Virus record (IMG/VR): IMGVR_UViG_3300024264_000039
Coordinates: 1-57,680 of that record
Direction: 5' to 3' (one strand)
DNA from: a virus
DNA: 57,680 nucleotides
The translations under genes and the position numbers were made by a program. Below, one piece after another: positions 1-57,680 of the stretch (its first letter is position 1; each line of letters begins with the position of its first letter). The notes below the pieces were generated by a model that searched no databases, was not told the origin of the DNA, and saw nothing but the letters and a program-made list of their open reading frames with translations.

Positions 1-126
1 CACCTGATCCATCTTTTCCTCTGTCTTTCCACTCGACATACTCGAGTTTGTAGTAACACGGAATCACTGGGACCCCTTGTTCACCATTGAAGAGTTCACC
101 TGTTACTGAGTTATAAATCATTCCAG
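1..126. repeat. Terminal overlap, left copy (identical to 57554-57679)
   Basis: The first 126 bases match 57554-57679 base for base, and the next base differs (g at 127, a at 57680). The repeat lies inside a protein-coding gene that is complete only when the ends are joined. The simplest reading is an assembly overlap of a circular or circularly permuted genome. A true short terminal repeat is possible but would cut a gene. Confidence 0.9.
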
Positions 127-313
127 GTTCTGCACCTTCAACATACTTACCGTCTCTCTTGTTTACTTCAGGAGATAACTGCCCAAGTATTTTAAGGAAA
201 GGTAATGCAAGATCATCTTGTCCTACCGTTCCAGTTTGCACATTTGCGTCTGCTTCAAACACTACGTTTGTAGCCAACGCATTTTGTTTCTTTATTGTTG
301 GTTCTTTGTTCAT
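1..313 (-). CDS. SSB-like early protein, N-terminal part (continues at 57553 across the join)
   Basis: This is the start of a 260-residue protein when the window is closed into a circle. ATG is at 313, the reading frame runs to base 1, and it continues from 57553 down to the stop at 57084. The N-terminus begins MNKEPTIKKQNALATN. A Shine-Dalgarno-like AAGGAAAT lies in the tail of the preceding gene and only 4 bases separate the two genes. No catalytic motif is visible. Its place directly before the primase, helicase and polymerase genes suggests a replication accessory protein such as a single-strand DNA-binding protein. This role is inferred from position; the family is not recognised with certainty. 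Confidence 0.75.
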   Translation of the reverse strand, partial: MNKEPTIKKQNALATNVVFEADANVQTGTVGQDDLALPFLKILGQLSPEVNKRDGKYVEGAEPGMIYNSVTGELFNGEQGVPVIPCYYKLEYVEWKDRGKDGSG

Positions 314-317
314 GTTT

Positions 318-866
318 CTATTTCCTTGTTATTTTGGTTCTGTTTCCTGCGAACACATTAAATAGATCCGTGGGCATATCATCACCCTTTTCGATACGCT
401 CACGAACCAATGCTTTAAGTGTCATAGGCTCAACCTTTAACTTCTGGGTGGGTTGATATCCATGACCTTGTGCAAGGACAGCATAATCTGCAGCCTTGTT
501 ATCCTCGTTACGACCAAAGGAAACGGTAATCTCATTTTTAATAAGATCCCCTAAGCCATTATTACGAAGCCAGTTAAATGCTTCTTCCTGTTTTGCTTTA
601 GGAATTGAAGCACCATAGACGGGTTTGACTTCTACGCCAGCACCATCTGATAAACTAAATTTTGATATATTCATTTCTGTCATCATCGTAGGTATAACCT
701 CACCAGATAAAACGTCCATATCATTTTTTAGTTTTTTTAATTCTTCTTCTTTTGCAGCGAACTTATCTTCTAAGGTTCTTAATTTAATAACCTGTTCTGA
801 TAGTTCTTTCATGTCATTCGTGTTTGCTAACGAATCGACTTTGTCTTCTTCTAAGTTTATACTCAT
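318..866 (-). CDS. Early coiled-coil protein of unknown function (182 aa)
   Basis: The N-terminal third (about residues 15-55) is rich in Leu, Lys and Glu with coiled-coil spacing, followed by a compact domain with GAGVEVKPVYGASIPK and a C-terminal half with YQPTQKLKVEPMTLK. It is the second gene of the leftward replication block and has its own strong promoter (TTGACA at 925-930 and TATATT at 903-908, minus strand). The ribosome site is GAAAGG. Acidic N-terminus and early position would suit a DNA mimic, host-takeover or replication accessory role, but nothing in the sequence decides this. Confidence 0.85.
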   Translation of the reverse strand: MSINLEEDKVDSLANTNDMKELSEQVIKLRTLEDKFAAKEEELKKLKNDMDVLSGEVIPTMMTEMNISKFSLSDGAGVEVKPVYGASIPKAKQEEAFNWLRNNGLGDLIKNEITVSFGRNEDNKAADYAVLAQGHGYQPTQKLKVEPMTLKALVRERIEKGDDMPTDLFNVFAGNRTKITRK

Positions 867-902
867 GTCTTTTTACCTTTCGTAGTAGTTAATGATGCTG
901 TT

Positions 903-930
903 AATATAATGTCATAATATCCTATGTCAA
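903..930 (-). promoter_or_regulatory. Sigma70-type promoter for 866-318
   Basis: On the minus strand, TTGACA (925-930) and TATATT (903-908) are separated by 16 bases. The spacer starts with the recurrent octamer TAGGATAT (917-924), also found at several other control regions of this genome. Confidence 0.75.
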
Positions 931-932
931 GT

Positions 933-1325
933 TTATTCTTCAATCTTTCCTTGTTCATATAAATTTATTTCTATTGGGTAATAAGTTTTTTCTTGTCTGT
1001 CCCATTTTAGTAAATTAAATTTTCCACCTGTTTTATCTGCCACAATTGAGCAAGCTACCCCTATTATTGCAGGATCACCTGTAAGTAGTAAATAATCAGT
1101 AGGTGTATATTTATCTAATAGTTTTCTTAATTTAAAAATTAAAGGCCCTGGAGATAATATAATTTGTGAATGTTCGGGTAATAAAGTTTTTAATGTACCA
1201 AATTTTTGAGCTCCCATAATATTAAATTTAGGTGTACCTATTTTGGTTCCTGGTAATTCTTGAATAATATATACAACCGGTTGATTGTTGTTTGTTGGTA
1301 TTGTGTTTAATGTTGTTAATCCCAT
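933..1325 (-). CDS. First gene of leftward replication block, unknown function (130 aa)
   Basis: This small alpha/beta protein contains the segment YLLLTGDPAIIGVACSIVA followed by GKFNLLKWDRQEKTYYPIEI near the C-terminus. This looks like a compact Rossmann-like or binding fold without a recognisable active site. It is transcribed leftward from the divergent promoter region at 1335-1376 and is the first gene after it, with AGGAAAG as the ribosome site just upstream of the ATG. First position in the early operon suggests host takeover or early replication; no function can be assigned from sequence alone. Confidence 0.85.
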   Translation of the reverse strand: MGLTTLNTIPTNNNQPVVYIIQELPGTKIGTPKFNIMGAQKFGTLKTLLPEHSQIILSPGPLIFKLRKLLDKYTPTDYLLLTGDPAIIGVACSIVADKTGGKFNLLKWDRQEKTYYPIEINLYEQGKIEE

Positions 1326-1334
1326 ATAACTTTC

Positions 1335-1376
1335 CTATTGACATCTATTATAAGGTTATGGTATCACTGTCAATAG
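1335..1376. promoter_or_regulatory. Overlapping divergent promoters with 9-bp inverted repeat
   Basis: CTATTGACA (1335-1343) and TGTCAATAG (1368-1376) are perfect reverse complements, 24 bases apart, and each contains a TTGACA -35 box pointing inward. Leftward: TTGACA (1368-1373), 15 bases, TATAAT (1347-1352), serving the gene at 1325. Rightward: TTGACA (1338-1343), 18 bases, TATCAC (1362-1367), serving the helicase gene at 1391. The two polymerase footprints overlap, so the promoters should exclude each other. Confidence 0.7.
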
Positions 1377-1390
1377 AAAGAAGAAATATT

Positions 1391-2821
1391 ATGGACTATA
1401 AGTTTAAAACAAAGCCTTATGATCATCAATTATCTGCGTTAAAAAAATCGTGGAACAAAGAAAACTTTGCTTATTTTATGGAAATGGGTACGGGTAAATC
1501 TAAAGTATTAATAGATAATGTATCTATGCTTTATGACAAAGGTAAAATTAATGGACTACTTTTAATAGCACCTAAAGGTGTTTATAAAAACTGGTTCGAC
1601 TCAGAAATACCTACCCATATGGTAGACCACATAGATAAAAAAATGGTGTTGTGGCAAGCCAATATAAATAAAGGTCAACAATTAAAGTTAGATACTTTAT
1701 TTGAAACTGGTGAAGATCTACATATTTTAATTATGAATGTAGATGCTTTCAGTACAGAAAAAGGTGTGGAGTTTGCAGCTAAATTTTTACGTTGTCATAG
1801 AACATTGATGGCTATTGATGAGTCCACAACTATAAAAAATCCTGACGCTAAAAGATCTAGAAATATTTGTTCATTAGGTAGACATGCAAAGTATAGAAGA
1901 ATCTTAACTGGATCTCCTATTACAAAGTCTCCATTAGATTTATATAAACAATGTGAATTTTTAGATGAGGGGTTATTAGATTTTACTTCTTATCTTGCAT
2001 TTAGAACAAGATACGCAATCATGAGTACCATGAGACTACCTACACACAATGCACAGATAGTAGTTGGTTATAAAAATTTAGCTGAACTATCAGAAAAAAT
2101 AACTACGTTTTCAGATCGTGTATTAAAAGAAGATTGTTTAGATCTTCCTGATTACACTTATCAAAAAAGAATTATTCAATTAAGTAAAGAACAACAAAAA
2201 CTTTATGATCAAATGAAACAAGTAGCGCTTGCTCAAATGGATGGTAAATTAATGACTACTTCTACTGCATTAGTGCAGCTAATGAGACTCCAACAAATTA
2301 CTTGTGGTCACTTCAAAGCAGACGATGGTACTTTAAAAATAATTAAGAATGAAAGAATTCCTGCTTTGATGAACATATTAGAAGAAGTAGAAGGTAAAGC
2401 TATTATCTGGGCCCACTGGAGACATGATATAGACTCGATCGTGAAAGCAATTGAGAAAGTATATCCGGGTTCCGTGATGACTTATTATGGATCTACCTCT
2501 ACTGAAGACAGAGCCAAAGCTATTAAAGAAATACAGAACCCAGAATCTAAAGTTAGGTTCTTAGTAGGTACTCCTCAAACGGGTGGTTATGGTATTACAC
2601 TTACTGAAGCTAACGTTATGATTTATTATTCTAATGGTTATGATCTTGAGAAAAGAACACAATCAGAGGCTAGAATAAATCGTATTGGTCAAAAAAGAAA
2701 GATGACTTATATTGATATTATAGCTGAGAAAACTGTAGATGAACGTATTGTAAAAGCATTACGTAAAAAAATAAATATTGCATCTGAAGTTATGGGAGAG
2801 GAGTTAAAAGAATGGATCTAA
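1391..2821 (+). CDS. SNF2/SF2-type DNA helicase (476 aa)
   Basis: ATP-dependent superfamily 2 helicase or DNA translocase of SNF2 type. Visible motifs: MGTGKS Walker A loop at residues 32-37, a DEST (DExx) box near residue 143, the LTGSP motif III shortly after, and a C-terminal helicase lobe ending with QSEARINRIGQK, the SNF2-like motif VI. I place the start at the ATG at 1391, preceded by AGAAAGAAG; an upstream in-frame ATG at 1292 would overlap the divergent gene and promoter. It is one of few rightward genes and overlaps the next one by 10 bases. Likely acts in replication or recombination at phage DNA. Confidence 0.93.
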   Translation: MDYKFKTKPYDHQLSALKKSWNKENFAYFMEMGTGKSKVLIDNVSMLYDKGKINGLLLIAPKGVYKNWFDSEIPTHMVDHIDKKMVLWQANINKGQQLKLDTLFETGEDLHILIMNVDAFSTEKGVEFAAKFLRCHRTLMAIDESTTIKNPDAKRSRNICSLGRHAKYRRILTGSPITKSPLDLYKQCEFLDEGLLDFTSYLAFRTRYAIMSTMRLPTHNAQIVVGYKNLAELSEKITTFSDRVLKEDCLDLPDYTYQKRIIQLSKEQQKLYDQMKQVALAQMDGKLMTTSTALVQLMRLQQITCGHFKADDGTLKIIKNERIPALMNILEEVEGKAIIWAHWRHDIDSIVKAIEKVYPGSVMTYYGSTSTEDRAKAIKEIQNPESKVRFLVGTPQTGGYGITLTEANVMIYYSNGYDLEKRTQSEARINRIGQKRKMTYIDIIAEKTVDERIVKALRKKINIASEVMGEELKEWI

Positions 2822-3015
2822 TTATTTTTAATGATGGTGTATATCAATTAATACCTGTCACAAAAGAAATATTAAATGGAATAGTATTAACTAGTGAGGT
2901 TAGCTGCATAGATCTTTGTAATATATTAAGAGAAAAATTATCTGGTTACACAAATACTTTAAATTTACATATTATGAAGGATGGTAGTGGAAATTTTATT
3001 GGTTGTGTTTGTTAG
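2812..3015 (+). CDS. Small unknown protein downstream of SNF2 helicase (67 aa)
   Basis: The ATG overlaps the helicase stop by 10 bases, so translation is probably coupled. The protein begins MDLIIFNDGVYQLIPVTKE and ends in Cys-Val-Cys; no domain is recognised. It ends tail to tail with the leftward holin-like gene (4-base overlap at 3012-3015), with no room for a separate terminator. Confidence 0.7.
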   Translation: MDLIIFNDGVYQLIPVTKEILNGIVLTSEVSCIDLCNILREKLSGYTNTLNLHIMKDGSGNFIGCVC

Positions 3016-3188
3016 TTCGACATATCCATAAGTAAAGTTATAAGCACTGCACCCATACCACCAACAATCCAATACTCTAATCTTTTAATTCTTTCCTGCA
3101 TTTCTTTTATCTGTTCAAACGTTTGCTTCTGCATAATTCTGCAAAGCTTTTCATGAGACTCTATTTTTTGTAAAGCTGATTTTCTCAT
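3012..3188 (-). CDS. Small coiled-coil/single-TM protein, holin-like (58 aa)
   Basis: The protein starts MRKSALQKIESHEKLC, runs as a charged amphipathic helix (about residues 5-40, pattern EQIKEMQERIKRLEY), then a single hydrophobic segment WIVGGMGAVLITLLM. This layout, a cytoplasmic coiled coil with a C-terminal membrane anchor, is that of XhlA-type haemolysin/holin accessory proteins. Its ATG overlaps the stop of the gene before it (TAATG), so it is the last gene of the tail operon. Role as holin or membrane anchor is inferred from topology. Confidence 0.7.
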   Translation of the reverse strand: MRKSALQKIESHEKLCRIMQKQTFEQIKEMQERIKRLEYWIVGGMGAVLITLLMDMSN

Positions 3189-3883
3189 TAAAAACTACCC
3201 ATTGCATCTGAACCACCTGGTCCCGCTGATCCTGGAGAAGCTTCACCACCTCCAGCAGAACCTATTCCACCATTTCCTCCAAAATAATCTGATGTCCCTA
3301 TGTTTTCAGGTTGTGGACCAAAAGGATTTTCTTTATCCCGTATTGAATCCCTAACTTGATCAAAGGTTAATCCATACGTATCTTGATAAAAATTATTTGC
3401 AGTATCTTGATCTAAACCACGCAATCCTTCTAATGCTGCAGATCTAAAAGAACTAGATCCTGGTTGCATGTAGTTGTCCATAAGACTTACGGTATTGTAT
3501 CCAAATTTATCTTGTTTTCCAGACAGTCCATAACCACCATACATATTTATAAGATTGTCGTCGTAAGGTTTAGAACCAAGATTGTTTGTTAAAAAACCTA
3601 AACCCGGTATACCTGTGGCTAAACTCATTATACCTCCCATAACCGGAGCACCATATTTATTAAAAAAAGATCCAATAGGTTGAGTAAGTCTTTGAAGACC
3701 AGCATAAAAAGGATCTACATTATCACTATAAGGTGTTATGCTTCCTGCATAAGTATCTGATCCAAGGTCCGTGTTGGGAGATACCGTATTAATAGAAGAA
3801 TCATATACTTGTTCTCCTACAGTTCTACCTGGAGCTATTTGTTGTACACCTGACGCTTCTAAAAGTTCTCTTAATGTTATCAT
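3188..3883 (-). CDS. Virion-associated protein, Gly/Ser-rich C-terminus (231 aa)
   Basis: Follows the giant internal virion protein gene by three bases and precedes the holin-like gene. The protein has a middle hydrophobic Gly-rich stretch (GGIMSLATGIPGLGFLTNN) that could insert in a membrane, a Gly/Asp/Asn-rich central part, and a low-complexity Gly/Ser tail. Position and composition suggest an ejected internal virion protein or tail-tip component; no enzymatic motif is seen. Confidence 0.8.
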   Translation of the reverse strand: MITLRELLEASGVQQIAPGRTVGEQVYDSSINTVSPNTDLGSDTYAGSITPYSDNVDPFYAGLQRLTQPIGSFFNKYGAPVMGGIMSLATGIPGLGFLTNNLGSKPYDDNLINMYGGYGLSGKQDKFGYNTVSLMDNYMQPGSSSFRSAALEGLRGLDQDTANNFYQDTYGLTFDQVRDSIRDKENPFGPQPENIGTSDYFGGNGGIGSAGGGEASPGSAGPGGSDAMGSF

Positions 3884-3886
3884 GAT

Positions 3887-6800
3887 TTATCCTAAAGGAA
3901 ACAGTTTATCAAACTTTGCTGCATTTGGTAGCAAATTAAACTGTGTTCCTGCGTTTGTATTGTTTGCAAATAAAGAAGCATTTACTCCTGTTCCAATTTG
4001 AATTGGTGCGGGTAACTCTACATTAGGTAGTTGTGCTATACCGGATACTGGTACTGTTCCTTCAGTAGATACATCAGGTGGGTTCAAAGTAAAATTAATA
4101 AACTCTTCAAAAGATCCCACACCTTCGCCTAGTTCTATCGATTCTAAATCAAATCTTAAATCTTCAAATATATCTAAAGCTTCATCAAATTGTTCTTCAA
4201 CTTCTACTGCTTTTAAAGGATTTTCATCATATAATTTTTCAATTAATCCTGTTAGTCTAGCATCACTTATATTTGGAGCTCTATATTCTCCTTCCATTAA
4301 GGCAGCTAATCGTTTTTTATTTTTTAATCTTGTACCAATTTTATCTTCAATGTCACTTATGTCCGCTCCCATTTCTTCCATGTCTTTAATTACTCTAAAC
4401 ATTCTACTTTGAGCATCATAGTTATCTTTTAAATATTCTGCCATGTAACCTATTCTTCCATTAAGATCTAGGTTAGGACTATAAATATTAGATGAAAATT
4501 TGTTTTGTATGTTGCTTAAATCTTTTGCATATGAAGTTACAATAAAAGGTAAACTGTCCATAGGTTTTGCTTCTTCAACACGAAGTCCTGACATCAACGC
4601 AACTATTTCTGTTGCACTGTCATAAGTAGTTCCATAATCTGTAAAAGTTTCTGTTACTCCCTTCCAAACTCTTCTAGCACTTCTAGAAGCACCTGGCTCT
4701 AGTTGAGCCAATAAATGACCCAATGATGCATCAATAACTTCCATAGCATTATCTTGTTCGTAATAAATAGTTCGACCTTCTTTTGTTTTACCATTTCTAA
4801 TTGTTAAATCTGCTATCGCTCCTGCACCAATTGATTCACTTATAAAAGGATCAAAAAATTCAGTAAAAGCTCCTGGCGTTTCTGTCAATGAATCGTAAAT
4901 TAAAGCATTGTAAACAATCTGACTTACATTTTGATTAGTCAAACTTCCATTTCCAAATGCATTAAGCACTGCATTAATAGGTCTAATCATAGAATCGTAT
5001 GGGTTAGTGTATGAAAAGTTAAAGTATTTAAAATTACCTTTGTCATCAGATTCAGTTAATGGAATTAGTGTTGAGTTTTTTTGATAGCTTGGTGCAACCG
5101 ATCTTTGAAAAGCTTCCATCTTATCTGAAGTAACTCCTGTTATTTTTTCTGCAACTTCTGAAATAATTGCACCTGTTCCACCAAATACTGAAGCAGCTCC
5201 TACTAATCGTCTTGCTCCCATCTGTCTTATAAATGGATTGGTGCTAGTTAATTCTCTTGCACCTATTTCAATTAAGTGTGCACTTGTTCTTAAAATTTCT
5301 GCAGGGAAAGCTACGAAGTTACCCAAAGGTAAGTTTCTAATATTTTTAATTATAGCAGGAACTTTACTGTAAGTGGGAATAGTATTTGTTACTAAATAAG
5401 CAGATATATCTTTTATATCTTTAAACTGTTGTACTAAATTTTCTTTTTGATTTAATAAAGATTGTCTGGTTGCAGGCGTAGCTGTTTTTAAAGCTTCATC
5501 TATTTGAGCAATCTTAGCATTAGATCCTACTAACTCATCCGCTACATCAGTTTGTTTACCAACAGTTCTATACCAATCAATAATATTATCTCTAATAGCT
5601 GCGTCTCCTTTTAATCCTCTAGGGCTCCATTGAAATGCTGTTTTTAATGCATCCTGATAAAAATCATCTGCATAAACTTTCCAAACGTTGTCACCTCCTT
5701 GATACAAATCAAAAGCTTTTTTAACTATTGGAGCTTCCATTAAAGCGGACAAAGTAAACTTACCATCCTTAGCTTTTTGTAAAATAGTTTTAATTTCATT
5801 GACCTCAATGTTTTGGTCTACAACACCTCTAGCTATTCTATCTTCCATTTTCTTAGCGACATCTGCAGCAGAAATATATTTGCCAGGAAAAATATCATCA
5901 GCCATTAATTTAAATGAATCAGTAAGACTTACTCTGCCGCCAATTAATCCACTAGCTAATGCAAAGAATGAAGCTGTTGATACGTTTCTAACTTGAGTCA
6001 TTGGTGAAAATACTGTTTTACCAATTTGGCCTGCAGCTTTAACTGACATTAACGCACTGTATAATGGAATGTCATACATCTTAGTTAAGTATTCTTCTGT
6101 ACCTTTAACAGCATTTGCTATTTCTGGAGTCGTGTATAAACCTCCAGACGTTCCAGCAGGAGTAGTTCCTCCGTCAAACAAAGGACTTTTTAAAAGTTTA
6201 GATTCAACCATGGCTAAATCTTTGTTAAACTCAGAAGTAATTTGTCGTAAATTGTTAGTAGGTATACCTGCTAAACGTGCTTCTTCTAAAGATCTAAAAG
6301 CATAACCATTTTTTAAAGCGCTGTCTGCAAACTTATCAAAAAATTCTTTTTGTTGTACGTTTTTAGCTGTTTGTAAAAATGTATCTGTTACGGCAGCTCT
6401 GTAATCTTTTAAAGGTTCTAAAAAAGCTTTACCTACAACTTCAGCATCTTCTGCATCTAAAACTTTTTTCATTACCGTTTGAAGATCTCCACCTGCTTGA
6501 ATAAGTTTTCCTTCTGAAGTTAGTACACTAACTTCTTTGCCTTTTTTAACTGTTTCTTTAGCAGTGTCTAATAAACTACTTTTATCTTTTATTTTAAAAG
6601 TACCTGCAATTAATCTAAATAAAGATTCTGGATTTCTATTACTTTTAATTAAAGAATTTTTTAAATCCGACATAGTAGAATCTGCTAATAAATCAATAGC
6701 TTCTTTTTGAGTAATATTTTTTTCTTTAATTATTTTTTGAATTAGTTCTGGTTGTTCATTTAAAATTTTAGGAACTGTATTTTTTTTAAAAAACTCTTTA

Positions 6801-8278
6801 GCTCCAGCTACTTTTGCAGGATCAAATTCATAAGCTTTATTTTTCATTACACTAAACACTTGTTTTAAATAAGCGCCACCATTTTCTATAATGGTTGCAC
6901 CAAAACTTTGTATAGCTTCATCTGGATTATTAAATAAAAGTTTACCGTATTTTAAACTAAGATCATTAATTCTAGTTTTTAATTCTTTAGCATTTTTCTG
7001 TGTATTTTTAGGTAGTTGATCAAAAAATTTAAGAGCTTCTGCAGAGTCCTTTAATGTATCTTTGATTCTAGGTGCTTGTATATAATCATATAATAAATCA
7101 TTATTTCTTAAATACATTTGGTCATCAATAGCAGTAATAGGTTGAGGATATTTTAAAGATTTAGTTTTTAAATATTTAGGTAATTCTAATATGTCAGCTC
7201 CTTTAGCTATTTCTTTAAATTGATTATCAATCTGATTCATTATTTTAACCAAACCTTTTTCACTAGCTTGAACAGTATTTTCCCATGCTCTTAAATCTTC
7301 AGCTTGACTGGCAGATATTGGACCATCTGATTTTAATGCATTCTTTGCATTATCTATTTTTTTTAAAAGTTTTTCTTTAAGAGTTGCATTGGCCTCTGTG
7401 CCATAAAATTTCCAAAGTTTAGGATCAGGTAATCCAGAAGCTTTTCTTAACTTAGTAGTAGTGTTATTTAAAAATTCTCCTATACCTCGAGCACCTTTAC
7501 CTACAGCTTCTGTGGCTCCAAGTTTACCAATCGGTTGAAAGACAGCAAAGTTTAAAGGTCTGATGACTACATTCTTTGCAACGGCTGCACCACCTTTTAA
7601 ACCCATTAGTCCATACTTAGCACCTAGTGTTCCAGCAACAGGTAAGGCTGCAGTTAAACCACCACCTAGTACAGTTCCTTCCGCACCAAATTTTAATTTT
7701 TCTTTAAAGTATTCTGCAGCTTTAGCAGAACCTTTTAATTCATCTCCTTTGTAAGCTTCTCCAAAACCTAAAGTTGAACTAAGACTGTTAAGATCTCCAG
7801 GAGTAGATACTGCAAAATCAGTTACTCCACCTAAAGCTCCCCAGTAACCTGCTCTTTTTGCTAGTTCACCACCAGCTCCTAAGTAATCATAAGTATCATC
7901 CGCTCTTCTAAAATTATTTAATTTTACAATTTGACTTGCTTTATTTAATTTTAAAACACCATTAGCAATCTTCGATGCAACACCTAATGGTACACCAAAC
8001 TGTGTTACTACCGAAGTTACATCACCAACAATTGTATCTGTCTCTGGTGTAATGTTATCAAAAAGATTATCGATTGCTGTTATTAAATTTGTATTGGCTA
8101 CAAGATCTATAGGAAGAGCCCCTAGTGAAATTAAACCCTGCACTGCTTGACTAAGACCTTTTGCAATTCCGACTGGAATGTCAGTAAAATAATCTAAAGC
8201 ACCAACTGTTTCAGGTTCAACAGGAGCTTCACTTGATCCAAATAGTGAGTCTGAAAATAAACCTTTGTCCTCGGCCAT
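3887..8278 (-). CDS. Giant internal virion (ejection) protein (1463 aa)
   Basis: Largest gene in the genome. The product is mostly helical, with Lys/Glu-rich segments through residues 300-700 and a long middle and C-terminal helical part. The N-terminal 250 residues include Gly/Ala-rich hydrophobic segments (for example LGAKYGLMGLKGGAAVAKN), typical of ejected proteins that meet the host membrane. No transglycosylase Glu-Ser motif or protease motif was recognised. Last large gene of the structural operon, after two other virion-type proteins; such position and size match the internal core/ejection proteins of podoviruses. Function is inferred from architecture. Confidence 0.88.
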   Translation of the reverse strand: MAEDKGLFSDSLFGSSEAPVEPETVGALDYFTDIPVGIAKGLSQAVQGLISLGALPIDLVANTNLITAIDNLFDNITPETDTIVGDVTSVVTQFGVPLGVASKIANGVLKLNKASQIVKLNNFRRADDTYDYLGAGGELAKRAGYWGALGGVTDFAVSTPGDLNSLSSTLGFGEAYKGDELKGSAKAAEYFKEKLKFGAEGTVLGGGLTAALPVAGTLGAKYGLMGLKGGAAVAKNVVIRPLNFAVFQPIGKLGATEAVGKGARGIGEFLNNTTTKLRKASGLPDPKLWKFYGTEANATLKEKLLKKIDNAKNALKSDGPISASQAEDLRAWENTVQASEKGLVKIMNQIDNQFKEIAKGADILELPKYLKTKSLKYPQPITAIDDQMYLRNNDLLYDYIQAPRIKDTLKDSAEALKFFDQLPKNTQKNAKELKTRINDLSLKYGKLLFNNPDEAIQSFGATIIENGGAYLKQVFSVMKNKAYEFDPAKVAGAKEFFKKNTVPKILNEQPELIQKIIKEKNITQKEAIDLLADSTMSDLKNSLIKSNRNPESLFRLIAGTFKIKDKSSLLDTAKETVKKGKEVSVLTSEGKLIQAGGDLQTVMKKVLDAEDAEVVGKAFLEPLKDYRAAVTDTFLQTAKNVQQKEFFDKFADSALKNGYAFRSLEEARLAGIPTNNLRQITSEFNKDLAMVESKLLKSPLFDGGTTPAGTSGGLYTTPEIANAVKGTEEYLTKMYDIPLYSALMSVKAAGQIGKTVFSPMTQVRNVSTASFFALASGLIGGRVSLTDSFKLMADDIFPGKYISAADVAKKMEDRIARGVVDQNIEVNEIKTILQKAKDGKFTLSALMEAPIVKKAFDLYQGGDNVWKVYADDFYQDALKTAFQWSPRGLKGDAAIRDNIIDWYRTVGKQTDVADELVGSNAKIAQIDEALKTATPATRQSLLNQKENLVQQFKDIKDISAYLVTNTIPTYSKVPAIIKNIRNLPLGNFVAFPAEILRTSAHLIEIGARELTSTNPFIRQMGARRLVGAASVFGGTGAIISEVAEKITGVTSDKMEAFQRSVAPSYQKNSTLIPLTESDDKGNFKYFNFSYTNPYDSMIRPINAVLNAFGNGSLTNQNVSQIVYNALIYDSLTETPGAFTEFFDPFISESIGAGAIADLTIRNGKTKEGRTIYYEQDNAMEVIDASLGHLLAQLEPGASRSARRVWKGVTETFTDYGTTYDSATEIVALMSGLRVEEAKPMDSLPFIVTSYAKDLSNIQNKFSSNIYSPNLDLNGRIGYMAEYLKDNYDAQSRMFRVIKDMEEMGADISDIEDKIGTRLKNKKRLAALMEGEYRAPNISDARLTGLIEKLYDENPLKAVEVEEQFDEALDIFEDLRFDLESIELGEGVGSFEEFINFTLNPPDVSTEGTVPVSGIAQLPNVELPAPIQIGTGVNASLFANNTNAGTQFNLLPNAAKFDKLFPLG

Positions 8279-8286
8279 TGTTTCTC

Positions 8287-9891
8287 CTATGCTGTGCTTT
8301 GTGGTAATACTAAAGTAACTCCATACTTCATATTAAATTTATCTACATCACCTTGTGTTCTGATGTAAGAAAAATCTTGTAAAGCTTCGTTACTTCCTGC
8401 AATCAATCTAACCACATCGTCTGTTATTTCTTTAGGTAATCTATTTCTAATTTCTTCAAAAGATAGTTGAGCTGTTTGTGCAGTGGGTACTTGACCTTGA
8501 CCTACTTCTGCTTCTTCTGGTTTAGTACCAAACTTTAATCCTATTCTACCTCCATCTTTTTTACTTAAAACTCCTACATTTGCAGCATCTATTCTTCTTA
8601 TCGAAGCCATTAATTCTGGATAATTGCTAAAAAATTCAATTCGTGCCTTATAACTTTCTAAAGCTTCTGCATATTCAGCAGAATTTTTATCCATCTTAGC
8701 AAGTTTTTTAGCACCTTTTTCAAATTGTTTTAAATTTGCAATTGCTTTATCGGGATCTAATATTTTAGTTGTATCTGATTTACCTCCGATATATTTAATC
8801 AATTCTTTTTCCATAGATAATTCAGCTTCAGCTGCTGCTTTTTGTTCTTTAGTAAATGAACCTGTAGTATCCTTTATAATTTTACTTAACTTTTTCATTC
8901 GATTAAATTGTTTTTCACTAAAACCTTCTTTACCTGCCATGATTTTAGCTTTCTCTATTTCTTTAGTTGCAGTGTACGCTAACTTAGCAATGTCTTTTCT
9001 ATCTTTTTTCTTACCTTGCATGATGCCTAGTAGCGATTTGTTTAGGACTGCAGCTTTGTCTGCAATAGTTCCTGGTGTTCCGATCGCTTCAGATAGGGCA
9101 ATAGCTGCCATACCTTTTTGATCATCATCACCTATTAATTTTTCTATTCTAGATTTTTCTATTTCAAAGGTATCTTCAAAAGTTGGTTCTGTAGGTTGAT
9201 CGTCATCTGTTGTCTTTTCTGCAACGACTGTATCAACAATCTCTTCCATGTTAACTTCTTTAGGTCCTGCATTAGGTAAGAAGCCAGCATCAGTACCATA
9301 TAACTCTTCCTCAATTTCTCTGTCCTCTGTTCTTCCTAAAAACTTTGGATATTTTCCTGTTTCAGTATCCATAAAAATAGCATCAGTAAAACTAATCTCA
9401 TCTCCTACTTTACGAGCATCTAATCTATCCTTCATAACTTTATTATAATCTTCTGCTACACCGAATGTCTCATCCAGCATACCATAATCCTGCATTACCT
9501 TTTTCTCCGCTAAAGTTTTAGGTCTGTTCATGTAAGCCAAACCTGCAGGTAAAACAAAAGGAGCCGCCATTATTCCAGTAGTGCTAGCTGATGGAACAGC
9601 CAAATTACGAAGTTGAGTTAATAAACGTGCGCCTCTAGTTCCTTTAGTAAGACCCTTTCCAGTATTTACGTTTACTGGTTTCTTAGATAAATTAGAACCA
9701 CCTGTCAGTTCTTCTGCCATGTTTCCACTTATAATATCAAGCACAGAAAAACCTGATCTAGTTCCTAAATTAGAACCTGATATTATTCCGCCACCGATGT
9801 TTCCACCACCAGCATACATTTTTCTATTAGAACTTAATTGACCAATACCAGTTGATCCGCCTCTTCTAAATGATGGTCTTTTAAAATACAT
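8287..9891 (-). CDS. Internal virion protein with KKDGGRIG motif (534 aa)
   Basis: N-terminus is Arg/Gly-rich (RRGGSTGIG), followed by a hydrophobic Ala/Pro stretch near residues 95-115 and a long Lys/Glu-rich helical region. Near residue 445 is the motif KKDGGRIGLKFG followed by a KPEEAEVG segment; the same unit recurs in the 782-residue protein two genes upstream (10778-13126), also at DNA level. Its start overlaps the stop of the preceding gene. Probably a structural or ejected protein; the motif may be a docking or processing peptide, which is inference. Confidence 0.85.
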   Translation of the reverse strand: MYFKRPSFRRGGSTGIGQLSSNRKMYAGGGNIGGGIISGSNLGTRSGFSVLDIISGNMAEELTGGSNLSKKPVNVNTGKGLTKGTRGARLLTQLRNLAVPSASTTGIMAAPFVLPAGLAYMNRPKTLAEKKVMQDYGMLDETFGVAEDYNKVMKDRLDARKVGDEISFTDAIFMDTETGKYPKFLGRTEDREIEEELYGTDAGFLPNAGPKEVNMEEIVDTVVAEKTTDDDQPTEPTFEDTFEIEKSRIEKLIGDDDQKGMAAIALSEAIGTPGTIADKAAVLNKSLLGIMQGKKKDRKDIAKLAYTATKEIEKAKIMAGKEGFSEKQFNRMKKLSKIIKDTTGSFTKEQKAAAEAELSMEKELIKYIGGKSDTTKILDPDKAIANLKQFEKGAKKLAKMDKNSAEYAEALESYKARIEFFSNYPELMASIRRIDAANVGVLSKKDGGRIGLKFGTKPEEAEVGQGQVPTAQTAQLSFEEIRNRLPKEITDDVVRLIAGSNEALQDFSYIRTQGDVDKFNMKYGVTLVLPQSTA

Positions 9892-10778
9892 TATTTTCCT
9901 CCAAAAATACTTCCCAAACCATAAGCACTTAATCCAGCAGATAAAGCTTGTGATAAAGGTCCAACTGTTCCACCACCCATGCCTATTTGTTGTGTTGTTG
10001 TAGGTGAACCACTTGCTTGTGATGCAATTCCTGATCCAAAAGCTTGGATTCTACTTAATGGTTCATTGTATGCTAATTGATTTTGTTGTTGTAAAGCATC
10101 TAGTTGCGCTTGTTGATAAGCCAAGTTCCCTGTACCAGCTGCACCTAATTGTTGTACACCTGAAGCCGCTAAAGATGGTTGTAATGATGCTAAGTTTCTT
10201 TGTTGTTCAAAACCTTGTTGTGCTAATTGATTCGCTTGAGTGAAACCTTGACCTAATAATTGAGCTTGTAGTAATGCTCTTTTTTGTGCAGCGTCCGTTG
10301 CATATTGAGCTTGAGCCACACCTTCTCTACCACCACCGAAAGCTCCAGCGTTAATAGCATTGGCTGCAAGTTGTGGTACACCTCTAGCTGTTTGAGTATC
10401 AAACTCTGCAAGAGTCGTATCAATTACTTGTTGTTGATAAGGTGACATGAAAGATTGGAAAGCTTGTGGACCTGAATATGCTGCTGCCTGATCCAAGAAA
10501 GGTTGGTAACCTGCAACTCCTGTTCCAGCGGCTGCACCTGTTACAGCTCCATCTGCACCAAAAGTTAATTGACCAAGTCCTGCTTGAGTTGCTGCTTGTT
10601 GTTGAGCAGCTTGTGTTAAAACGTTTTGTCCTGCAATTTGTGGTCCAAGTTCCGATAACGTTGGTACACCAGTAGAGCCAGGAGCTCTACCAACTTGTTG
10701 TGTTAATAAATCTATGTATTGTTGTTGAGCTGCTTCTATTGCAGGAGATCTTCTTACCGTTTGTGTATAATCTGCCAT
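9891..10778 (-). CDS. Gln/Ala-rich virion protein (295 aa)
   Basis: Gln- and Ala-rich, largely helical protein with the conserved-looking core FMSPYQQQVIDTTLAEFD and AGAFGGGREGVAQAQY, and a Gly-rich hydrophobic C-terminus. I recognise this type of protein from marine podovirus tail operons, where it sits next to large internal virion proteins. It shares stop/start overlaps with both neighbours, showing tight translational coupling. Precise role (internal core, tail needle or ejection protein) is not known. Confidence 0.85.
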   Translation of the reverse strand: MADYTQTVRRSPAIEAAQQQYIDLLTQQVGRAPGSTGVPTLSELGPQIAGQNVLTQAAQQQAATQAGLGQLTFGADGAVTGAAAGTGVAGYQPFLDQAAAYSGPQAFQSFMSPYQQQVIDTTLAEFDTQTARGVPQLAANAINAGAFGGGREGVAQAQYATDAAQKRALLQAQLLGQGFTQANQLAQQGFEQQRNLASLQPSLAASGVQQLGAAGTGNLAYQQAQLDALQQQNQLAYNEPLSRIQAFGSGIASQASGSPTTTQQIGMGGGTVGPLSQALSAGLSAYGLGSIFGGK

Positions 10779-13126
10779 TATGCTTTACCTACTTTTTCTG
10801 CTTGTTTCATTGTGTTGTATAATTTCTTAGATCCTTCTTCAACACTGCCATTACCTATACCACGTACAGCATCAGCAGTCATTACAAATTCATTTTTAGA
10901 TAACATAGCGGGGACATCATCGGCTCTTTCTTTAATACCGACCGGTACAAAACCACCTTCATCTCTGTAGTCTCTTTCAACTACACCTGCATTATTTTTT
11001 CTCATTTGACCTGTTGGTACATCACTTATGCCACCCACTGATTTAAATGTTTTACCTGTTAGTTGAAATATCTCTGCTTCAATGTCGGATACATCTTCAC
11101 CTTTACCAACTAACTGATCTCTTAAAATTAATAGTTCTGATACCCTGTTAGCACCACCTTTGTAACCTATTCTTCCGCCTTTAGCTCTATTTTCATAATC
11201 TATTCCTAATAAAAGTTCTAAAGGATTTCTATCTTCATTAAAATCTTCTAATCTAATTTTTTTGTTATGTTCTCTCATTTTCTCGTTTATAGGGAACCTA
11301 ATTTTTCCAGGTTTTAAAAATAATTGACCTTCATCACTATTTAAAAAAGCTTCTATGTAAGCTTGTTTTTCTGGAGACAATTTATCGTAGTCACTTGAAT
11401 CACGTTTAAAAGTACCTCTGTTATCATTTTTACCATCTTTAAATTTATCTGGAGTACCAAACATTATAGGGTCCCCAAAAAAGAATTCACTTGCACCATA
11501 TCTTCCTTCTTGAGCTATTTTACTATTTAAAAGTTTTTCTATTAAACTTTCATCTGTTCCATCTTTAAGACCTATTCTTCCGCCGTCTTTTTTACCAAGA
11601 CCTGCATTGATAGTTATTTGTTTTAATATTGCTGAATCATTAGGATAAGATCCAGGACTATTTAAAATTCTGAACAATTGTGGCATTGTATAAGACCTAT
11701 CTGTTCCACCAGCACCGCCAAGTTTTTTAAACAAATATGATTTTTCTGCAGAGTTAAAAGATATACCCGCAGCCATTTCCATATCTTCTTCATCTTCGTC
11801 ATCACCTGTTTCAACGTCAATAGTCATGATACCCACTTCTGCTTCTTCTGGTTTAGAACCGAACTTTAATCCTATTCTGCCACCGTCTTTTTTACCGAAA
11901 ACAGATAAATCTATTACTTCACCCTCAAGTCCTGGCGGTATTGAATCTGCAACTATGTTTAATCCATATTTTATTGCATCAGACTTAAGCATTTTTTCTA
12001 ATTTTATTCCTTCAGGACCATAATTTTCAACTAATACTACTTCTGGTTCTCTTGTTATATCAAAATCCTCCAGAGTATATGTAGATTTATTTGCATCTGG
12101 ATCATTAGACTCATAAAATTGTTCCATGATTTCGTCTGGAGTTCCATCAGCAAATCCTATTCTGCCACCATCTTTTTTACCACCAAAGAAATTAGTTAAG
12201 TAACTTGCGTACTCTTCTTGTTTGTCTCCTTTAGCTATTTCATCATAAGTTTCTTCTGTGATATCTACTCCAGCGTCCGCTGCTAATGCTCTAGCTTCTG
12301 CGTATGATCCAGCGAAAGCTATTGCTCCCATTACTGCTGCTTTGTCAATAGAACCATCCTTATTTGTAAAAGCTGCTTTACCAAATTTTTTACCTAGCTC
12401 TAAAGCTTTATTGCCAAGTTTTGAATAATCAAAATCTTTAACTTTATCTGCTGCGGTTTTAAATAAATTAAATTCTTGTGACGCTGCTTGTTTAACATCG
12501 CCTACTAAAGACATGTCGGAAGCGTCTACTAATGCTTCTGTAGCTGTACCTGCGTAATCATTTAAATTTGTAGGTATAATTTCTGTACCTGCGTAATCAT
12601 TTAAATTTGTGGGTATAATTTCTGTAGTTGTTCCTGAGTAATCATTTAAATTTGTGGGTGTAATAGTTTCATTTACTCCTTCGACTCCTGTAGTTCCTCG
12701 GTTCGAGAAGAACTTACCAAGACCCGTCTCTGTTCCTATAGGAGAACTGAATCCACCTTTAAAACCTTGTAGTCCACCTGTGAATGCTCCACCATCTCCA
12801 AAAGGGTTACCTTGAAAACCTGCTCCACCTGCATATCTTGCTAACTGACCCCCACCGTAATTCATAGCTCCAGATTTTAAACCTGCACTAATACTTCCTG
12901 TTTGATCGAATGTACCTATTCCTGACATTGCTGCTGCAACTGCCGGGTTAAATGGTGCAACAAAGGGTGCAGCTTTAACGGCTATGTCTGCTATTTCATT
13001 AGGTATAATTTTTCTTGCAAATTTTTTAAGTTTACTTCCTAAGCCAAATTTTTCTCTAGGTGCAACTTGCATGATGCCACCATTTGCTTGTAATTGTCTG
13101 TTCATTAAAGATCTAGATATCGCCAT
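10778..13126 (-). CDS. Large modular virion protein with repeated DGGRIG motifs (782 aa)
   Basis: N-terminal part contains a hydrophobic Ala/Pro region (AAPFVAPFNPAVAAAMSG) and Gly-rich stretches. A three-fold tandem PTNLNDYAGT repeat follows (12552-12660). The middle holds several GKKDGGRIG copies, each ahead of a charged module, and one AKGGRIGYKGG variant. The C-terminal 70 residues (EGGFVPVGIKERADDVP, then AMLSKNEFVMTADAV) are a module I recognise from many marine phage tail proteins. The repeated Gly/Arg motif may mark module borders. Structural or ejected protein; enzymatic activity is not evident. Confidence 0.87.
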   Translation of the reverse strand: MAISRSLMNRQLQANGGIMQVAPREKFGLGSKLKKFARKIIPNEIADIAVKAAPFVAPFNPAVAAAMSGIGTFDQTGSISAGLKSGAMNYGGGQLARYAGGAGFQGNPFGDGGAFTGGLQGFKGGFSSPIGTETGLGKFFSNRGTTGVEGVNETITPTNLNDYSGTTTEIIPTNLNDYAGTEIIPTNLNDYAGTATEALVDASDMSLVGDVKQAASQEFNLFKTAADKVKDFDYSKLGNKALELGKKFGKAAFTNKDGSIDKAAVMGAIAFAGSYAEARALAADAGVDITEETYDEIAKGDKQEEYASYLTNFFGGKKDGGRIGFADGTPDEIMEQFYESNDPDANKSTYTLEDFDITREPEVVLVENYGPEGIKLEKMLKSDAIKYGLNIVADSIPPGLEGEVIDLSVFGKKDGGRIGLKFGSKPEEAEVGIMTIDVETGDDEDEEDMEMAAGISFNSAEKSYLFKKLGGAGGTDRSYTMPQLFRILNSPGSYPNDSAILKQITINAGLGKKDGGRIGLKDGTDESLIEKLLNSKIAQEGRYGASEFFFGDPIMFGTPDKFKDGKNDNRGTFKRDSSDYDKLSPEKQAYIEAFLNSDEGQLFLKPGKIRFPINEKMREHNKKIRLEDFNEDRNPLELLLGIDYENRAKGGRIGYKGGANRVSELLILRDQLVGKGEDVSDIEAEIFQLTGKTFKSVGGISDVPTGQMRKNNAGVVERDYRDEGGFVPVGIKERADDVPAMLSKNEFVMTADAVRGIGNGSVEEGSKKLYNTMKQAEKVGKA
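12552..12660 (-). repeat. 39-bp in-frame tandem repeat, about 2.8 copies
   Basis: The unit starting gcgtaatcatttaaatttg occurs at 12552, again at 12591 and, slightly diverged and shifted by a few bases, at about 12636. It encodes the PTNLNDYAGT repeat of the 782-residue protein. The 39-base period keeps the reading frame, so copy number can change without disrupting the protein. Confidence 0.8.
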
Positions 13127-13182
13127 AATTTAAATATATTTATACTGTTAAGCAGGCGTAGAAATCCTGTAAATATTATACT

Positions 13183-14145
13183 TTATTTGATTTTCTTGGG
13201 CTCGTCAACAGATTTGAGGGGCCTACTTCCTTGCCACAAATCATCTCTAAACCGACCACAAAATTGATACTCTCCTACGTGAGAAATGTAATCATTTATA
13301 TAAGCGTATACTTTACCACCTATATCCGCCCATCTTTGACAAAACCCAAAGTCTTCTCCAAAATAACGTTTTGTTTTAAGGTCATGTAATGTGTCAAATA
13401 AATTAAACATATTGGCTTTCTTTTCTTCTTTACCATTAATTATAGTAGGTTGATAAATTTCTAATTCTGGATACTCTTTAATCATTTTCTCCAATACTTC
13501 TCTTTTAATTAACATGCATCCAGTAGGTGCATGTGAAAGTTCTATTACACCATTTGTACTTTGAATGTTATCAGGATCTTCTACTTTAACAGGAAAGGTA
13601 AATCCAGATTTAGATAAATCATCTGCTGTTTTAATTGCATCTTCTTTTTCATTTAATCTTCTCCAAGTTTTATCCCAACTCAGCATCTTCATTGGATATG
13701 GACAAGAAATAATATCTTTGTCTAAATCTAACATTTTAAATATAGTAGACCCATTAAAATCAATATCAGAATCTATAAATAATAAATGTGTGTATTGATC
13801 AGGATGGTTAAGCATTTCGGCTACACACAAGTTTCTACCTTGTGTGACAAGAGACGATTTTAATAATGTGAAACTAACTTGTATTTTTTTAGCCCAACAT
13901 TCTTGTTGAAATTTTAAAACGGCTTGACAGTAATGCATACTTACATCACTATGACATGGAGTACACACCATAATTTTAATATCTGGGGCAACCCCTAATT
14001 TTATTTCTGTTACTTCTCCATCGACTGTATTAGTTTTTATAGTTTGATAAGTGTCTTTATTAGGAATTATGGTTTTAGTCGAAGTGTCTTTAGTAAACCA
14101 AATGGGTTCATTGTTTTGGCCCGAGGCCTTATTGCTTTTTTGCAT
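13183..14145 (-). CDS. GT-A fold glycosyltransferase (320 aa)
   Basis: Nucleotide-sugar-dependent glycosyltransferase of GT2-like (GT-A) type. It has KIMVCTPCHSDVSMHY at the start of the catalytic domain, a DSD motif in HLLFIDSDIDF that would bind the metal-nucleotide, and GEDFGFCQRW with the usual acidic catalytic residues. I chose the ATG at 14145 because AAGGAG lies 8 bases upstream; an in-frame ATG at 14199 has no such site. It overlaps the preceding GT4 gene by 17 bases. Together they may glycosylate virion proteins or phage-modified surface sugars. Confidence 0.85.
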   Translation of the reverse strand: MQKSNKASGQNNEPIWFTKDTSTKTIIPNKDTYQTIKTNTVDGEVTEIKLGVAPDIKIMVCTPCHSDVSMHYCQAVLKFQQECWAKKIQVSFTLLKSSLVTQGRNLCVAEMLNHPDQYTHLLFIDSDIDFNGSTIFKMLDLDKDIISCPYPMKMLSWDKTWRRLNEKEDAIKTADDLSKSGFTFPVKVEDPDNIQSTNGVIELSHAPTGCMLIKREVLEKMIKEYPELEIYQPTIINGKEEKKANMFNLFDTLHDLKTKRYFGEDFGFCQRWADIGGKVYAYINDYISHVGEYQFCGRFRDDLWQGSRPLKSVDEPKKIK

Positions 14146-15076
14146 TAATTGCTCCTTGTAAAAATCTAGTCCACGAAGCGGCCTGTTTAGACCATCCATA
14201 ATATAAATTAGTATAGCCAGACTGTGTAGTTAAATGATTGTGAATAGTAGGTTCATGTAGAGTTTTAGCTGCTGCTTCTATGCCGTAAGCAAATTTTTCA
14301 GCTAATCTTTTATAATCTTTGTCATAAGGTATATACATTGGAAATTCAGCACCTGTTTCAAAAAGAGCTCCATAATTTGTAGTAATACAATATAACCCCG
14401 CTGCCATAGATTCTAATAAAGATATACAAGATGTTTCTTCAAAGATACTTGGATAAACGTACATGTTATAGTCTTTGATGTGTTCTCTAATATATTCATT
14501 AGATTTATAACCAATGTAATTTACATTGGGAAGTTGTTTTGCTTGTTCATACAAAGCTTTGTAATTGTGGTCGTTAGCTTCGTAAAAAGATTTTCCATAA
14601 ACTTCACAAGAAGAATATACATCTAAACTAATTAAAGGGTTCTTAACTAATTGCATTGCACCTAATAATACAGATAATCCTCTCCAAGGAGTATTTTGAT
14701 GTATAATTCTAAGAGGTTGGTCTTCTTGATAAGGTTTAGTTTTTTCTATTTTTTCAATACCGTTTTTAATGACAATACATTTGTGATCAGGTAATCCAAA
14801 CATCATTCTAAATTTTTCATGATTCCAATGTGAATTAAAAACGTACCAATCATATATGTTATGATTAGCTTTATTCTTAAACCATGGATATAAATTAGGT
14901 TGATCGTAAGAATTTTTTTGCCAAAGAATATTTACTTTATTTGGATCTATAGGTAGTTTACCAGGAATACTAGTACAAATTTGTGCTTGATCCAATAAAC
15001 TTTTATTTACATACTTAGTTAAAAATCCAAGTTGTAATTCGGTGCCGCCTTTAGGACTTTGGTTTAGTATTTTCAT
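14129..15076 (-). CDS. GT4-family (GT-B) glycosyltransferase (315 aa)
   Basis: Contains features of family 4 glycosyltransferases: an N-terminal Gly-Gly near residue 10, a central VIKNGIE motif, RIIHQNTPWRGLSVLL, and the C-terminal donor-binding YPSIFEETSCISLLESMAAG with the E-x7-E pattern. At 315 residues it is slightly shorter than many GT4 enzymes because the N-terminal domain is trimmed. The next gene downstream encodes a GT-A enzyme, so two sugar-transfer steps are encoded side by side in the tail region. Confidence 0.85.
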   Translation of the reverse strand: MKILNQSPKGGTELQLGFLTKYVNKSLLDQAQICTSIPGKLPIDPNKVNILWQKNSYDQPNLYPWFKNKANHNIYDWYVFNSHWNHEKFRMMFGLPDHKCIVIKNGIEKIEKTKPYQEDQPLRIIHQNTPWRGLSVLLGAMQLVKNPLISLDVYSSCEVYGKSFYEANDHNYKALYEQAKQLPNVNYIGYKSNEYIREHIKDYNMYVYPSIFEETSCISLLESMAAGLYCITTNYGALFETGAEFPMYIPYDKDYKRLAEKFAYGIEAAAKTLHEPTIHNHLTTQSGYTNLYYGWSKQAASWTRFLQGAINAKKQ

Positions 15077-15251
15077 TTTGTTTATTCATAACTTTCTGCA
15101 TTAAATCTAATCCTTTCGGAGAAACTTGAACTGTAACATCTGACACCACATCAGCTCCTTCTAATTTTTCTGTAGAGGTTTCACCCGTTTTTGTATTTCT
15201 ATATGTTGTAATAGTTGTACAATGTATTTTTACTATATTATCCATTTTCAT
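15051..15251 (-). CDS. Small protein before glycosyltransferase genes (66 aa)
   Basis: Begins MKMDNIVKIHCTTITTYRN and has a short beta-rich core (SDVTVQVSPKGLDLMQKVM). It overlaps both neighbours (26 bases with the GT4 gene, 14 bases with the gene upstream), which supports real translation. No family is recognised; likely a small virion component. Confidence 0.65.
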   Translation of the reverse strand: MKMDNIVKIHCTTITTYRNTKTGETSTEKLEGADVVSDVTVQVSPKGLDLMQKVMNKQNENTKPKS

Positions 15252-15573
15252 TCTCTCTGTTTAAAAGTGCATAACTCACAACACCCGTTACTTCATTTGC
15301 TGTATCTGCTTGCATCTTTATAACATCTCCTGCTTCTAAGTTCAAGGTATTTACAATCATATTTGCAGAATTTTTATTAAGTTGCACATGACCTATTTCT
15401 ACATTACTGCCTCCAGATTTTTTTAAATATAAATCAGCATCTACATTGGATGCATCTTGATGGCTTGCTTGTACCGTTTTTACAATCGCTATAGCTGAAA
15501 TTGATATAGTCAAAACTGTAGTTAAATTAGTTGTAGTTAAATCAAATACTTCGCTTTTATAAAAAATACTCAT
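15238..15573 (-). CDS. Small beta-rich tail-region protein (111 aa)
   Basis: Thr/Val/Ile-rich, predicted beta-sandwich composition, including ISAIAIVKTVQASHQD and NVEIGHVQLNKNSANMIV. The ATG overlaps the stop of the 54-residue gene upstream (ATGA). Composition resembles short decoration or tail proteins. No specific function can be given. Confidence 0.75.
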   Translation of the reverse strand: MSIFYKSEVFDLTTTNLTTVLTISISAIAIVKTVQASHQDASNVDADLYLKKSGGSNVEIGHVQLNKNSANMIVNTLNLEAGDVIKMQADTANEVTGVVSYALLNRENENG

Positions 15574-15734
15574 GATAAAAAATAATTAAAGGTATCTTGT
15601 TCATTTTTTAAATCTTCTTGAAAAGAAAAATTAAGTTGTTGTTTCATTGTAGTCATAGACTCAATAATTTGTCTTTGATTTTCTACATCATATTCTTGTT
15701 TGGGTTCAGGTATGTAGTTAGTTAATTTAGCCAT
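15570..15734 (-). CDS. Small acidic helical protein (54 aa)
   Basis: Short gene read directly from the minus strand: ATG at 15734, stop TGA at 15570-15572. Product starts MAKLTNYIPEPKQEYDV and is Gln/Asn/Glu-rich and helical. The stop overlaps the next ATG by 4 bases (ATGA), the pattern seen throughout this operon, which is the main support for it being a gene. Confidence 0.65.
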   Translation of the reverse strand: MAKLTNYIPEPKQEYDVENQRQIIESMTTMKQQLNFSFQEDLKNEQDTFNYFLS

Positions 15735-15749
15735 TATGCTTTATTTATT

Positions 15750-17666
15750 TTATCTCCTTCCGTCTGGTTGCGCATCCATTCTAAAACTACCATAACGCCA
15801 AGTTTCGCCTGCAGCATCATTTTCTATTTTTAATGATAGTAGTCTTCCTCTCGCTCTGGTGTCTACTTTATCAGTAGTGCTGGTTATTGTAAAGGGTCCA
15901 AGTGGCGACCCTGTTTGAGTATCTGAGGGATAATCAGATATAAATAAAGTTACTTTAGAATTACCTACTAAAAATTTATAGTCTGGCATAAATCTTTTCA
16001 TCGACATAAATAATTCTCCATCATCAATATCAAAATCCCCAGATCGTATAAATGCATCTATTGAAGTTGTACCTGAACTATTAACTTGATCATTTCCTAT
16101 TTCATGAGCATAATAAATACTAGCACCATATTTATTAGTAACACCAGATATCATAGAACACACTGGAGTAGCTGTAGTGTCATATTCAGTTGCATAAGGG
16201 TTTTCAAAAACACCTTGATCTTGATAAGTGCTACGAGCAAGAGATGAAGTAGTCCATACATTTTCTTGATAGTTATACGTTACACATCTGTCTATTTGTT
16301 CAGATCCTGATTTAGGATAAAACCAATTTACTTCTGTATATAAAGAATTAGGTGCAGAATAAATAGTAGCTGAAGATTGATAGTTAAGACCTAAATTTCC
16401 ATTTTGAACTGTGAATACAAAATCCTCAACTAAACAAGGAAGAGCCTTGACCGTACCATCATACATAAAAAAACCACCTTCATTAGACATCCAGTAAACA
16501 GCTCCATTAACATAACTTGCTGCATGCTGTGCAATACACCCGCAATTAGTTCCTACTTGTCTAACTGAAAAAGTAAAGGGAGGTCCTACAAATTGAATAA
16601 CATAAGCGGCAACATCTGTTAATACAAAAACATAATCCTTACCTTGAAGGACAGCTGTAATTTTGTTTCCAGTATCTAATCTAAATGTTCCTGCCGTATT
16701 AGTAGCTGTGGGTAAATAAGTATTTAAATCTTCTTGATTTGAAAATCTTACAAACATAGGGTCTTGGGTATTAGGTGTTCCTATGGTTGTTTCAGTTCCA
16801 AAATGAAATAAATGTCTATCTCTATCTGAGACTAAAGTAAATCTGCTAGCTGTTGGATTAGCATTCGTAGAAAAATCTGCTGTTGCTGTTGATGCTCTTA
16901 TTGTTCTAGGATTACTAGCACCTGCATTCCAAGTAAACGTTTTACCATTAAATATAGTTGCAACTAAAACTTCACCAAAATTATCTAAAGACCAATTACC
17001 TGGATCTAACGTTACGTTACTAACAGTTCTTTCACTTCCCCAAGTAGAGTCTCCCCATAAATAGGTACTCCAGCCATAACCTGTTGTTTGAAACGTGGGT
17101 CCAATTTCAACATATGGATTAATCGTTGCAGCGCCTACAGCAGTCGTATTACCGGTAGCATTGGTTCTCATTACAATATTAAAACTATTTGCATCATTAA
17201 CTTGTACTATTTCAAACGCTCCTATTTCAAAATCATCAGCCACATAGCCTGAAGTTGGGGGAGGAGTAACCGACGTAAAAGTTATATATTTTCCTAAAGT
17301 TAAATTATGCGATGTTTTATTTACTGTTACAGAAGTTGAAGAGGCGTTAGTATCGAACGTAGCTCCAGTAATCGCTGTATCTAATGGAGTAATGTCATAA
17401 AAAGCTTCTCCATAATATAAAAATAAACCTTGTGATGTTCCTATGGCCGTATATCTTTCCCCTTTTAAACTAGTAAAAGATAGTTGAGCTCTTGCTACTC
17501 CAGGTAATGTTTCATTAGAAACAGTTAATTGTTCCCATCCACCTATTTTTTCAGGTGCTGTATATCTAAAACGTACAAAATCTCCATCTACCCATTGTCC
17601 AGGAAGAGCGGAAGGTACGCTTTGTTTATTAAAACCAGGTGCAAAGTCTACTTTTTTAAGTGCCAT
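15750..17666 (-). CDS. P22 gp10-like tail stabilisation protein (638 aa)
   Basis: The N-terminus, KKVDFAPGFNKQSVPSA followed by GQWVDGDFVRFRY and EKIGGWEQL, is characteristic of the gp10-type packaged-DNA stabilisation proteins of P22-like podoviruses. These join the portal-adaptor complex to tail spikes or needle and close the tail channel. The remainder is beta-rich, as expected for a beta-propeller-like tail hub. About 640 residues is longer than P22 gp10 but common in marine podoviruses. The gp4-like adaptor encoded at 26483-27136 would be its partner. Confidence 0.85.
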   Translation of the reverse strand: MALKKVDFAPGFNKQSVPSALPGQWVDGDFVRFRYTAPEKIGGWEQLTVSNETLPGVARAQLSFTSLKGERYTAIGTSQGLFLYYGEAFYDITPLDTAITGATFDTNASSTSVTVNKTSHNLTLGKYITFTSVTPPPTSGYVADDFEIGAFEIVQVNDANSFNIVMRTNATGNTTAVGAATINPYVEIGPTFQTTGYGWSTYLWGDSTWGSERTVSNVTLDPGNWSLDNFGEVLVATIFNGKTFTWNAGASNPRTIRASTATADFSTNANPTASRFTLVSDRDRHLFHFGTETTIGTPNTQDPMFVRFSNQEDLNTYLPTATNTAGTFRLDTGNKITAVLQGKDYVFVLTDVAAYVIQFVGPPFTFSVRQVGTNCGCIAQHAASYVNGAVYWMSNEGGFFMYDGTVKALPCLVEDFVFTVQNGNLGLNYQSSATIYSAPNSLYTEVNWFYPKSGSEQIDRCVTYNYQENVWTTSSLARSTYQDQGVFENPYATEYDTTATPVCSMISGVTNKYGASIYYAHEIGNDQVNSSGTTSIDAFIRSGDFDIDDGELFMSMKRFMPDYKFLVGNSKVTLFISDYPSDTQTGSPLGPFTITSTTDKVDTRARGRLLSLKIENDAAGETWRYGSFRMDAQPDGRR

Positions 17667-17687
17667 AAGCTTGAATATACAAGGTTT

Positions 17688-18014
17688 TTAATTTTTTGGT
17701 AGTATTATATTCCAATCTAGCTTAGATATCAAATCTTCTAATTGTACATCTTTCACATTATTCTCTCTTAAATATTGATGTAATTCTTCTACATCCACAA
17801 TAATCCATTTATCAATAAAAAATACCATTTTATCCGCTTTAGTTTTAAAGCTGCCTATTTTAAATCCTTCTTTAGTAAGGGGTCTTGTATCAAATTTTAA
17901 TTTTTGATTTAATCTATTTTTAAGAACTCCTGATATATTCCATAATTCTTTCTGTTGTTGATTGGGAGAAGCGTAGGTAATATCTTCTAAATACTTTTTA
18001 AATTCATTTAACAT
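17688..18014 (-). CDS. Unknown small protein (108 aa) after carbamoyltransferase
   Basis: The ATG overlaps the carbamoyltransferase stop region by 11 bases. The product has a charged helical N-terminus and a core KADKMVFFIDKWIIVDVEELH. No family recognised. It might assist the modification enzymes encoded just upstream, but that rests on position only. Confidence 0.7.
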   Translation of the reverse strand: MLNEFKKYLEDITYASPNQQQKELWNISGVLKNRLNQKLKFDTRPLTKEGFKIGSFKTKADKMVFFIDKWIIVDVEELHQYLRENNVKDVQLEDLISKLDWNIILPKN

Positions 18015-19434
18015 ATAATTTATTTATTTCAGGTAAATAGATATATTTTAATTTACTATTATTTATAAAATTCATCATATCTTCTTTAGTTTCTACTAAT
18101 ACTTCTCCTGGTAAATTTAAACTTGTATTTACTAACATAGGCACTTTAGTTACTTTATAAACTTCTTTTAACAAATCATAATAATGTTTATTTGTTTGAT
18201 CCACCGTTTGTACTCTACAAGAATCATCTACGGCGTATCCAGTGTAAATATTTTTTTTATTTTTTATCTTATATGCCTTCATCATATATGGGCTGTCTAT
18301 TTCTTTACCAAACCATTTAGAAGTTTCTTCTTTTAAACAACTTAAAGAAAACGGTCTATACCATTCTCTTTTTTTTATTTCGTTAATTTTATTAAAAGAT
18401 TGTTTACAAGTAGGACTTATCAATAAGGATCTATAACCTAACCCTCTTTGACCTTGTTCACTTCTAGATTGAAATATTGCAACAGGTTCTTTTTTTAATA
18501 TGCTGGCTACTTCATTTACTGTAGTTTTTCTTAAATTTTTAAAATTTAATTTTTGAGGTATGCCTAAATCTATATTATTTATTCTTATATTATTATTTGT
18601 GTAATAATTAGCTGCACCTAAACTTATACCAAAGTCTCCATTAAAAGGACTAAAAAAAATGTTTTTATTATTTTCTTCTAACTTAGAATTAACTAAAACA
18701 TTTTGTGCGACACCCCCTGTAAATACAATTTTATAATTTTCATAATCTTTAAAAAACCAAAGCATATCTTTTTCAGTGCAAAATTGTAAACTGTATGCTA
18801 TGTCCCTAGCAGTCTTGTTTGTTTTCTTTATTGTTTGTAGTGGTTTAATGTTTAATGATTTATTAGTATATTTTCCATATAATGAAAGTGCCATTGTTTT
18901 ACCTTCTGTAAGCCAGCAATCTCCCATAAGTGCATTACTAATCTTTTGATATCTTTTACCTATTTTTTGAAAAGTTCTTTTGTCAAATGTAAGTTCATTA
19001 TTATAATAATTATAAACACTTTCTGTTTCATGCTCCTCTGTTCCGTAATATGTTTTTTGTAAACTTCCACTACCGTCCATAACAATAATTTTACATGGAT
19101 GAAATTTGTTCCAAGTTAAAGCTTCATAAGCATGAAATAAATGGTGATCTTTATTTGCATACTGAATAACTTCAACATTTTGTAATTTATCTAACCATTT
19201 TTTACTAGTGTGAAAAATACTATTTATAATGTTAGGATAGTCCCAAAACAGACATGTAATAATTAGCTTGTCAAAAGGTATTTCATAAAAATAATCTAAA
19301 AGTTTTTTTGATATGAAAGGACAGTGTTTTATTCTGTTGTATCTATCTAACTGTGTGTGAAATATTACTTTATTATTATCTACATAGGTAGCAGAACCAT
19401 CATGATCTAAATATAAAGATAATATTTTAGTCAT
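18004..19434 (-). CDS. NodU/CmcH-type carbamoyltransferase (476 aa)
   Basis: Transfers a carbamoyl group from carbamoyl phosphate to a hydroxyl, usually on a sugar. Visible family marks: N-terminal YLDHDGSA, the metal-binding KDHHLFHAYEA near residues 96-105, VMDGSGS, VFTGGVAQNVLVNSKL, and in the C-terminal domain GQRGLGYRSLLISP, NEIKKREWYRPFSLSCL and PMLVNTSLNLPGE. At 476 residues it is shorter than typical 570-600-residue homologues but keeps both domains. It directly follows five 2OG-oxygenase-type genes and precedes tail and glycosyltransferase genes, so the likely target is a glycan on the virion or host surface. Confidence 0.9.
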   Translation of the reverse strand: MTKILSLYLDHDGSATYVDNNKVIFHTQLDRYNRIKHCPFISKKLLDYFYEIPFDKLIITCLFWDYPNIINSIFHTSKKWLDKLQNVEVIQYANKDHHLFHAYEALTWNKFHPCKIIVMDGSGSLQKTYYGTEEHETESVYNYYNNELTFDKRTFQKIGKRYQKISNALMGDCWLTEGKTMALSLYGKYTNKSLNIKPLQTIKKTNKTARDIAYSLQFCTEKDMLWFFKDYENYKIVFTGGVAQNVLVNSKLEENNKNIFFSPFNGDFGISLGAANYYTNNNIRINNIDLGIPQKLNFKNLRKTTVNEVASILKKEPVAIFQSRSEQGQRGLGYRSLLISPTCKQSFNKINEIKKREWYRPFSLSCLKEETSKWFGKEIDSPYMMKAYKIKNKKNIYTGYAVDDSCRVQTVDQTNKHYYDLLKEVYKVTKVPMLVNTSLNLPGEVLVETKEDMMNFINNSKLKYIYLPEINKLYVK

Positions 19435-20036
19435 TATAAATTAAAGACTAAACCTATTCTGTTTTCGTCTACAGGGTGAACAGGTACTTCATGATATAAC
19501 CAAGAAGGCCACATTAGTAAATTACCAACTACAGGTGAGTATTTTATTGTTAAACAAGTATTTAAATTTTTTTTATCTTTAACTGGCCAAGGGTCATACT
19601 CTCTTATATGAATTGGATCATTAAATACCACAGGCGCTGAGTTATCAGGAACTTTTAAATATAATATTCCAGATAATTTATAGCTATGAATATGTCTTTC
19701 TTGAAAAGAACCTTGATTTAATTCAGTAGCAAATATGTAAGGATCAAATTTTTTTGATAGTTTATCATAATCAAAACCAAGTTCTGTCACAAAAATATTA
19801 GCTATATCTTTTAAATATTTTACAAAACCTTTAAAATCTTTTTCGAGAGCTAAATTAGTATCTGTATCGTAGGTAGTTTTACCAAGATAAAATCTATCTC
19901 TATTAATTTTATTCTTATTTAAATGTTTTAATGTGGGTTTTAATAATTTATCGGACCACTCTTTAGCGTTTCCTGAATAAACAGGAGAACTAAACCATTG
20001 TTCGATAATATAATTATTCGACTCCCTGGTACTCAT
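19434..20036 (-). CDS. 2OG-Fe(II) oxygenase, 2OG-FeII_Oxy_5-like (200 aa)
   Basis: Fe(II)/2-oxoglutarate-dependent oxygenase fold. The segment FQERHIHSYKLSGILYLKVP carries metal-ligand candidates His115/His117, and WPSWLYHEVPVHP with RIGLVFN holds the distal His182 and the 2OG-binding Arg193. Last of five consecutive genes of this superfamily (22420 down to 19434), it overlaps its upstream neighbour by 23 bases. Substrate unknown. Note the HxH rather than HxD pattern, as in the Oxy_5 group. Confidence 0.82.
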   Translation of the reverse strand: MSTRESNNYIIEQWFSSPVYSGNAKEWSDKLLKPTLKHLNKNKINRDRFYLGKTTYDTDTNLALEKDFKGFVKYLKDIANIFVTELGFDYDKLSKKFDPYIFATELNQGSFQERHIHSYKLSGILYLKVPDNSAPVVFNDPIHIREYDPWPVKDKKNLNTCLTIKYSPVVGNLLMWPSWLYHEVPVHPVDENRIGLVFNL

Positions 20037-20640
20037 TCGGTAAACCTATATATGGTCGTCTATCGTATTTATTTTTTTCAGACCCTTTAGTTGCTACATT
20101 ATTGTAATGTAAAAATACTTGAGCACAATCTTTACCTTCAAAAGGCTCTCTCCAATGTTCTAGTATATTACCTCTATAAACCAACATATCACCTTGATTA
20201 AGATTTACTTTAACACCTTTAGTGTTTCTTTTTTTATTTTCTGCTATGTATATAGGCCAAGGATCCCCACCAAGAAACAATGTAGTAGATATTTCACAAC
20301 TAAATCTATCTTTATGTCTATGTAAGATGTCTCCATTTTTATATATCCTTGCGTAAGTGTAATTTGGATACAATTTTAATCCTGTTGCTTTTTCCATTTT
20401 AGGTTGAACAGCAAGTAGTAAAGTTTCAAAAGTTATGTCTGAATAATGAGCATACGTATTTGGAACTTGGTCATCACCAAATTTACCATGCGTTGCCTCA
20501 TGTAAATAAGGCCATTTGTTTGCATGTAAAAATTTAGATATTTCTCTTTTTAAAAGAAAATAGTTATATAAAAATCTTGCTGTAGGTTTAGTTATTATTT
20601 TTTTTACAACGGTAAAACCTTTTTTAAATTCTGGTGTCAT
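20014..20640 (-). CDS. 2OG-Fe(II) oxygenase (208 aa)
   Basis: The double-stranded beta-helix core is visible: YARIYKNGDILHRHKDRFSCE supplies HxD (His109, Asp111), and GDMLVYRGNILEHWREPFEG supplies the distal His162 before AQVFLHYN. It overlaps both neighbours by a few bases, so all oxygenase genes are probably translated from one message. Likely hydroxylates a protein side chain, nucleotide or sugar; the sequence does not say which. Confidence 0.82.
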   Translation of the reverse strand: MTPEFKKGFTVVKKIITKPTARFLYNYFLLKREISKFLHANKWPYLHEATHGKFGDDQVPNTYAHYSDITFETLLLAVQPKMEKATGLKLYPNYTYARIYKNGDILHRHKDRFSCEISTTLFLGGDPWPIYIAENKKRNTKGVKVNLNQGDMLVYRGNILEHWREPFEGKDCAQVFLHYNNVATKGSEKNKYDRRPYIGLPNEYQGVE

Positions 20641-21254
20641 AATTTTAATTCCGATCTATGGTCTTTCATACCTATTTCTCCTTTTATAAAAGAATTAAAT
20701 GCAAGAGTAATTCTTTCTTTATTATTATTGTTTACCCTAACTTGATGTCTAAGTCTAGACGGAAATAAAGCTAATGTATGTATTTTATTTTCTACAGTAT
20801 GATGTGTTGTATTTATTGGATTAACTTCTTCACAATCTAACTGAAAATAAGGAAATACTGTGTTAGCATACTCTCTATCAATATCACAAAAAGTATTTTC
20901 TTCTCCTTGAATATAAAAAGTCCCACTAATTAAACTATTTGGATGATTATGCATATGGTGGTAACTATCTTTTGGATTAAAATTAAACCACGATTGAGTA
21001 ACATATATTTTTTGTTTCTTATTTAATTTTAAAACATTATACGCTAAATTATCTAATTCTTTTTGAATAAACGATTTTATATATTTTAATTTATTGTCTT
21101 CTAAAACATGAGAAGATTTACTAATATAATTATTACCTACATTAATCCTACTTTTATCTTTGTAGGTTTTTATATAGTCTAATTGTTCTTTATTAAATTT
21201 ATAGGGATCTGATTTGTAAAAAAACAAAGGAAATATTAAATCAATATCAGGCAC
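20637..21254 (-). CDS. 2OG-Fe(II) oxygenase, 2OG-FeII_Oxy_5-like (205 aa)
   Basis: Segment SYHHMHNHPNSLISGTFYIQG matches the HxH(p)NS-SG(t/v)FY signature of the Oxy_5 group. ALFPSRLRHQVRVNNNNKER provides the distal His170 and Arg181, followed by ITLAFN. Paralogous in layout to the 19434-20036 product, suggesting duplication and divergence inside this cluster. Confidence 0.83.
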   Translation of the reverse strand: MPDIDLIFPLFFYKSDPYKFNKEQLDYIKTYKDKSRINVGNNYISKSSHVLEDNKLKYIKSFIQKELDNLAYNVLKLNKKQKIYVTQSWFNFNPKDSYHHMHNHPNSLISGTFYIQGEENTFCDIDREYANTVFPYFQLDCEEVNPINTTHHTVENKIHTLALFPSRLRHQVRVNNNNKERITLAFNSFIKGEIGMKDHRSELKL

Positions 21255-21255
21255 A

Positions 21256-21867
21256 CTATCTCCAAGGTTGTCCTAATGACCAACCTACTAAACTATATCT
21301 TGTTCCTTTTGTTACTGGTGTAACTCTATGCCATAAAAAAGAAGGAAATACAACAATAGTACCTGCTTCATTTAATTCATTTAAAGTAAGTATATTTCTA
21401 ACATCTTGATTTTCTTTTTTTTCAAAATTAATTTCTTTGTTTCTTAAATCTAATTGAAAATCGCCGCCTTTATATTTTGACCTGTCTACTAGACTTACCA
21501 CTGAAGATAACTTACGAATTTTTCCATAACTATATTTTTTTGTTTTATCTTGATAAGGTTCTGGGGCTGCATCAGTATGCCAATTATAATGTTCATTTAA
21601 GGCATATTTAGTAAATTGCAAAGGTTCTGTATGGTCCCATTCAAAATTCCAACCTGCATTTTTATTTGCTGCGTGTATATAAGGATTAATTAAATCATAT
21701 AAAAAAGATTCACTTGTAAAAATTATTTCAGAGTCTCTAATTTTTTTTACTTCTCCCTTAGTAGTTCCTTTAGAGAGATTTAATTTAGAAAATTTTTTTA
21801 TAATTTGATTACATATTTTTTTTGGTATTGCTTTTTTAAAGAAATAGTAAGAGTGTTTAATATTCAC
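21256..21867 (-). CDS. 2OG-Fe(II) oxygenase, prolyl-4-hydroxylase type (203 aa)
   Basis: Closest of the cluster to prolyl 4-hydroxylase-like enzymes: LNEHYNWHTDAAPEPY holds the HxD (His97, Asp99), a GGDFQLD strand follows, and VFPSFLWHRVTPVTKGTRYS carries distal His180 and the 2OG-binding Arg190. A strikingly Gly/Pro-rich fibre protein is encoded at 22889-23788, so proline hydroxylation of that protein is a testable idea. The start ATG at 21867 follows the degenerate homologue gene by 10 bases. Confidence 0.88.
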   Translation of the reverse strand: MNIKHSYYFFKKAIPKKICNQIIKKFSKLNLSKGTTKGEVKKIRDSEIIFTSESFLYDLINPYIHAANKNAGWNFEWDHTEPLQFTKYALNEHYNWHTDAAPEPYQDKTKKYSYGKIRKLSSVVSLVDRSKYKGGDFQLDLRNKEINFEKKENQDVRNILTLNELNEAGTIVVFPSFLWHRVTPVTKGTRYSLVGWSLGQPWR

Positions 21868-21877
21868 TTTATGAAAG

Positions 21878-22420
21878 TTATCTCTTAAAACATGTCCAAG
21901 TCATACTAACTCGGTTTTCTTCGTCGTAATTTTTAGAAAGATAATAATCTATATTAGAATTAAATAAATAAAAATTACCCGTTTCAATTGGCAACCTATG
22001 AATTTTTTGTTTCATATGCTGAGTATTATAGTCAAGTATAAGTTCACCTGAATTTACTCCTGCATTAGTAATGTATATCAAAGTGTAATGAGGAGCGCCT
22101 TCAATTTTATTCAAATCTAAATTATTTCTTTTCACAGAAATTTCATTACAGCCTTCTACATTTGCCCAAGCCTCAGAGTTTTGTATAGGTAAATTGTGGT
22201 CTAAATTTATTTTTTCATTGATTAAACTAAAAACCCATGAATGTTGAGCGTGATAATTAATTTTAATATCATATGTATAATTAGGATAATCGAAAACCAT
22301 TTTTTCTAAATCTTTAGAAATGTTTTCTGTAATAAGTTTATTATCTATTTTGGAGTGTTCTGTGTTAATAGAACCATGAATGACAAATTGTTCTGATAAA
22401 GTATCTTTTAGAGAGTACAT
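21878..22420 (-). CDS. Divergent 2OG-oxygenase-like protein, probably catalytically altered (180 aa)
   Basis: The C-terminal half has the outline of a 2OG oxygenase (PHYTLIYITNAGVNSGELIL, then PIETGNFYLFNSNIDYYLSK and RVSMTW). However, the place of the distal His is taken by Tyr (IDYYLSK), and no clear HxD is seen. It may be inactive, bind a ligand, or partner the other oxygenases. The ATG at 22420 has AAAGGA upstream; a TTG five codons earlier is less likely. First gene of the oxygenase run. Confidence 0.6.
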   Translation of the reverse strand: MYSLKDTLSEQFVIHGSINTEHSKIDNKLITENISKDLEKMVFDYPNYTYDIKINYHAQHSWVFSLINEKINLDHNLPIQNSEAWANVEGCNEISVKRNNLDLNKIEGAPHYTLIYITNAGVNSGELILDYNTQHMKQKIHRLPIETGNFYLFNSNIDYYLSKNYDEENRVSMTWTCFKR

Positions 22421-22476
22421 ATTTTTTCCTTTCAATATTTTAAAAAGTATATACTTTAATTAAATAATAATCAAGA

Positions 22477-22884
22477 TTAATCTACTGCTTGCCAAGATTG
22501 GGTTTCTTCAATCCAATCATACATAACACTACTATAATCGTCAGGTCTTGCTACAGGAGGATCCCAAGTAGCTGTAGTAACATTTTTAACCCAACTCGGA
22601 TAAGTCTTTTGATGCCAAAAAATATCATTTTCTGCATCATAGCTTCCACCTATGTGAGCAAAATTTCCTCTGAAAGGAGTTCCATTCAGATCAGTATATG
22701 CATAATCACCATTTAGATAACGGGCATTTCCAACTGTGTTATAAGAAGTTTGTTTCCAATTAGTGTAACCTGTTAAATTTGTTAAAAAAGTAATACCTTC
22801 TTCTTCTGTAGCAGCATTTGAATCATCTACCACAAGTACATTTAATACTACGTTATTGTCATCTAATTTTGCAAAGTGTGCCAT
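22477..22884 (-). CDS. Tail-fibre-associated conserved phage protein (135 aa)
   Basis: Starts AHFAKLDDNNVVLNVLVVDD and ends with YSSVMYDWIEETQSWQAVD. I recognise this type from marine cyanophage and pelagiphage genomes, where it accompanies tail-fibre genes. Trp- and Tyr-rich C-terminal half (NDIFWHQKTYPSWVKN) may bind sugars or another fibre protein. It lies 4 bases after the Gly-rich fibre gene. Confidence 0.8.
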   Translation of the reverse strand: MAHFAKLDDNNVVLNVLVVDDSNAATEEEGITFLTNLTGYTNWKQTSYNTVGNARYLNGDYAYTDLNGTPFRGNFAHIGGSYDAENDIFWHQKTYPSWVKNVTTATWDPPVARPDDYSSVMYDWIEETQSWQAVD

Positions 22885-22888
22885 AATT

Positions 22889-23788
22889 TTATTTAAATTT
22901 GTAAGTTATAATAACGATACCAGATCCTCCGCTACCGCCGTTACCGTCAGGTGGATGACCGCCGCCACCTCCGCCGCCTCCAGTGTTAGTTGATCCTGAT
23001 GCCCCAGGTGAACCACAACCTGGACCTCCTGACGAGTCGGATCCTTTACCTCCACCGCCTGCGCCGCCTACGCCACCAGTAGCTGGGTTATCACATCTTC
23101 CTGCTCCACCACCGCCTCCTGCGTAGTAATTTGGTGATCCATTAATAGCTAATTCTCTTCCAGATCCACCAAAACCATTTGGTCCCGGACTTCCAGTGCC
23201 ATTAGCTCCGCCGCCACCGCCGCCAGCTTTTTCATTTCCTGGGTAGCCACCACCTCCTGGATTTCCTTCAGGTGGAGAATAACCTCCAGAGTTTCCAGAA
23301 CCTCCAGATCCTCCTGGACCTGAACCGTATCCTCCGCCAGACCCTCCAGAGTTGGCTGGACGAGAACCGTATCCTCCTCCACCGCCACCACCTGTGGCGC
23401 TGAAACCTAATCCTGAACTTGTGCTTCCATTAGAACCTTTACCTCGGCCACCGCCGCCACCGCCACCGCCACCTATTGATATAGGATAGCTTGTTTCACT
23501 TACTGCTTGTCCGCCTTCTATTGGATTTGGGTATGAATATCTTAATCCTCCAGCTCCACCTCCGCCAGCGATAGTAGATCCTCCACCGGCTCCGCCGGCA
23601 ACAACCATATAATCAACTGTTAAACCTGGTGGTGCACTATCTACTGTAAAAGTGCCTGATGAGGTAAATGTATGAATTTTATAATCTCCGCTTTCAGTTA
23701 CAGTTCCGCCGCTTGCTTCTATGAAAGAAGCTGAACCTCTACCGAAACCTCCTTTTGCTGCAGCTCCAAATGTACCTATTAATGGCAT
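22889..23788 (-). CDS. Glycine-rich tail fibre/adhesin (299 aa)
   Basis: N-terminal ~85 residues form a beta-rich head (GDYKIHTFTSSGTFTVDSA, then YMVVAGGAGGGS), which matches the Gly-rich fibre-domain family found in phage and marine bacterial surface proteins. The rest is a long run of poly-Gly blocks mixed with Ser, Asn and Pro, ending SGIVIITYKFK. Such poly-Gly sandwich folds form the receptor-binding tip of T4-type gp38 adhesins. The coding DNA is much more GC-rich than its surroundings because of Gly codons. It probably sets host range. Confidence 0.82.
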   Translation of the reverse strand: MPLIGTFGAAAKGGFGRGSASFIEASGGTVTESGDYKIHTFTSSGTFTVDSAPPGLTVDYMVVAGGAGGGSTIAGGGGAGGLRYSYPNPIEGGQAVSETSYPISIGGGGGGGGGRGKGSNGSTSSGLGFSATGGGGGGGYGSRPANSGGSGGGYGSGPGGSGGSGNSGGYSPPEGNPGGGGYPGNEKAGGGGGGANGTGSPGPNGFGGSGRELAINGSPNYYAGGGGGAGRCDNPATGGVGGAGGGGKGSDSSGGPGCGSPGASGSTNTGGGGGGGGHPPDGNGGSGGSGIVIITYKFK

Positions 23789-23809
23789 AACCTTTCTCCT
23801 CCTAATTTA

Positions 23810-24880
23810 TTACGCAAACTGTGTTTGTGATGCTAATGTTGTAAATGTAGCGTCTCCAGTTTTAATAATTGTATATGAATAAACATCTATTGAACTTGCA
23901 TTACCAGCACTTGGCGCAGATCCACCTTGCCATTCTGGAGTAACTGTCGATGAATCAATTTGAACAACGTTATTGTAATATGCAGATCCACCTTGTGGTA
24001 CTAGGTGTGCAATCGTTACTGATTCTCCTGTGTCCATTATGCTGTTTAAACTGTTAGAACCATCTCCTCTAATATTTAAGGTATAGTTTCCAGCAGCGTT
24101 TGATGTAAAATTTAATACGGCTTGTGTAAGAACATCATAGTTAATTGTTCCTGTAGCTGCCGTTGCTGAACTTGTAACTTTTTCTGCAACACTTTGAATT
24201 TTACCTTGACCATTAAAAGTTGCTCTACCAATTCCTTTTGGAGTAAGATTTAAATCAATGTTAGTGTCACCACCAGTAGTAGATATTTCAGGTGCATTAC
24301 CGGTAGCTGCGTTTGCTATTGTAAATTCATTAACAGCGGTTCCAGCTGTAGTAAATGTAATTTGCTCGTTAGAGTTTTCATCAAGAATACCATGAGCTGT
24401 GTCAACAATAATATTTTGACTGTTTGTATCTAAGTCTGCTGAAAGTTGTGGTGAGTAGTCAGACGATAATTCTGTAAATGCTGTATCAACAACATTAGTA
24501 CCATCAGAGTAAATCATTTTAGTACCTTTATCTGCCGCTGCCCAAGTTACACCTGTTCCAGAAGAAGTTTTAAAAGTTACTGTGTGAGAACCACTAGTAG
24601 CATTATCAACTATAAAAGTTTTTTCAATTGAATCAGGAATTATTACGTTAACCGCACCTGCAATTGTTCCTGTTAATTTTAATACTTGGTTTTTACCATT
24701 TGATATTGCACCATTTGTAAAAACAAGAGTTGCACCAGTTGTAATGGGAATTGCTTGATATCCACCAATTGCTTGTTCTAAAATTAATAAGTTTGTGTTT
24801 GTAATTTGTCCCCAAGTTCCTGAATTTTCTCCAGTAGCCTGAACTGTAAGTTTTAAACTTGCTGATGTTGAATTCGCCAT
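23810..24880 (-). CDS. Tail fibre/structural protein (356 aa)
   Basis: Thr/Ala/Asn-rich, beta-structured protein with N-terminus ASLKLTVQATGENSGTWGQ that is typical of the attachment end of marine phage fibre proteins (the TGENSGTWG signature). The middle has NLTPKGIGRATFNG, a repeat type common in fibre shafts. It precedes the Gly-rich adhesin, so it could be the shaft or attachment part and the next protein the tip. Confidence 0.8.
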   Translation of the reverse strand: MANSTSASLKLTVQATGENSGTWGQITNTNLLILEQAIGGYQAIPITTGATLVFTNGAISNGKNQVLKLTGTIAGAVNVIIPDSIEKTFIVDNATSGSHTVTFKTSSGTGVTWAAADKGTKMIYSDGTNVVDTAFTELSSDYSPQLSADLDTNSQNIIVDTAHGILDENSNEQITFTTAGTAVNEFTIANAATGNAPEISTTGGDTNIDLNLTPKGIGRATFNGQGKIQSVAEKVTSSATAATGTINYDVLTQAVLNFTSNAAGNYTLNIRGDGSNSLNSIMDTGESVTIAHLVPQGGSAYYNNVVQIDSSTVTPEWQGGSAPSAGNASSIDVYSYTIIKTGDATFTTLASQTQFA

Positions 24881-24938
24881 ATTTTTATACTCCGATTTAC
24901 TTAATTTATTAAAATTTTGTTATAGTGTCAAACTATAA

Positions 24939-26015
24939 TTATGCAGCGTTAGTATCGACTTCTTGCCATCCTGGAGGATCAACTGGTGCTGTGCCAGTAT
25001 TAACTTCGTTCCAAATCAATACATTTGTAGCCGTTCCTAAGCTATTTGTCAATCCAAATCCTGTTGGGAATGTATTTGCATTTGCTGTTACTTCAGCAAC
25101 ACTGCTTAAAGTAGCTGTTAAAGGAAATCCTGTTACATCTACTGGAGTTAATGCTTCTAATTCAGCATTACCTGTAGTGATAGCCATTGATAAATTATTA
25201 GCTACATTTGTTACAGGCGCATTTGCATCTCCACTAATATTAAAAGTATTACCCGCAGCTAAAGCGGCTGCTATAGCTTGACCTGTTAGAGAAACATCCG
25301 GCTCTGGATCTACACCAGAAAAATTCTCTTGCATAGACATAGCTAGAGTTTCAGTTACTCCATTGCCCCAAGCGAAATTACCCCAGGCAGATTTGTATCC
25401 CCAATAACCAACCGAAGTGCTGGTCACCTGTGCTATTGTATTTGCATCAAGATTAGCTGTACCTTGAGACATTGTAATTGGTAAAGATGCAGGAGTTACT
25501 ATTTCAGGATCATATGACAATTGCATTGTCATTGACATTCCAGTGGGCTCAAAAACAAAATTAGCAAATGCTTCTTCCTCACCAAGAGTAGCGGTTAAAG
25601 GTAATCCTGTAAGTTCTAAATTAGAATCTCCGTCAAATGCAAGACCTGCACTTCCTTCAAAAGCTGTTATAGATAAATTTGTATTATTAATAGGAACTGT
25701 TAATCCAGAAGATCCCCATAACTCAGTTCCCCAAGTATCAGATCCCCATCCTGTATTTATTTCATTATCAATAGTTACAGAATTTAAATTCGCAGAAAGT
25801 GATTCGCTATTTGGAATTAAAGTACCATCGATACCCCATCCAGTCGTGCCCCATCCTTGTCCGGACCAACCTGAATTGATTTCACCTTCTTGAGTACCTG
25901 TACCTAAAGTAGTTGTAGCTAATAGATTAGTGTTATTAAGAGAAGTTGTTGCATCTCCTAATTCCCCCCATTTAGCGTAACCCCAGGTTACCTGGCCCCA
26001 TGCACCTGTGCTCAT
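24939..26015 (-). CDS. Trp-Gly repeat tail protein (358 aa)
   Basis: Contains clusters of W-G turns spaced by 5-8 residues: AWGQVTWGYAKWGE, then GWSGQGWGTTGWG, GWGSDTWGTELWG and SAWGNFAWG, separated by beta-rich modules with a GLPLTATLG / GFPLTATLS internal repeat. This regular pattern suggests a repetitive beta structure exposed on the tail. No homologous function is recognised. Confidence 0.8.
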   Translation of the reverse strand: MSTGAWGQVTWGYAKWGELGDATTSLNNTNLLATTTLGTGTQEGEINSGWSGQGWGTTGWGIDGTLIPNSESLSANLNSVTIDNEINTGWGSDTWGTELWGSSGLTVPINNTNLSITAFEGSAGLAFDGDSNLELTGLPLTATLGEEEAFANFVFEPTGMSMTMQLSYDPEIVTPASLPITMSQGTANLDANTIAQVTSTSVGYWGYKSAWGNFAWGNGVTETLAMSMQENFSGVDPEPDVSLTGQAIAAALAAGNTFNISGDANAPVTNVANNLSMAITTGNAELEALTPVDVTGFPLTATLSSVAEVTANANTFPTGFGLTNSLGTATNVLIWNEVNTGTAPVDPPGWQEVDTNAA

Positions 26016-26031
26016 AGGAGTTTACCTCCTA

Positions 26032-26472
26032 TTAACCAGAGATTCTTAGAATCGCTGCAGTTGATGTTGGCTGTGGAAACTGAATTGTAAAAGTTCCTGA
26101 TGTAGCTGTTTTATCACTTCCAAAATCTAAAATACAAACTGATGCATTAGTAGTATCAGATGATGTATTGTAAATCATTGCTCCTCTAGCAGTTAACGTT
26201 ACTCCAGTAAACGATCTGTCTCCGAAGTCTACTCTCGCCACGCCTGCTGTCATAGAAGTAGCACCATTAACAAGAGCTCCGCCACCAGAAGCATACTGAC
26301 CGCTGTTTCCAACTTCACCTGTCGCTGTGAAAGCAGTTGTTGCAGAGTTTAGAGTTGCTGTAGAAATGTAAAGAGCTAATTTGAACTTATCACCACCAGT
26401 TTGTTTGAAATTCATGTCAGCTTCTAAAAGCTGTTTCTTAAATGAATTACAAATTGCTTGTGTTATTGCCAT
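26032..26472 (-). CDS. Small structural protein (146 aa)
   Basis: Begins MAITQAICNSFKKQLLEADMN and continues KFKLALYISTATLNSATTAF; the rest is Gly/Ala/Thr-rich and beta-like. This type of protein is common in marine podovirus tail operons next to the gp4-like adaptor. Likely tail or fibre accessory; exact role unknown. Confidence 0.78.
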   Translation of the reverse strand: MAITQAICNSFKKQLLEADMNFKQTGGDKFKLALYISTATLNSATTAFTATGEVGNSGQYASGGGALVNGATSMTAGVARVDFGDRSFTGVTLTARGAMIYNTSSDTTNASVCILDFGSDKTATSGTFTIQFPQPTSTAAILRISG

Positions 26473-26482
26473 AATTTATCTC

Positions 26483-27136
26483 CTATTGTTTTCCTATTCG
26501 AGGAACACCTGCTTGGTATTCATCCCGTCTTCGTCTTCCCATTTGTTCAATTGAGAATCCTTTGACTGCCTCTGTGTATTTTTTATCATATAACTGGAGC
26601 ATGTCAACGGGTCCTTTTAAAAATCCGTAAGCCTCGACTAGGCAAGCATACAATAAGCCGTTGGGAAATTTTTGACTTAAGTATGTAGTAGTATTTGTAG
26701 ACGATAATCCAGCAGTTTTCAAGATATAATTTATTTGAATTGTATAGGTCGCATCAGGTGTCGGGGCAAAAACCAAAGTGTCCTCATCCCAATAGCTGTA
26801 ATATTTAGGAACCCCTGTCTCTCCTTTAGGGTTAAATTCTGCCATAAAATTAGTATCTCTATATTGAAGAAAATCTCTATTATCTGCAGAAGCCGTGCCG
26901 TCAGAATCTACGATTTGAGCAGATCTTACAATTAATAAATCTTCAGGTGTATCAATAAATCTAGTATTTAAAACTAAACTAGCTGTTGCATATTTTCTAT
27001 TATTATCAGAGTCTACTTCTCTTAAAATTCTAAGTTCAGCATCTTCAATAAAACCATTTAAAATAGTATCTGTAAAAACATTACTAGATACTTCTGTGTA
27101 GTCTATAATTTTTTGTTTTAGTTCTGCGTATGTCAT
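26483..27136 (-). CDS. P22 gp4-like head-to-tail adaptor (217 aa)
   Basis: N-terminus MTYAELKQKIIDYTEVSSN and the helix FIEDAELRILREVD, followed by LPFRF-like strands (RFIDTPEDLLIVRSAQIVD), is typical of the phage tail accessory/adaptor family of P22 gp4 type that docks under the portal. Some gp4 proteins also have muramidase activity; no such motif is clear here. It works with the portal (36415-38904) and gp10-like protein (15750-17666). Its start overlaps the preceding stop. Confidence 0.8.
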   Translation of the reverse strand: MTYAELKQKIIDYTEVSSNVFTDTILNGFIEDAELRILREVDSDNNRKYATASLVLNTRFIDTPEDLLIVRSAQIVDSDGTASADNRDFLQYRDTNFMAEFNPKGETGVPKYYSYWDEDTLVFAPTPDATYTIQINYILKTAGLSSTNTTTYLSQKFPNGLLYACLVEAYGFLKGPVDMLQLYDKKYTEAVKGFSIEQMGRRRRDEYQAGVPRIGKQ

Positions 27137-27996
27137 TAACTTCTCCCGTCCGTTATATTAACATTTAAAGGACCAGCAAGACAACCATTTCCTCCACCAG
27201 GTCCATACACATCTATTAAAAAAGTACCTGGACTTGTAGCAGGTAAATTATAACCGTTTTGATTAGTAATTGTTGGGGGCTGACTTCCACTTGGAGAAGT
27301 TGTGGTATTTAAAGAAACAACATTTCTTGTTCCAAAAATATTGGCTCCTGAACTGTGAGCACTTGCAATAGTGTTAGCAGGAGTTTCTCCTCTAAATGGG
27401 GAATTAGTTCCTCGAACTAAACCTGATAAAGTTTTTGTACCAGAATTATATGTTGTATATTGAATTACTTCATTTTCATATAACCCACTTGTAGAATTAA
27501 TTTTTTCAATCATTATAAAGCCTCCAGTAGAAATAAAACCAAGGTCATCTGTAACAGTCAGAGTTTGAGCCGTAGCATTTATATCCGTTGCTAATGTTGT
27601 AGATAATTCTAATTCTTGAATACTTCTTTGAAGAGCAGTTGTAAGGGATAATAAAGGTTGTTGAATACTCATCAATCTTACTGCATCATTTATTTCTATT
27701 CCACTATTAGGTTGATCAATAACATAAGTTGTAAAAGTACCGCCGCTTCCAGTAGTGATAGGATTGTCTACTAAAAAATCTGGAGTAGGTGGTTCTAATC
27801 TAGCCGGTCTTGGATGTTGTAATCCTTGTGGATCAGCAGTAAAAGGTTTTGGTTCTAATTGAGGTTGTTTAGGTTCATACTCTGAAATATGTACTCTTGC
27901 ACCATTCCATTCTCTAACCATTTCAGTATATGGATATTGCAAACCACTTCGGTCTGAAATAAATAATGCGTGTTTTCCTCTTGCTGTGTTACCCAT
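27136..27996 (-). CDS. Structural protein near adaptor (286 aa)
   Basis: N-terminal HALFISDRSGLQYPYTEMV is a recognisable motif of a phage protein found between neck genes, probably coordinating at the portal or neck; a Pro/Gln-rich linker (EPKQPQLEPKPFTADPQG) follows, and the C-terminal part is beta-rich with DVYGPGGGNGC. A neck or tail-tube assembly role is inferred from position between the adaptor and connector genes. Confidence 0.75.
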   Translation of the reverse strand: MGNTARGKHALFISDRSGLQYPYTEMVREWNGARVHISEYEPKQPQLEPKPFTADPQGLQHPRPARLEPPTPDFLVDNPITTGSGGTFTTYVIDQPNSGIEINDAVRLMSIQQPLLSLTTALQRSIQELELSTTLATDINATAQTLTVTDDLGFISTGGFIMIEKINSTSGLYENEVIQYTTYNSGTKTLSGLVRGTNSPFRGETPANTIASAHSSGANIFGTRNVVSLNTTTSPSGSQPPTITNQNGYNLPATSPGTFLIDVYGPGGGNGCLAGPLNVNITDGRS

Positions 27997-27998
27997 AA

Positions 27999-28940
27999 TT
28001 ATATACTCGGAAAGTAAGTTTTAGGAGAAATGTAAACACTAGCTGAAGATCCATCCTCTTCTAGAGCTCTAGCCAATTCATCCTCATAGATTAATTTTAA
28101 TTCTTGTATTCTTGGTTGTGCATATTTCATAGCTAAATAATAACTTAAACCTGCAACCATGCAAGGTACAAATCTATATGGTACATCTGTTGCATTACTA
28201 TAAGCACCTGCATCTTGAATTCTTTTTTCATAATAAAAATTTATAACATCTCCGTTTTGAGTAGAGCTTGGAGTCAAATAAATTGTTATTAAAACATGGT
28301 CAATAAATCTTTGAACAAAATATTGTGAAGGTTGTCCTGTTGCTGTTTTATTAGATAATGCCTGGTACTGAGATCTGTTTATTTTTTCTAATGGTGAATC
28401 AACATTAGAATTATTTCTAAAAGAACATTCTAAAATTTCTGTAGCTTGATTAACAAAGTTAGTTATAGCAGCTCCATCTGCATGAGTAGCTGCAGTAGTT
28501 CCATTAACTCCTCTTGTTACTCCAGTGAGCTCTAAACTGTTAAATCCAGTGTAAGAAATGTTTTCAGATCCAACATTAATTGTTCCTGAATCAGGCATAC
28601 GATCTTTTGAAGCAATTGTAATTCCAGTGGTTGCAGTTGTAGTGGCTATGGCTGCAGTTAGGGTAGATGTAACTCCATCAGAATTACCGTCAGAGGTTGC
28701 TCTGAAAATTTTATACTCATTTTTATTTGTTTCTAACGTAATATTAGTATTAGCTACTTCCCAAAAATGAAGACCTCTGTTACCCCATTCTTGAAACATT
28801 ATGTTTAACGATCTTCGAGCAGTTTTTAGATTATAACCACTCATATCAAATTGACCGAGTCTGTTGTAAGACTCTTCAATTATCTCATCGATCGAAAACG
28901 TTTTGTCAAACGTTGTAGTGCCCGAAGTAGTGTTGGCCAT
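27999..28940 (-). CDS. Head-tail connector/tail protein (313 aa)
   Basis: N-terminus FSIDEIIEESYNRLGQF, then ARRSLNIMFQEWGNRGLHFW, matches a family of connector or tail-tube-like proteins in marine podoviruses. An inserted beta domain (about residues 85-165, TITIASKDRMPDSGTINVGS-like) interrupts it, and the C-terminal helices (FVPCMVAGLSYYLAMKYAQ) complete the fold. Role in joining portal, neck and tail is inferred. Confidence 0.78.
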   Translation of the reverse strand: MANTTSGTTTFDKTFSIDEIIEESYNRLGQFDMSGYNLKTARRSLNIMFQEWGNRGLHFWEVANTNITLETNKNEYKIFRATSDGNSDGVTSTLTAAIATTTATTGITIASKDRMPDSGTINVGSENISYTGFNSLELTGVTRGVNGTTAATHADGAAITNFVNQATEILECSFRNNSNVDSPLEKINRSQYQALSNKTATGQPSQYFVQRFIDHVLITIYLTPSSTQNGDVINFYYEKRIQDAGAYSNATDVPYRFVPCMVAGLSYYLAMKYAQPRIQELKLIYEDELARALEEDGSSASVYISPKTYFPSI

Positions 28941-28948
28941 TAGTTATC

Positions 28949-29230
28949 CTATGTAAAGGTTATAGTAACACCAGGTGTGTCTGTTAAGTCTAGATAAACA
29001 CCTTCTTTAAATAAAATACCCGAACTAGGACACAGAATATTTAATCCTTCTGTTCCAAATTTATATGTGGCAATTACAGTTCCAGCTGCTCCACCGCTTT
29101 TTAAAACAACGCTAGCACTAGCAACACCTTCTGCTTGAATAGAAGTTACTCTAGCTCTTTGCGTTGTAGGAACCATTTGGCCATCTGCAGTTGCGTGTGC
29201 TACTGATTGGTCACTTGAAAATGAACTCAT
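28949..29230 (-). CDS. Small beta-rich structural protein (93 aa)
   Basis: Compact beta-type protein (TQRARVTSIQAEGVASASV, then GTVIATYKFGTEGLNI). Lies just after a strong terminator (29253-29272) that separates it from the upstream gene, so some transcripts must read through or start between. Probably a virion component; family not identified. Confidence 0.75.
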   Translation of the reverse strand: MSSFSSDQSVAHATADGQMVPTTQRARVTSIQAEGVASASVVLKSGGAAGTVIATYKFGTEGLNILCPSSGILFKEGVYLDLTDTPGVTITFT

Positions 29231-29252
29231 ATTTTTCTCCTTAAAACTAATA

Positions 29253-29272
29253 TGTGGGGCCGAAGCCCCACA
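29253..29272 (-). terminator. UUCG-loop terminator between structural genes
   Basis: On the minus strand TGTGGGGC-TTCG-GCCCCACA forms an 8-bp stem with a UUCG tetraloop, followed by ATATTAGTTTT. It lies 11 bases past the stop of the 29284-29754 gene. Likely an intrinsic terminator or a partial one that grades expression of head and tail genes. Confidence 0.75.
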
Positions 29273-29283
29273 CTAATTATTTA

Positions 29284-29754
29284 TTATAAATCTGCTGCGT
29301 CTTGAACAGAATTATTTTGAATGTATAATACAGTAACTGTACCTACACCAGTTGTACCATCACCAGTTGTACCTGAAAAATCAGCTAAAACTTGAATGTC
29401 AGTTGTACCAACATTAGTTGCTTCTGTATCTAAAACACCGTGAGTAGTTCCTACTGCTTGAACACTTTGTGCATTAATAAATGCATCAGCGTCAGCTATT
29501 GTTCCTACTGAAACACTAGATGCTGCTCCATCGTTATTAGCTGTAGTAACATTTAAAATTACATCTACGATTTGTGAGTTTGCTGGAATTACTGCACAAA
29601 CTTGATTTAAGTGTGATGCACCAGTGATATCAACCTTTACAGACTGAGCCATAGTTACAAAACCTACGTTTGCAATGTTAGTTCCAACAGTTGTTCCTGT
29701 TGTATTTGAAATCGTTCCCGCTTTTACTGGTCCCGAAAAAGTAGTATTTGCCAT
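29284..29754 (-). CDS. Structural protein (156 aa), head or tail
   Basis: Val/Thr/Ala-rich beta protein with VKVDITGASHLNQVCAVIP and QIVDVILNVTTANNDG, a pattern resembling small decoration or fibre proteins. A 166-base gap (29755-29920) lies upstream, with an AT-rich stretch that may hold a promoter, and a terminator follows it: the gene may be expressed as a unit of its own. Good AGGAG ribosome site. Confidence 0.78.
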   Translation of the reverse strand: MANTTFSGPVKAGTISNTTGTTVGTNIANVGFVTMAQSVKVDITGASHLNQVCAVIPANSQIVDVILNVTTANNDGAASSVSVGTIADADAFINAQSVQAVGTTHGVLDTEATNVGTTDIQVLADFSGTTGDGTTGVGTVTVLYIQNNSVQDAADL

Positions 29755-29920
29755 GATTATTCTCCTAGTTAAATTCTACATAGTCTCTAGGCCGTCGACT
29801 ATACTGCGTCCATGCAGAAAATTAATATATTGTATAGTGTATTTTTTATATACTAGATTTGAGTAGAGTGCAAGAGATCCTACAGTGTGGAGTGGAATTT
29901 TCCAACGATATAGCTTTTTA

Positions 29921-30130
29921 TTAAGTAGCTACAGAAACTTGAGGAGCAGCGCCTTCAACGCTATTCTGCCTGTGGGCAATAGCTGCTTCTTCCAGCTTGA
30001 TCTTTGTGATGACTTCTTTAACCTTGTCATCAATTCTGACCATTTCAAGAGTGTACCTATTATTATCTAGGTGCTCCTGTTCCCACTTCAACTCCAAGGA
30101 CCTTTTTGCTTTGTATAGGTCTTGTATCAT
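29921..30130 (-). CDS. Small helical protein (69 aa) overlapping previous gene
   Basis: Charged helical product (MIQDLYKAKRSLELKWEQEH, then VKEVITKIKLEEAA). It overlaps the end of the 30063-30320 gene by 68 bases in another frame, which is long for this genome, but the start is preceded by AGAGG at good spacing. Unknown role in the head region. Confidence 0.65.
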   Translation of the reverse strand: MIQDLYKAKRSLELKWEQEHLDNNRYTLEMVRIDDKVKEVITKIKLEEAAIAHRQNSVEGAAPQVSVAT

Positions 30131-30320
30131 TTATAACCTCTTCAAAAGTTATTCTATTAATCCTAGAATCATAATTTTTTCCAAGATCTTCCCATTTTAT
30201 ACTATTTTCTCCTAGCTTGTCAAGTATAGCTAGTTCTACAGATTTTGCATTATCTTCAGCTAATATTTCAAATTTAGCATGATGATCGTACGCAAAGATA
30301 TTAATGAGAAGTTGTTTCAT
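30063..30320 (-). CDS. Small protein after capsid terminator (85 aa)
   Basis: Start placed at ATG 30320 (MKQLLINIFAYDHHAKFEIL), with an AAGAAAG site upstream; an in-frame upstream start would lie in the terminator stem. The middle is LAILDKLGENSIKWEDLG. No family recognised. It is the first gene after the capsid terminator. Confidence 0.65.
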   Translation of the reverse strand: MKQLLINIFAYDHHAKFEILAEDNAKSVELAILDKLGENSIKWEDLGKNYDSRINRITFEEVINDTRPIQSKKVLGVEVGTGAPR

Positions 30321-30346
30321 AGGTTTTTCTTTCTTATTTAATAAAT

Positions 30347-30369
30347 GAGGCGGGATTGTGTCCCGCCTC
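30347..30369 (-). terminator. Strong intrinsic terminator after major capsid gene
   Basis: GAGGCGGGA (30347-30355) and TCCCGCCTC (30361-30369) form a perfect 9-bp stem with a 5-base loop. On the minus strand it is followed by ATTTATTAAATAA. It sits 11 bases past the capsid stop, as expected for a highly expressed capsid gene. Confidence 0.85.
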
Positions 30370-30380
30370 AAAATTATCTA

Positions 30381-31286
30381 TTAACTGATTCCAGGAGAAC
30401 CGAAAATTCCTCTAAAGTCAGAAACACCAAATTGGTATCTTTCTCTAGCTTTGAATCTTAAGTTTCCAGTATCGAAGTCACCTTCCATAGCTGTTTTGAT
30501 TGGTGTTCTAACGAAATGTTTCATTCCGTTTGGAACATCAGTGATAAGGAAGAACGCATTAGGATCAGTTAAGAAATTGTTCACTCTGTAACCTTGAGGA
30601 ACCATTCCCATTGATCTGATTGCGTTGATATCATTATCAGCAGTTTGAACTCTGCCTTCTGATTTCATCAATCTTTCAGCTTGGAACTGTAACGCAGAAG
30701 GGACAATCATTTTTGTCGCTTTTGCTGCAATTCTTAAACCTCTTTCATCAGTAAACGCTGCAATGTCAATTAATGACTGCTCTAATGAAGTTTCGTTTAA
30801 GTCAGCTGCTACAGTTAAAGTGTTTGACGTAGTACCAGCAATTGTCGGGTGAGCCGTGCTAAATAATGAAACACCATCACCTGAAGTGAAAGTACCGAAT
30901 CCATTAACTAACGGGTTGACCGATTTAACTTGCTTAGTATTAGCCATACTTCTAGCTAACGCTTTTGTATATCTGCTTGACAGTCTGTCATACAGGTTAT
31001 CTTCCACCGCTTCCTCAGTAATCGCGAAGGCAAGAGCCACAGTTTCCATAGTGTATCTTGCAGTGTAAGTTTCTTGAGCATTGTCAAAAACAACTCCACT
31101 TCCTTCAGGTTTTACTTGAGCATTAGCGAAACCAGATAACATAACTTCTTCTTCAAAAGCTCTGTCTGATGTTTCTGTTGCATATATCTCAGCATGTTGG
31201 TTTTCGTATCTTTTGTATTCCAGTCCGAATAGTGCATTCAGGCCTGGTTCTAGTTCTTTAACTAGTTGTCCTCGTGATATAGCCAT
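30381..31286 (-). CDS. Major capsid protein (301 aa)
   Basis: HK97-fold-type capsid protein inferred from sequence type and position: N-terminus AISRGQLVKELEPGLNALFG, long charged helix region FEEEVMLSGFANAQVKPEG, then TARYTMETVALAFAITEEAVED and a C-terminal KHFVRTPIKTAMEGDFDTG. Flanked by decoration-type, scaffold and chaperonin-like genes upstream and a strong terminator downstream. Codon choice looks more GC-rich than in neighbouring genes, which fits high expression. Confidence 0.9.
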   Translation of the reverse strand: MAISRGQLVKELEPGLNALFGLEYKRYENQHAEIYATETSDRAFEEEVMLSGFANAQVKPEGSGVVFDNAQETYTARYTMETVALAFAITEEAVEDNLYDRLSSRYTKALARSMANTKQVKSVNPLVNGFGTFTSGDGVSLFSTAHPTIAGTTSNTLTVAADLNETSLEQSLIDIAAFTDERGLRIAAKATKMIVPSALQFQAERLMKSEGRVQTADNDINAIRSMGMVPQGYRVNNFLTDPNAFFLITDVPNGMKHFVRTPIKTAMEGDFDTGNLRFKARERYQFGVSDFRGIFGSPGIS

Positions 31287-31308
31287 ATTTTATCTCCTAT
31301 TCTAACTA

Positions 31309-31878
31309 TTATACGCCAGCTTGAGTTTTCAAGAAGTGTTCGTTGATCATTACAACAAAGTTAACATGCGATGCAGTTAAATCATTGTTCTTAATGTCTT
31401 TTGAAACACCAACCACTCTTAGTTGTCCAGAAGTTGAACTCAAAGTTGAGTCATCTAGCTCGACACCTGAAAGGTGATCATGTGTACTTCCTGCTGCATA
31501 AGTGATGTCATAATTCATGAAAACATCAGTTTGTGCAGAAGCTGTTGTGTTGTCTGATTGTATCTCAAATCTCTCGTAAGGATCTGAAGATACAAAGCCT
31601 ACGATATCTGTAGCAGTATTAGCTGCTAATAGATGGTTCGCAAACGTTGGTTTACTTGTATTCGCGTCAGTAAAGAAAACGCCGTTTAGAGCTCCTAGTA
31701 AAGAATCACCTGCCGCTGCTACTCCGATAGTTCCAGTGGCTAATGCCTCTACTGGATCTTGACCGAATATAGCGCCTGCTGATGCTGCAATACTAAATTC
31801 TGCTAAACCTTGGTTATCTCTATTCTGACCGATTTTTCCAATTGCTCTTAAGCCGAAAGGACTATCTTGGTTTGCCAT
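31309..31878 (-). CDS. Head decoration-type protein (189 aa)
   Basis: Starts MANQDSPFGLRAIGKIGQ, a signature I know from a protein encoded directly next to the capsid gene in marine podoviruses. It is small, Ala/Thr-rich and likely a beta fold. Probably a capsid cement or decoration protein; proof would need virion proteomics. Confidence 0.8.
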   Translation of the reverse strand: MANQDSPFGLRAIGKIGQNRDNQGLAEFSIAASAGAIFGQDPVEALATGTIGVAAAGDSLLGALNGVFFTDANTSKPTFANHLLAANTATDIVGFVSSDPYERFEIQSDNTTASAQTDVFMNYDITYAAGSTHDHLSGVELDDSTLSSTSGQLRVVGVSKDIKNNDLTASHVNFVVMINEHFLKTQAGV

Positions 31879-31930
31879 AGTTTTTCTCCATTGTTTAATT
31901 TAAATGATGAACTAGAAATTGTTAAAAAAC

Positions 31931-32389
31931 TTATTTCTTCGTACCACCAAAAGTTACACGAGTATTTCTATCAACACTGATAGGCATACTTGGATGCTCT
32001 TCCTTTAGTAGATCGTTGTCAAAGGCATTTTCGTTATCCTGCGCTTGTTTACGATAGTAATCAGCGTATTGTTTTGCGATCTCTACAGATACTCTAGCGA
32101 GCACTAGGCCACCTTGACCGATCACTCCCTTGTATTTACCGTCTTGTACTACAGCATAGTCTGTTTCATTGTATTCATCCGCTCTTACTAGTTCAAAGCC
32201 AGATCTTATTCTGCTTTGTACATTTTTAGAATCGTCGAATCCCATTGACTCAGCTCTAAGCCATCTGTGTACAAATCCTGCCGGTGCAGGGGGTGCATCT
32301 AATAAAGATGGTGGAGCCCAGACTTTTGGTCGAGATGTTTTCTCTCTAGTCTGACTCGCACGTGAAGTTTTTTTATCTTGATTTTCCAT
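31931..32389 (-). CDS. Conserved head-region protein (152 aa)
   Basis: Pro/Trp motif KVWAPPSLLDAPPAPAGFVH followed by RWLRAESMGFDDSKNV, and a C-terminal helix KQYADYYRKQAQ. Sits between scaffold and decoration genes, 3 bases after the scaffold stop's neighbour. I recognise the motif from capsid modules of marine phages; function unknown, presumably head assembly. Confidence 0.78.
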   Translation of the reverse strand: MENQDKKTSRASQTREKTSRPKVWAPPSLLDAPPAPAGFVHRWLRAESMGFDDSKNVQSRIRSGFELVRADEYNETDYAVVQDGKYKGVIGQGGLVLARVSVEIAKQYADYYRKQAQDNENAFDNDLLKEEHPSMPISVDRNTRVTFGGTKK

Positions 32390-32391
32390 GC

Positions 32392-33408
32392 TTATACTCC
32401 TTCCGTGATTTTTAATTGTTCCGCATAGTCTTTAAGTGGCACACCTAATTTTTTAGCAATTGCTACCTGTGAGGGTGTGAGTTTCACAATTTTGCGACCA
32501 GAAGATTTATTAACTCGCGTAGCTGAAGCTACAGTTTGAGTAGGTCTAGTCGATTCCTGAGTTACATTAGTATCAAACTTGTGCGGAAATTCAAGTCTTA
32601 TTCTTCTATCTACCTCTGAATAATATTCTTCAGCTTCGGTATTAGGATCATATCCTTCAATTTCAGTCAATTGTCTGTGTATTACTTTTGCTCCCTCAGT
32701 CATTATTGGATCTTTATTGAACCATTCGTTTTTTCTAGCCCAATCTCTTGCTCTAGAATCAACTTGTCTTGGTACATCCACTTCTTGTTGTTGAGGTTGT
32801 GGTACTGGAGTTTCAACTTTCTTTTCAGCCTGTCTAGCTTTTAAATCAGCAAGTCTTGCTTCTTCATAGCCTAGTCTTGAAATTTCTGCAGTTGCAGCAA
32901 CTTCAGCTTTAAGGTCACTTTCTTCTCTAGCTTTTGCAAGTTTTGCAACAGCCGCTTCCATACCTGATTTAATTCTATTTTCCTTTTCAGCTACAAATCC
33001 TGTATCTAATTTTGAAAGTCTAGAACTTAACGCTTCTTTTTCAGCTAAAACACTTCTTGCATAAATCGTTGCGGCTTCTTCTCTTCGCTCCGACTCACGC
33101 ATTTTTTTAGTTAGTTTAGCTATTCTTCTTTTTACTCCATCAGAGTATTCATCTAATTCTTTCTTTTTTTCTGTATTCTCTTCGCTAGCTTGAACATCAG
33201 TTGGCTCATCAGATTTCGCAATTGCGTCATCGGCGCTACCACCGTCTTCAAGTTTTGTTTCACGTTCGTTTTCATGTGATTTATCCTCCGCTGGTGTTTT
33301 ATCTTCGATAATAGTTTCTTCAATTAATTCTTCTTTAACTGAATCTAACTCTACTTCGGCACCGGGTCCAGAGGTATCAATGTTAACTGGTTTGTCTGTG
33401 TCTTGCAT
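32392..33408 (-). CDS. Capsid scaffolding protein (338 aa)
   Basis: Strongly acidic N-terminus (residues 1-90, Glu/Asp/Thr-rich), a long coiled coil (about 90-205, KRRIAKLTKKMRESERREE onward), a Pro/Gln linker, and a basic C-terminus (KIVKLTPSQVAIAKKLGVP) of the kind that contacts capsid subunits. Position directly upstream of decoration and capsid genes fits. It has no protease motif. Typical for scaffolds of T7- or P22-like phages. Confidence 0.85.
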   Translation of the reverse strand: MQDTDKPVNIDTSGPGAEVELDSVKEELIEETIIEDKTPAEDKSHENERETKLEDGGSADDAIAKSDEPTDVQASEENTEKKKELDEYSDGVKRRIAKLTKKMRESERREEAATIYARSVLAEKEALSSRLSKLDTGFVAEKENRIKSGMEAAVAKLAKAREESDLKAEVAATAEISRLGYEEARLADLKARQAEKKVETPVPQPQQQEVDVPRQVDSRARDWARKNEWFNKDPIMTEGAKVIHRQLTEIEGYDPNTEAEEYYSEVDRRIRLEFPHKFDTNVTQESTRPTQTVASATRVNKSSGRKIVKLTPSQVAIAKKLGVPLKDYAEQLKITEGV

Positions 33409-33425
33409 AGTATCTCCTATGGTTA

Positions 33426-33908
33426 TTAAAATGTATGAAGTATATCTTCGGGTTTATCGATGGTTGCTAAAACTTCATCATCATTTAGCAATCTTACTTC
33501 CCCACCATCTATTGGTAATCTTGAACCCGCATAACGAGCAAAGATAACCCAATCTCCTTTTTTGCACCAAGGACCTTCAGGAAATTTTTGTTTATCATAA
33601 CAATATGGTCCCATTGAAAGAACTAGTCCACATGTAGATGCAACTTGTTGTCTTTCAAGTGTATCTGCTCCTAAAAGCAAACCACCTTTAGTTTTCTCTG
33701 GTAGCTTAAAAGGTAAAACTAAAAGTCTCCAGCCAGTCGGCTGAGGTAATTTTGAAGTCTCTTTTGTTTTTAAACGTTCGTAACTATCAACTTCTTTTTG
33801 ATGCTGTGTTTTATTTTCTGTTTCGTACTTTTCTTCCAAAGCATTTTTATGTTTTGGGATTTCTGTCTTTTCCGATATTGACGACTTTGCCGTCTGCGTC
33901 TTTTCCAT
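33426..33908 (-). CDS. GroES-like co-chaperonin (160 aa)
   Basis: After a charged N-terminal extension of about 55 residues, the GroES fold is visible: GWRLLVLPFKLPEKTKGGLL (mobile-loop side), TCGLVLSMGP, then KKGDWVIFARYAGSRLPIDG and LLNDDEVLATI, matching the usual order of strands in GroES-type proteins. Phage co-chaperonins such as T4 gp31 adapt the host GroEL to fold the capsid protein; the gene lies directly before scaffold and capsid genes, which supports that role. The N-terminal extension is unusual for GroES. Start ATG has AAAGGAG upstream; 62-base overlap with the gene before. Confidence 0.85.
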   Translation of the reverse strand: MEKTQTAKSSISEKTEIPKHKNALEEKYETENKTQHQKEVDSYERLKTKETSKLPQPTGWRLLVLPFKLPEKTKGGLLLGADTLERQQVASTCGLVLSMGPYCYDKQKFPEGPWCKKGDWVIFARYAGSRLPIDGGEVRLLNDDEVLATIDKPEDILHTF

Positions 33909-34098
33909 TTGTAGCTCCTTTGTTTAGCAGGTTGGATAATTCCCCTGAAATATATTGGTAGGCGTGGGCCTGTCCTAACATGTACTTGTATTTTTCCATG
34001 TTGTCAATAGTACCACCGATCATAGCGTCACCAATTTGTTGGTAACTTTCTTTTAATTGTTTTTGTAATTTAGTTATTACGTTTATTTCATCTAACAT
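33847..34098 (-). CDS. Small helical head-region protein (83 aa)
   Basis: Mostly helical (VITKLQKQLKESYQQIGDAM, then MEKYKYMLGQAHAYQYISGE), of a type often found in the head gene cluster of marine podoviruses. Its ATG overlaps the TGA of the 34088-34258 gene, and its tail overlaps the co-chaperonin start. Possible portal- or assembly-associated protein; unproven. Confidence 0.75.
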   Translation of the reverse strand: MLDEINVITKLQKQLKESYQQIGDAMIGGTIDNMEKYKYMLGQAHAYQYISGELSNLLNKGATNGKDADGKVVNIGKDRNPKT

Positions 34099-34258
34099 TT
34101 GCTTTTTTACCTTTATTTACACCTTTCTTAATTATGTAATCTTGTGTGCCATTTGCACCTGTCTCAACTTCTTTTTTAAGACTTCGAAACATGTTTTTTT
34201 GTTTTTCTTCTTTTTCTTTTTTTACTGAAAAAGCTTCCAATACTTTTGTATCTCTCAT
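34088..34258 (-). CDS. Small Lys-rich protein (56 aa)
   Basis: ATG at 34258, TGA at 34088-34090. Product MRDTKVLEAFSVKKEKEEKQ and on, ending GVNKGKKANVR. The stop overlaps the next ATG, consistent with coupling. Ribosome site is poor (GGTGG immediately upstream). It overlaps another short frame (34176-34331); both could be translated. Confidence 0.55.
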   Translation of the reverse strand: MRDTKVLEAFSVKKEKEEKQKNMFRSLKKEVETGANGTQDYIIKKGVNKGKKANVR

Positions 34259-34331
34259 TCCACCAGTTATCCACAGAAAGTATCATGTTGTCAATACCTT
34301 CAAAGGTTTTATAAAGAAATTTATCTAACAT
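34176..34331 (-). CDS. Possible small basic protein nested with neighbour (51 aa)
   Basis: ATG at 34331 lies inside the last codons of the preceding gene and has AAAGG about 9 bases upstream. Product starts MLDKFLYKTFEGIDNMILSV, contains WWNERYKS, and ends with a very basic tail. It overlaps the 34088-34258 gene by 83 bases in a different frame, so one of the two may be spurious. Confidence 0.45.
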   Translation of the reverse strand: MLDKFLYKTFEGIDNMILSVDNWWNERYKSIGSFFSKKRKRRKTKKHVSKS

Positions 34332-34512
34332 CTTCTATTACCTTTAACTTATCTTTTGCTTCAGCAATACTTCCTAAAAGTTTATCTATTTCATCTAAAT
34401 GTTGTGGATGTTCACCTATACCTACAGAATTAGATAAGTAAATTTTTAAAGTTACTTTGGCTTCAGCTATTTGAGCTTCATATCTTTTTTTAAGTGCTTC
34501 TAACATTTCCAT
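34321..34512 (-). CDS. Small coiled-coil protein (63 aa)
   Basis: Two helical parts, EMLEALKKRYEAQIAEAKVT and IDKLLGSIAEAKDKLKVIED, separated by a turn with GIGEHPQH. Overlaps the start of the small downstream gene and the end of the upstream one. Typical of small head-cluster proteins; function unknown. Confidence 0.72.
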   Translation of the reverse strand: MEMLEALKKRYEAQIAEAKVTLKIYLSNSVGIGEHPQHLDEIDKLLGSIAEAKDKLKVIEDVR

Positions 34513-34883
34513 CTTCTTCTAGCCTGACGTAGTCTAGAATTAGGATCTTTAGCAGCTTTAGGAAACTGTTTCATTTGACCGGCACTTCTTGCACAATAAG
34601 ACTTTCTACGGTTTGCAGCAGCTGAACCTTTTTTAACTTTTCCAGTTACTGCTGTTTTTAATTTAGATCCAGGGTTTGCTGCTCTATAAGCTTTGACTCC
34701 TGCTTCTGTCATTCCTGCACCTTTGTCAGTTGCACGAAAATTTTTTTTATTTCTTTTAGGCATTACATCACCGCCTCTTTTAAAGCCAGTAAGCATCTTG
34801 CCGTAATATTTTTTATAACTTTGATTTTCTCCAGGACCACCTTTTATAAAACTACCAGTATATTTGGTGTTAGGCATTTTCAT
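34500..34883 (-). CDS. Basic Cys-containing protein, DUF6321-like (127 aa)
   Basis: C-terminal part KGAGMTEAGVKAYRAANPGS, then RRKSYCARSAGQMKQFP and RLRQARRRWKC matches the pattern of small basic proteins (DUF6321 as I recall) known from marine phages and algal viruses. The regular Arg/Lys content and the two Cys at CAR and WKC suggest nucleic acid binding or disulfide cross-linking in the virion. GGAGGA precedes the ATG. One of four consecutive basic proteins. Confidence 0.75.
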   Translation of the reverse strand: MKMPNTKYTGSFIKGGPGENQSYKKYYGKMLTGFKRGGDVMPKRNKKNFRATDKGAGMTEAGVKAYRAANPGSKLKTAVTGKVKKGSAAANRRKSYCARSAGQMKQFPKAAKDPNSRLRQARRRWKC

Positions 34884-35149
34884 ATTATTCCTCCAATTGC
34901 TTTTCTATCCCGTTTAGAAAAAGTTGCAACGTTGGTTGGTTTAGGTCCAGTATTAGATGCTGCTCGTTTTCGTTTGACAGCACTCGCCTTTTGCGAACTT
35001 GACATCTGTGTGGCTTTGGCAAGTGGGACGCATTTTGGATAAGCTCTCTTGCTTCCCTTTTGTCTTCCACAAGGTTGATATTTTCCATTTTTCTTTGGAG
35101 CTCCGATATCCACCCATTTGTCGTCCAACCATTTTTTTAACCCACTCAT
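34880..35149 (-). CDS. Basic Cys-containing protein (89 aa)
   Basis: Contains WVDIGAPKKNGKYQPCGRQ, then RAYPKCVPLAKATQMS and a Lys/Arg/Ala-rich tail. This pattern is shared with small proteins of algal viruses and marine phages. Its ends overlap both neighbours by 4 bases. Possible packaged nucleic-acid-binding protein; not proven. Confidence 0.75.
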   Translation of the reverse strand: MSGLKKWLDDKWVDIGAPKKNGKYQPCGRQKGSKRAYPKCVPLAKATQMSSSQKASAVKRKRAASNTGPKPTNVATFSKRDRKAIGGII

Positions 35150-35334
35150 GAATTCTTTCCATAAGCGTTTCCTTTACCTTTAGTAGCTACTCTACATATT
35201 CCACCACCAGCTTTCTTAGTTCGACCTACTGTGCCTTTGCAGTATTTGCTTGCCCAGATATTTGCGTATGCACTTGGGTACACATCAAATTTTTTCTTAG
35301 CAGCAGCTTTTCCTGCAGGACAAAGTTTAGCCAT
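35146..35334 (-). CDS. Basic Cys protein, DUF5872-like (62 aa)
   Basis: Signature KKFDVYPSAYANIWASKYCK, as in the DUF5872 family of phage and large DNA virus proteins, with Cys at positions 5, 32 and 47. Its ATG overlaps the stop of the 37-residue gene upstream (TAATG). Likely a small virion or DNA-associated protein. Confidence 0.78.
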   Translation of the reverse strand: MAKLCPAGKAAAKKKFDVYPSAYANIWASKYCKGTVGRTKKAGGGICRVATKGKGNAYGKNS

Positions 35335-35447
35335 TATCTCGCTCGCATTCCTTTTTTGTAACCCATTCGTTTTGCAACTGCGGGAGCTACCTTTTTAAGT
35401 TTTCTTATGCCTTTACCTTTTTTTCCTTTCGGAATTGGTTTTTTCAT
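35334..35447 (-). CDS. Very basic mini-protein (37 aa)
   Basis: ATG 35447, TAA 35334-35336. Product MKKPIPKGKKGKGIRKLKKV, then APAVAKRMGYKKGMRAR: about a third Lys/Arg. Stop-start overlap TAATG with the next gene supports translation. Composition fits nucleic acid binding or DNA condensation in the capsid. Confidence 0.7.
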   Translation of the reverse strand: MKKPIPKGKKGKGIRKLKKVAPAVAKRMGYKKGMRAR

Positions 35448-35449
35448 AA

Positions 35450-35764
35450 TTAACCCTTCTTAAGTTCTCTAACTATTCTTTTCTTTTCAGCTTTAAGATT
35501 CTTCTTCCCTTTTCTAGTTCTTGCTTTTTCAGCATCAACTCTTCCAAGTTCTTCAAGTCTATTCATACGTTTAGTATTCTTTTTAACTGAACCACCTTTT
35601 TTATACATAGCTCCACCCTTCATACCCATATCGTCTTTGTAGTATCCTGAAGCCATATCTTTTCTAGCAGTAGACATTCCACCACCCATTTTCATTGCTC
35701 TTCCGCCAACTTTCATTGGTGTTCTTGAATTAGCAACTTGTTTATTAAATCTTCTATTTGGCAT
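35450..35764 (-). CDS. Gly/Met/Lys-rich basic protein (104 aa)
   Basis: N-terminal half is Gly/Met/Lys-rich (MKVGGRAMKMGGGMSTARK), C-terminal half a charged helix (RMNRLEELGRVDAEKARTRK). Such Met-Gly-rich basic proteins are common in marine podovirus head clusters. Overlaps the holin-like gene's stop by one base. Role unknown. Confidence 0.75.
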   Translation of the reverse strand: MPNRRFNKQVANSRTPMKVGGRAMKMGGGMSTARKDMASGYYKDDMGMKGGAMYKKGGSVKKNTKRMNRLEELGRVDAEKARTRKGKKNLKAEKKRIVRELKKG

Positions 35765-36153
35765 TATTTTTTTCCTCCGTGTTGTTTAAATATTTGTGTT
35801 CCCTTTATACCATAAATGCTCGCCACGACAAGGATCCACAAATTTGTAAACCATGACGGCAGTGCTGCGAAATGTTCAAAGAAAATATTTACTTTGTCCA
35901 TCGCTCCCGGATCGTCCGATACGACTGCCCAAGCCAAAATTGCTATGGGCGCCGAGAGAATTAATAAAACCGCCTCGTCCTTCCAATCTGATTGACGAGC
36001 TTCTAAAAGTTTTCCTTGGTAAGCTTCCTTACCTTCGGCCATACGAGATGCGTGCATAAGCTGTGCATCTGACATAGCTATTTTCGTCTTCTGCTTGTTA
36101 GCATAAATTTTACTTCCAGCAGAGACGGCTAATTTAATTGCCGATAACCACAT
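35764..36153 (-). CDS. Two-TM membrane protein, holin candidate (129 aa)
   Basis: Two hydrophobic helices: AVLLILSAPIAILAWAVV (about residues 61-78) and WFTNLWILVVASIYGI (about 100-115), with a charged cytoplasmic N-terminal part and a C-terminal KQHGGKK. Similar in layout to 3TM-type holins of gene-transfer agents and phages. It lies in the head cluster rather than beside the endolysin, so it could also be a membrane-facing virion protein. Confidence 0.7.
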   Translation of the reverse strand: MWLSAIKLAVSAGSKIYANKQKTKIAMSDAQLMHASRMAEGKEAYQGKLLEARQSDWKDEAVLLILSAPIAILAWAVVSDDPGAMDKVNIFFEHFAALPSWFTNLWILVVASIYGIKGTQIFKQHGGKK

Positions 36154-36154
36154 A

Positions 36155-36391
36155 TTAGAACCAAGTAGCTTTTTTACTTTTAGATTTTAACATTCTTCTA
36201 GTTCCTCTAACTTCAACTTCATCTCCAACACCTATTTTGTTGAACACTCTGTCTTGGTTAGTAAGAATAGTAGATCTTGGATCTGTTTCAGTTCTAACTT
36301 CTGGAGTTGTAATCTCTACACCGCCAGTTGCATTAGATGAAGCAACGTTTCCTTTTCTACCATAAGAAAGTTTATTTTTTAAATCTGCCAT
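36155..36391 (-). CDS. Small protein after portal (78 aa)
   Basis: Begins MADLKNKLSYGRKGNVASSN and has a small beta-like C-terminus (VGDEVEVRGTRRMLKSK). Located one base before the holin-like gene start region and 23 bases after the portal stop. Unknown function. Confidence 0.72.
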   Translation of the reverse strand: MADLKNKLSYGRKGNVASSNATGGVEITTPEVRTETDPRSTILTNQDRVFNKIGVGDEVEVRGTRRMLKSKSKKATWF

Positions 36392-36414
36392 AATTTTCTC
36401 CTTAACTTATTATA

Positions 36415-38904
36415 TTATTTTTTTTTAAAATTTCTACCAAAATCGTGCATTTTACTTTGGTTAGCCATTTCTTGTTTAGTGATAGATGTTGCAGCACGTA
36501 ATTCTGCAAGTTCTTCGTTTTGTTCTAGTTTTTCATCTTTGTTTTGTTGGTTCATCATAGCTTTCATCTTATCAAGATTGATTTTTTCTTGAGCTTGTTG
36601 TGCAGATACAAAGTCATCTTTTGCTCTGATGTCTAATTCTCTCGCTTTTAGCTTAGCAATTGGGTCATTTCCGTATTCACCCATTAATTCAGTCTCTTCT
36701 TTAGCAAAATCTTCGAACATTTCTGCAATTAAAACTGCTTTTCTAGACTCTATCTGCATATTAACCGCCATCATCTGCTGTTGCATCTGTGGATCTTGTG
36801 CCATTGCAGGATTTGCCTGCATTTGTTGTTGCATTTGCTGCATCATTACAATTTGATCCTTAAATTCTACTTCAACTTGCTCTAATGCCATTAAACTTAT
36901 GTGTTCAAAAATATTTTTTTGCATTGAAGCGGTTACCATTGGGTTTCCTCTGGCCATCGAAGACGACATAAAGTTCATATGGGCTGTTATGTGAGCTCTA
37001 TGGTCTTGTCCTTTAAAAGCTTGGAAGGGTTGTCCACCTAAAGCTTGAATAGCTTCAATACTAGGATCCATTGGCATAGGTTTTGGAACTGGTTTTAAAA
37101 CCATATCAATATTTTTTACACCTAATGCTTCGTACATTGCACGATACGCATTATACAAATTATGCATTTGTGGATTCGATTGTGCTAACTGTAATTCAGC
37201 TTGAGCAATTGAAATTCTTTGTGTTTGAGAAAAAATGTTAGGATCAGCAACCGGAAGTATATCTATTCTATCATCAAAGTCTTGTTGTTTAATAGTTCTT
37301 TGACCACCTACCACATCATAAGGATACTCTTGTGGTAAATATGTTTTAAATACTCGAGCAAGCATTTTGAATTCATTCTTAAGACTCACATAAATTCTTT
37401 TGTGAATCGCAGACATTGTTCTGCTTCCTCGCTCCAACAAAGCCACTGTCGTTCCCACTGCTGCTTGTTGGTTCCCATCACCTACTTGAAGGTCAGCTAT
37501 CGAAGCAAATCTTTGCCCGGCTGATACAACGACACCCATAAGCTGTAATAAAGTTTGTGAAGGCTCTTTAAATGGTAATGCCATAAATGCATCTTTAATA
37601 TTTCCACCTGGAGCATCCACGTCTCTAAATTCACCTGGAGTAATAGATTGCGCGTCATCTCTAATTCTGATGCCGCGCATCTTAAACCCTGCTGGTAAAT
37701 TGGAGAGGGTACCAGCATCTAGTAGTGATCTCAAAGCTGCTGTTGCAGTTCTCGATAAACCACCTATCATATGAATTAATCCAAACCCGTAAAAACCTAG
37801 CCCAGGTAAAAATTTAAAATGTACAAAATAAGAAATTTTCTTTTTCTTCGGATCATTAATTTCGTAGTTTCTTCTAATAGATAATACTTCACGTGAAGCT
37901 TCTTCGATTGTTACAATGTAAGGTAACTTAATTCCAGTAGGTTGACCATCTTGTCCTCGGTCCTCGAATCCTTCTAAATCTAAATCGACATGAAATTCTA
38001 AAATATTATAAATATCTTCATCGTGAGTTTTTTGTATACCTTCAAGCTCTCTTTCTTTTCTCTCAAGATCAGACTCAGTATCTGCAGGAGATCCAAGGTC
38101 CACGTCTCTGTAAAAACCATTCACTTGTTGTTTTCTTAAATCATTCTCTTTGGTTTTGATCACATGGATCACGGCCGTTGCATCTTCTAAAGATGTTGCA
38201 GAATAAGGTACTACCAAATCTTCCGCAGGTACAAATTTAGAAACTGCTCTACCTAAAAGATCATCATAGTAAACTTTTTTAAAAGCAGATCCAGCAAGAG
38301 GTAGATAAAATAATAATTGATCAAACTCAGGTTCATATTCTTTCATTTGATCCATTAATTGATAGTTCATAAAATCTTTAACTCTTTTAGATTGCATTTC
38401 TTTTTCAGCAGAAGGTGCACCCATAATCTGAGTTCTGATAGGTCCATCTGCTGGAAGTAATTCTTTGTAAGCTAACGCTTGAAATTGTGTAACCGCTTCT
38501 GCAAGAACTGGGTGAGTTGCACCTGCAGCTCCATTAAAAGGTTCTGTTCTATCTTCATATTTAAATCCTAAAAGATCTAAACCTGTTATGTAAGTATGTT
38601 CCCATTCTTTACGAGACTCTTTATAGTCCATGTAGTTTTGATTTAATTCTGAACCTAGAGGACCTAATGTTTCCTCTGGTAATAACTCAGCTAAATTGTC
38701 AAAGTGGTTTTCACTTTGTGCTTGGTTAAATGCTCCAGGTTCAAAATCAATCTCTACACCGCCATCTTCAGTGGGAGTAATTTCTGCGTCACCAGCGTTT
38801 GGTATTGATTCGTTAATTTCTTCTTGAACCTCGACTTGCTCTTCGGGCCCTGCTATTTCAACCGTTTTTTTTATTTCGGTTAATGCTTTGTCTATGTCTG
38901 CCAT
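36415..38904 (-). CDS. Portal protein, P22-like (829 aa)
   Basis: Large portal protein forming the dodecameric DNA channel. Layout: acidic N-terminus, stem/wing segments ITGLDLLGFKYEDRTEPFNG and AVTQFQALAYKELLPADGP, central RFASIADLQVGDGNQQAAVG, then a long helical Gln/Met-rich barrel region (KDQIVMMQQMQQQMQ and on) of the type that lines the P22 portal barrel. At 829 residues it is close to P22 gp1 (about 725) with extra C-terminal coiled coil. Downstream of terminase large subunit, as usual. Confidence 0.9.
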   Translation of the reverse strand: MADIDKALTEIKKTVEIAGPEEQVEVQEEINESIPNAGDAEITPTEDGGVEIDFEPGAFNQAQSENHFDNLAELLPEETLGPLGSELNQNYMDYKESRKEWEHTYITGLDLLGFKYEDRTEPFNGAAGATHPVLAEAVTQFQALAYKELLPADGPIRTQIMGAPSAEKEMQSKRVKDFMNYQLMDQMKEYEPEFDQLLFYLPLAGSAFKKVYYDDLLGRAVSKFVPAEDLVVPYSATSLEDATAVIHVIKTKENDLRKQQVNGFYRDVDLGSPADTESDLERKERELEGIQKTHDEDIYNILEFHVDLDLEGFEDRGQDGQPTGIKLPYIVTIEEASREVLSIRRNYEINDPKKKKISYFVHFKFLPGLGFYGFGLIHMIGGLSRTATAALRSLLDAGTLSNLPAGFKMRGIRIRDDAQSITPGEFRDVDAPGGNIKDAFMALPFKEPSQTLLQLMGVVVSAGQRFASIADLQVGDGNQQAAVGTTVALLERGSRTMSAIHKRIYVSLKNEFKMLARVFKTYLPQEYPYDVVGGQRTIKQQDFDDRIDILPVADPNIFSQTQRISIAQAELQLAQSNPQMHNLYNAYRAMYEALGVKNIDMVLKPVPKPMPMDPSIEAIQALGGQPFQAFKGQDHRAHITAHMNFMSSSMARGNPMVTASMQKNIFEHISLMALEQVEVEFKDQIVMMQQMQQQMQANPAMAQDPQMQQQMMAVNMQIESRKAVLIAEMFEDFAKEETELMGEYGNDPIAKLKARELDIRAKDDFVSAQQAQEKINLDKMKAMMNQQNKDEKLEQNEELAELRAATSITKQEMANQSKMHDFGRNFKKK

Positions 38905-39040
38905 TTATTTTCTCCAATTTATCTTGTTTATATGCTTTTGATTGATTAATCAAGCCTTGTGGATTGGGACCACTAAGAGGTGGTATTTGATCTCTTCTTA
39001 CATAAGGCATATTTTCAGTAAGTGTTGGGTTCTTTTTCAT
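38858..39040 (-). CDS. Small basic protein between terminase and portal (60 aa)
   Basis: Product MKKNPTLTENMPYVRRDQIP and on, ending in a basic NRNKKNG. It overlaps the terminase stop by one base and the portal start by 47 bases. The long overlap weakens it, but small genes at this place are common in marine podoviruses. Confidence 0.55.
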   Translation of the reverse strand: MKKNPTLTENMPYVRRDQIPPLSGPNPQGLINQSKAYKQDKLEKINGRHRQSINRNKKNG

Positions 39041-40548
39041 TACCAGTAAAATTTCTTTTTTCTTTTAGGCTGTTGTTCTTCTTGATAATCTTCAGGGTGA
39101 TCTATAAATCCGCCTTGTCTATACCTTAACAGAGCCTGTGTTGTACTGTCAACTAAATCGTCATGATCACCGTAAGGAAACGCAGCACATTCTTCAACAA
39201 GTTCTTGAGCAAACTCTTGATCGAGAGGTGCCCAAATTTGTCCGGCTTCAAAAAGTGGAGAGACTGCATTTACTCTTGCAACTTTATCTTGACCTTTACT
39301 CGGTGTAAAATTCATTGCAGGAATTCCCATCTGTCTGAGTTCATACATCAAAGGTAGTCCTGATGCTTTTGCTTCAATGATAACTGTTTCAGGATTCCAA
39401 TACTTATATTGCTCGAGTGCTACACGACGAAGTTCTGGAAACTCTAAACGTTCCTTATAAGAATCTAATAATATTAATTGACGAGGCGAGTCTTCATTAG
39501 GACGAAAAACTCCCCAGGTAGTAATAGCAGAGTAATCTGCAGTTTCTTTTTTAAGATACGCTGTATCATAACTTTGAATTGTGTGTTCGATGTGAGGCAT
39601 ATGTTTAGACTCCCAATTTTTCCACCACTCCCTTTTAATGAGAGCTCCTTCTTCTGAAGTTGGGTTCTGCATATACTGCGCGTTCCACTTTGCAACACCA
39701 GCAGAAGCTTTGACAGATTCGAGGTCCTCGAGCTTCCAATATTCAGGCCAGACTGGTTTACCTGTAGGTAAGATCGCAGGGAACTCTACCACTTCCCATT
39801 GATCCGCGTTCTCGTTGCTTTGTGCGTTTAACAATTTTTGTGTTAAATCTTTTGTAGACCATCTTGTCATAACGACAACAATACGACCTCCAGGTTGAAG
39901 ACGTTGTCTTGGTCCTGAAGTATACCACTCGTATGCTTTATCAAATGCCGAAGGTGAACTTACGTCTTGCTCTGAATGTGGATCATCGATGATGAGTAGA
40001 TCAGCACCTCTCCCGGTCACCGCACCTTGGACACCGACTGCAAAGTATTCACCACCATCGGAGGTATTCCAACGTCCTGCAGCTTTACTATCTTCTTGGA
40101 GTCGTGTATTAAAAATTTGTTGATACTCTTCTGAGTCAATTAAATGTTTTGCTTTACGTCCAAAGTTTATAGCAAGCTCCGCTGTGTGAGTTGCTTGAAT
40201 AATTTTTAATTTAGGATTCTGCCCGATCATAAAAGCAGGGAGAAAGAACGACGCAAATTCAGATTTAGTATGCCTAGGTGGCATGTTTATAATTAGACGG
40301 GTCAATTCTCCGGTTGCCAATCTATTAAATTTATCTGCTATGGTTTGATGATGGGACCCCTCTATAAAATCTGGCCACATCTTTTTTACAAAAGATAAAA
40401 AATTAGTTTTAACTTGCTTAAGTTCTTTTCTTTGATGTCGTTGTATAATCTGTATCTTGAGCTTTCTTCGCTCAATAGGATCTTCTATTTTATTAATATC
40501 TTCAACAGTTAGCATACATTTAAATATGGGTGGTAAAGTATTATACAT
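39040..40548 (-). CDS. Terminase large subunit (502 aa)
   Basis: DNA-packaging motor. ATPase motifs: PPRHTKS (Walker A-like, near residue 90) and LLIIDDP (Walker B); RNase H-like nuclease acidic residues at SYDTAY, VIIEAKASG and DHDDLVDS, in order. Belongs to the Terminase_6-like group. The start is at ATG 40548; the in-frame TTG at 40557 is less likely. No good ribosome site is visible. Its partner small subunit lies 3.8 kb away on the other strand (44355-44834). Confidence 0.92.
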   Translation of the reverse strand: MYNTLPPIFKCMLTVEDINKIEDPIERRKLKIQIIQRHQRKELKQVKTNFLSFVKKMWPDFIEGSHHQTIADKFNRLATGELTRLIINMPPRHTKSEFASFFLPAFMIGQNPKLKIIQATHTAELAINFGRKAKHLIDSEEYQQIFNTRLQEDSKAAGRWNTSDGGEYFAVGVQGAVTGRGADLLIIDDPHSEQDVSSPSAFDKAYEWYTSGPRQRLQPGGRIVVVMTRWSTKDLTQKLLNAQSNENADQWEVVEFPAILPTGKPVWPEYWKLEDLESVKASAGVAKWNAQYMQNPTSEEGALIKREWWKNWESKHMPHIEHTIQSYDTAYLKKETADYSAITTWGVFRPNEDSPRQLILLDSYKERLEFPELRRVALEQYKYWNPETVIIEAKASGLPLMYELRQMGIPAMNFTPSKGQDKVARVNAVSPLFEAGQIWAPLDQEFAQELVEECAAFPYGDHDDLVDSTTQALLRYRQGGFIDHPEDYQEEQQPKRKKKFYW

Positions 40549-40557
40549 GATTAACAA

Positions 40558-40772
40558 TGCAAATCAAACTATATAGGGTAGGTCTGGGACCCCTATAATT
40601 TTAGGGGGTATTCGCGTAAACATAAGAAGTTCGAATTTGGATATAGTTCCTTTAGGGTCCCCTTTGGGTGGGTCCCGCCCACATGCTCTTCTCTATGAGC
40701 TATGCAGTTTGTGCATAGGACAATGTAGGATAGGCCATGCAAATACTGCATGGCCATTCTTCCTTAACGAAG
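40558..40772. other. Non-coding segment with four consecutive hairpins
   Basis: This 215-base gap upstream of the terminase gene holds no gene but four inverted repeats: CCCCTA/TAGGGG (40590-40607), GTGGGT/GCCCAC (40668-40682), CTATGCA/TGCATAG (40700-40718) and GGCCATGCA/TGCATGGCC (40733-40755). Spacing is short, so an RNA from either strand would fold into a row of stems. Possible leader RNA, packaging or replication site. Confidence 0.7.
40668..40682. repeat. GTGGGYCCCGCCCAC hairpin, copy 1
   Basis: GTGGGT-CCC-GCCCAC, followed by ATGCTCTTCTCT. First of six copies of a GC-rich hairpin confined to the hub. Here the stem has a T-G closing pair; others have C-G. Confidence 0.85.
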
Positions 40773-41132
40773 CTAGTCTTTTATCTTATTCAAGATACCT
40801 CTTTCAATATTCTTTAACTGATTAACCATGAACTTATGTCGAGTCTTCACATTAACAATACCTCGGTTCGTGATTACTATTCTTAAACCCAAATGATTTT
40901 TGAATAGCTGTCGAAGAGCAGAGTCACTTGGATCTTGGTTAAAGTAAGCTTTGCCCCAAACAAAATCTAAAAACCTAGTTCTGAAAATAATTTCCTCGAC
41001 AGTTTTTTCTGTGATTTCATTTACTCCGATTGCCATCATCAACCAACCTAGAGTGTCCGCTTGTTTTCTTTCATCTGTAGTGAAAGTCATCGTGTTGTAC
41101 TTGTTCATCGCGTTGTAGTGTACTTCTAACAT
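40773..41132 (-). CDS. Unknown late-block protein (119 aa)
   Basis: Helical protein: MTFTTDERKQADTLGWLMMA, then KTVEEIIFRTRFLDFVWGKA, and a C-terminal beta turn LRIVITNRGIVN. AAAGGA precedes the ATG. Isolated between two hairpin-rich gaps, so it may have its own promoter (TTTACA at 41181-41186, TAAATT 16 bases away, weak). No family is recognised. Confidence 0.75.
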   Translation of the reverse strand: MLEVHYNAMNKYNTMTFTTDERKQADTLGWLMMAIGVNEITEKTVEEIIFRTRFLDFVWGKAYFNQDPSDSALRQLFKNHLGLRIVITNRGIVNVKTRHKFMVNQLKNIERGILNKIKD

Positions 41133-41261
41133 TGTATTCCTTTCGTTAAGTTAATTTTAATTTAGCAGAATATCCTATATTGTAAATAATTAATTTGGCA
41201 CTTTAGTGCCTGTGGATAACTTTGGCACAAGATGTAGTGCTGCCTTTTTTCTTTTTTTAGG

Positions 41262-41276
41262 GTGGGCCCCGCCCAC
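41262..41276. repeat. GTGGGYCCCGCCCAC hairpin, copy 2
   Basis: GTGGGC-CCC-GCCCAC with perfect 6-bp stem, preceded by a long T-rich tract and followed by ATGCTCTTATCT. A member of the hub repeat family. Confidence 0.85.
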
Positions 41277-41301
41277 ATGCTCTTATCTATTTTTTTCTAG
41301 T

Positions 41302-41328
41302 GTGGCGTGTGTGTTAATCACACGCCAC
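41302..41328 (+). terminator. Strong 10-bp hairpin, terminator in rightward direction
   Basis: GTGGCGTGTG (41302-41311) and CACACGCCAC (41319-41328) pair perfectly around a 7-base loop and are followed on the plus strand by GTTTATTTATTT. On the minus strand the downstream bases are A-rich, so it suits a rightward transcript, although no rightward gene is known just upstream. Confidence 0.6.
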
Positions 41329-41338
41329 GTTTATTTAT

Positions 41339-41569
41339 TTACTTATCAAAATCAAACTCCATTTGTTTTTTATTTCGTTCAAAACTTTTATCAAGTCTTG
41401 AATAATTATCCTCGGTACTCGGTATTCCTGCAAACATTGAAACAACACCTGCAAAACAAATTAACAAGCCAAGTAATCTATGGTCTGCCGAGTGAATGAA
41501 AGTAATAAAACCTAACATGACAATAATAAAACCTACTAGTATCATGGTTAATCTTGCAACTACTTCCAT
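41339..41569 (-). CDS. Two-TM membrane protein, possible holin (76 aa)
   Basis: Two hydrophobic helices, LTMILVGFIIVMLGFITFI and LLGLLICFAGVVSMFAGI, with a short loop and a charged C-terminal tail (NYSRLDKSFERNKKQ). Size and topology suit a class II holin or a small envelope protein. It overlaps the upstream stop by one base and is second in the late block. Confidence 0.75.
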   Translation of the reverse strand: MEVVARLTMILVGFIIVMLGFITFIHSADHRLLGLLICFAGVVSMFAGIPSTEDNYSRLDKSFERNKKQMEFDFDK

Positions 41570-42165
41570 TATTTTGCTCCACTTGGTAAAGCTAACAGCG
41601 AATTAGGTAAATCTAATTGTATGTTAGCGGTTGCCATTTCTTTTTGCAACTCAACCAACGTTGGTTGAATGTGGCTTCCAGTATAAAGTATATTCAAACA
41701 CTTTTTCTTTTTACCCTCTAGTGCATGATATAATTTATGCTTTGCTCTCGCGTGGGCTTCTGCCTCTTCATAACAAGCTTTTTTAATTTTCTTGTGTATG
41801 TAATCAACTGCGTCGTGGTCATCTTTTATAGTGACATTGACCGAGGACATATCCCATTTACGTTGCTTTCTTTTATTATTAAAAATCTCTGATATTTGGT
41901 CAGCGATTTCCTGAGCATTACGTTGCAAGTCATATTCCATAGATTGTTTTTTACTTTGGAAATCTCGCAAAGCTTTTTCTCTTTTTGCCATTTCTGAAAT
42001 CAACTTTTCTAGTTTCAGTTCTTTAGCAAATTGAGATCCAACTTCCTCAACTTTATCGTAAGCTTGTTGAGATATTTCTTGCTCAACATGATTTGACGCA
42101 ATACTGAATTCATCTCTTACGAATTCTTTGTAATGGTCAACGTGGTCTTTTCTTAATGGTTGCAT
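41569..42165 (-). CDS. Coiled-coil protein, first gene of late block (198 aa)
   Basis: Long charged helices (VEQEISQQAYDKVEEVGSQF, then AKREKALRDFQSKKQSMEYD) and a C-terminal ELQKEMATANIQLDLPNS. No domain is recognised. Two strong leftward promoters (42208-42236 and 42356-42384) drive it, so it is likely abundant. It could be a regulator, a DNA-end protein or a virion assembly factor. Confidence 0.8.
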   Translation of the reverse strand: MQPLRKDHVDHYKEFVRDEFSIASNHVEQEISQQAYDKVEEVGSQFAKELKLEKLISEMAKREKALRDFQSKKQSMEYDLQRNAQEIADQISEIFNNKRKQRKWDMSSVNVTIKDDHDAVDYIHKKIKKACYEEAEAHARAKHKLYHALEGKKKKCLNILYTGSHIQPTLVELQKEMATANIQLDLPNSLLALPSGAK

Positions 42166-42207
42166 AATGTATTCCTTTCTATGTTAGTTATTATTACAAC
42201 TGATTTG

Positions 42208-42236
42208 TTTATAGGTTATTATAGGATATATGTCAA
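42208..42236 (-). promoter_or_regulatory. Near-consensus leftward promoter for late block
   Basis: Minus strand: TTGACA (42231-42236), 17 bases, TATAAA (42208-42213). The spacer contains the reverse of the TAGGATAT octamer (42222-42229 on plus). About 40 bases before the ATG of the 198-residue gene. Confidence 0.85.
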
Positions 42237-42273
42237 CCCCTAAAAAACATTTATTTTTATTTTTTTTATATGG

Positions 42274-42288
42274 GTGGGCCCCGCCCAC
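42274..42288. repeat. GTGGGYCCCGCCCAC hairpin, copy 3
   Basis: GTGGGC-CCC-GCCCAC, perfect 6-bp stem, directly preceded by a T-rich tract (ttatttttattttttttata) and followed by ATGCACTTACCA. Confidence 0.85.
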
Positions 42289-42318
42289 ATGCACTTACCA
42301 CAGCTGCAAGCTCAAAGG

Positions 42319-42333
42319 GTGGGTCCCGCCCAC
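42319..42333. repeat. GTGGGYCCCGCCCAC hairpin, copy 4
   Basis: GTGGGT-CCC-GCCCAC followed by ACGCTCTTCTCTGA and then CCGCGGG. It shares this downstream sequence with copies 1 and 6, so the repeated unit is longer than the hairpin. Confidence 0.85.
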
Positions 42334-42355
42334 ACGCTCTTCTCTGACCGCGGGT

Positions 42356-42384
42356 AGTATATAGGAAAATATAGGATATGTCAA
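42356..42384 (-). promoter_or_regulatory. Second leftward promoter of the hub
   Basis: Minus strand: TTGACA (42379-42384), 17 bases, TATACT (42356-42361). The octamer TAGGATAT (plus, 42372-42379) overlaps its -35 box. Its transcript would run through hairpin copies 4 and 3 before the late genes, giving a leader of about 185 bases. Confidence 0.75.
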
Positions 42385-42407
42385 GAAGTTTATTTTGGCC
42401 GCTGCCC

Positions 42408-42435
42408 TTGCATCCTGGACATAATAGGATATATA
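42408..42435 (+). promoter_or_regulatory. Rightward promoter for GP88-like gene
   Basis: TTGCAT (42408-42413), 16 bases, TATATA (42430-42435), with TAGGATAT at 42425-42432. Only 6 bases separate the -10 box from the ATG at 42442, so the message would be leaderless. Confidence 0.6.
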
Positions 42436-42441
42436 AGATCT

Positions 42442-43056
42442 ATGAAAGAAAAAATATTAAACACGGCCCACGCTTGGCAAATAGTAGGCGGCCTTAGCAA
42501 GCCTGGAAAAATGCCTGGATGGTCAATAGGTATACCCGCTAAAGAGTGCAACACGGGCGGCAAGCTGCAGGATAAAGAAGGCAGCGTCTGCAATGATTGC
42601 TACGCTTTAAAAGGTTGTTACGTTTTTAAAGTTGTACAAGATGCACAATATAGAAGGCTAGCAGCTATTAAAGACCCGCGATGGGTCGACGCCATGACAA
42701 TGCTAATTAATTCAAAAAAGCCTAATATTTTTAGATGGCACGATTCGGGTGATGTCCAAGACCTGGAACACCTTCAAAAAATTTATGCCGTCTGTAGGTT
42801 AACGCCTACTAGAATGCATTGGATGCCAACTAAGGAAGCATGGGTCAAGAAATATTTAAAATATAAGCCTGACAATTTAACAATTAGATTGTCTTCACCA
42901 ATGGTGAACCAGGGACCAATTAGCAGCTGGCCCAATACTTCAACAGTAGTTACAACTAAAGCAACATGTCCAGCACCTGAGCAGGGCGGCAAATGTTTAG
43001 ATTGTAGAAAATGCTGGAACCCAAAAATTAAAAATATTAGTTATGGCAAGCATTAG
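42442..43056 (+). CDS. GP88-like Cys-motif protein (204 aa)
   Basis: Contains SVCNDCYALKGCYVFKVVQ, a Cys-rich motif typical of the phage gene product 88 family, then FRWHDSGDVQDLEHLQKIYA and a C-terminal cluster CPAPEQGGKCLDCRKCW. The Cys pattern suggests a metal or Fe-S cluster; the biochemical activity of the family is unknown. The gene is rightward, opposite to the late block, and appears leaderless: no Shine-Dalgarno and a -10 box 6 bases before the ATG. Base composition is a little more GC-rich than neighbours. Confidence 0.85.
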   Translation: MKEKILNTAHAWQIVGGLSKPGKMPGWSIGIPAKECNTGGKLQDKEGSVCNDCYALKGCYVFKVVQDAQYRRLAAIKDPRWVDAMTMLINSKKPNIFRWHDSGDVQDLEHLQKIYAVCRLTPTRMHWMPTKEAWVKKYLKYKPDNLTIRLSSPMVNQGPISSWPNTSTVVTTKATCPAPEQGGKCLDCRKCWNPKIKNISYGKH

Positions 43057-43297
43057 ATCTAAGCATAACAATCTATTAAACTATTTCATTTGCGATCACA
43101 GGCATCTATCTAAGGCCTACGTCCGCAAGTGTGAAAAATTTTTTGCTGCGGCTGGTCCGTTGGAAAATGATATACGGAAACCGAGATGTAGCCACGAGGT
43201 CGCAAAGCCTCTAGGAACCAGACTTCGGACGCAGCAGAAACAGAGGGCTGGTAGTATTCCACCAGCCCTCAAGCAACATGAAAGAAGGAAAATATGA
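43043..43297 (+). CDS. Doubtful small basic protein (84 aa), possibly structured RNA instead
   Basis: An open frame starts inside the last codons of the GP88-like gene and ends with an ATGA overlap to the next gene, which favours coupled translation. The product is basic (MASIRSKHNNLLNYFICDHR and on) without recognisable fold. The same DNA contains long-range complementary segments and a perfect 10-bp hairpin, so an RNA function is an alternative. Confidence 0.4.
   Translation: MASIRSKHNNLLNYFICDHRHLSKAYVRKCEKFFAAAGPLENDIRKPRCSHEVAKPLGTRLRTQQKQRAGSIPPALKQHERRKI
43112..43270 (+). ncRNA. Candidate structured RNA element
   Basis: GC-rich island in AT-rich surroundings. Pairings: CGTCCG (43120-43125) with CGGACG (43226-43231), or instead TGCTGC...GTCCG (from about 43144) with CGGAC-GCAGCA (43226-43236); TCCGT with ACGGA inside; and a terminal stem GAGGGCTGGT/ACCAGCCCTC (43243-43252/43261-43270, loop of 8). 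The competing pairings look like a switch. Downstream is the ribosome site of the zinc-ribbon gene. Inference from base pairing only. Confidence 0.4.
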
Positions 43298-43479
43298 GAT
43301 GGGAAATAATGCTCGGCAATAAGGGTGAAATAAATGAATGCTTAGATTGTGGCCACAAGTCTAAAAATTGGGCTGAACGGGTCGCAAGCAAGGGCAATGA
43401 AAATGATGAGATGGAACCCGACGGAACCAACAAAGTATTTTGTCCAAAATGTAAATACTACCATTACTACTGTGCCTAG
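43294..43479 (+). CDS. Zinc-ribbon mini-protein (61 aa)
   Basis: Two Cys pairs, CLDCGHKSKNW and CPKCKYYHYYC, give a classic zinc ribbon. Starts with ATGA overlap to the preceding frame and has GAAAGAAGGA upstream. Third gene of the short rightward unit. Might bind nucleic acid or partner RNA polymerase; no family recognised. Confidence 0.7.
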   Translation: MRWEIMLGNKGEINECLDCGHKSKNWAERVASKGNENDEMEPDGTNKVFCPKCKYYHYYCA

Positions 43480-43503
43480 TAATGGTAGGAATAAAAAATA
43501 AGG

Positions 43504-43518
43504 GTGGGTCCCGCCCAC
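43504..43518. repeat. GTGGGYCCCGCCCAC hairpin, copy 5
   Basis: GTGGGT-CCC-GCCCAC, 54 bases left of parS. Followed by AAGCACGCACCAC, a diverged version of the usual downstream sequence. Confidence 0.85.
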
Positions 43519-43572
43519 AAGCACGCACCACAACCCACAAGTGTAGTCCACAGGCAACAGGCCACAGGTTCA

Positions 43573-43588
43573 TGTTTCACGTGAAACA
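43573..43588. promoter_or_regulatory. parS: parS: canonical ParB-binding centromere site
   Basis: TGTTTCACGTGAAACA is the textbook bacterial chromosomal parS sequence, here perfect in all 16 bases and extended to an 18-base palindrome (43572-43589, A...T). ParB binds it, loads as a CTP-dependent clamp and spreads. The phage shows no parA or parB gene, so the expected reader is the host ParB. It lies mid-way between hairpin copies 5 and 6 in a non-coding segment, so it is not a by-product of coding. Confidence 0.93.
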
Positions 43589-43610
43589 TTTTTTTCTTTT
43601 TTTTCCTTGG

Positions 43611-43625
43611 GTGGGTCCCGCCCAC
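43611..43625. repeat. GTGGGYCCCGCCCAC hairpin, copy 6
   Basis: GTGGGT-CCC-GCCCAC preceded by a T-rich tract and followed by ACGCTCTTCTCTGA, then CCGCG and TTTGGCC...GGACATAGGATAT. This downstream layout parallels copy 4. Confidence 0.85.
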
Positions 43626-43687
43626 ACGCTCTTCTCTGAGCCGCGACACTTTGGCCATTGACCTTGGACATAGGATATTGTAGGACG

Positions 43688-44059
43688 CTAAACCTTTTGT
43701 AGAAATTTAAAGATTGACATCATGCCCACGGCACAAGGTTCGGCAGAACCGATCACAAGATCACGGATCTTGGATCCTTCATAAAGTTTTATGTCTCTCT
43801 GACAGAGGCCCTTGGCCATGATGAAACTATTGTGCGGGTGCTTGATATGAAAGCCAATTTGATGTGGAGAGAAGCGAATTTTTTTAACCAAATTTAACTT
43901 TAATTCGATAGTGAAAAAGTGGCCAGAATTATTATAAACCAATAGATCAGGAGTCCCGTGTGCAGCACTATTTTCCACGCGTGTAAATGATAATTTGCAA
44001 TTATTTTTAATATTGAACGCTTTAATTTCATGCCAAAATTTAGTCTCTCCCTTAATCAT
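43688..44059 (-). CDS. PD-(D/E)XK nuclease, VRR-NUC/resolvase-like (123 aa)
   Basis: Compact nuclease core: ENSAAHGTPDLLVY supplies the catalytic Asp, FFTIELKLN the ExK, and RFSPHQIGFH the following Gln-helix, in the order of the VRR-NUC and Holliday-junction-resolvase-like families. A phage of this size would use it for branched DNA resolution before packaging. The gene lies alone beside the parS segment; no clear ribosome site is seen. Confidence 0.8.
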   Translation of the reverse strand: MIKGETKFWHEIKAFNIKNNCKLSFTRVENSAAHGTPDLLVYNNSGHFFTIELKLNLVKKIRFSPHQIGFHIKHPHNSFIMAKGLCQRDIKLYEGSKIRDLVIGSAEPCAVGMMSIFKFLQKV

Positions 44060-44091
44060 TTTTCAAGTTAAGTCCGGAGCATAAAAGTTAA

Positions 44092-44316
44092 CTAAATTTT
44101 CTTAATTACTTCACCCATATTCCATTTAGATGTATACAAAGTTATCACCAATCTATGTGTTTCTCGGACTCCAAGTATTTTGTTTTCCATTAATTTAATG
44201 TCCTTGATGTCGTAATATTTCCCGTCGGGTAAACACACTTGTACTCTTGCCTCTTGTGCTACTGGCGATTTCATAAACTTGTCTAGGGCCTGTCTTAATA
44301 GCTTTCCGGATACCAT
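44092..44316 (-). CDS. Small unknown protein beside small terminase (74 aa)
   Basis: Start placed at the ATG at 44316 (MVSGKLLRQALDKFMKSPVA); an in-frame ATG at 44352 would lie in the terS promoter. Product includes ARVQVCLPDGKYYDIKDIKL. No fold recognised. Divergent from terS, with starts 38 bases apart. Confidence 0.65.
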   Translation of the reverse strand: MVSGKLLRQALDKFMKSPVAQEARVQVCLPDGKYYDIKDIKLMENKILGVRETHRLVITLYTSKWNMGEVIKKI

Positions 44317-44319
44317 CAC

Positions 44320-44348
44320 TTGAATGTATACCAAAAATAATTTATAAT
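44320..44348 (+). promoter_or_regulatory. Promoter for terminase small subunit, leaderless geometry
   Basis: TTGAAT (44320-44325), 17 bases, TATAAT (44343-44348), then GCAAGC and the ATG. Transcription would begin at or within a base or two of the start codon. Confidence 0.8.
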
Positions 44349-44354
44349 GCAAGC

Positions 44355-44834
44355 ATGGGAGTTCCTAAAAGACTTACAGAGAAACAAATTAAATTTGCTA
44401 ATCTAATCGTAACAGAAGAAGGTCGAAAGACTGATTCTGAATGTGCTATTGCTGCAGGTTATAAACCGGATGGTGCTTACGTCTGTGCAAGTAGACTTCA
44501 AAACCCATCAATGTATCCTTTGGTTGCTCAATACATTGGAAGACTCAGAGCAGAGAAGTTAAAAAAATATGACATCACTTATGAAAAGCACCTGGCAGAA
44601 TTAGGTAAAATTAGAGACGAAGCTAGAGAAAGTAAAGCCTGGAGTGCTGCAGGTAACATGGAAGTAGCTAGAGGTAAAGCTGCAGGGTTTCAAAATAATA
44701 CTAATTTACACTTACATAAAAACTTAGATAACGTGGATGAATCTGAGTTAGACAAAGAATTAGAGAAAGCATTAAAGAACTTTAAACCAATTATTGATTC
44801 TGATGCAGAAGTGATTGAAGAATCTAAAGACTAA
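44355..44834 (+). CDS. Terminase small subunit (159 aa)
   Basis: N-terminal helix-turn-helix of terminase small subunits: RLTEKQIKFANLIVTEEG, then SECAIAAGYKPDGAYVCASR; central oligomerisation helices and an acidic C-terminal tail (DESELDKELEKALKNFKP) that would contact the large subunit. It recognises the packaging site, often within or near its own gene. Leaderless start. On the opposite strand and 3.8 kb from the large subunit, which is unusual. Confidence 0.87.
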   Translation: MGVPKRLTEKQIKFANLIVTEEGRKTDSECAIAAGYKPDGAYVCASRLQNPSMYPLVAQYIGRLRAEKLKKYDITYEKHLAELGKIRDEARESKAWSAAGNMEVARGKAAGFQNNTNLHLHKNLDNVDESELDKELEKALKNFKPIIDSDAEVIEESKD

Positions 44835-45108
44835 CTTTCTCCATTTTAGTTACAATTGATTTAGGAAATACATTACGATCAGAAAAGACTGCAGACTCAG
44901 TATCATAAGAAGCAAATGTCCAAACATGTTTATTATCTTTATCAAAGACATAAGCTTGAGTCATCATCTTTGCAGGTTTTAAATCTTTCACATCAGCCGC
45001 TTCAGCATGGCCGGAATCTCCGCAAGGATCAATCCACTCAATAGAATAAAAATAATATTTCTGTTTACCTATTACTGCATGTTTATATTTTGACTTTTTT
45101 CTTTTCAT
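44824..45108 (-). CDS. Last gene of replication block, unknown (94 aa)
   Basis: Start taken at ATG 45108 (MKRKKSKYKHAVIGKQKYYF); a GTG at 45123 is possible. Beta-type protein with FYSIEWIDPCGDSGHAEAAD and HVWTFASYDTESAVFSD. It converges on terS with an 11-base overlap. Function unknown. Confidence 0.72.
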   Translation of the reverse strand: MKRKKSKYKHAVIGKQKYYFYSIEWIDPCGDSGHAEAADVKDLKPAKMMTQAYVFDKDNKHVWTFASYDTESAVFSDRNVFPKSIVTKMEKVSL

Positions 45109-45123
45109 ACCTCTGTATAGCAC

Positions 45124-45445
45124 CTATAGGTTTTTTCTCTAGGCACATTTTTTTTCAAAAACTTTTTCTTATGCGCGCGTACGGGTTTGCTAGAAGTGTT
45201 AATATAAGCCACTTATTGTAAATTGTAACAGCTGTAACACCATTGTAACAGCGTTTTGTTACAAAAATATCGTCTAGAAGTGTTGGTATATGCGAATAAT
45301 AGCACTTTGAAAGCCATTGTAACCATTGTAACACTGTTTTGGAAATTGAAAAACAAAAAAACTTTTCTGGCAAAAAAAGTCTATAGGTAGAAACTTGCCT
45401 TATTCTTGCCATAAGTGTTGTAAATATACAACAAATTGTGGCTTT
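45124..45445. other. Non-coding iteron-bearing segment (candidate origin)
   Basis: Stretch of about 320 bases without a gene. Two copies of CTAGAAGTGTT (45190-45200, 45274-45284; 84 bases apart) each start a block with TTGTAAC repeats. A GTTGTA/TACAAC hairpin lies at 45417-45432. See the repeat entry for details. Confidence 0.65.
45190..45333. repeat. Iteron-like TTGTAACA repeats in an 84-bp duplication
   Basis: ATTGTAACA at 45222 and 45242, CTGTAACAC at 45232, the inverted TGTTACAA at 45257, ATTGTAACC at 45316 and ATTGTAACA at 45325. Spacing is near 9-11 bases within each block. Both blocks begin with CTAGAAGTGTT then TATA. This looks like a replication-initiator or regulator array. Confidence 0.75.
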
Positions 45446-45643
45446 TTAGACACAATCTGCGCAATATCTAGGATCCTTGGCGCTAGTCCAACCATACAAA
45501 ACGTTGTTACAATCTTTTGCTTTACAAATTGTGGTGCCTTTGCCATCATTTTTTGGTTTGTTACCAAATATTTCATCAAAATTTTTTCGGTACAAATCAC
45601 TTGAAGGTCTAGATTTACCATCATTAGGAAATCTTTTTTTCAT
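45446..45643 (-). CDS. Small zinc-finger-like protein (65 aa)
   Basis: Basic protein with CKAKDCNN and YCADC pairs in its C-terminal half, a probable zinc site. The region DLYRKNFDEIFGNKPK precedes it. GAAAGGAG is a strong ribosome site. The iteron-like segment lies just after its stop. Perhaps a DNA-binding or accessory protein. Confidence 0.72.
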   Translation of the reverse strand: MKKRFPNDGKSRPSSDLYRKNFDEIFGNKPKNDGKGTTICKAKDCNNVLYGWTSAKDPRYCADCV

Positions 45644-45654
45644 GATACTCCTTT

Positions 45655-45885
45655 CTATGTTGTTGGTATTGTTGGTAATTCAGTAATATTAGTTGCAATA
45701 GAACCTCCATCATTACCTTCATCATCTTGCGTTGGCACTAGCAACACACCATTTGAAAGTGTTATCTCAATTGGTTTTTTAGACCAACCCTGCCTACCAC
45801 TTTCTTTTTCTGACATATATTTAATTTTAACTATTTTTTGATTGAGTAAATGTTTCTCAATTTTCTTTTCCCAATTTATTTTCAT
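45655..45885 (-). CDS. Small protein (76 aa) downstream of exonuclease
   Basis: Start at ATG 45885 (MKINWEKKIEKHLLNQKIVK), with AAAGGA upstream; an earlier ATG at 45900 would overlap that site. Beta-rich C-terminal half (IEITLSNGVLLVPTQDDEGN). No family recognised. A TAGGATAT octamer is found 19 bases upstream (45904-45911). Confidence 0.72.
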   Translation of the reverse strand: MKINWEKKIEKHLLNQKIVKIKYMSEKESGRQGWSKKPIEITLSNGVLLVPTQDDEGNDGGSIATNITELPTIPTT

Positions 45886-45918
45886 ATTTATTCCTTTCAT
45901 ATAATATCCTATATTATA

Positions 45919-46635
45919 CTAAAAACCATTTCTGTCAACTATTACTTCTAATTCTTTTTTCTGTTGGTAATATTGTGCTACTTTTTTCCACCATTCGTTC
46001 GCGTAATGTTTGAATTCTTCGCCTGATACGGGAAACTCTTGAAATAATAAATCTTTACTACACATTAGAATGATTCCAAACTGTATATTAGTTCCATATA
46101 TTTGATTGTGAGCAATAGCATATCCTGCTAGTTGAAGATAATAATCCTCGATCCATTCTTTTCGTTTCGGTTTATTTGTTTGTTTAAAATCTATTATGGC
46201 CTCTTTACCCTCGTACATTCCAACACCATCGGTTGCACCTGCATACATTTCTGGATAAAATAATACACACTCTGTGGCCCATAACTCATCGAGTCTACCC
46301 TTTAATCCCTGGTCCGCGATTATCTGTGCCATCTTCGTGGCATGTCTTCCTTCGGGTGTTAGATCCACGATAGGTTTGTCTAACATATACCCCTCAAGAA
46401 TCGAGTGCATAAGAGTCCCCCTCGATGCAGCAGTTTCAGTAATTTTTTTAGCCTCAGTTTCACCAACCCTATCTCTCCATCTTTGTAAAGACTCAGATTT
46501 TTCCTTACTTTCACAGGCCTTTAATATACTTGTAACAGAAGGTAACTTTTCGTCACCCACCAGGTAATGTCTTTTACCATCTATAATTTTCCGAGTCGAA
46601 GTCGGGTAGTAAAATCTTTTATTTATTTTTATCAT
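45919..46635 (-). CDS. RecB/Cas4-like PD-(D/E)XK exonuclease (238 aa)
   Basis: Phage recombination exonuclease type: SRGTLMHSILEGYM (first helix motif), ATDGVGMYEGKEAIIDFKQT (Asp and DxK catalytic core) and DYYLQLAGYAIAHNQ (QxxxY helix) in correct order. Likely degrades or processes DNA ends for recombination and nucleotide recycling. The gene overlaps the small lipoprotein gene by 17 bases. Confidence 0.87.
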   Translation of the reverse strand: MIKINKRFYYPTSTRKIIDGKRHYLVGDEKLPSVTSILKACESKEKSESLQRWRDRVGETEAKKITETAASRGTLMHSILEGYMLDKPIVDLTPEGRHATKMAQIIADQGLKGRLDELWATECVLFYPEMYAGATDGVGMYEGKEAIIDFKQTNKPKRKEWIEDYYLQLAGYAIAHNQIYGTNIQFGIILMCSKDLLFQEFPVSGEEFKHYANEWWKKVAQYYQQKKELEVIVDRNGF

Positions 46636-46738
46636 TATTTCCTTTCAAGGCTTGTTTTAAAACTGTTGTCCATGGGTTTAAATCTAAGTCCTTAGCACAT
46701 CCACTTAACAACAATAATATAATTAAAATTTTAATCAT
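46619..46738 (-). CDS. Small lipoprotein (39 aa)
   Basis: MIKILIILLLLSGCAKDLDL: a 13-residue signal with lipobox LSGC, so cleavage and lipidation at Cys14 are expected, leaving a mature peptide of about 26 residues. It overlaps both the HNH gene and the exonuclease gene. Position in a DNA-metabolism operon is odd; superinfection exclusion or an outer-membrane spanin-like role are possible. Confidence 0.65.
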   Translation of the reverse strand: MIKILIILLLLSGCAKDLDLNPWTTVLKQALKGNNDKNK

Positions 46739-47216
46739 TTATAAATTCTTCTCCAACCCTTAGATAATTTTTCCAATCATCCGGGTTACTGTCTCTTTTT
46801 TTATCATTACAAGCAACACAACAAAATATAATATTATCAGTGCGATACGTCAATCTTGGGTCATACCTATCTATACTAAAATTAGTTTTTGTTTGTCCTT
46901 GTCTGCCCTGGTATCCTTTACCTCTAGTTCCAAGTTTAGATTTAAATGTAAAAGGTTGTTCACAATATCTACAAATACGACCATCCGATTCTGGAAATTT
47001 TTCTTTCATAAGAATGATATGATTCATATACAATCTCCAAAATTCTTTCTTGTCCATTGATGGATCGGGTCTATGGCCACCATATTTTTCTATACTAGGT
47101 TTAAACTTTCTTGCAATGCAGGCCATTATATATCCACGTTCCGAGTTCATGTATGCAAAGTCCATCTCTGCTCTTTTCTGTAATACGTCAGGATGAGTAG
47201 GATCTTTGTAAGCCAC
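46731..47216 (-). CDS. HNH endonuclease (161 aa)
   Basis: Zinc-binding Cys pairs RICRYCEQPF and FCCVACNDKK flank NFSIDRYDPRLTYRTDNI, the beta-beta-alpha-metal HNH core. It could be a homing-type or host-DNA-degrading nuclease. The N-terminal half (about 75 residues) is helical and not recognised. Confidence 0.82.
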   Translation of the reverse strand: MAYKDPTHPDVLQKRAEMDFAYMNSERGYIMACIARKFKPSIEKYGGHRPDPSMDKKEFWRLYMNHIILMKEKFPESDGRICRYCEQPFTFKSKLGTRGKGYQGRQGQTKTNFSIDRYDPRLTYRTDNIIFCCVACNDKKRDSNPDDWKNYLRVGEEFIND

Positions 47217-47773
47217 TATATTTTTTTCTCTAGGCAGATTTTATTTTTTCCTTGGTCCAAGATATCAAAGTCGTAATACTTTAATATATCCCTAATTAGC
47301 TGCATATTATATTTAGGATAGTCATCAAAAATATAACGAGTCTTAGGTGCTGCACGATTCGCAAACCAAATACACTCAGTAATTACATCACGAGTCATGT
47401 GAGGACCATCGAAGTGTACCAATGCAAATCTCGAGTCCTGGTGGGCCCTGTCACTCATAAATTTAGTATCTGTATCATTATACAAAGTAAACTTACCTTG
47501 ATTACGATAAGGTTTAAAATCATGAAGCATAGTGTCTCTCATTTGATCTGTATAATCACAAGTATATTTACCCGTGTCATCGTAGTGTTGATACTCTAGA
47601 TTACCATAAGGATCGATACCAATATGAATGTAATTATTTTTTACATTATCCATAATAATTTTAGATCCCATACCTTCACGTACACCTATCTCAACTGACG
47701 CGAAACCATCACAATCAAAGTCCTTGGTCCATCGTTCTAATAACTCGTAGTCTGTGCTATCTCCTTTAATCAT
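47216..47773 (-). CDS. Class I SAM-dependent methyltransferase-like protein (185 aa)
   Basis: Gly-rich motif I in ASVEIGVREGMGSKIIMDN, acidic motif in HIGIDPYGNLEY, and RFALVHFDGPHMTRDVI with the DGxH pattern of Methyltransf_24-type enzymes, which act on small molecules or sugars rather than DNA. Overlaps both neighbours by one base. Target unknown; a nucleotide or surface sugar would fit the genome's modification genes. Confidence 0.8.
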   Translation of the reverse strand: MIKGDSTDYELLERWTKDFDCDGFASVEIGVREGMGSKIIMDNVKNNYIHIGIDPYGNLEYQHYDDTGKYTCDYTDQMRDTMLHDFKPYRNQGKFTLYNDTDTKFMSDRAHQDSRFALVHFDGPHMTRDVITECIWFANRAAPKTRYIFDDYPKYNMQLIRDILKYYDFDILDQGKNKICLEKKI

Positions 47774-48195
47774 TATTCTGTTCCTTTTAATCTTTCCAAA
47801 GCTTGTTTATACGTCTCCATTATTTTTTCATGTTCACGAAAATATTTTTCAATGTCAGAATAACGCCATTGTTGTTTCTTCAAAATAACATCAAGAGATT
47901 CGATAGCTGCCTCTGAAGCATGGTTTAATACGTTATAGCTAAAGTTTGTTGCGATATCTTCCATTCTTTTAGGAAGTTGTTTCTCGGTCATACCTAAACG
48001 TAGTCCCATTAAACTTAAATTTTCTTTAACTTCATTTAATGACTTTCTACCAAAGTTAGGCATTCTAAGTAGTTCGCCTTCAGTTTTTAAGACAAGATCT
48101 CTTATTGTTGTTATATCAGGAGCATGACATAAAAAGGCGTTGTATGCTCTGACATTCATTTCTAGTTCTGTTATTTTTTGTTCTATTGGTTCCAT
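47773..48195 (-). CDS. Free-standing RNA polymerase alpha-CTD homologue (140 aa)
   Basis: Residues 10-70 align by eye with the C-terminal domain of bacterial RNA polymerase alpha: [11 protein letters not shown] corresponds to LTVRSANCL (Arg16 equals E. coli Arg265, Asn19 equals Asn268), and [15 protein letters not shown] to PNLGKKSLTEIKDVL (Gly296, Lys298, Ser299 and Glu302 kept). It lacks the alpha N-terminal domain, so it cannot join the enzyme core by that route. The C-terminal half (75-140) is new and helical. Likely binds UP-type DNA or activators and re-directs host transcription. Confidence 0.85.
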
Positions 48196-48413
48196 TAGTT
48201 TCCTTTCACATATAGTTTAGATCGAAGTGATCTAATTTCTTCGGTTAGTTTTTCATTATGTTTGTGTAGTTTATCATTCCTAAACTCTAGAATTTCTATT
48301 CGTTTAGTAAGATCTGCAGGACCCCGGTCATCAACCGGAGTCTTATTCTTTTTTTCCATTTCTAGTTTTTCAACTAATTCATGGTATTTTTTTATATCTT
48401 CTTCACTCATCAT
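48195..48413 (-). CDS. Small coiled-coil protein (72 aa)
   Basis: Two helical segments, [19 protein letters not shown] and [20 protein letters not shown], the second with heptad-like Leu/Ile. ATGA overlap with the previous gene. Directly before the alpha-CTD homologue gene, so it may interact with it. Not recognised. Confidence 0.7.
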
Positions 48414-48592
48414 ATTTGGTATTTCATCAACGCATTAAATTTTTTAAGTTGATGCTCCGAAATATCTTGTAAAGCTTTGGTTTGGTTATAAATCTCACGA
48501 GCCTCTAAAAGTTTGTTCGTATTTTCTTTGTCAAAATTTTTAGCCTTGTTTTGACTTATAACCTCCAAATGTTCTTCTCTAAGTTCCGTCAC
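48410..48592 (-). CDS. Small helical protein, GTG start (60 aa)
   Basis: Starts with GTG at 48592 in a GTGA overlap with the preceding stop. Charged helical product (TELREEHLEVISQNKAKNFD and on). No family recognised. Confidence 0.62.
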   Translation of the reverse strand: MTELREEHLEVISQNKAKNFDKENTNKLLEAREIYNQTKALQDISEHQLKKFNALMKYQI

Positions 48593-48825
48593 GATGCTTT
48601 TTTTGTTTCTGCCTCATCAGTTAAGAGTAAAGGTTGTTTCGTAAAGTCAAAGGCATCATCTGCATTAATTAAAATTTGAATGCTATTATCAGAGTCTTCT
48701 GATTCTAACATTTCTGATGCTACTTTAAACTTCATAGCTTCTTCGTAACTTTCCGCTTCTTTAATTACACTTACACAATCATTTGCATGCCTAAAGTGTA
48801 TTCTTTTTACTACAGTATATTTCAT
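48589..48825 (-). CDS. Small acidic protein (78 aa)
   Basis: MKYTVVKRIHFRHANDCVSV, then a helix EAESYEEAMKFKVASEMLES and an acidic C-terminus. ferredoxin-like alpha/beta small domain is conceivable. Good TCTCCT-complement ribosome site. Second gene after the RHH regulator. Function unknown. Confidence 0.7.
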   Translation of the reverse strand: MKYTVVKRIHFRHANDCVSVIKEAESYEEAMKFKVASEMLESEDSDNSIQILINADDAFDFTKQPLLLTDEAETKKAS

Positions 48826-48843
48826 ACTTTCTCCTGTATTGGT

Positions 48844-49014
48844 TTATTTAAGTTTGCCATTTAAACGTTTGGCTTCTTTGTTTACTAGAATAGTTACCAC
48901 CTGCGCTCTCGATACTTCGGGATCATCAGGTACTAACACTTTTCTAATTTTGTCAATCTTCGCATACGTCTCTTTTTTAATAGAGATGTTTTTGTATTTG
49001 CTAAAATCAGTCAT
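48844..49014 (-). CDS. Ribbon-helix-helix DNA-binding regulator (56 aa)
   Basis: Read from the minus strand: ATG 49014, TAA 48844-48846. Product MTDFSKYKNISIKKETYAKI then DKIRKVLVPDDPEVSRAQVV and TILVNKEAKRLNGKLK. The short strand (YKNISIKK) followed by two helices with SRAQVV is the RHH (Arc/MetJ/CopG) fold. It is preceded by its own promoter with the palindrome AGGATATCCT over the -10 box, which suggests self-repression. The candidate operator octamer recurs at other promoters. Confidence 0.78.
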   Translation of the reverse strand: MTDFSKYKNISIKKETYAKIDKIRKVLVPDDPEVSRAQVVTILVNKEAKRLNGKLK

Positions 49015-49041
49015 CTGTTATATCCTTTCATTTTTAATATA

Positions 49042-49075
49042 AGGATATCCTACAAAATATTGTTCTTTGTGTCAA
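49042..49075 (-). promoter_or_regulatory. Promoter with AGGATATCCT palindrome for RHH gene
   Basis: Minus strand: TTGACA (49070-49075), 17 bases, TAGGAT (49047-49052) as -10. AGGATATCCT (49042-49051) is a perfect 10-base palindrome overlapping the -10 box. The leader has GAAAGGAT as ribosome site. Confidence 0.72.
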
Positions 49076-49083
49076 TAATTATC

Positions 49084-49302
49084 TTAAATAATTTTATCGG
49101 GTTTGCATGAAAATTTAGTATAGGCTTTTATACTATTTGTCCATTCTGGGTCAAAACTTGTGATTAGTTTATGTGAGTAATCATAGCCATAAACGATACA
49201 ACTATTATAATCTTCAAATAATACTTGAGGAGTGGGTATAATTTTACACCGATCAGCTGCAAATTCACTGCATAAAACCATCAACAAAACTACTTTAATC
49301 AC
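49084..49302 (-). CDS. Small secreted or membrane-anchored Cys protein, GTG start (72 aa)
   Basis: GTG start at 49302, sharing its G with the stop of the preceding gene (TAGTG). Short hydrophobic N-terminus (IKVVLLMVLCSEFAADR) resembles a signal sequence; three further Cys follow (RCKII, SCIVY, SCKPD). A periplasmic small protein is likely. Function unknown; near the lysis cassette. Confidence 0.65.
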   Translation of the reverse strand: MIKVVLLMVLCSEFAADRCKIIPTPQVLFEDYNSCIVYGYDYSHKLITSFDPEWTNSIKAYTKFSCKPDKII

Positions 49303-49433
49303 TACCCTTGGCCTTTGTAGCGCTTAGTATTTTTTTGACGTTTTTCATTTTTGTTTAATGATTTCTTGTGTTGACGAGGCCCTCTTTTCTTAGGCTTATC
49401 TCGAACTACAAAGTCTTTAAATTTTCTAGCCAT
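49302..49433 (-). CDS. Very basic 43-aa protein
   Basis: MARKFKDFVVRDKPKKRGPR and on, ending KRYKGQG; about 40 percent Lys/Arg. I recognise this kind of mini-protein from marine phages. Stop/start overlaps on both sides (TAATG and TAGTG). Nucleic acid or ribosome binding is plausible. Confidence 0.7.
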   Translation of the reverse strand: MARKFKDFVVRDKPKKRGPRQHKKSLNKNEKRQKNTKRYKGQG

Positions 49434-49657
49434 TATTTTATATAGTTATCTTTTATCCATTTTTTATCAGACTCATCTAATTTTAAATATCTGATAGAGC
49501 CATTGATATGCTGCTTTGTATCATGACCACAATTAGTACATCTATAAAATTCTGTAACAATAGCAACTAAAATACTTTCTTCGTTACACTCTTCACAAAT
49601 ACCGCAGACAGTATCTATTTTATGAAAGACTTTAAATTTATCCAACGACTTTACCAT
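49433..49657 (-). CDS. Zinc-ribbon protein (74 aa)
   Basis: Start taken at ATG 49657 (MVKSLDKFKVFHKIDTVCGI); the frame extends upstream only to a TTG. Cys pairs CGICEEC and CTNCGHDTK give a zinc ribbon. Overlaps the endolysin end by 20 bases. Role unknown. Confidence 0.68.
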   Translation of the reverse strand: MVKSLDKFKVFHKIDTVCGICEECNEESILVAIVTEFYRCTNCGHDTKQHINGSIRYLKLDESDKKWIKDNYIK

Positions 49658-50123
49658 CCTTCCATTCCATATCAGGAAGACCTTCAGTGTATTTTTTGCC
49701 GTCAAAAGTTAATACTTGTTTTCTGTTTGCACCAGATTCGTGATAGCTTATGTGGACCCACCCACCTGCAGGATCTTCGGGATCAAAATACTCCATGATG
49801 AGCTGATCAAAATCGACGTTATTTTGTAGCCAGTAAGCTGTCTGAATGTTGGGCACACCAAATATTTCTAGGTCAACCGCCTGGCCCTTCGCATGTTGCG
49901 ATGTCTTTTTGCTGCCGATTGCTTCACACAGCGCCTCGCTTCGGTAGCCGCTGGTAATCGTAACTGGCTTGTCAAAGTGTGCACGTAGCGGTTCAAGAAC
50001 TTCATAACATAAGTCACCTAAACTTTTAATCTCTCCAGCGCCTGGAGTATTGTCAATACCTTTCCGCGTCGCTGTCATCGACTTGATCATCTCTTTAAGA
50101 GTGAAGTGTTTACTCAACTGCAT
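49638..50123 (-). CDS. Endolysin, peptidase M15 type (161 aa)
   Basis: Zinc peptidase cutting peptidoglycan stem peptides. The core has ITSGYRSEALCEAIG, SQHAKGQAVDLE (His77, Asp84) and GGWVHISYH with the third zinc ligand, as in the M15_3 family. No signal peptide, so a holin or pore must release it. Good ribosome site (AGGAG). Last of a run of small membrane genes that complete the lysis cassette. Confidence 0.9.
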   Translation of the reverse strand: MQLSKHFTLKEMIKSMTATRKGIDNTPGAGEIKSLGDLCYEVLEPLRAHFDKPVTITSGYRSEALCEAIGSKKTSQHAKGQAVDLEIFGVPNIQTAYWLQNNVDFDQLIMEYFDPEDPAGGWVHISYHESGANRKQVLTFDGKKYTEGLPDMEWKDGKVVG

Positions 50124-50133
50124 AATTTTTCTC

Positions 50134-50352
50134 CTATTCTAATATTAACTTTTTTATCGACAAAGATCCATCAATGTTTGACTCAAGTTCAGCCATAGAT
50201 TTTATACATTGATACTTGACATGTCCTTCAGGTTTTGTTCCACGCTTTGCAATCCTCTTACCTTTTAAACAATCAGACATAGACGGTTGTATACGTGCTT
50301 CCTTGATCTCTCCTTGTACAATCATAAGTAATGCTACCACTAACTCTGTCAT
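50134..50352 (-). CDS. Small protein with N-terminal signal/TM segment (72 aa)
   Basis: MTELVVALLMIVQGEIKEAR: short hydrophobic N-terminus, then SDCLKGKRIAKRGTKPEGHV and a second Cys in YQCIKSM. Overlaps the previous stop (TAATG). Probably a periplasmic lysis accessory protein, perhaps spanin-like; unproven. Confidence 0.7.
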   Translation of the reverse strand: MTELVVALLMIVQGEIKEARIQPSMSDCLKGKRIAKRGTKPEGHVKYQCIKSMAELESNIDGSLSIKKLILE

Positions 50353-50732
50353 TAATGGGCTCCATTACCATTGGCTCTTACTTTATCTTTTAAATCTTCA
50401 ATATCTTTTAATGCTTTTTCTAATTGATCTCTTAAAAATTCTATATTAACTTTGTTAGTCATGTTCATCTCTTGAGTCTCTTCCATCTTCTCTACAGACT
50501 TGTACAAATCTTCGAGTAAAAAATGTTGCTCCTGGTCCACGGGGACTTGTTCACTTTTTTTAAGTAAATCATTTTCAAACAACTCACGTGAAGTCTCTAA
50601 CGATACCAACCTCGAGGTCAGCTCCGTATATCCGAGCACGCCCATCGCGACGAGCACGATCAGCGATGCTACCGTCTTCATCGGCATCTGCACGCGTGCC
50701 TCTTCTCCGATGTTTAATGGTTTGTTGCTCAT
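50352..50732 (-). CDS. TM plus coiled-coil protein, lysis cassette (126 aa)
   Basis: One TM helix (TVASLIVLVAMGVLGYTEL, about residues 20-38) followed by a long periplasmic or cytoplasmic coiled coil (SRELFENDLLKKSEQVPVDQ, EFLRDQLEKALKDIEDLKDK). This layout fits an inner-membrane spanin or an anchor/holin regulator. Overlaps the 27-residue TM gene by 4 bases and the next gene by one. Confidence 0.75.
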   Translation of the reverse strand: MSNKPLNIGEEARVQMPMKTVASLIVLVAMGVLGYTELTSRLVSLETSRELFENDLLKKSEQVPVDQEQHFLLEDLYKSVEKMEETQEMNMTNKVNIEFLRDQLEKALKDIEDLKDKVRANGNGAH

Positions 50733-50812
50733 TTAGGTACGTACCCTGGCTCTACAAAGAAAGCCATTAGAATTAATAATATAATTAATATTCCTGTAAA
50801 ATAATAATTCAT
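50729..50812 (-). CDS. Single-TM peptide (27 aa)
   Basis: MNYYFTGILIILLILMAFFV and then EPGYVPK: almost the whole peptide is one TM helix. AAAGGA is placed well before the ATG at 50812, and the stop overlaps the next start (ATGA). Very short, but position, ribosome site and coupling support it. A pinholin-like or toxin-like peptide is possible. Confidence 0.6.
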   Translation of the reverse strand: MNYYFTGILIILLILMAFFVEPGYVPK

Positions 50813-50830
50813 TCCTTTGATGCTCCATAA

Positions 50831-50989
50831 TTATCTTGTCCAAAAAAGTAATCTTTTTAAAAATTGTTTTATTTTTTTAATTATGTTTATTTTTTCTTGT
50901 GTTATTTCCCAAACACAATCACAAAAAGAACATTGTGCAATTCCTCTATGTCTATGTCCACAATCTATACATATACCATTATTAATCAT
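50831..50989 (-). CDS. Zinc-finger mini-protein (52 aa)
   Basis: ICIDCGHRHRGIAQCSFCDC gives two Cys pairs, then a basic helical tail ending FLKRLLFWTR. The ATG overlaps the upstream stop by 8 bases. Unknown role; zinc-binding small proteins are frequent in this genome. Confidence 0.65.
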   Translation of the reverse strand: MINNGICIDCGHRHRGIAQCSFCDCVWEITQEKINIIKKIKQFLKRLLFWTR

Positions 50990-51632
50990 TTTTTTTCTCC
51001 TCAATCTCATAAAAGAAATTGTCTGTGTCTTCTGTTTTCCATTTACCCGTGTCCTCTACGTTCCATTCGTTCGTTTGAACTTTCCAATCAGGAATGTTGT
51101 CCTTAACTGTAAATGAAGGTAGGTCCCAAATACATCTATTGTTTGGTTGGGCTGCATAGTTGCCATCGTCTAAAGCAATTATGTGAGCGCACTTATGTTC
51201 GTGCGGTATTTCCGAATGATCGGTATCAACTATATTACTATCTGGGTGAGCCCAGTCAATAGTAAATAAATAACTACCGTGGTGCCATTTTTTATCTTTA
51301 CCAATGTACTTTCCTGAAGCTGCGCTTAAAATAGACCAATGAGTAACAGCAGGATAATAACTAAAAGAATTCCAAAGTTCCAATTCATCAAGTCTCGGGG
51401 ATGGAACAGACTCGGGTTCATAACCACGTTGAATAAAAGCCGTAATTGGGAGACGATAAAAGATTGCACCATTTTCCATAAGCGCATGCCATAAGATAGC
51501 ACGACCTCCCATAGAGGTAATACCAAAGATAATACAGTCTTCAACTTCTCCGTGATGTTTTTTACAGTCATATAAATACTCCCTTCGTATTTGTGCATAT
51601 GTTGGTGGTATGTTTGCATTTAAATAAGCCAT
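50982..51632 (-). CDS. Conserved-looking protein after DNA polymerase (216 aa)
   Basis: ATG at 51632 (MAYLNANIPPTYAQIRREYL). It has Trp/His-rich segments (AILWHALMENGAIFYRLPIT, DKKWHHGSYLFTIDWAHPDS) and a C-terminal NNRCIWDLPSFTVKD. I know this type as a gene next to phage DNA polymerase in marine podoviruses, without known function. Overlap-free 2-base gap to the polymerase stop. Confidence 0.8.
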   Translation of the reverse strand: MAYLNANIPPTYAQIRREYLYDCKKHHGEVEDCIIFGITSMGGRAILWHALMENGAIFYRLPITAFIQRGYEPESVPSPRLDELELWNSFSYYPAVTHWSILSAASGKYIGKDKKWHHGSYLFTIDWAHPDSNIVDTDHSEIPHEHKCAHIIALDDGNYAAQPNNRCIWDLPSFTVKDNIPDWKVQTNEWNVEDTGKWKTEDTDNFFYEIEEKKND

Positions 51633-51634
51633 AA

Positions 51635-53491
51635 TCAACCATTAATATCCCCCCAAGTGTTTGCTAATTCGCAGTCTACTTTGTTGGGGACTTCTAAAGT
51701 AACTGCATCCTGCATGATCTCAACAATTTTATCTGCTTGTTCTTGATCCTTTACAGAAATACAAAGTTCATCATGAATTTGTACGTGGGCTACTATACCA
51801 TTTTTATATAAATCTAACATTGCCTTTTTTGTCATATCAGCTGCACTACCTTGAATTAATTTATTTAAAGATTTGTAAGTAAATGCTCTTCTAATCCCTG
51901 GTCCATGTTCCTGTAATGCATCTTCATGAGGTAATGCTTTATGCATACCGAATTGATTGGGCTCCCATAAATGAAACCTACACAATCGTCCCAAGAGAGT
52001 TCGAATTTGACCACGCTCTTGGGCACGATTGGAAGCACTATTCATTAACTGCTTAACGAAGGGAACTTTAGCGTGGTATTGATCGAACAATTCTGCTGCT
52101 TTGTCTTTTGATACACCAAGTTCGGCCTGAAGTTTCGCTTTACCCATACCATAAAATAATCCAAGGTTAATTACCTTGGCCTGTGATCTTGGAATCTTTG
52201 CCATGTCTGCTACAACCTGGTGAAAGTCTGTTGAAGTATCATTTTCATAATTATCTATTACATCATTAACTGATGGAAATTTATGTAAAGCTGCATAATG
52301 CACTACCAACCTAGGCTCTTGCTGAGAATAGTCAAAACTACCCCATCTATGGCCTTTCTCGGGTATAAATATGGACCTAATTAAAGGTCCAAGATCCTTA
52401 TTTCTAGCTGGAAGCTGCTGTAAATTCGGGTTTGAATAACTGAATCTGCCTGTTACAGTTCCGCCTTGATCGGATCGTATTTGATTTATATCAGCATGGA
52501 TACGACCTTTATGTTCATGTTTAATTATGGTATCTATAAACGTAGTATGAGCCTTATTAGTTTCCCTAGCCTTAGCAATCATTCTAACCACAGGATGTTC
52601 ATGATTAGAAATAAAATTTTTAGTAAAGGATGGTGCCTGTGATTTTGCAGTTCTTTCGTATGGTAAACCAAGTTTATCAAAAACTTTGGCAACACTTCTT
52701 GCAGCCATTAATTGAACATCTATTCCTGTTTCTTTTTTTATTTGGTGGAGTAATGTTTCTTCTTGTGATGTTAATTGTTGCTTCAATTTATGAGCTCTTT
52801 CAACGTCCACTCTCACCCCAAGAAATCTCATGTCTACCAGACAAGGAAACAGATCTGTCTCGAGTTCAAAAATAGATTCAACATCTTGGTGTAGTAATTC
52901 TTTTTTAAATATTTGCCAAAGCTCTAATGTAAGCTCTGCATCTTTTTCCGCGTAAGATCCAACATACATTGCTGGCAGTTGCCACATATCTGCTTTAGGA
53001 TCTAATCCTCTAGACTTTGCTTCTTCATTCAATGCTGATTCGTTTTTACCATGACCTAAGTAATCCCAAGACAAACTATTTAAATCAAATCTAAATCTGT
53101 TCTCATCAATCAGTGATGCTGCAATCATAGTGTCTACTATCTGTCCATTAATCTTAAGACCCATAGATCTAATCCAACAGACATCATACATTGCATTGTG
53201 AAATATTTTTATAGCATCAGACTCACAAATGTCTTTAAACCACTCTAAAGTTTTTTTACGATCCATGTTTGGCCCGGATCCGTGAGCAATTGGAAAATAA
53301 AATTTTCTACCAGGTACAGCAACCGCAATACCAACTACTTCACCATTACCAATGATAGCACCACTACCTTTAGATTTTAAATCAGGATCTCTTGTCTCTA
53401 AGTCAATTGCAATCTCGTCGTATTTTCTTAGATCCGGATACTCTTCGGGTTCATTCCATTCTGTCTGTGCTTCAAATAGAGGTACCTTCAT
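51635..53491 (-). CDS. Family A DNA polymerase with 3'-5' exonuclease (618 aa)
   Basis: Replicative polymerase. Exonuclease motifs: Asp30-Leu-Glu32 (AIDLET), Asp103 (NAMYDVCW) and Asp184 (YAEKDAELT). Polymerase motif A is DYSQQEPR at 387, motif B is Arg435..Lys439..Tyr447-Gly, and motif C is HDE at 573. The residue that corresponds to E. coli Phe762 is Leu443 (INLGLFYG). No 5'-nuclease domain. Works with the primase and UvrD helicase encoded upstream. Leu at this site is linked in virioplankton surveys to slower or temperate replication. Confidence 0.95.
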   Translation of the reverse strand: MKVPLFEAQTEWNEPEEYPDLRKYDEIAIDLETRDPDLKSKGSGAIIGNGEVVGIAVAVPGRKFYFPIAHGSGPNMDRKKTLEWFKDICESDAIKIFHNAMYDVCWIRSMGLKINGQIVDTMIAASLIDENRFRFDLNSLSWDYLGHGKNESALNEEAKSRGLDPKADMWQLPAMYVGSYAEKDAELTLELWQIFKKELLHQDVESIFELETDLFPCLVDMRFLGVRVDVERAHKLKQQLTSQEETLLHQIKKETGIDVQLMAARSVAKVFDKLGLPYERTAKSQAPSFTKNFISNHEHPVVRMIAKARETNKAHTTFIDTIIKHEHKGRIHADINQIRSDQGGTVTGRFSYSNPNLQQLPARNKDLGPLIRSIFIPEKGHRWGSFDYSQQEPRLVVHYAALHKFPSVNDVIDNYENDTSTDFHQVVADMAKIPRSQAKVINLGLFYGMGKAKLQAELGVSKDKAAELFDQYHAKVPFVKQLMNSASNRAQERGQIRTLLGRLCRFHLWEPNQFGMHKALPHEDALQEHGPGIRRAFTYKSLNKLIQGSAADMTKKAMLDLYKNGIVAHVQIHDELCISVKDQEQADKIVEIMQDAVTLEVPNKVDCELANTWGDING

Positions 53492-53685
53492 TTTTTTACC
53501 TCGTATATATATTTATTTTCTACTATCTTATTTAATCTATCTTTATTACTGAATGCAAATAAAGCTGCGCTATAATCATGGGGAAATATTTCCCATCCAA
53601 TTTTATCTTTAAACCCTAGATAAATTTCTAAGTTAAACTTGTTTTTAGCAACTTCAATTGTTTTTTTGATAGTTGATTTTGCCAT
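53488..53685 (-). CDS. Small unknown protein before polymerase (65 aa)
   Basis: Alpha/beta small protein (KKTIEVAKNKFNLEIYLGFK, then IGWEIFPHDYSAALFAFSNK). Overlaps polymerase start by 4 bases and the DUF3310 stop by one. Function unknown. Confidence 0.7.
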   Translation of the reverse strand: MAKSTIKKTIEVAKNKFNLEIYLGFKDKIGWEIFPHDYSAALFAFSNKDRLNKIVENKYIYEVKK

Positions 53686-53933
53686 TACTTTTTCTTTTTT
53701 AGATCATTAATTTTTAACATCTCTAACTGACAATAGTGTATTATCTTTTTAATATCTTCTATTCCACCTTTTCGTTGATAACGACAAACGTACTTAATAA
53801 CGTTGCCCTGAAAAAATGATAAATCATTTTTAGAAATAAACTCATAAGGTTGAATAAGAAACTTTGTGTAGTGATTCCCGCCTACTTGAGTGTATTGTGG
53901 AAATGATTCTTTAAATATATCTTTATCTGTCAT
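53685..53933 (-). CDS. DUF3310 protein (82 aa)
   Basis: Signature QVGGNHYTKFLIQPYEFI, then GNVIKYVCRYQRKGGIEDIKK, is the DUF3310 family, found widely in phages near nucleotide metabolism and replication genes (proposed nucleotide kinase-like, unproven). Start ATG 53933 is in an ATGA overlap with the helicase stop. Confidence 0.85.
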   Translation of the reverse strand: MTDKDIFKESFPQYTQVGGNHYTKFLIQPYEFISKNDLSFFQGNVIKYVCRYQRKGGIEDIKKIIHYCQLEMLKINDLKKKK

Positions 53934-55390
53934 AGTTGATATCCCTTTCGTTCTATTTTTGCTCTCATTAAATATAAATTTCTTTTTGCTCTCGTGCAAC
54001 CTACATACCATACTCTGTGCTCTTCGTCACGCTTTATTATACTTTTCGTTGTAGCTTCTCTTATTTTTTTAGCATTATCTAATACTAAAATTACGTTTTC
54101 ACATTCACCACCTTTTGCAGCATGAATAGTAGATACTTTGATTCGTGCTTCATCATTTAATTTTTCTTTATTTGATAGCATTAATCTTATGTAAATTTTA
54201 TCTTCTGCGGAGGCGTTGTCAAAACATTCAAACCATTTTAAATTATAATTCATTCTATCTTTTATAAGTTCTCTATTTCCTAAATATTCTATTATATCTG
54301 CCCTGGCTGTGTCAGTTATTGTTTCACCATTTAACCATTTATTGTGATTAACAATTGCTTTGTAAAGTTTAGTGTTGTAACTTTTTTGATGTCTGTTTTC
54401 ATAGTACAAACCTTTTACTTTTAAAAGATCACATACTTCTTTTGCCCTAGATAAAGTTCGAGTTAGTATTAACCAGTTGTCCTGGTGAAGATCTACATTT
54501 TCTAAACTATTGATTTTACTACACAATCCTTCTTCATCTCTCGGTAAATAATTTTTAGTTGCTCTAAGTCCTGCAATTCGTGCGGTAATAATTTCTGATA
54601 CATCTTGTACTGCTTTTGGAATTCTTCTTGATCTTGATAATACTTTTTCTGTAGCGGGTTCTTGAATGAATCTATCAACATCTGCACCTGCCCAACCGTA
54701 GATTGCTTGGTCATCATCCCCGGCTAAATAAATATTTTTTGATTTAGATTTTAATATGTCATAAAATTTCCATTGTATAGGTGATAGATCCTGCGCTTCA
54801 TCAATAAAAACCACATCAAAGTTTGGAATTTTATTTGGTTGTTGTACAATATCGTGAATCATATCTGTAAAGTCTACTAAGTTATTTATGTCTGGATGCT
54901 TGTAATGATTGTAGTTTGCTTCAATATGTTTTAACAAATCAGGTTTTACATTTGTTGAATGTTCACCAGTACAATATTCATCCCATACTGAAATATTTTT
55001 TTCTTTTGCTTTTAAAATAATTTGAAAGTATTCATTATCGCAGGTTAAGTAAGGTGAGGCATCAGCATCTTTTTTAGCATTGACCCTTATACTTAATTGT
55101 TTTCCAAGATCATTGTAATGATAGTCTTGCATAACGTTTTCTTCTCTAAGTCCTAAACTATGAAAAGCTAATGAGTGTAATGTTTGAAAGTATCTAAGTT
55201 GTTTCTTTTTATACTCAGGATTTTTCTTGAGCATTCTATCTCTTGCTTCATGAGCTGCTTTACGAGTAAATGCAAAGTAACCTATTTTGCTTACTGGAGT
55301 ACCTACTCTTATGTAAGCCATGGCTCTTCGAATTAATTTTTCTGTCTTCCCTGTACCTGGAGGGCCATATATCTTTGTAACCTTTGTCAT
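53930..55390 (-). CDS. UvrD-like SF1 DNA helicase (486 aa)
   Basis: Superfamily 1 helicase: GPPGTGKT at residues 9-16, FAFTRKAAHEA (motif Ia), DVVFIDEAQD (motif II), YLAGDDDQAIYGWAGA (motif III), STIHAAKGGECENVI (motif V) and YVGCTRAKRNLYL (motif VI). No DnaB-like helicase was found, so this enzyme and the SNF2 protein are the only replication helicases seen. Overlaps the primase gene stop. Confidence 0.93.
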   Translation of the reverse strand: MTKVTKIYGPPGTGKTEKLIRRAMAYIRVGTPVSKIGYFAFTRKAAHEARDRMLKKNPEYKKKQLRYFQTLHSLAFHSLGLREENVMQDYHYNDLGKQLSIRVNAKKDADASPYLTCDNEYFQIILKAKEKNISVWDEYCTGEHSTNVKPDLLKHIEANYNHYKHPDINNLVDFTDMIHDIVQQPNKIPNFDVVFIDEAQDLSPIQWKFYDILKSKSKNIYLAGDDDQAIYGWAGADVDRFIQEPATEKVLSRSRRIPKAVQDVSEIITARIAGLRATKNYLPRDEEGLCSKINSLENVDLHQDNWLILTRTLSRAKEVCDLLKVKGLYYENRHQKSYNTKLYKAIVNHNKWLNGETITDTARADIIEYLGNRELIKDRMNYNLKWFECFDNASAEDKIYIRLMLSNKEKLNDEARIKVSTIHAAKGGECENVILVLDNAKKIREATTKSIIKRDEEHRVWYVGCTRAKRNLYLMRAKIERKGYQL

Positions 55391-57012
55391 CAGAGAATAT
55401 CTTTTTTACTCTTCATTGGTAGAATTTCTATTTCATTTTCTTCTTTATCAAAATATTTCATAGAAACTTTTATACATCTTACAGGGTTATTAGATTTTTT
55501 TTCAGTCGCTTTCTTAGGATATCTTTTAGGATGTCTAAGTTCTGCCTCAAAAAAATCCATTAACATTTGTCCTGTCCTGTCAATTTTAGCTTTCCATTCT
55601 TTATTTTTTAAAAAATTATAAAATGGATCAAATACAAAATAAGCAAAGCCATCAGTATCAATTAAGGTACTACCACTTCTAAATGCAGCATCACTTACTG
55701 CTGGAACACCATGAATGTAATCTTCTAAATGTTTATGTAATACTTCTTTTGGTGATGTACCTGGAGGAGCTTTTTCTGTTTTCATTCCTTGCCATAAAGT
55801 ATCTAACACCGTTTGCATATCATCACCCTTGATCCGTGGTGGTGGAATAGGTGTATGTGCTCCAATTAAACGTCTAAGTTTTTCTTGGTCCATGATGTAA
55901 TTAATATCTCTAGCGATTATTTGCTGCGTAGTTTCACCTTCTACTTTGTCATTGTAGTGTACCGTAAATCTAAACTCTGGATCTGGTGAGTAGTCTATTT
56001 TAATTAATGCAGATAGTGTTGGAAACTTTTTAACTTTATCGGAAGCGACTCCAAACTTTCTTTTAAGACATTCTGATTTAACACACATACTATTAATAGG
56101 TTCTTCTGAACAAGTATGTCCTGCAGTATCTTTTTTATAGGCTTTGATTTTTTGTTTTACTTTTTCATCACCCCATATGTTATCGTAAACAATATAATTT
56201 CTAGCACCTTCTAAAAGTTTTTCTTCCCAGTTGTCAGGGTATTTCTTTTTAGCAAACACCATGTAGTTATAAATAAATCTGTCTCTGTAATCATCTAGTT
56301 TAGATTTTGATAATCTTTGCAAACATACAGGACCATCTATGAATTCATCTGCACCACCTGTAAGTTCGAGTCTTATTAATTCATCAGCAAACTCTTCTAG
56401 ATCTTCTTTTGTCTTTGTGTTAGCCTCGACGACTTTTATAAATTGCTCAAAGGTAAACTCACTACCATCTAAATTTACACCTACTCTTTCATTACGATTG
56501 TAATAAGGTAGATTAATAAAATTACCGTTGATTGGTTTTTGATCTGAGCCTATACCTAACTGTGTTTGTTTTGGAAATATTTCTGTTGATGCTTTTAAAT
56601 CAAATGTAAATAATAACTTATCTAAAAAATTTCTTACAAAACTTGCTTTGACTGGTTCTTTAAAAAATACATAAATATGTAGTCCACCACTTTTAGATTT
56701 AACAGGTACGACTGGAATGTTTTTCTTATCAATAATTTCTAAATACTTTCGAAGATCAAAGTTATCATACTCATCAGAGTCTATATCAATTGCTCCAAAT
56801 TTTGCGAGTCCTTCATCATTACATGGTTGAATACCAATAGATTTTTTACCTGTAAGATGATCTAAATAATCAGACTCTAATAATTCTTTAGCTGCCCAGC
56901 CATATTTTAATTTTAATTTACCTGTAGCAGGGTCTTTGTAAGCAGAGTTTATATCAGCGTAGCCATAGTCTCTTTTAAGACCAGTAAATATTTCTATAAA
57001 TTTATTTTCCAT
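55390..57012 (-). CDS. Archaeo-eukaryotic-type primase (AEP), possible primase-polymerase (540 aa)
   Basis: AEP catalytic motifs: GAIDIDSDEYD (two metal-binding Asp near residues 76 and 78), KSKSGGLHIYVFF (motif II, His112) and EIFPKQTQLG with GNFINLPYY, as in TOTE-type AEPs. The C-terminal 250 residues contain a Cys segment (TCSEEPINSMCVKSECLKRK) that may bind zinc, and a helical PriCT-like part. ATG 57012 is chosen; a GTG at 57039 lies inside a hairpin. Would prime, and maybe extend, phage DNA. Confidence 0.85.
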   Translation of the reverse strand: MENKFIEIFTGLKRDYGYADINSAYKDPATGKLKLKYGWAAKELLESDYLDHLTGKKSIGIQPCNDEGLAKFGAIDIDSDEYDNFDLRKYLEIIDKKNIPVVPVKSKSGGLHIYVFFKEPVKASFVRNFLDKLLFTFDLKASTEIFPKQTQLGIGSDQKPINGNFINLPYYNRNERVGVNLDGSEFTFEQFIKVVEANTKTKEDLEEFADELIRLELTGGADEFIDGPVCLQRLSKSKLDDYRDRFIYNYMVFAKKKYPDNWEEKLLEGARNYIVYDNIWGDEKVKQKIKAYKKDTAGHTCSEEPINSMCVKSECLKRKFGVASDKVKKFPTLSALIKIDYSPDPEFRFTVHYNDKVEGETTQQIIARDINYIMDQEKLRRLIGAHTPIPPPRIKGDDMQTVLDTLWQGMKTEKAPPGTSPKEVLHKHLEDYIHGVPAVSDAAFRSGSTLIDTDGFAYFVFDPFYNFLKNKEWKAKIDRTGQMLMDFFEAELRHPKRYPKKATEKKSNNPVRCIKVSMKYFDKEENEIEILPMKSKKDIL

Positions 57013-57026
57013 CTTTATATTTTTTT

Positions 57027-57056
57027 GGGGTGGGTCCACTCTCGCTTCGCCACCCC
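57027..57056. repeat. GC-rich hairpin between SSB-like and primase genes
   Basis: GGGGTGG (57027-57033) and CCACCCC (57050-57056), 16-base loop, preceded on the plus strand by seven T. It begins GGGTGGGTCC like the hub hairpins and has the same T-tract, but the right arm differs. It could block or delay ribosomes or polymerase between the two genes. Confidence 0.65.
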
Positions 57057-57083
57057 TGTTGCAACTATTCCCATAAAGGAATC

Positions 57084-57680
57084 TTACATAATGTGAGCCG
57101 CTCCACCCGTAGACTTAGCAGTATCTTCTTCACCATGTTTAACTTGAACATCCCCTTTGGAAATGCTTTCAGAAAACTTTCTGGCTTGTTGATACGTGTT
57201 AGCGTCTTCGATTGGACCTATTTTGCTCACTTCCCAACCAAACCATGTACCTTTGTCGTTAGACTGTTGTACAGTTTTTAGCTGATAAAGATGGCTAAAA
57301 GATGCTGGTGTGAACATACCGTTCTTACCTTGCAACTTTATACTTTGCATCATGCTATTCCATTTTCTACTAATTTTTAATTGAGTAGATTTCATAGCAA
57401 TCAACGCAGTGGTTGGTGAAGCACTATTAACTACAACAAAATGTTGAGCAGTCTTTTCAATATAGTTACCGTTTGGAAGTCTATCTTTAAAGTCTGCACC
57501 TCTAGTTGTTTTAGTCATGATGTCACTAGACGAAGGATAGATATTGACCGGAGCACCTGATCCATCTTTTCCTCTGTCTTTCCACTCGACATACTCGAGT
57601 TTGTAGTAACACGGAATCACTGGGACCCCTTGTTCACCATTGAAGAGTTCACCTGTTACTGAGTTATAAATCATTCCAGA
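57084..57680 (-). CDS. SSB-like early protein, C-terminal part (continues from base 1 side)
   Basis: Downstream part of the gene that starts at 313. In the window it is open at the right edge; the Met at 57674 is internal (residue 65). The whole protein would be 260 residues: YYKLEYVEWKDRGKDGSGAP, then a beta-rich middle (FVVVNSASPTTALIAM) and a disordered acidic/Lys tail ending TAKSTGGAAHIM. A flexible acidic C-terminus is seen in SSB and T7 gp2.5-type proteins. Assignment as SSB is an inference. Confidence 0.75.
   Translation of the reverse strand, partial: SGMIYNSVTGELFNGEQGVPVIPCYYKLEYVEWKDRGKDGSGAPVNIYPSSSDIMTKTTRGADFKDRLPNGNYIEKTAQHFVVVNSASPTTALIAMKSTQLKISRKWNSMMQSIKLQGKNGMFTPASFSHLYQLKTVQQSNDKGTWFGWEVSKIGPIEDANTYQQARKFSESISKGDVQVKHGEEDTAKSTGGAAHIM
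57554..57679. repeat. Terminal overlap, right copy (identical to 1-126)
   Basis: Exact copy of the first 126 bases. The base after it (57680, a) does not match base 127 (g), so a single-base variant or assembly end error is present. Unique genome length after joining would be 57,553. Confidence 0.9.

Follow-up and report, generated by a model that had tools for sequence, protein, structure and literature searches.

How does a phage come to carry a perfect copy of a bacterial chromosomal centromere when no gene for a protein that reads it is found on its genome, and what reads the site instead? The window, that is, the whole stretch of DNA analysed here, is a 57.7-kb IMG/VR virus record, and one short segment of it (Table 1) is an exact 16-mer of the chromosomal-type parS, embedded in a perfect 18-bp palindrome, as the initial annotation of this DNA had described. 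Under an i.i.d. model using base composition alone, 1.9 × 10^-5 copies of the 16-mer are expected in 57.7 kb, and the annotation was right to call a chance occurrence very improbable. No further match with two or fewer mismatches is present in the window, and two matches with three mismatches, at 8207 and 17508, look like products of chance. The site lies in non-coding DNA between two hairpin repeats, also as annotated: it is contained in a 208-bp gap between convergent open reading frames (43294-43479 on the plus strand and 43688-44059 on the minus strand). This gap is inside what we call the hub, the region from the gene of the terminase large subunit (TerL) to that of the small subunit (TerS). 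The GC-rich hairpin repeat GGGTGGG(T/C)CCCGCCCACA has six copies (at 40665, 41259, 42271, 42316, 43501, and 43608), all of them within the hub; they may be terminators or signals for packaging or replication. Two more strong hairpins of 12 pairs each (43243-43270 and 43458-43488) are found close to where small hub genes end and are terminator-like on the minus strand.

Table 1. Features of the hub and of the parS site in the window.
Feature	Position	Strand	Remark
parS-type site TGTTTCACGTGAAACA	43573-43588 (palindrome 43572-43589)		exact match; core kept in relatives; identical to SAR11 host parS
T-rich run 3' of the palindrome	43589-43604	+	poly-A instead in relatives with exact parS
Hairpin repeat AGGGTGGGTCCCGCCCACA, upstream of parS	43501-43519	+	near-invariant in 32 distinct relatives
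Hairpin repeat TGGGTGGGTCCCGCCCACA, 20 bp downstream of parS	43608-43626	+	near-invariant in 32 distinct relatives
Hairpin repeat	42316-42334	+	in relatives L476 and L493, parS adjoins a hairpin of this hub part instead
Hairpin repeat	42271-42289	+	
Hairpin repeat	41259-41277	+	
Hairpin repeat upstream of TerL	40665-40683	+	in a sister clade, parS occupies this gap, at 82 bp from the start of TerL
Terminase small subunit (TerS), hub border	44355-44834	+	PHROG 51, E 2e-9; Pfam Terminase_2 below cut-off
Terminase large subunit (TerL), other hub border	39040-40557	-	PHROG 38, E 2e-108
GP88-family protein, in hub	42442-43056	+	Pfam PF17338, E 3.5e-25

A simple answer would be that the phage has its own ParABS partition system, like phage-plasmids do. 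This possibility was rejected. The ParB_N profile (PF02195), at E<=1, matched nothing in the window, in three named relatives, or in six longer IMG/VR relatives, while 11 of 14 control genomes were positive in the same search, and tblastn of the window with SAR11 ParA and ParB queries gave nothing significant. The statement on ParA in the window is that of tblastn with one SAR11 ParA query. The view that the phage has neither gene is thus borne out, and the annotated proposal that ParB of the host is the probable reader gains support, as the site is of the chromosomal type and no reader of the phage's own was met. Host ParB is the only plausible reader of this parS.

Who is the host? The portal protein of the window shares 69% identity with its counterpart in Pelagibacter phage HTVC027P, against 68% with the one in 023Pt_psg01 and 54% with the one in HTVC023P, and because of this resemblance to pelagiphages we infer that the uncultivated phage infects SAR11, the most common bacteria of the ocean. 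Among 142 Pelagibacteraceae genomes collected via a 16S probe and scanned, 112 have the 14-bp core GTTTCACGTGAAAC exactly once, and the reversed control is found in none. In all 15 genomes examined for its location, the host site is situated about 1.5 kb from parB; in L338/L358 it lies inside the start of rsmG, which is followed by parA and parB. When 16 genomes lacking the exact site were checked, six were also without a ParB match, probably because this region is absent from their assemblies. The phage sequence is the parS of this host lineage. It is to be noted that the SAR11 ParBs retain R173 and G201, the pair of residues which sets the parS preference of ParB (PMC7383237). Since the phage and host sites are identical and the host ParBs have parS-type contact residues, binding of host ParB to the phage site can be inferred, and this lytic-type virus of SAR11 very probably recruits the ParB of its host. 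SMC is encoded in nine of ten host genomes tested. In one SAR11 sub-clade (G006, G007, G142, G143, G145, G147, G150, G153, and G155), the contact residues of ParB are changed at positions 162 and 170, and degenerate TTTCACGTGAAA sites are found instead; ParB and parS may have co-evolved there. Phage relatives L176, L177, L179, L180, L195, and L199 carry TGTTCCACGTGAAAAA, and host G141 has TGTTCCACGTGAAACA; parS variants of the phages may track the ParB types of their hosts.

If the site serves the phage, it is expected to be kept among relatives, and its absence from close relatives sharing the hub had been named beforehand as the outcome that would speak against a function. Such absence was looked for in 30 distinct loci that contain TerL as well as TerS and hence a complete hub, with up to two mismatches allowed. 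Instead, a single site is present in 26 of the 30, being exact in 21; no locus has a second one, and the reversed control gives no match. The remaining four, in which any match has more than two mismatches, all have a TerL of less than 78% identity. Wherever a hub-complete relative has the site, it lies between TerL and TerS, and in 21 of the 26 the nearest hairpin repeat is 9-50 bp away. Conservation is concentrated on the site itself: among 32 distinct sequences with parS on the TerS side, conservation reaches 97-100% at 12 of the 16 positions, against a mean of 69% in the 30-bp flanks, and the loop ACGT is invariant. This conservation, together with the low expectation in the window and the occurrence of the exact 18-mer in 198 of 50,697 phage records against none for the reversed 18-mer, makes chance a practically negligible explanation.

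What is conserved, then, is the site but not its place: one site is kept in 26 of 30 loci, but its place within the hub differs and more distant clades are without it. The initial annotation had anticipated neither of these two points, nor the presence of exact parS in many unrelated phages. In the TerS relatives parS is found about 770-784 bp upstream of TerS. Its offset from TerL varies from -82 bp in a sister clade, through -2.0 and -2.2 kb in L476 and L493, to -2.4 to -4.2 kb. On the TerL tree, six changes are needed among four position classes, absence being counted as one class, although many inner branches are weakly supported and the exact number of parS moves is uncertain accordingly. 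In the HTVC027P clade, eight of 16 loci have the site; its first position is C in every case, some copies are decayed, and the site of HTVC027P itself is CGTTTCACGTGAAACA. In the 023Pt clade only one of 20 loci has it; and six other pelagiphages scanned are without it. Because one copy is kept while its location in the hub shifts, parS is under selection in part of the group, and what is favoured there is the presence of one site and not its position. Its benefit is not universal, since the site is missing from most of the 023Pt clade, half of the HTVC027P clade, and four hub-complete loci.

Could such a palindrome be retained for a reason unrelated to ParB? One candidate is an intrinsic terminator hairpin whose stem merely equals parS. 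RNA of the window does fold into a 7-bp stem there, followed by a run of T, but the run is poly-T 3' of parS in some TerS relatives and poly-A in others, and exact sites with poly-A or other flanks in several relatives make no terminator on either strand, which rules it out as the conserved function. In addition, the stem is poor in G-C pairs, a terminator scan did not list the palindrome, a terminator does not need an invariant ACGT loop, and 16 bases are identical to the host centromere. We regard this explanation as highly improbable, while a secondary, weak terminator role in the genome of the window is possible. An operator for some regulator of the phage or host that is not ParB would suit a site in intergenic regulatory space. 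Still, the sequence matches exactly the host parS, which stands once per SAR11 genome beside parAB, and its spacing to the flanking genes is not kept among relatives, so that an operator of this kind deserves very little credit. As the place varies and the flanks swap poly-T for poly-A, the site cannot be a terminator passed on by descent or an operator tied to one position.

We therefore return to ParB of the host. It is likely, judging from the comparisons above, that a functional parS is kept by selection in a lytic, HTVC023P-type clade of pelagiphages, on which SAR11 ParB is loaded and from which it spreads over the hub. In this mechanism, host ParB would load as a CTP clamp onto the phage parS and then spread from it over the region between TerL and TerS. 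If ParB spreads over kilobases, this would account for the freedom of parS to stand at different places within the hub.

What does the phage gain from it? Four uses had been proposed at the annotation stage: episomal persistence, positioning or condensation of DNA, silencing, and a decoy. Persistence as a lysogenic episome is the least likely of the four, since publications on the cultured relative HTVC027P describe it as lytic and regard temperate infection as excluded (PMC11066056, PMC12753301). A 58.7-kb relative, G170 (IMGVR_UViG_3300030102_006349), has about 350 bp repeated at both of its ends, parS included; as these ends overlap, it is probably a complete genome which, once circularised, contains parS a single time. 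A defined genome end near parS was also considered, as L130, L132, and L138 stop at the same base, but these sequences are near-identical to one another and the common end is taken to be an assembly break.

By analogy with the action of host Spo0J on phi29, the benefit may lie in the positioning or organising of the phage genome by ParB, ParA, and SMC inside infected cells, and this is a tentative preference on our side. It might also be that the many parS copies of a replicating phage strip ParB from the host origin and halt host segregation. Against the single parS of SAR11, a few dozen phage copies would already be a majority; there is also a precedent in SGI1, whose parS copies destabilise the IncC helper plasmid (PMC10954446), and parS occurs even where segregation seems pointless, in very small phages like Spiroplasma phage 4 with its 4.4-kb genome. 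A pure decoy, however, is expected in several copies and at any location, while the pelagiphages keep exactly one and always in the hub. One copy per genome thus argues mildly against a pure decoy, and titration as the benefit is conceivable but doubtful. The third idea is a timer: ParB spread over the hub would repress transcription of nearby packaging and late genes by host RNA polymerase on the incoming genome until replication dilutes ParB. HTVC027P requires host RNA polymerase (PMC12753301), promoters adjoining some parS sites of Pseudomonas aeruginosa are described as repressed by ParB (PMC5521831), and in one clade parS is only 82 bp upstream of TerL. Furthermore, all sites of the hub-complete relatives are in the hub, which has only 26% of the non-coding DNA of the window. 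A location as constant as this speaks mildly in favour of a local effect, though the share of the hub is still a quarter of the non-coding space. On the other hand, the distance between parS and TerL ranges from 82 bp to more than 4 kb, and silencing would be of no obvious help to the small phages that also carry parS. We take the timer to be about as doubtful as titration. Organisation, titration, and silencing may also act jointly.

How does this case compare with known systems? The closest precedent is phi29, whose DNA is brought into spores by Spo0J, the ParB of Bacillus subtilis (Meijer et al., 2005, as referred to in PMC9437464). Our scan of phi29 found four parS-like sites, each with a single mismatch, most of them within genes. 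Both are phages without ParB that carry parS sites and whose handler is proposed to be the host segregation protein, and phi29 is virulent. The difference is that the sites of phi29 are several and mostly intragenic, against a single one in the pelagiphage that is intergenic and movable; the benefit for phi29 is entry into the spore, and SAR11 bacteria do not form spores. SGI1, whose parS-like sites are read by the ParB of IncC plasmids, is likewise a reader-less mobile element that borrows from, and competes with, the ParABS of another replicon, but its victim is a plasmid and not the host chromosome, it has two sites, and it adds a helper protein, Sci (PMC10954446). With the chromosomal ParABS of SAR11 (rsmG-parA-parB) the phage shares the identical 16-bp site, which is matched by a ParB with parS-type contact residues, but the phage has only the site in cis, parA and parB not being found. 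Phage-plasmids and extrachromosomal prophages, such as P1 and those of mycobacteriophages (PMC7157519), also bear a centromere on phage DNA but encode their own partition proteins, whereas no ParB domain was detected in the pelagiphage. The pelagiphage parS would then work like the phi29 and SGI1 cases, the new points being a non-sporulating host and a single movable site. Our literature search found no article on parS in pelagiphages lacking ParB. Exploitation of chromosome segregation by lytic phages is seldom considered, and here an abundant group of ocean phages retains one copy of the host centromere, of which the host itself likewise has just one. Isolates are available for study, namely HTVC027P on HTCC1062. 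Exact sites are also present in phages of more tractable laboratory hosts, B103 of Bacillus subtilis and DSS3P8 of Ruegeria pomeroyi DSS-3.

Is this borrowing limited to pelagiphages? The 198 records with the exact 18-mer, some of which are unannotated fragments of unchecked viral nature and many of which are near-copies, include phi29-like phages, microviruses, and phages of Lactobacillus, Gordonia, Microbacterium, and Roseobacter. Ten phages were sampled from these records and from an earlier similarity search; their hosts are Bacillus, Lactobacillus, Butyrivibrio, Enterococcus, Gordonia, Microbacterium, Glutamicibacter, Spiroplasma, and Ruegeria, and in each of them between one and four sites are present when up to two mismatches are allowed. 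None of the ten has a ParB over the family cut-off, and among 48 IMG/VR records that contain an exact parS, three have a ParB domain over the cut-off. The 198 records, and the lack of ParB in all ten phages sampled, suggest that borrowing of host ParB by phages is common and largely overlooked. It might even be, though this is speculative and we would not count on it, that lytic phages of many bacterial groups acquired the exact host centromere independently so as to load host ParB onto their genomes, and that the single movable parS beside the packaging and late-gene hub of pelagiphages turns host ParB into both a competitor for the one centromere of the host and a sensor of copy number that gates late transcription or genome organisation. 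Bacillus phage vB_BcoS-136 (L452) has four exact parS within 1 kb, at 29256-30261 of its record, like a small centromere cluster.
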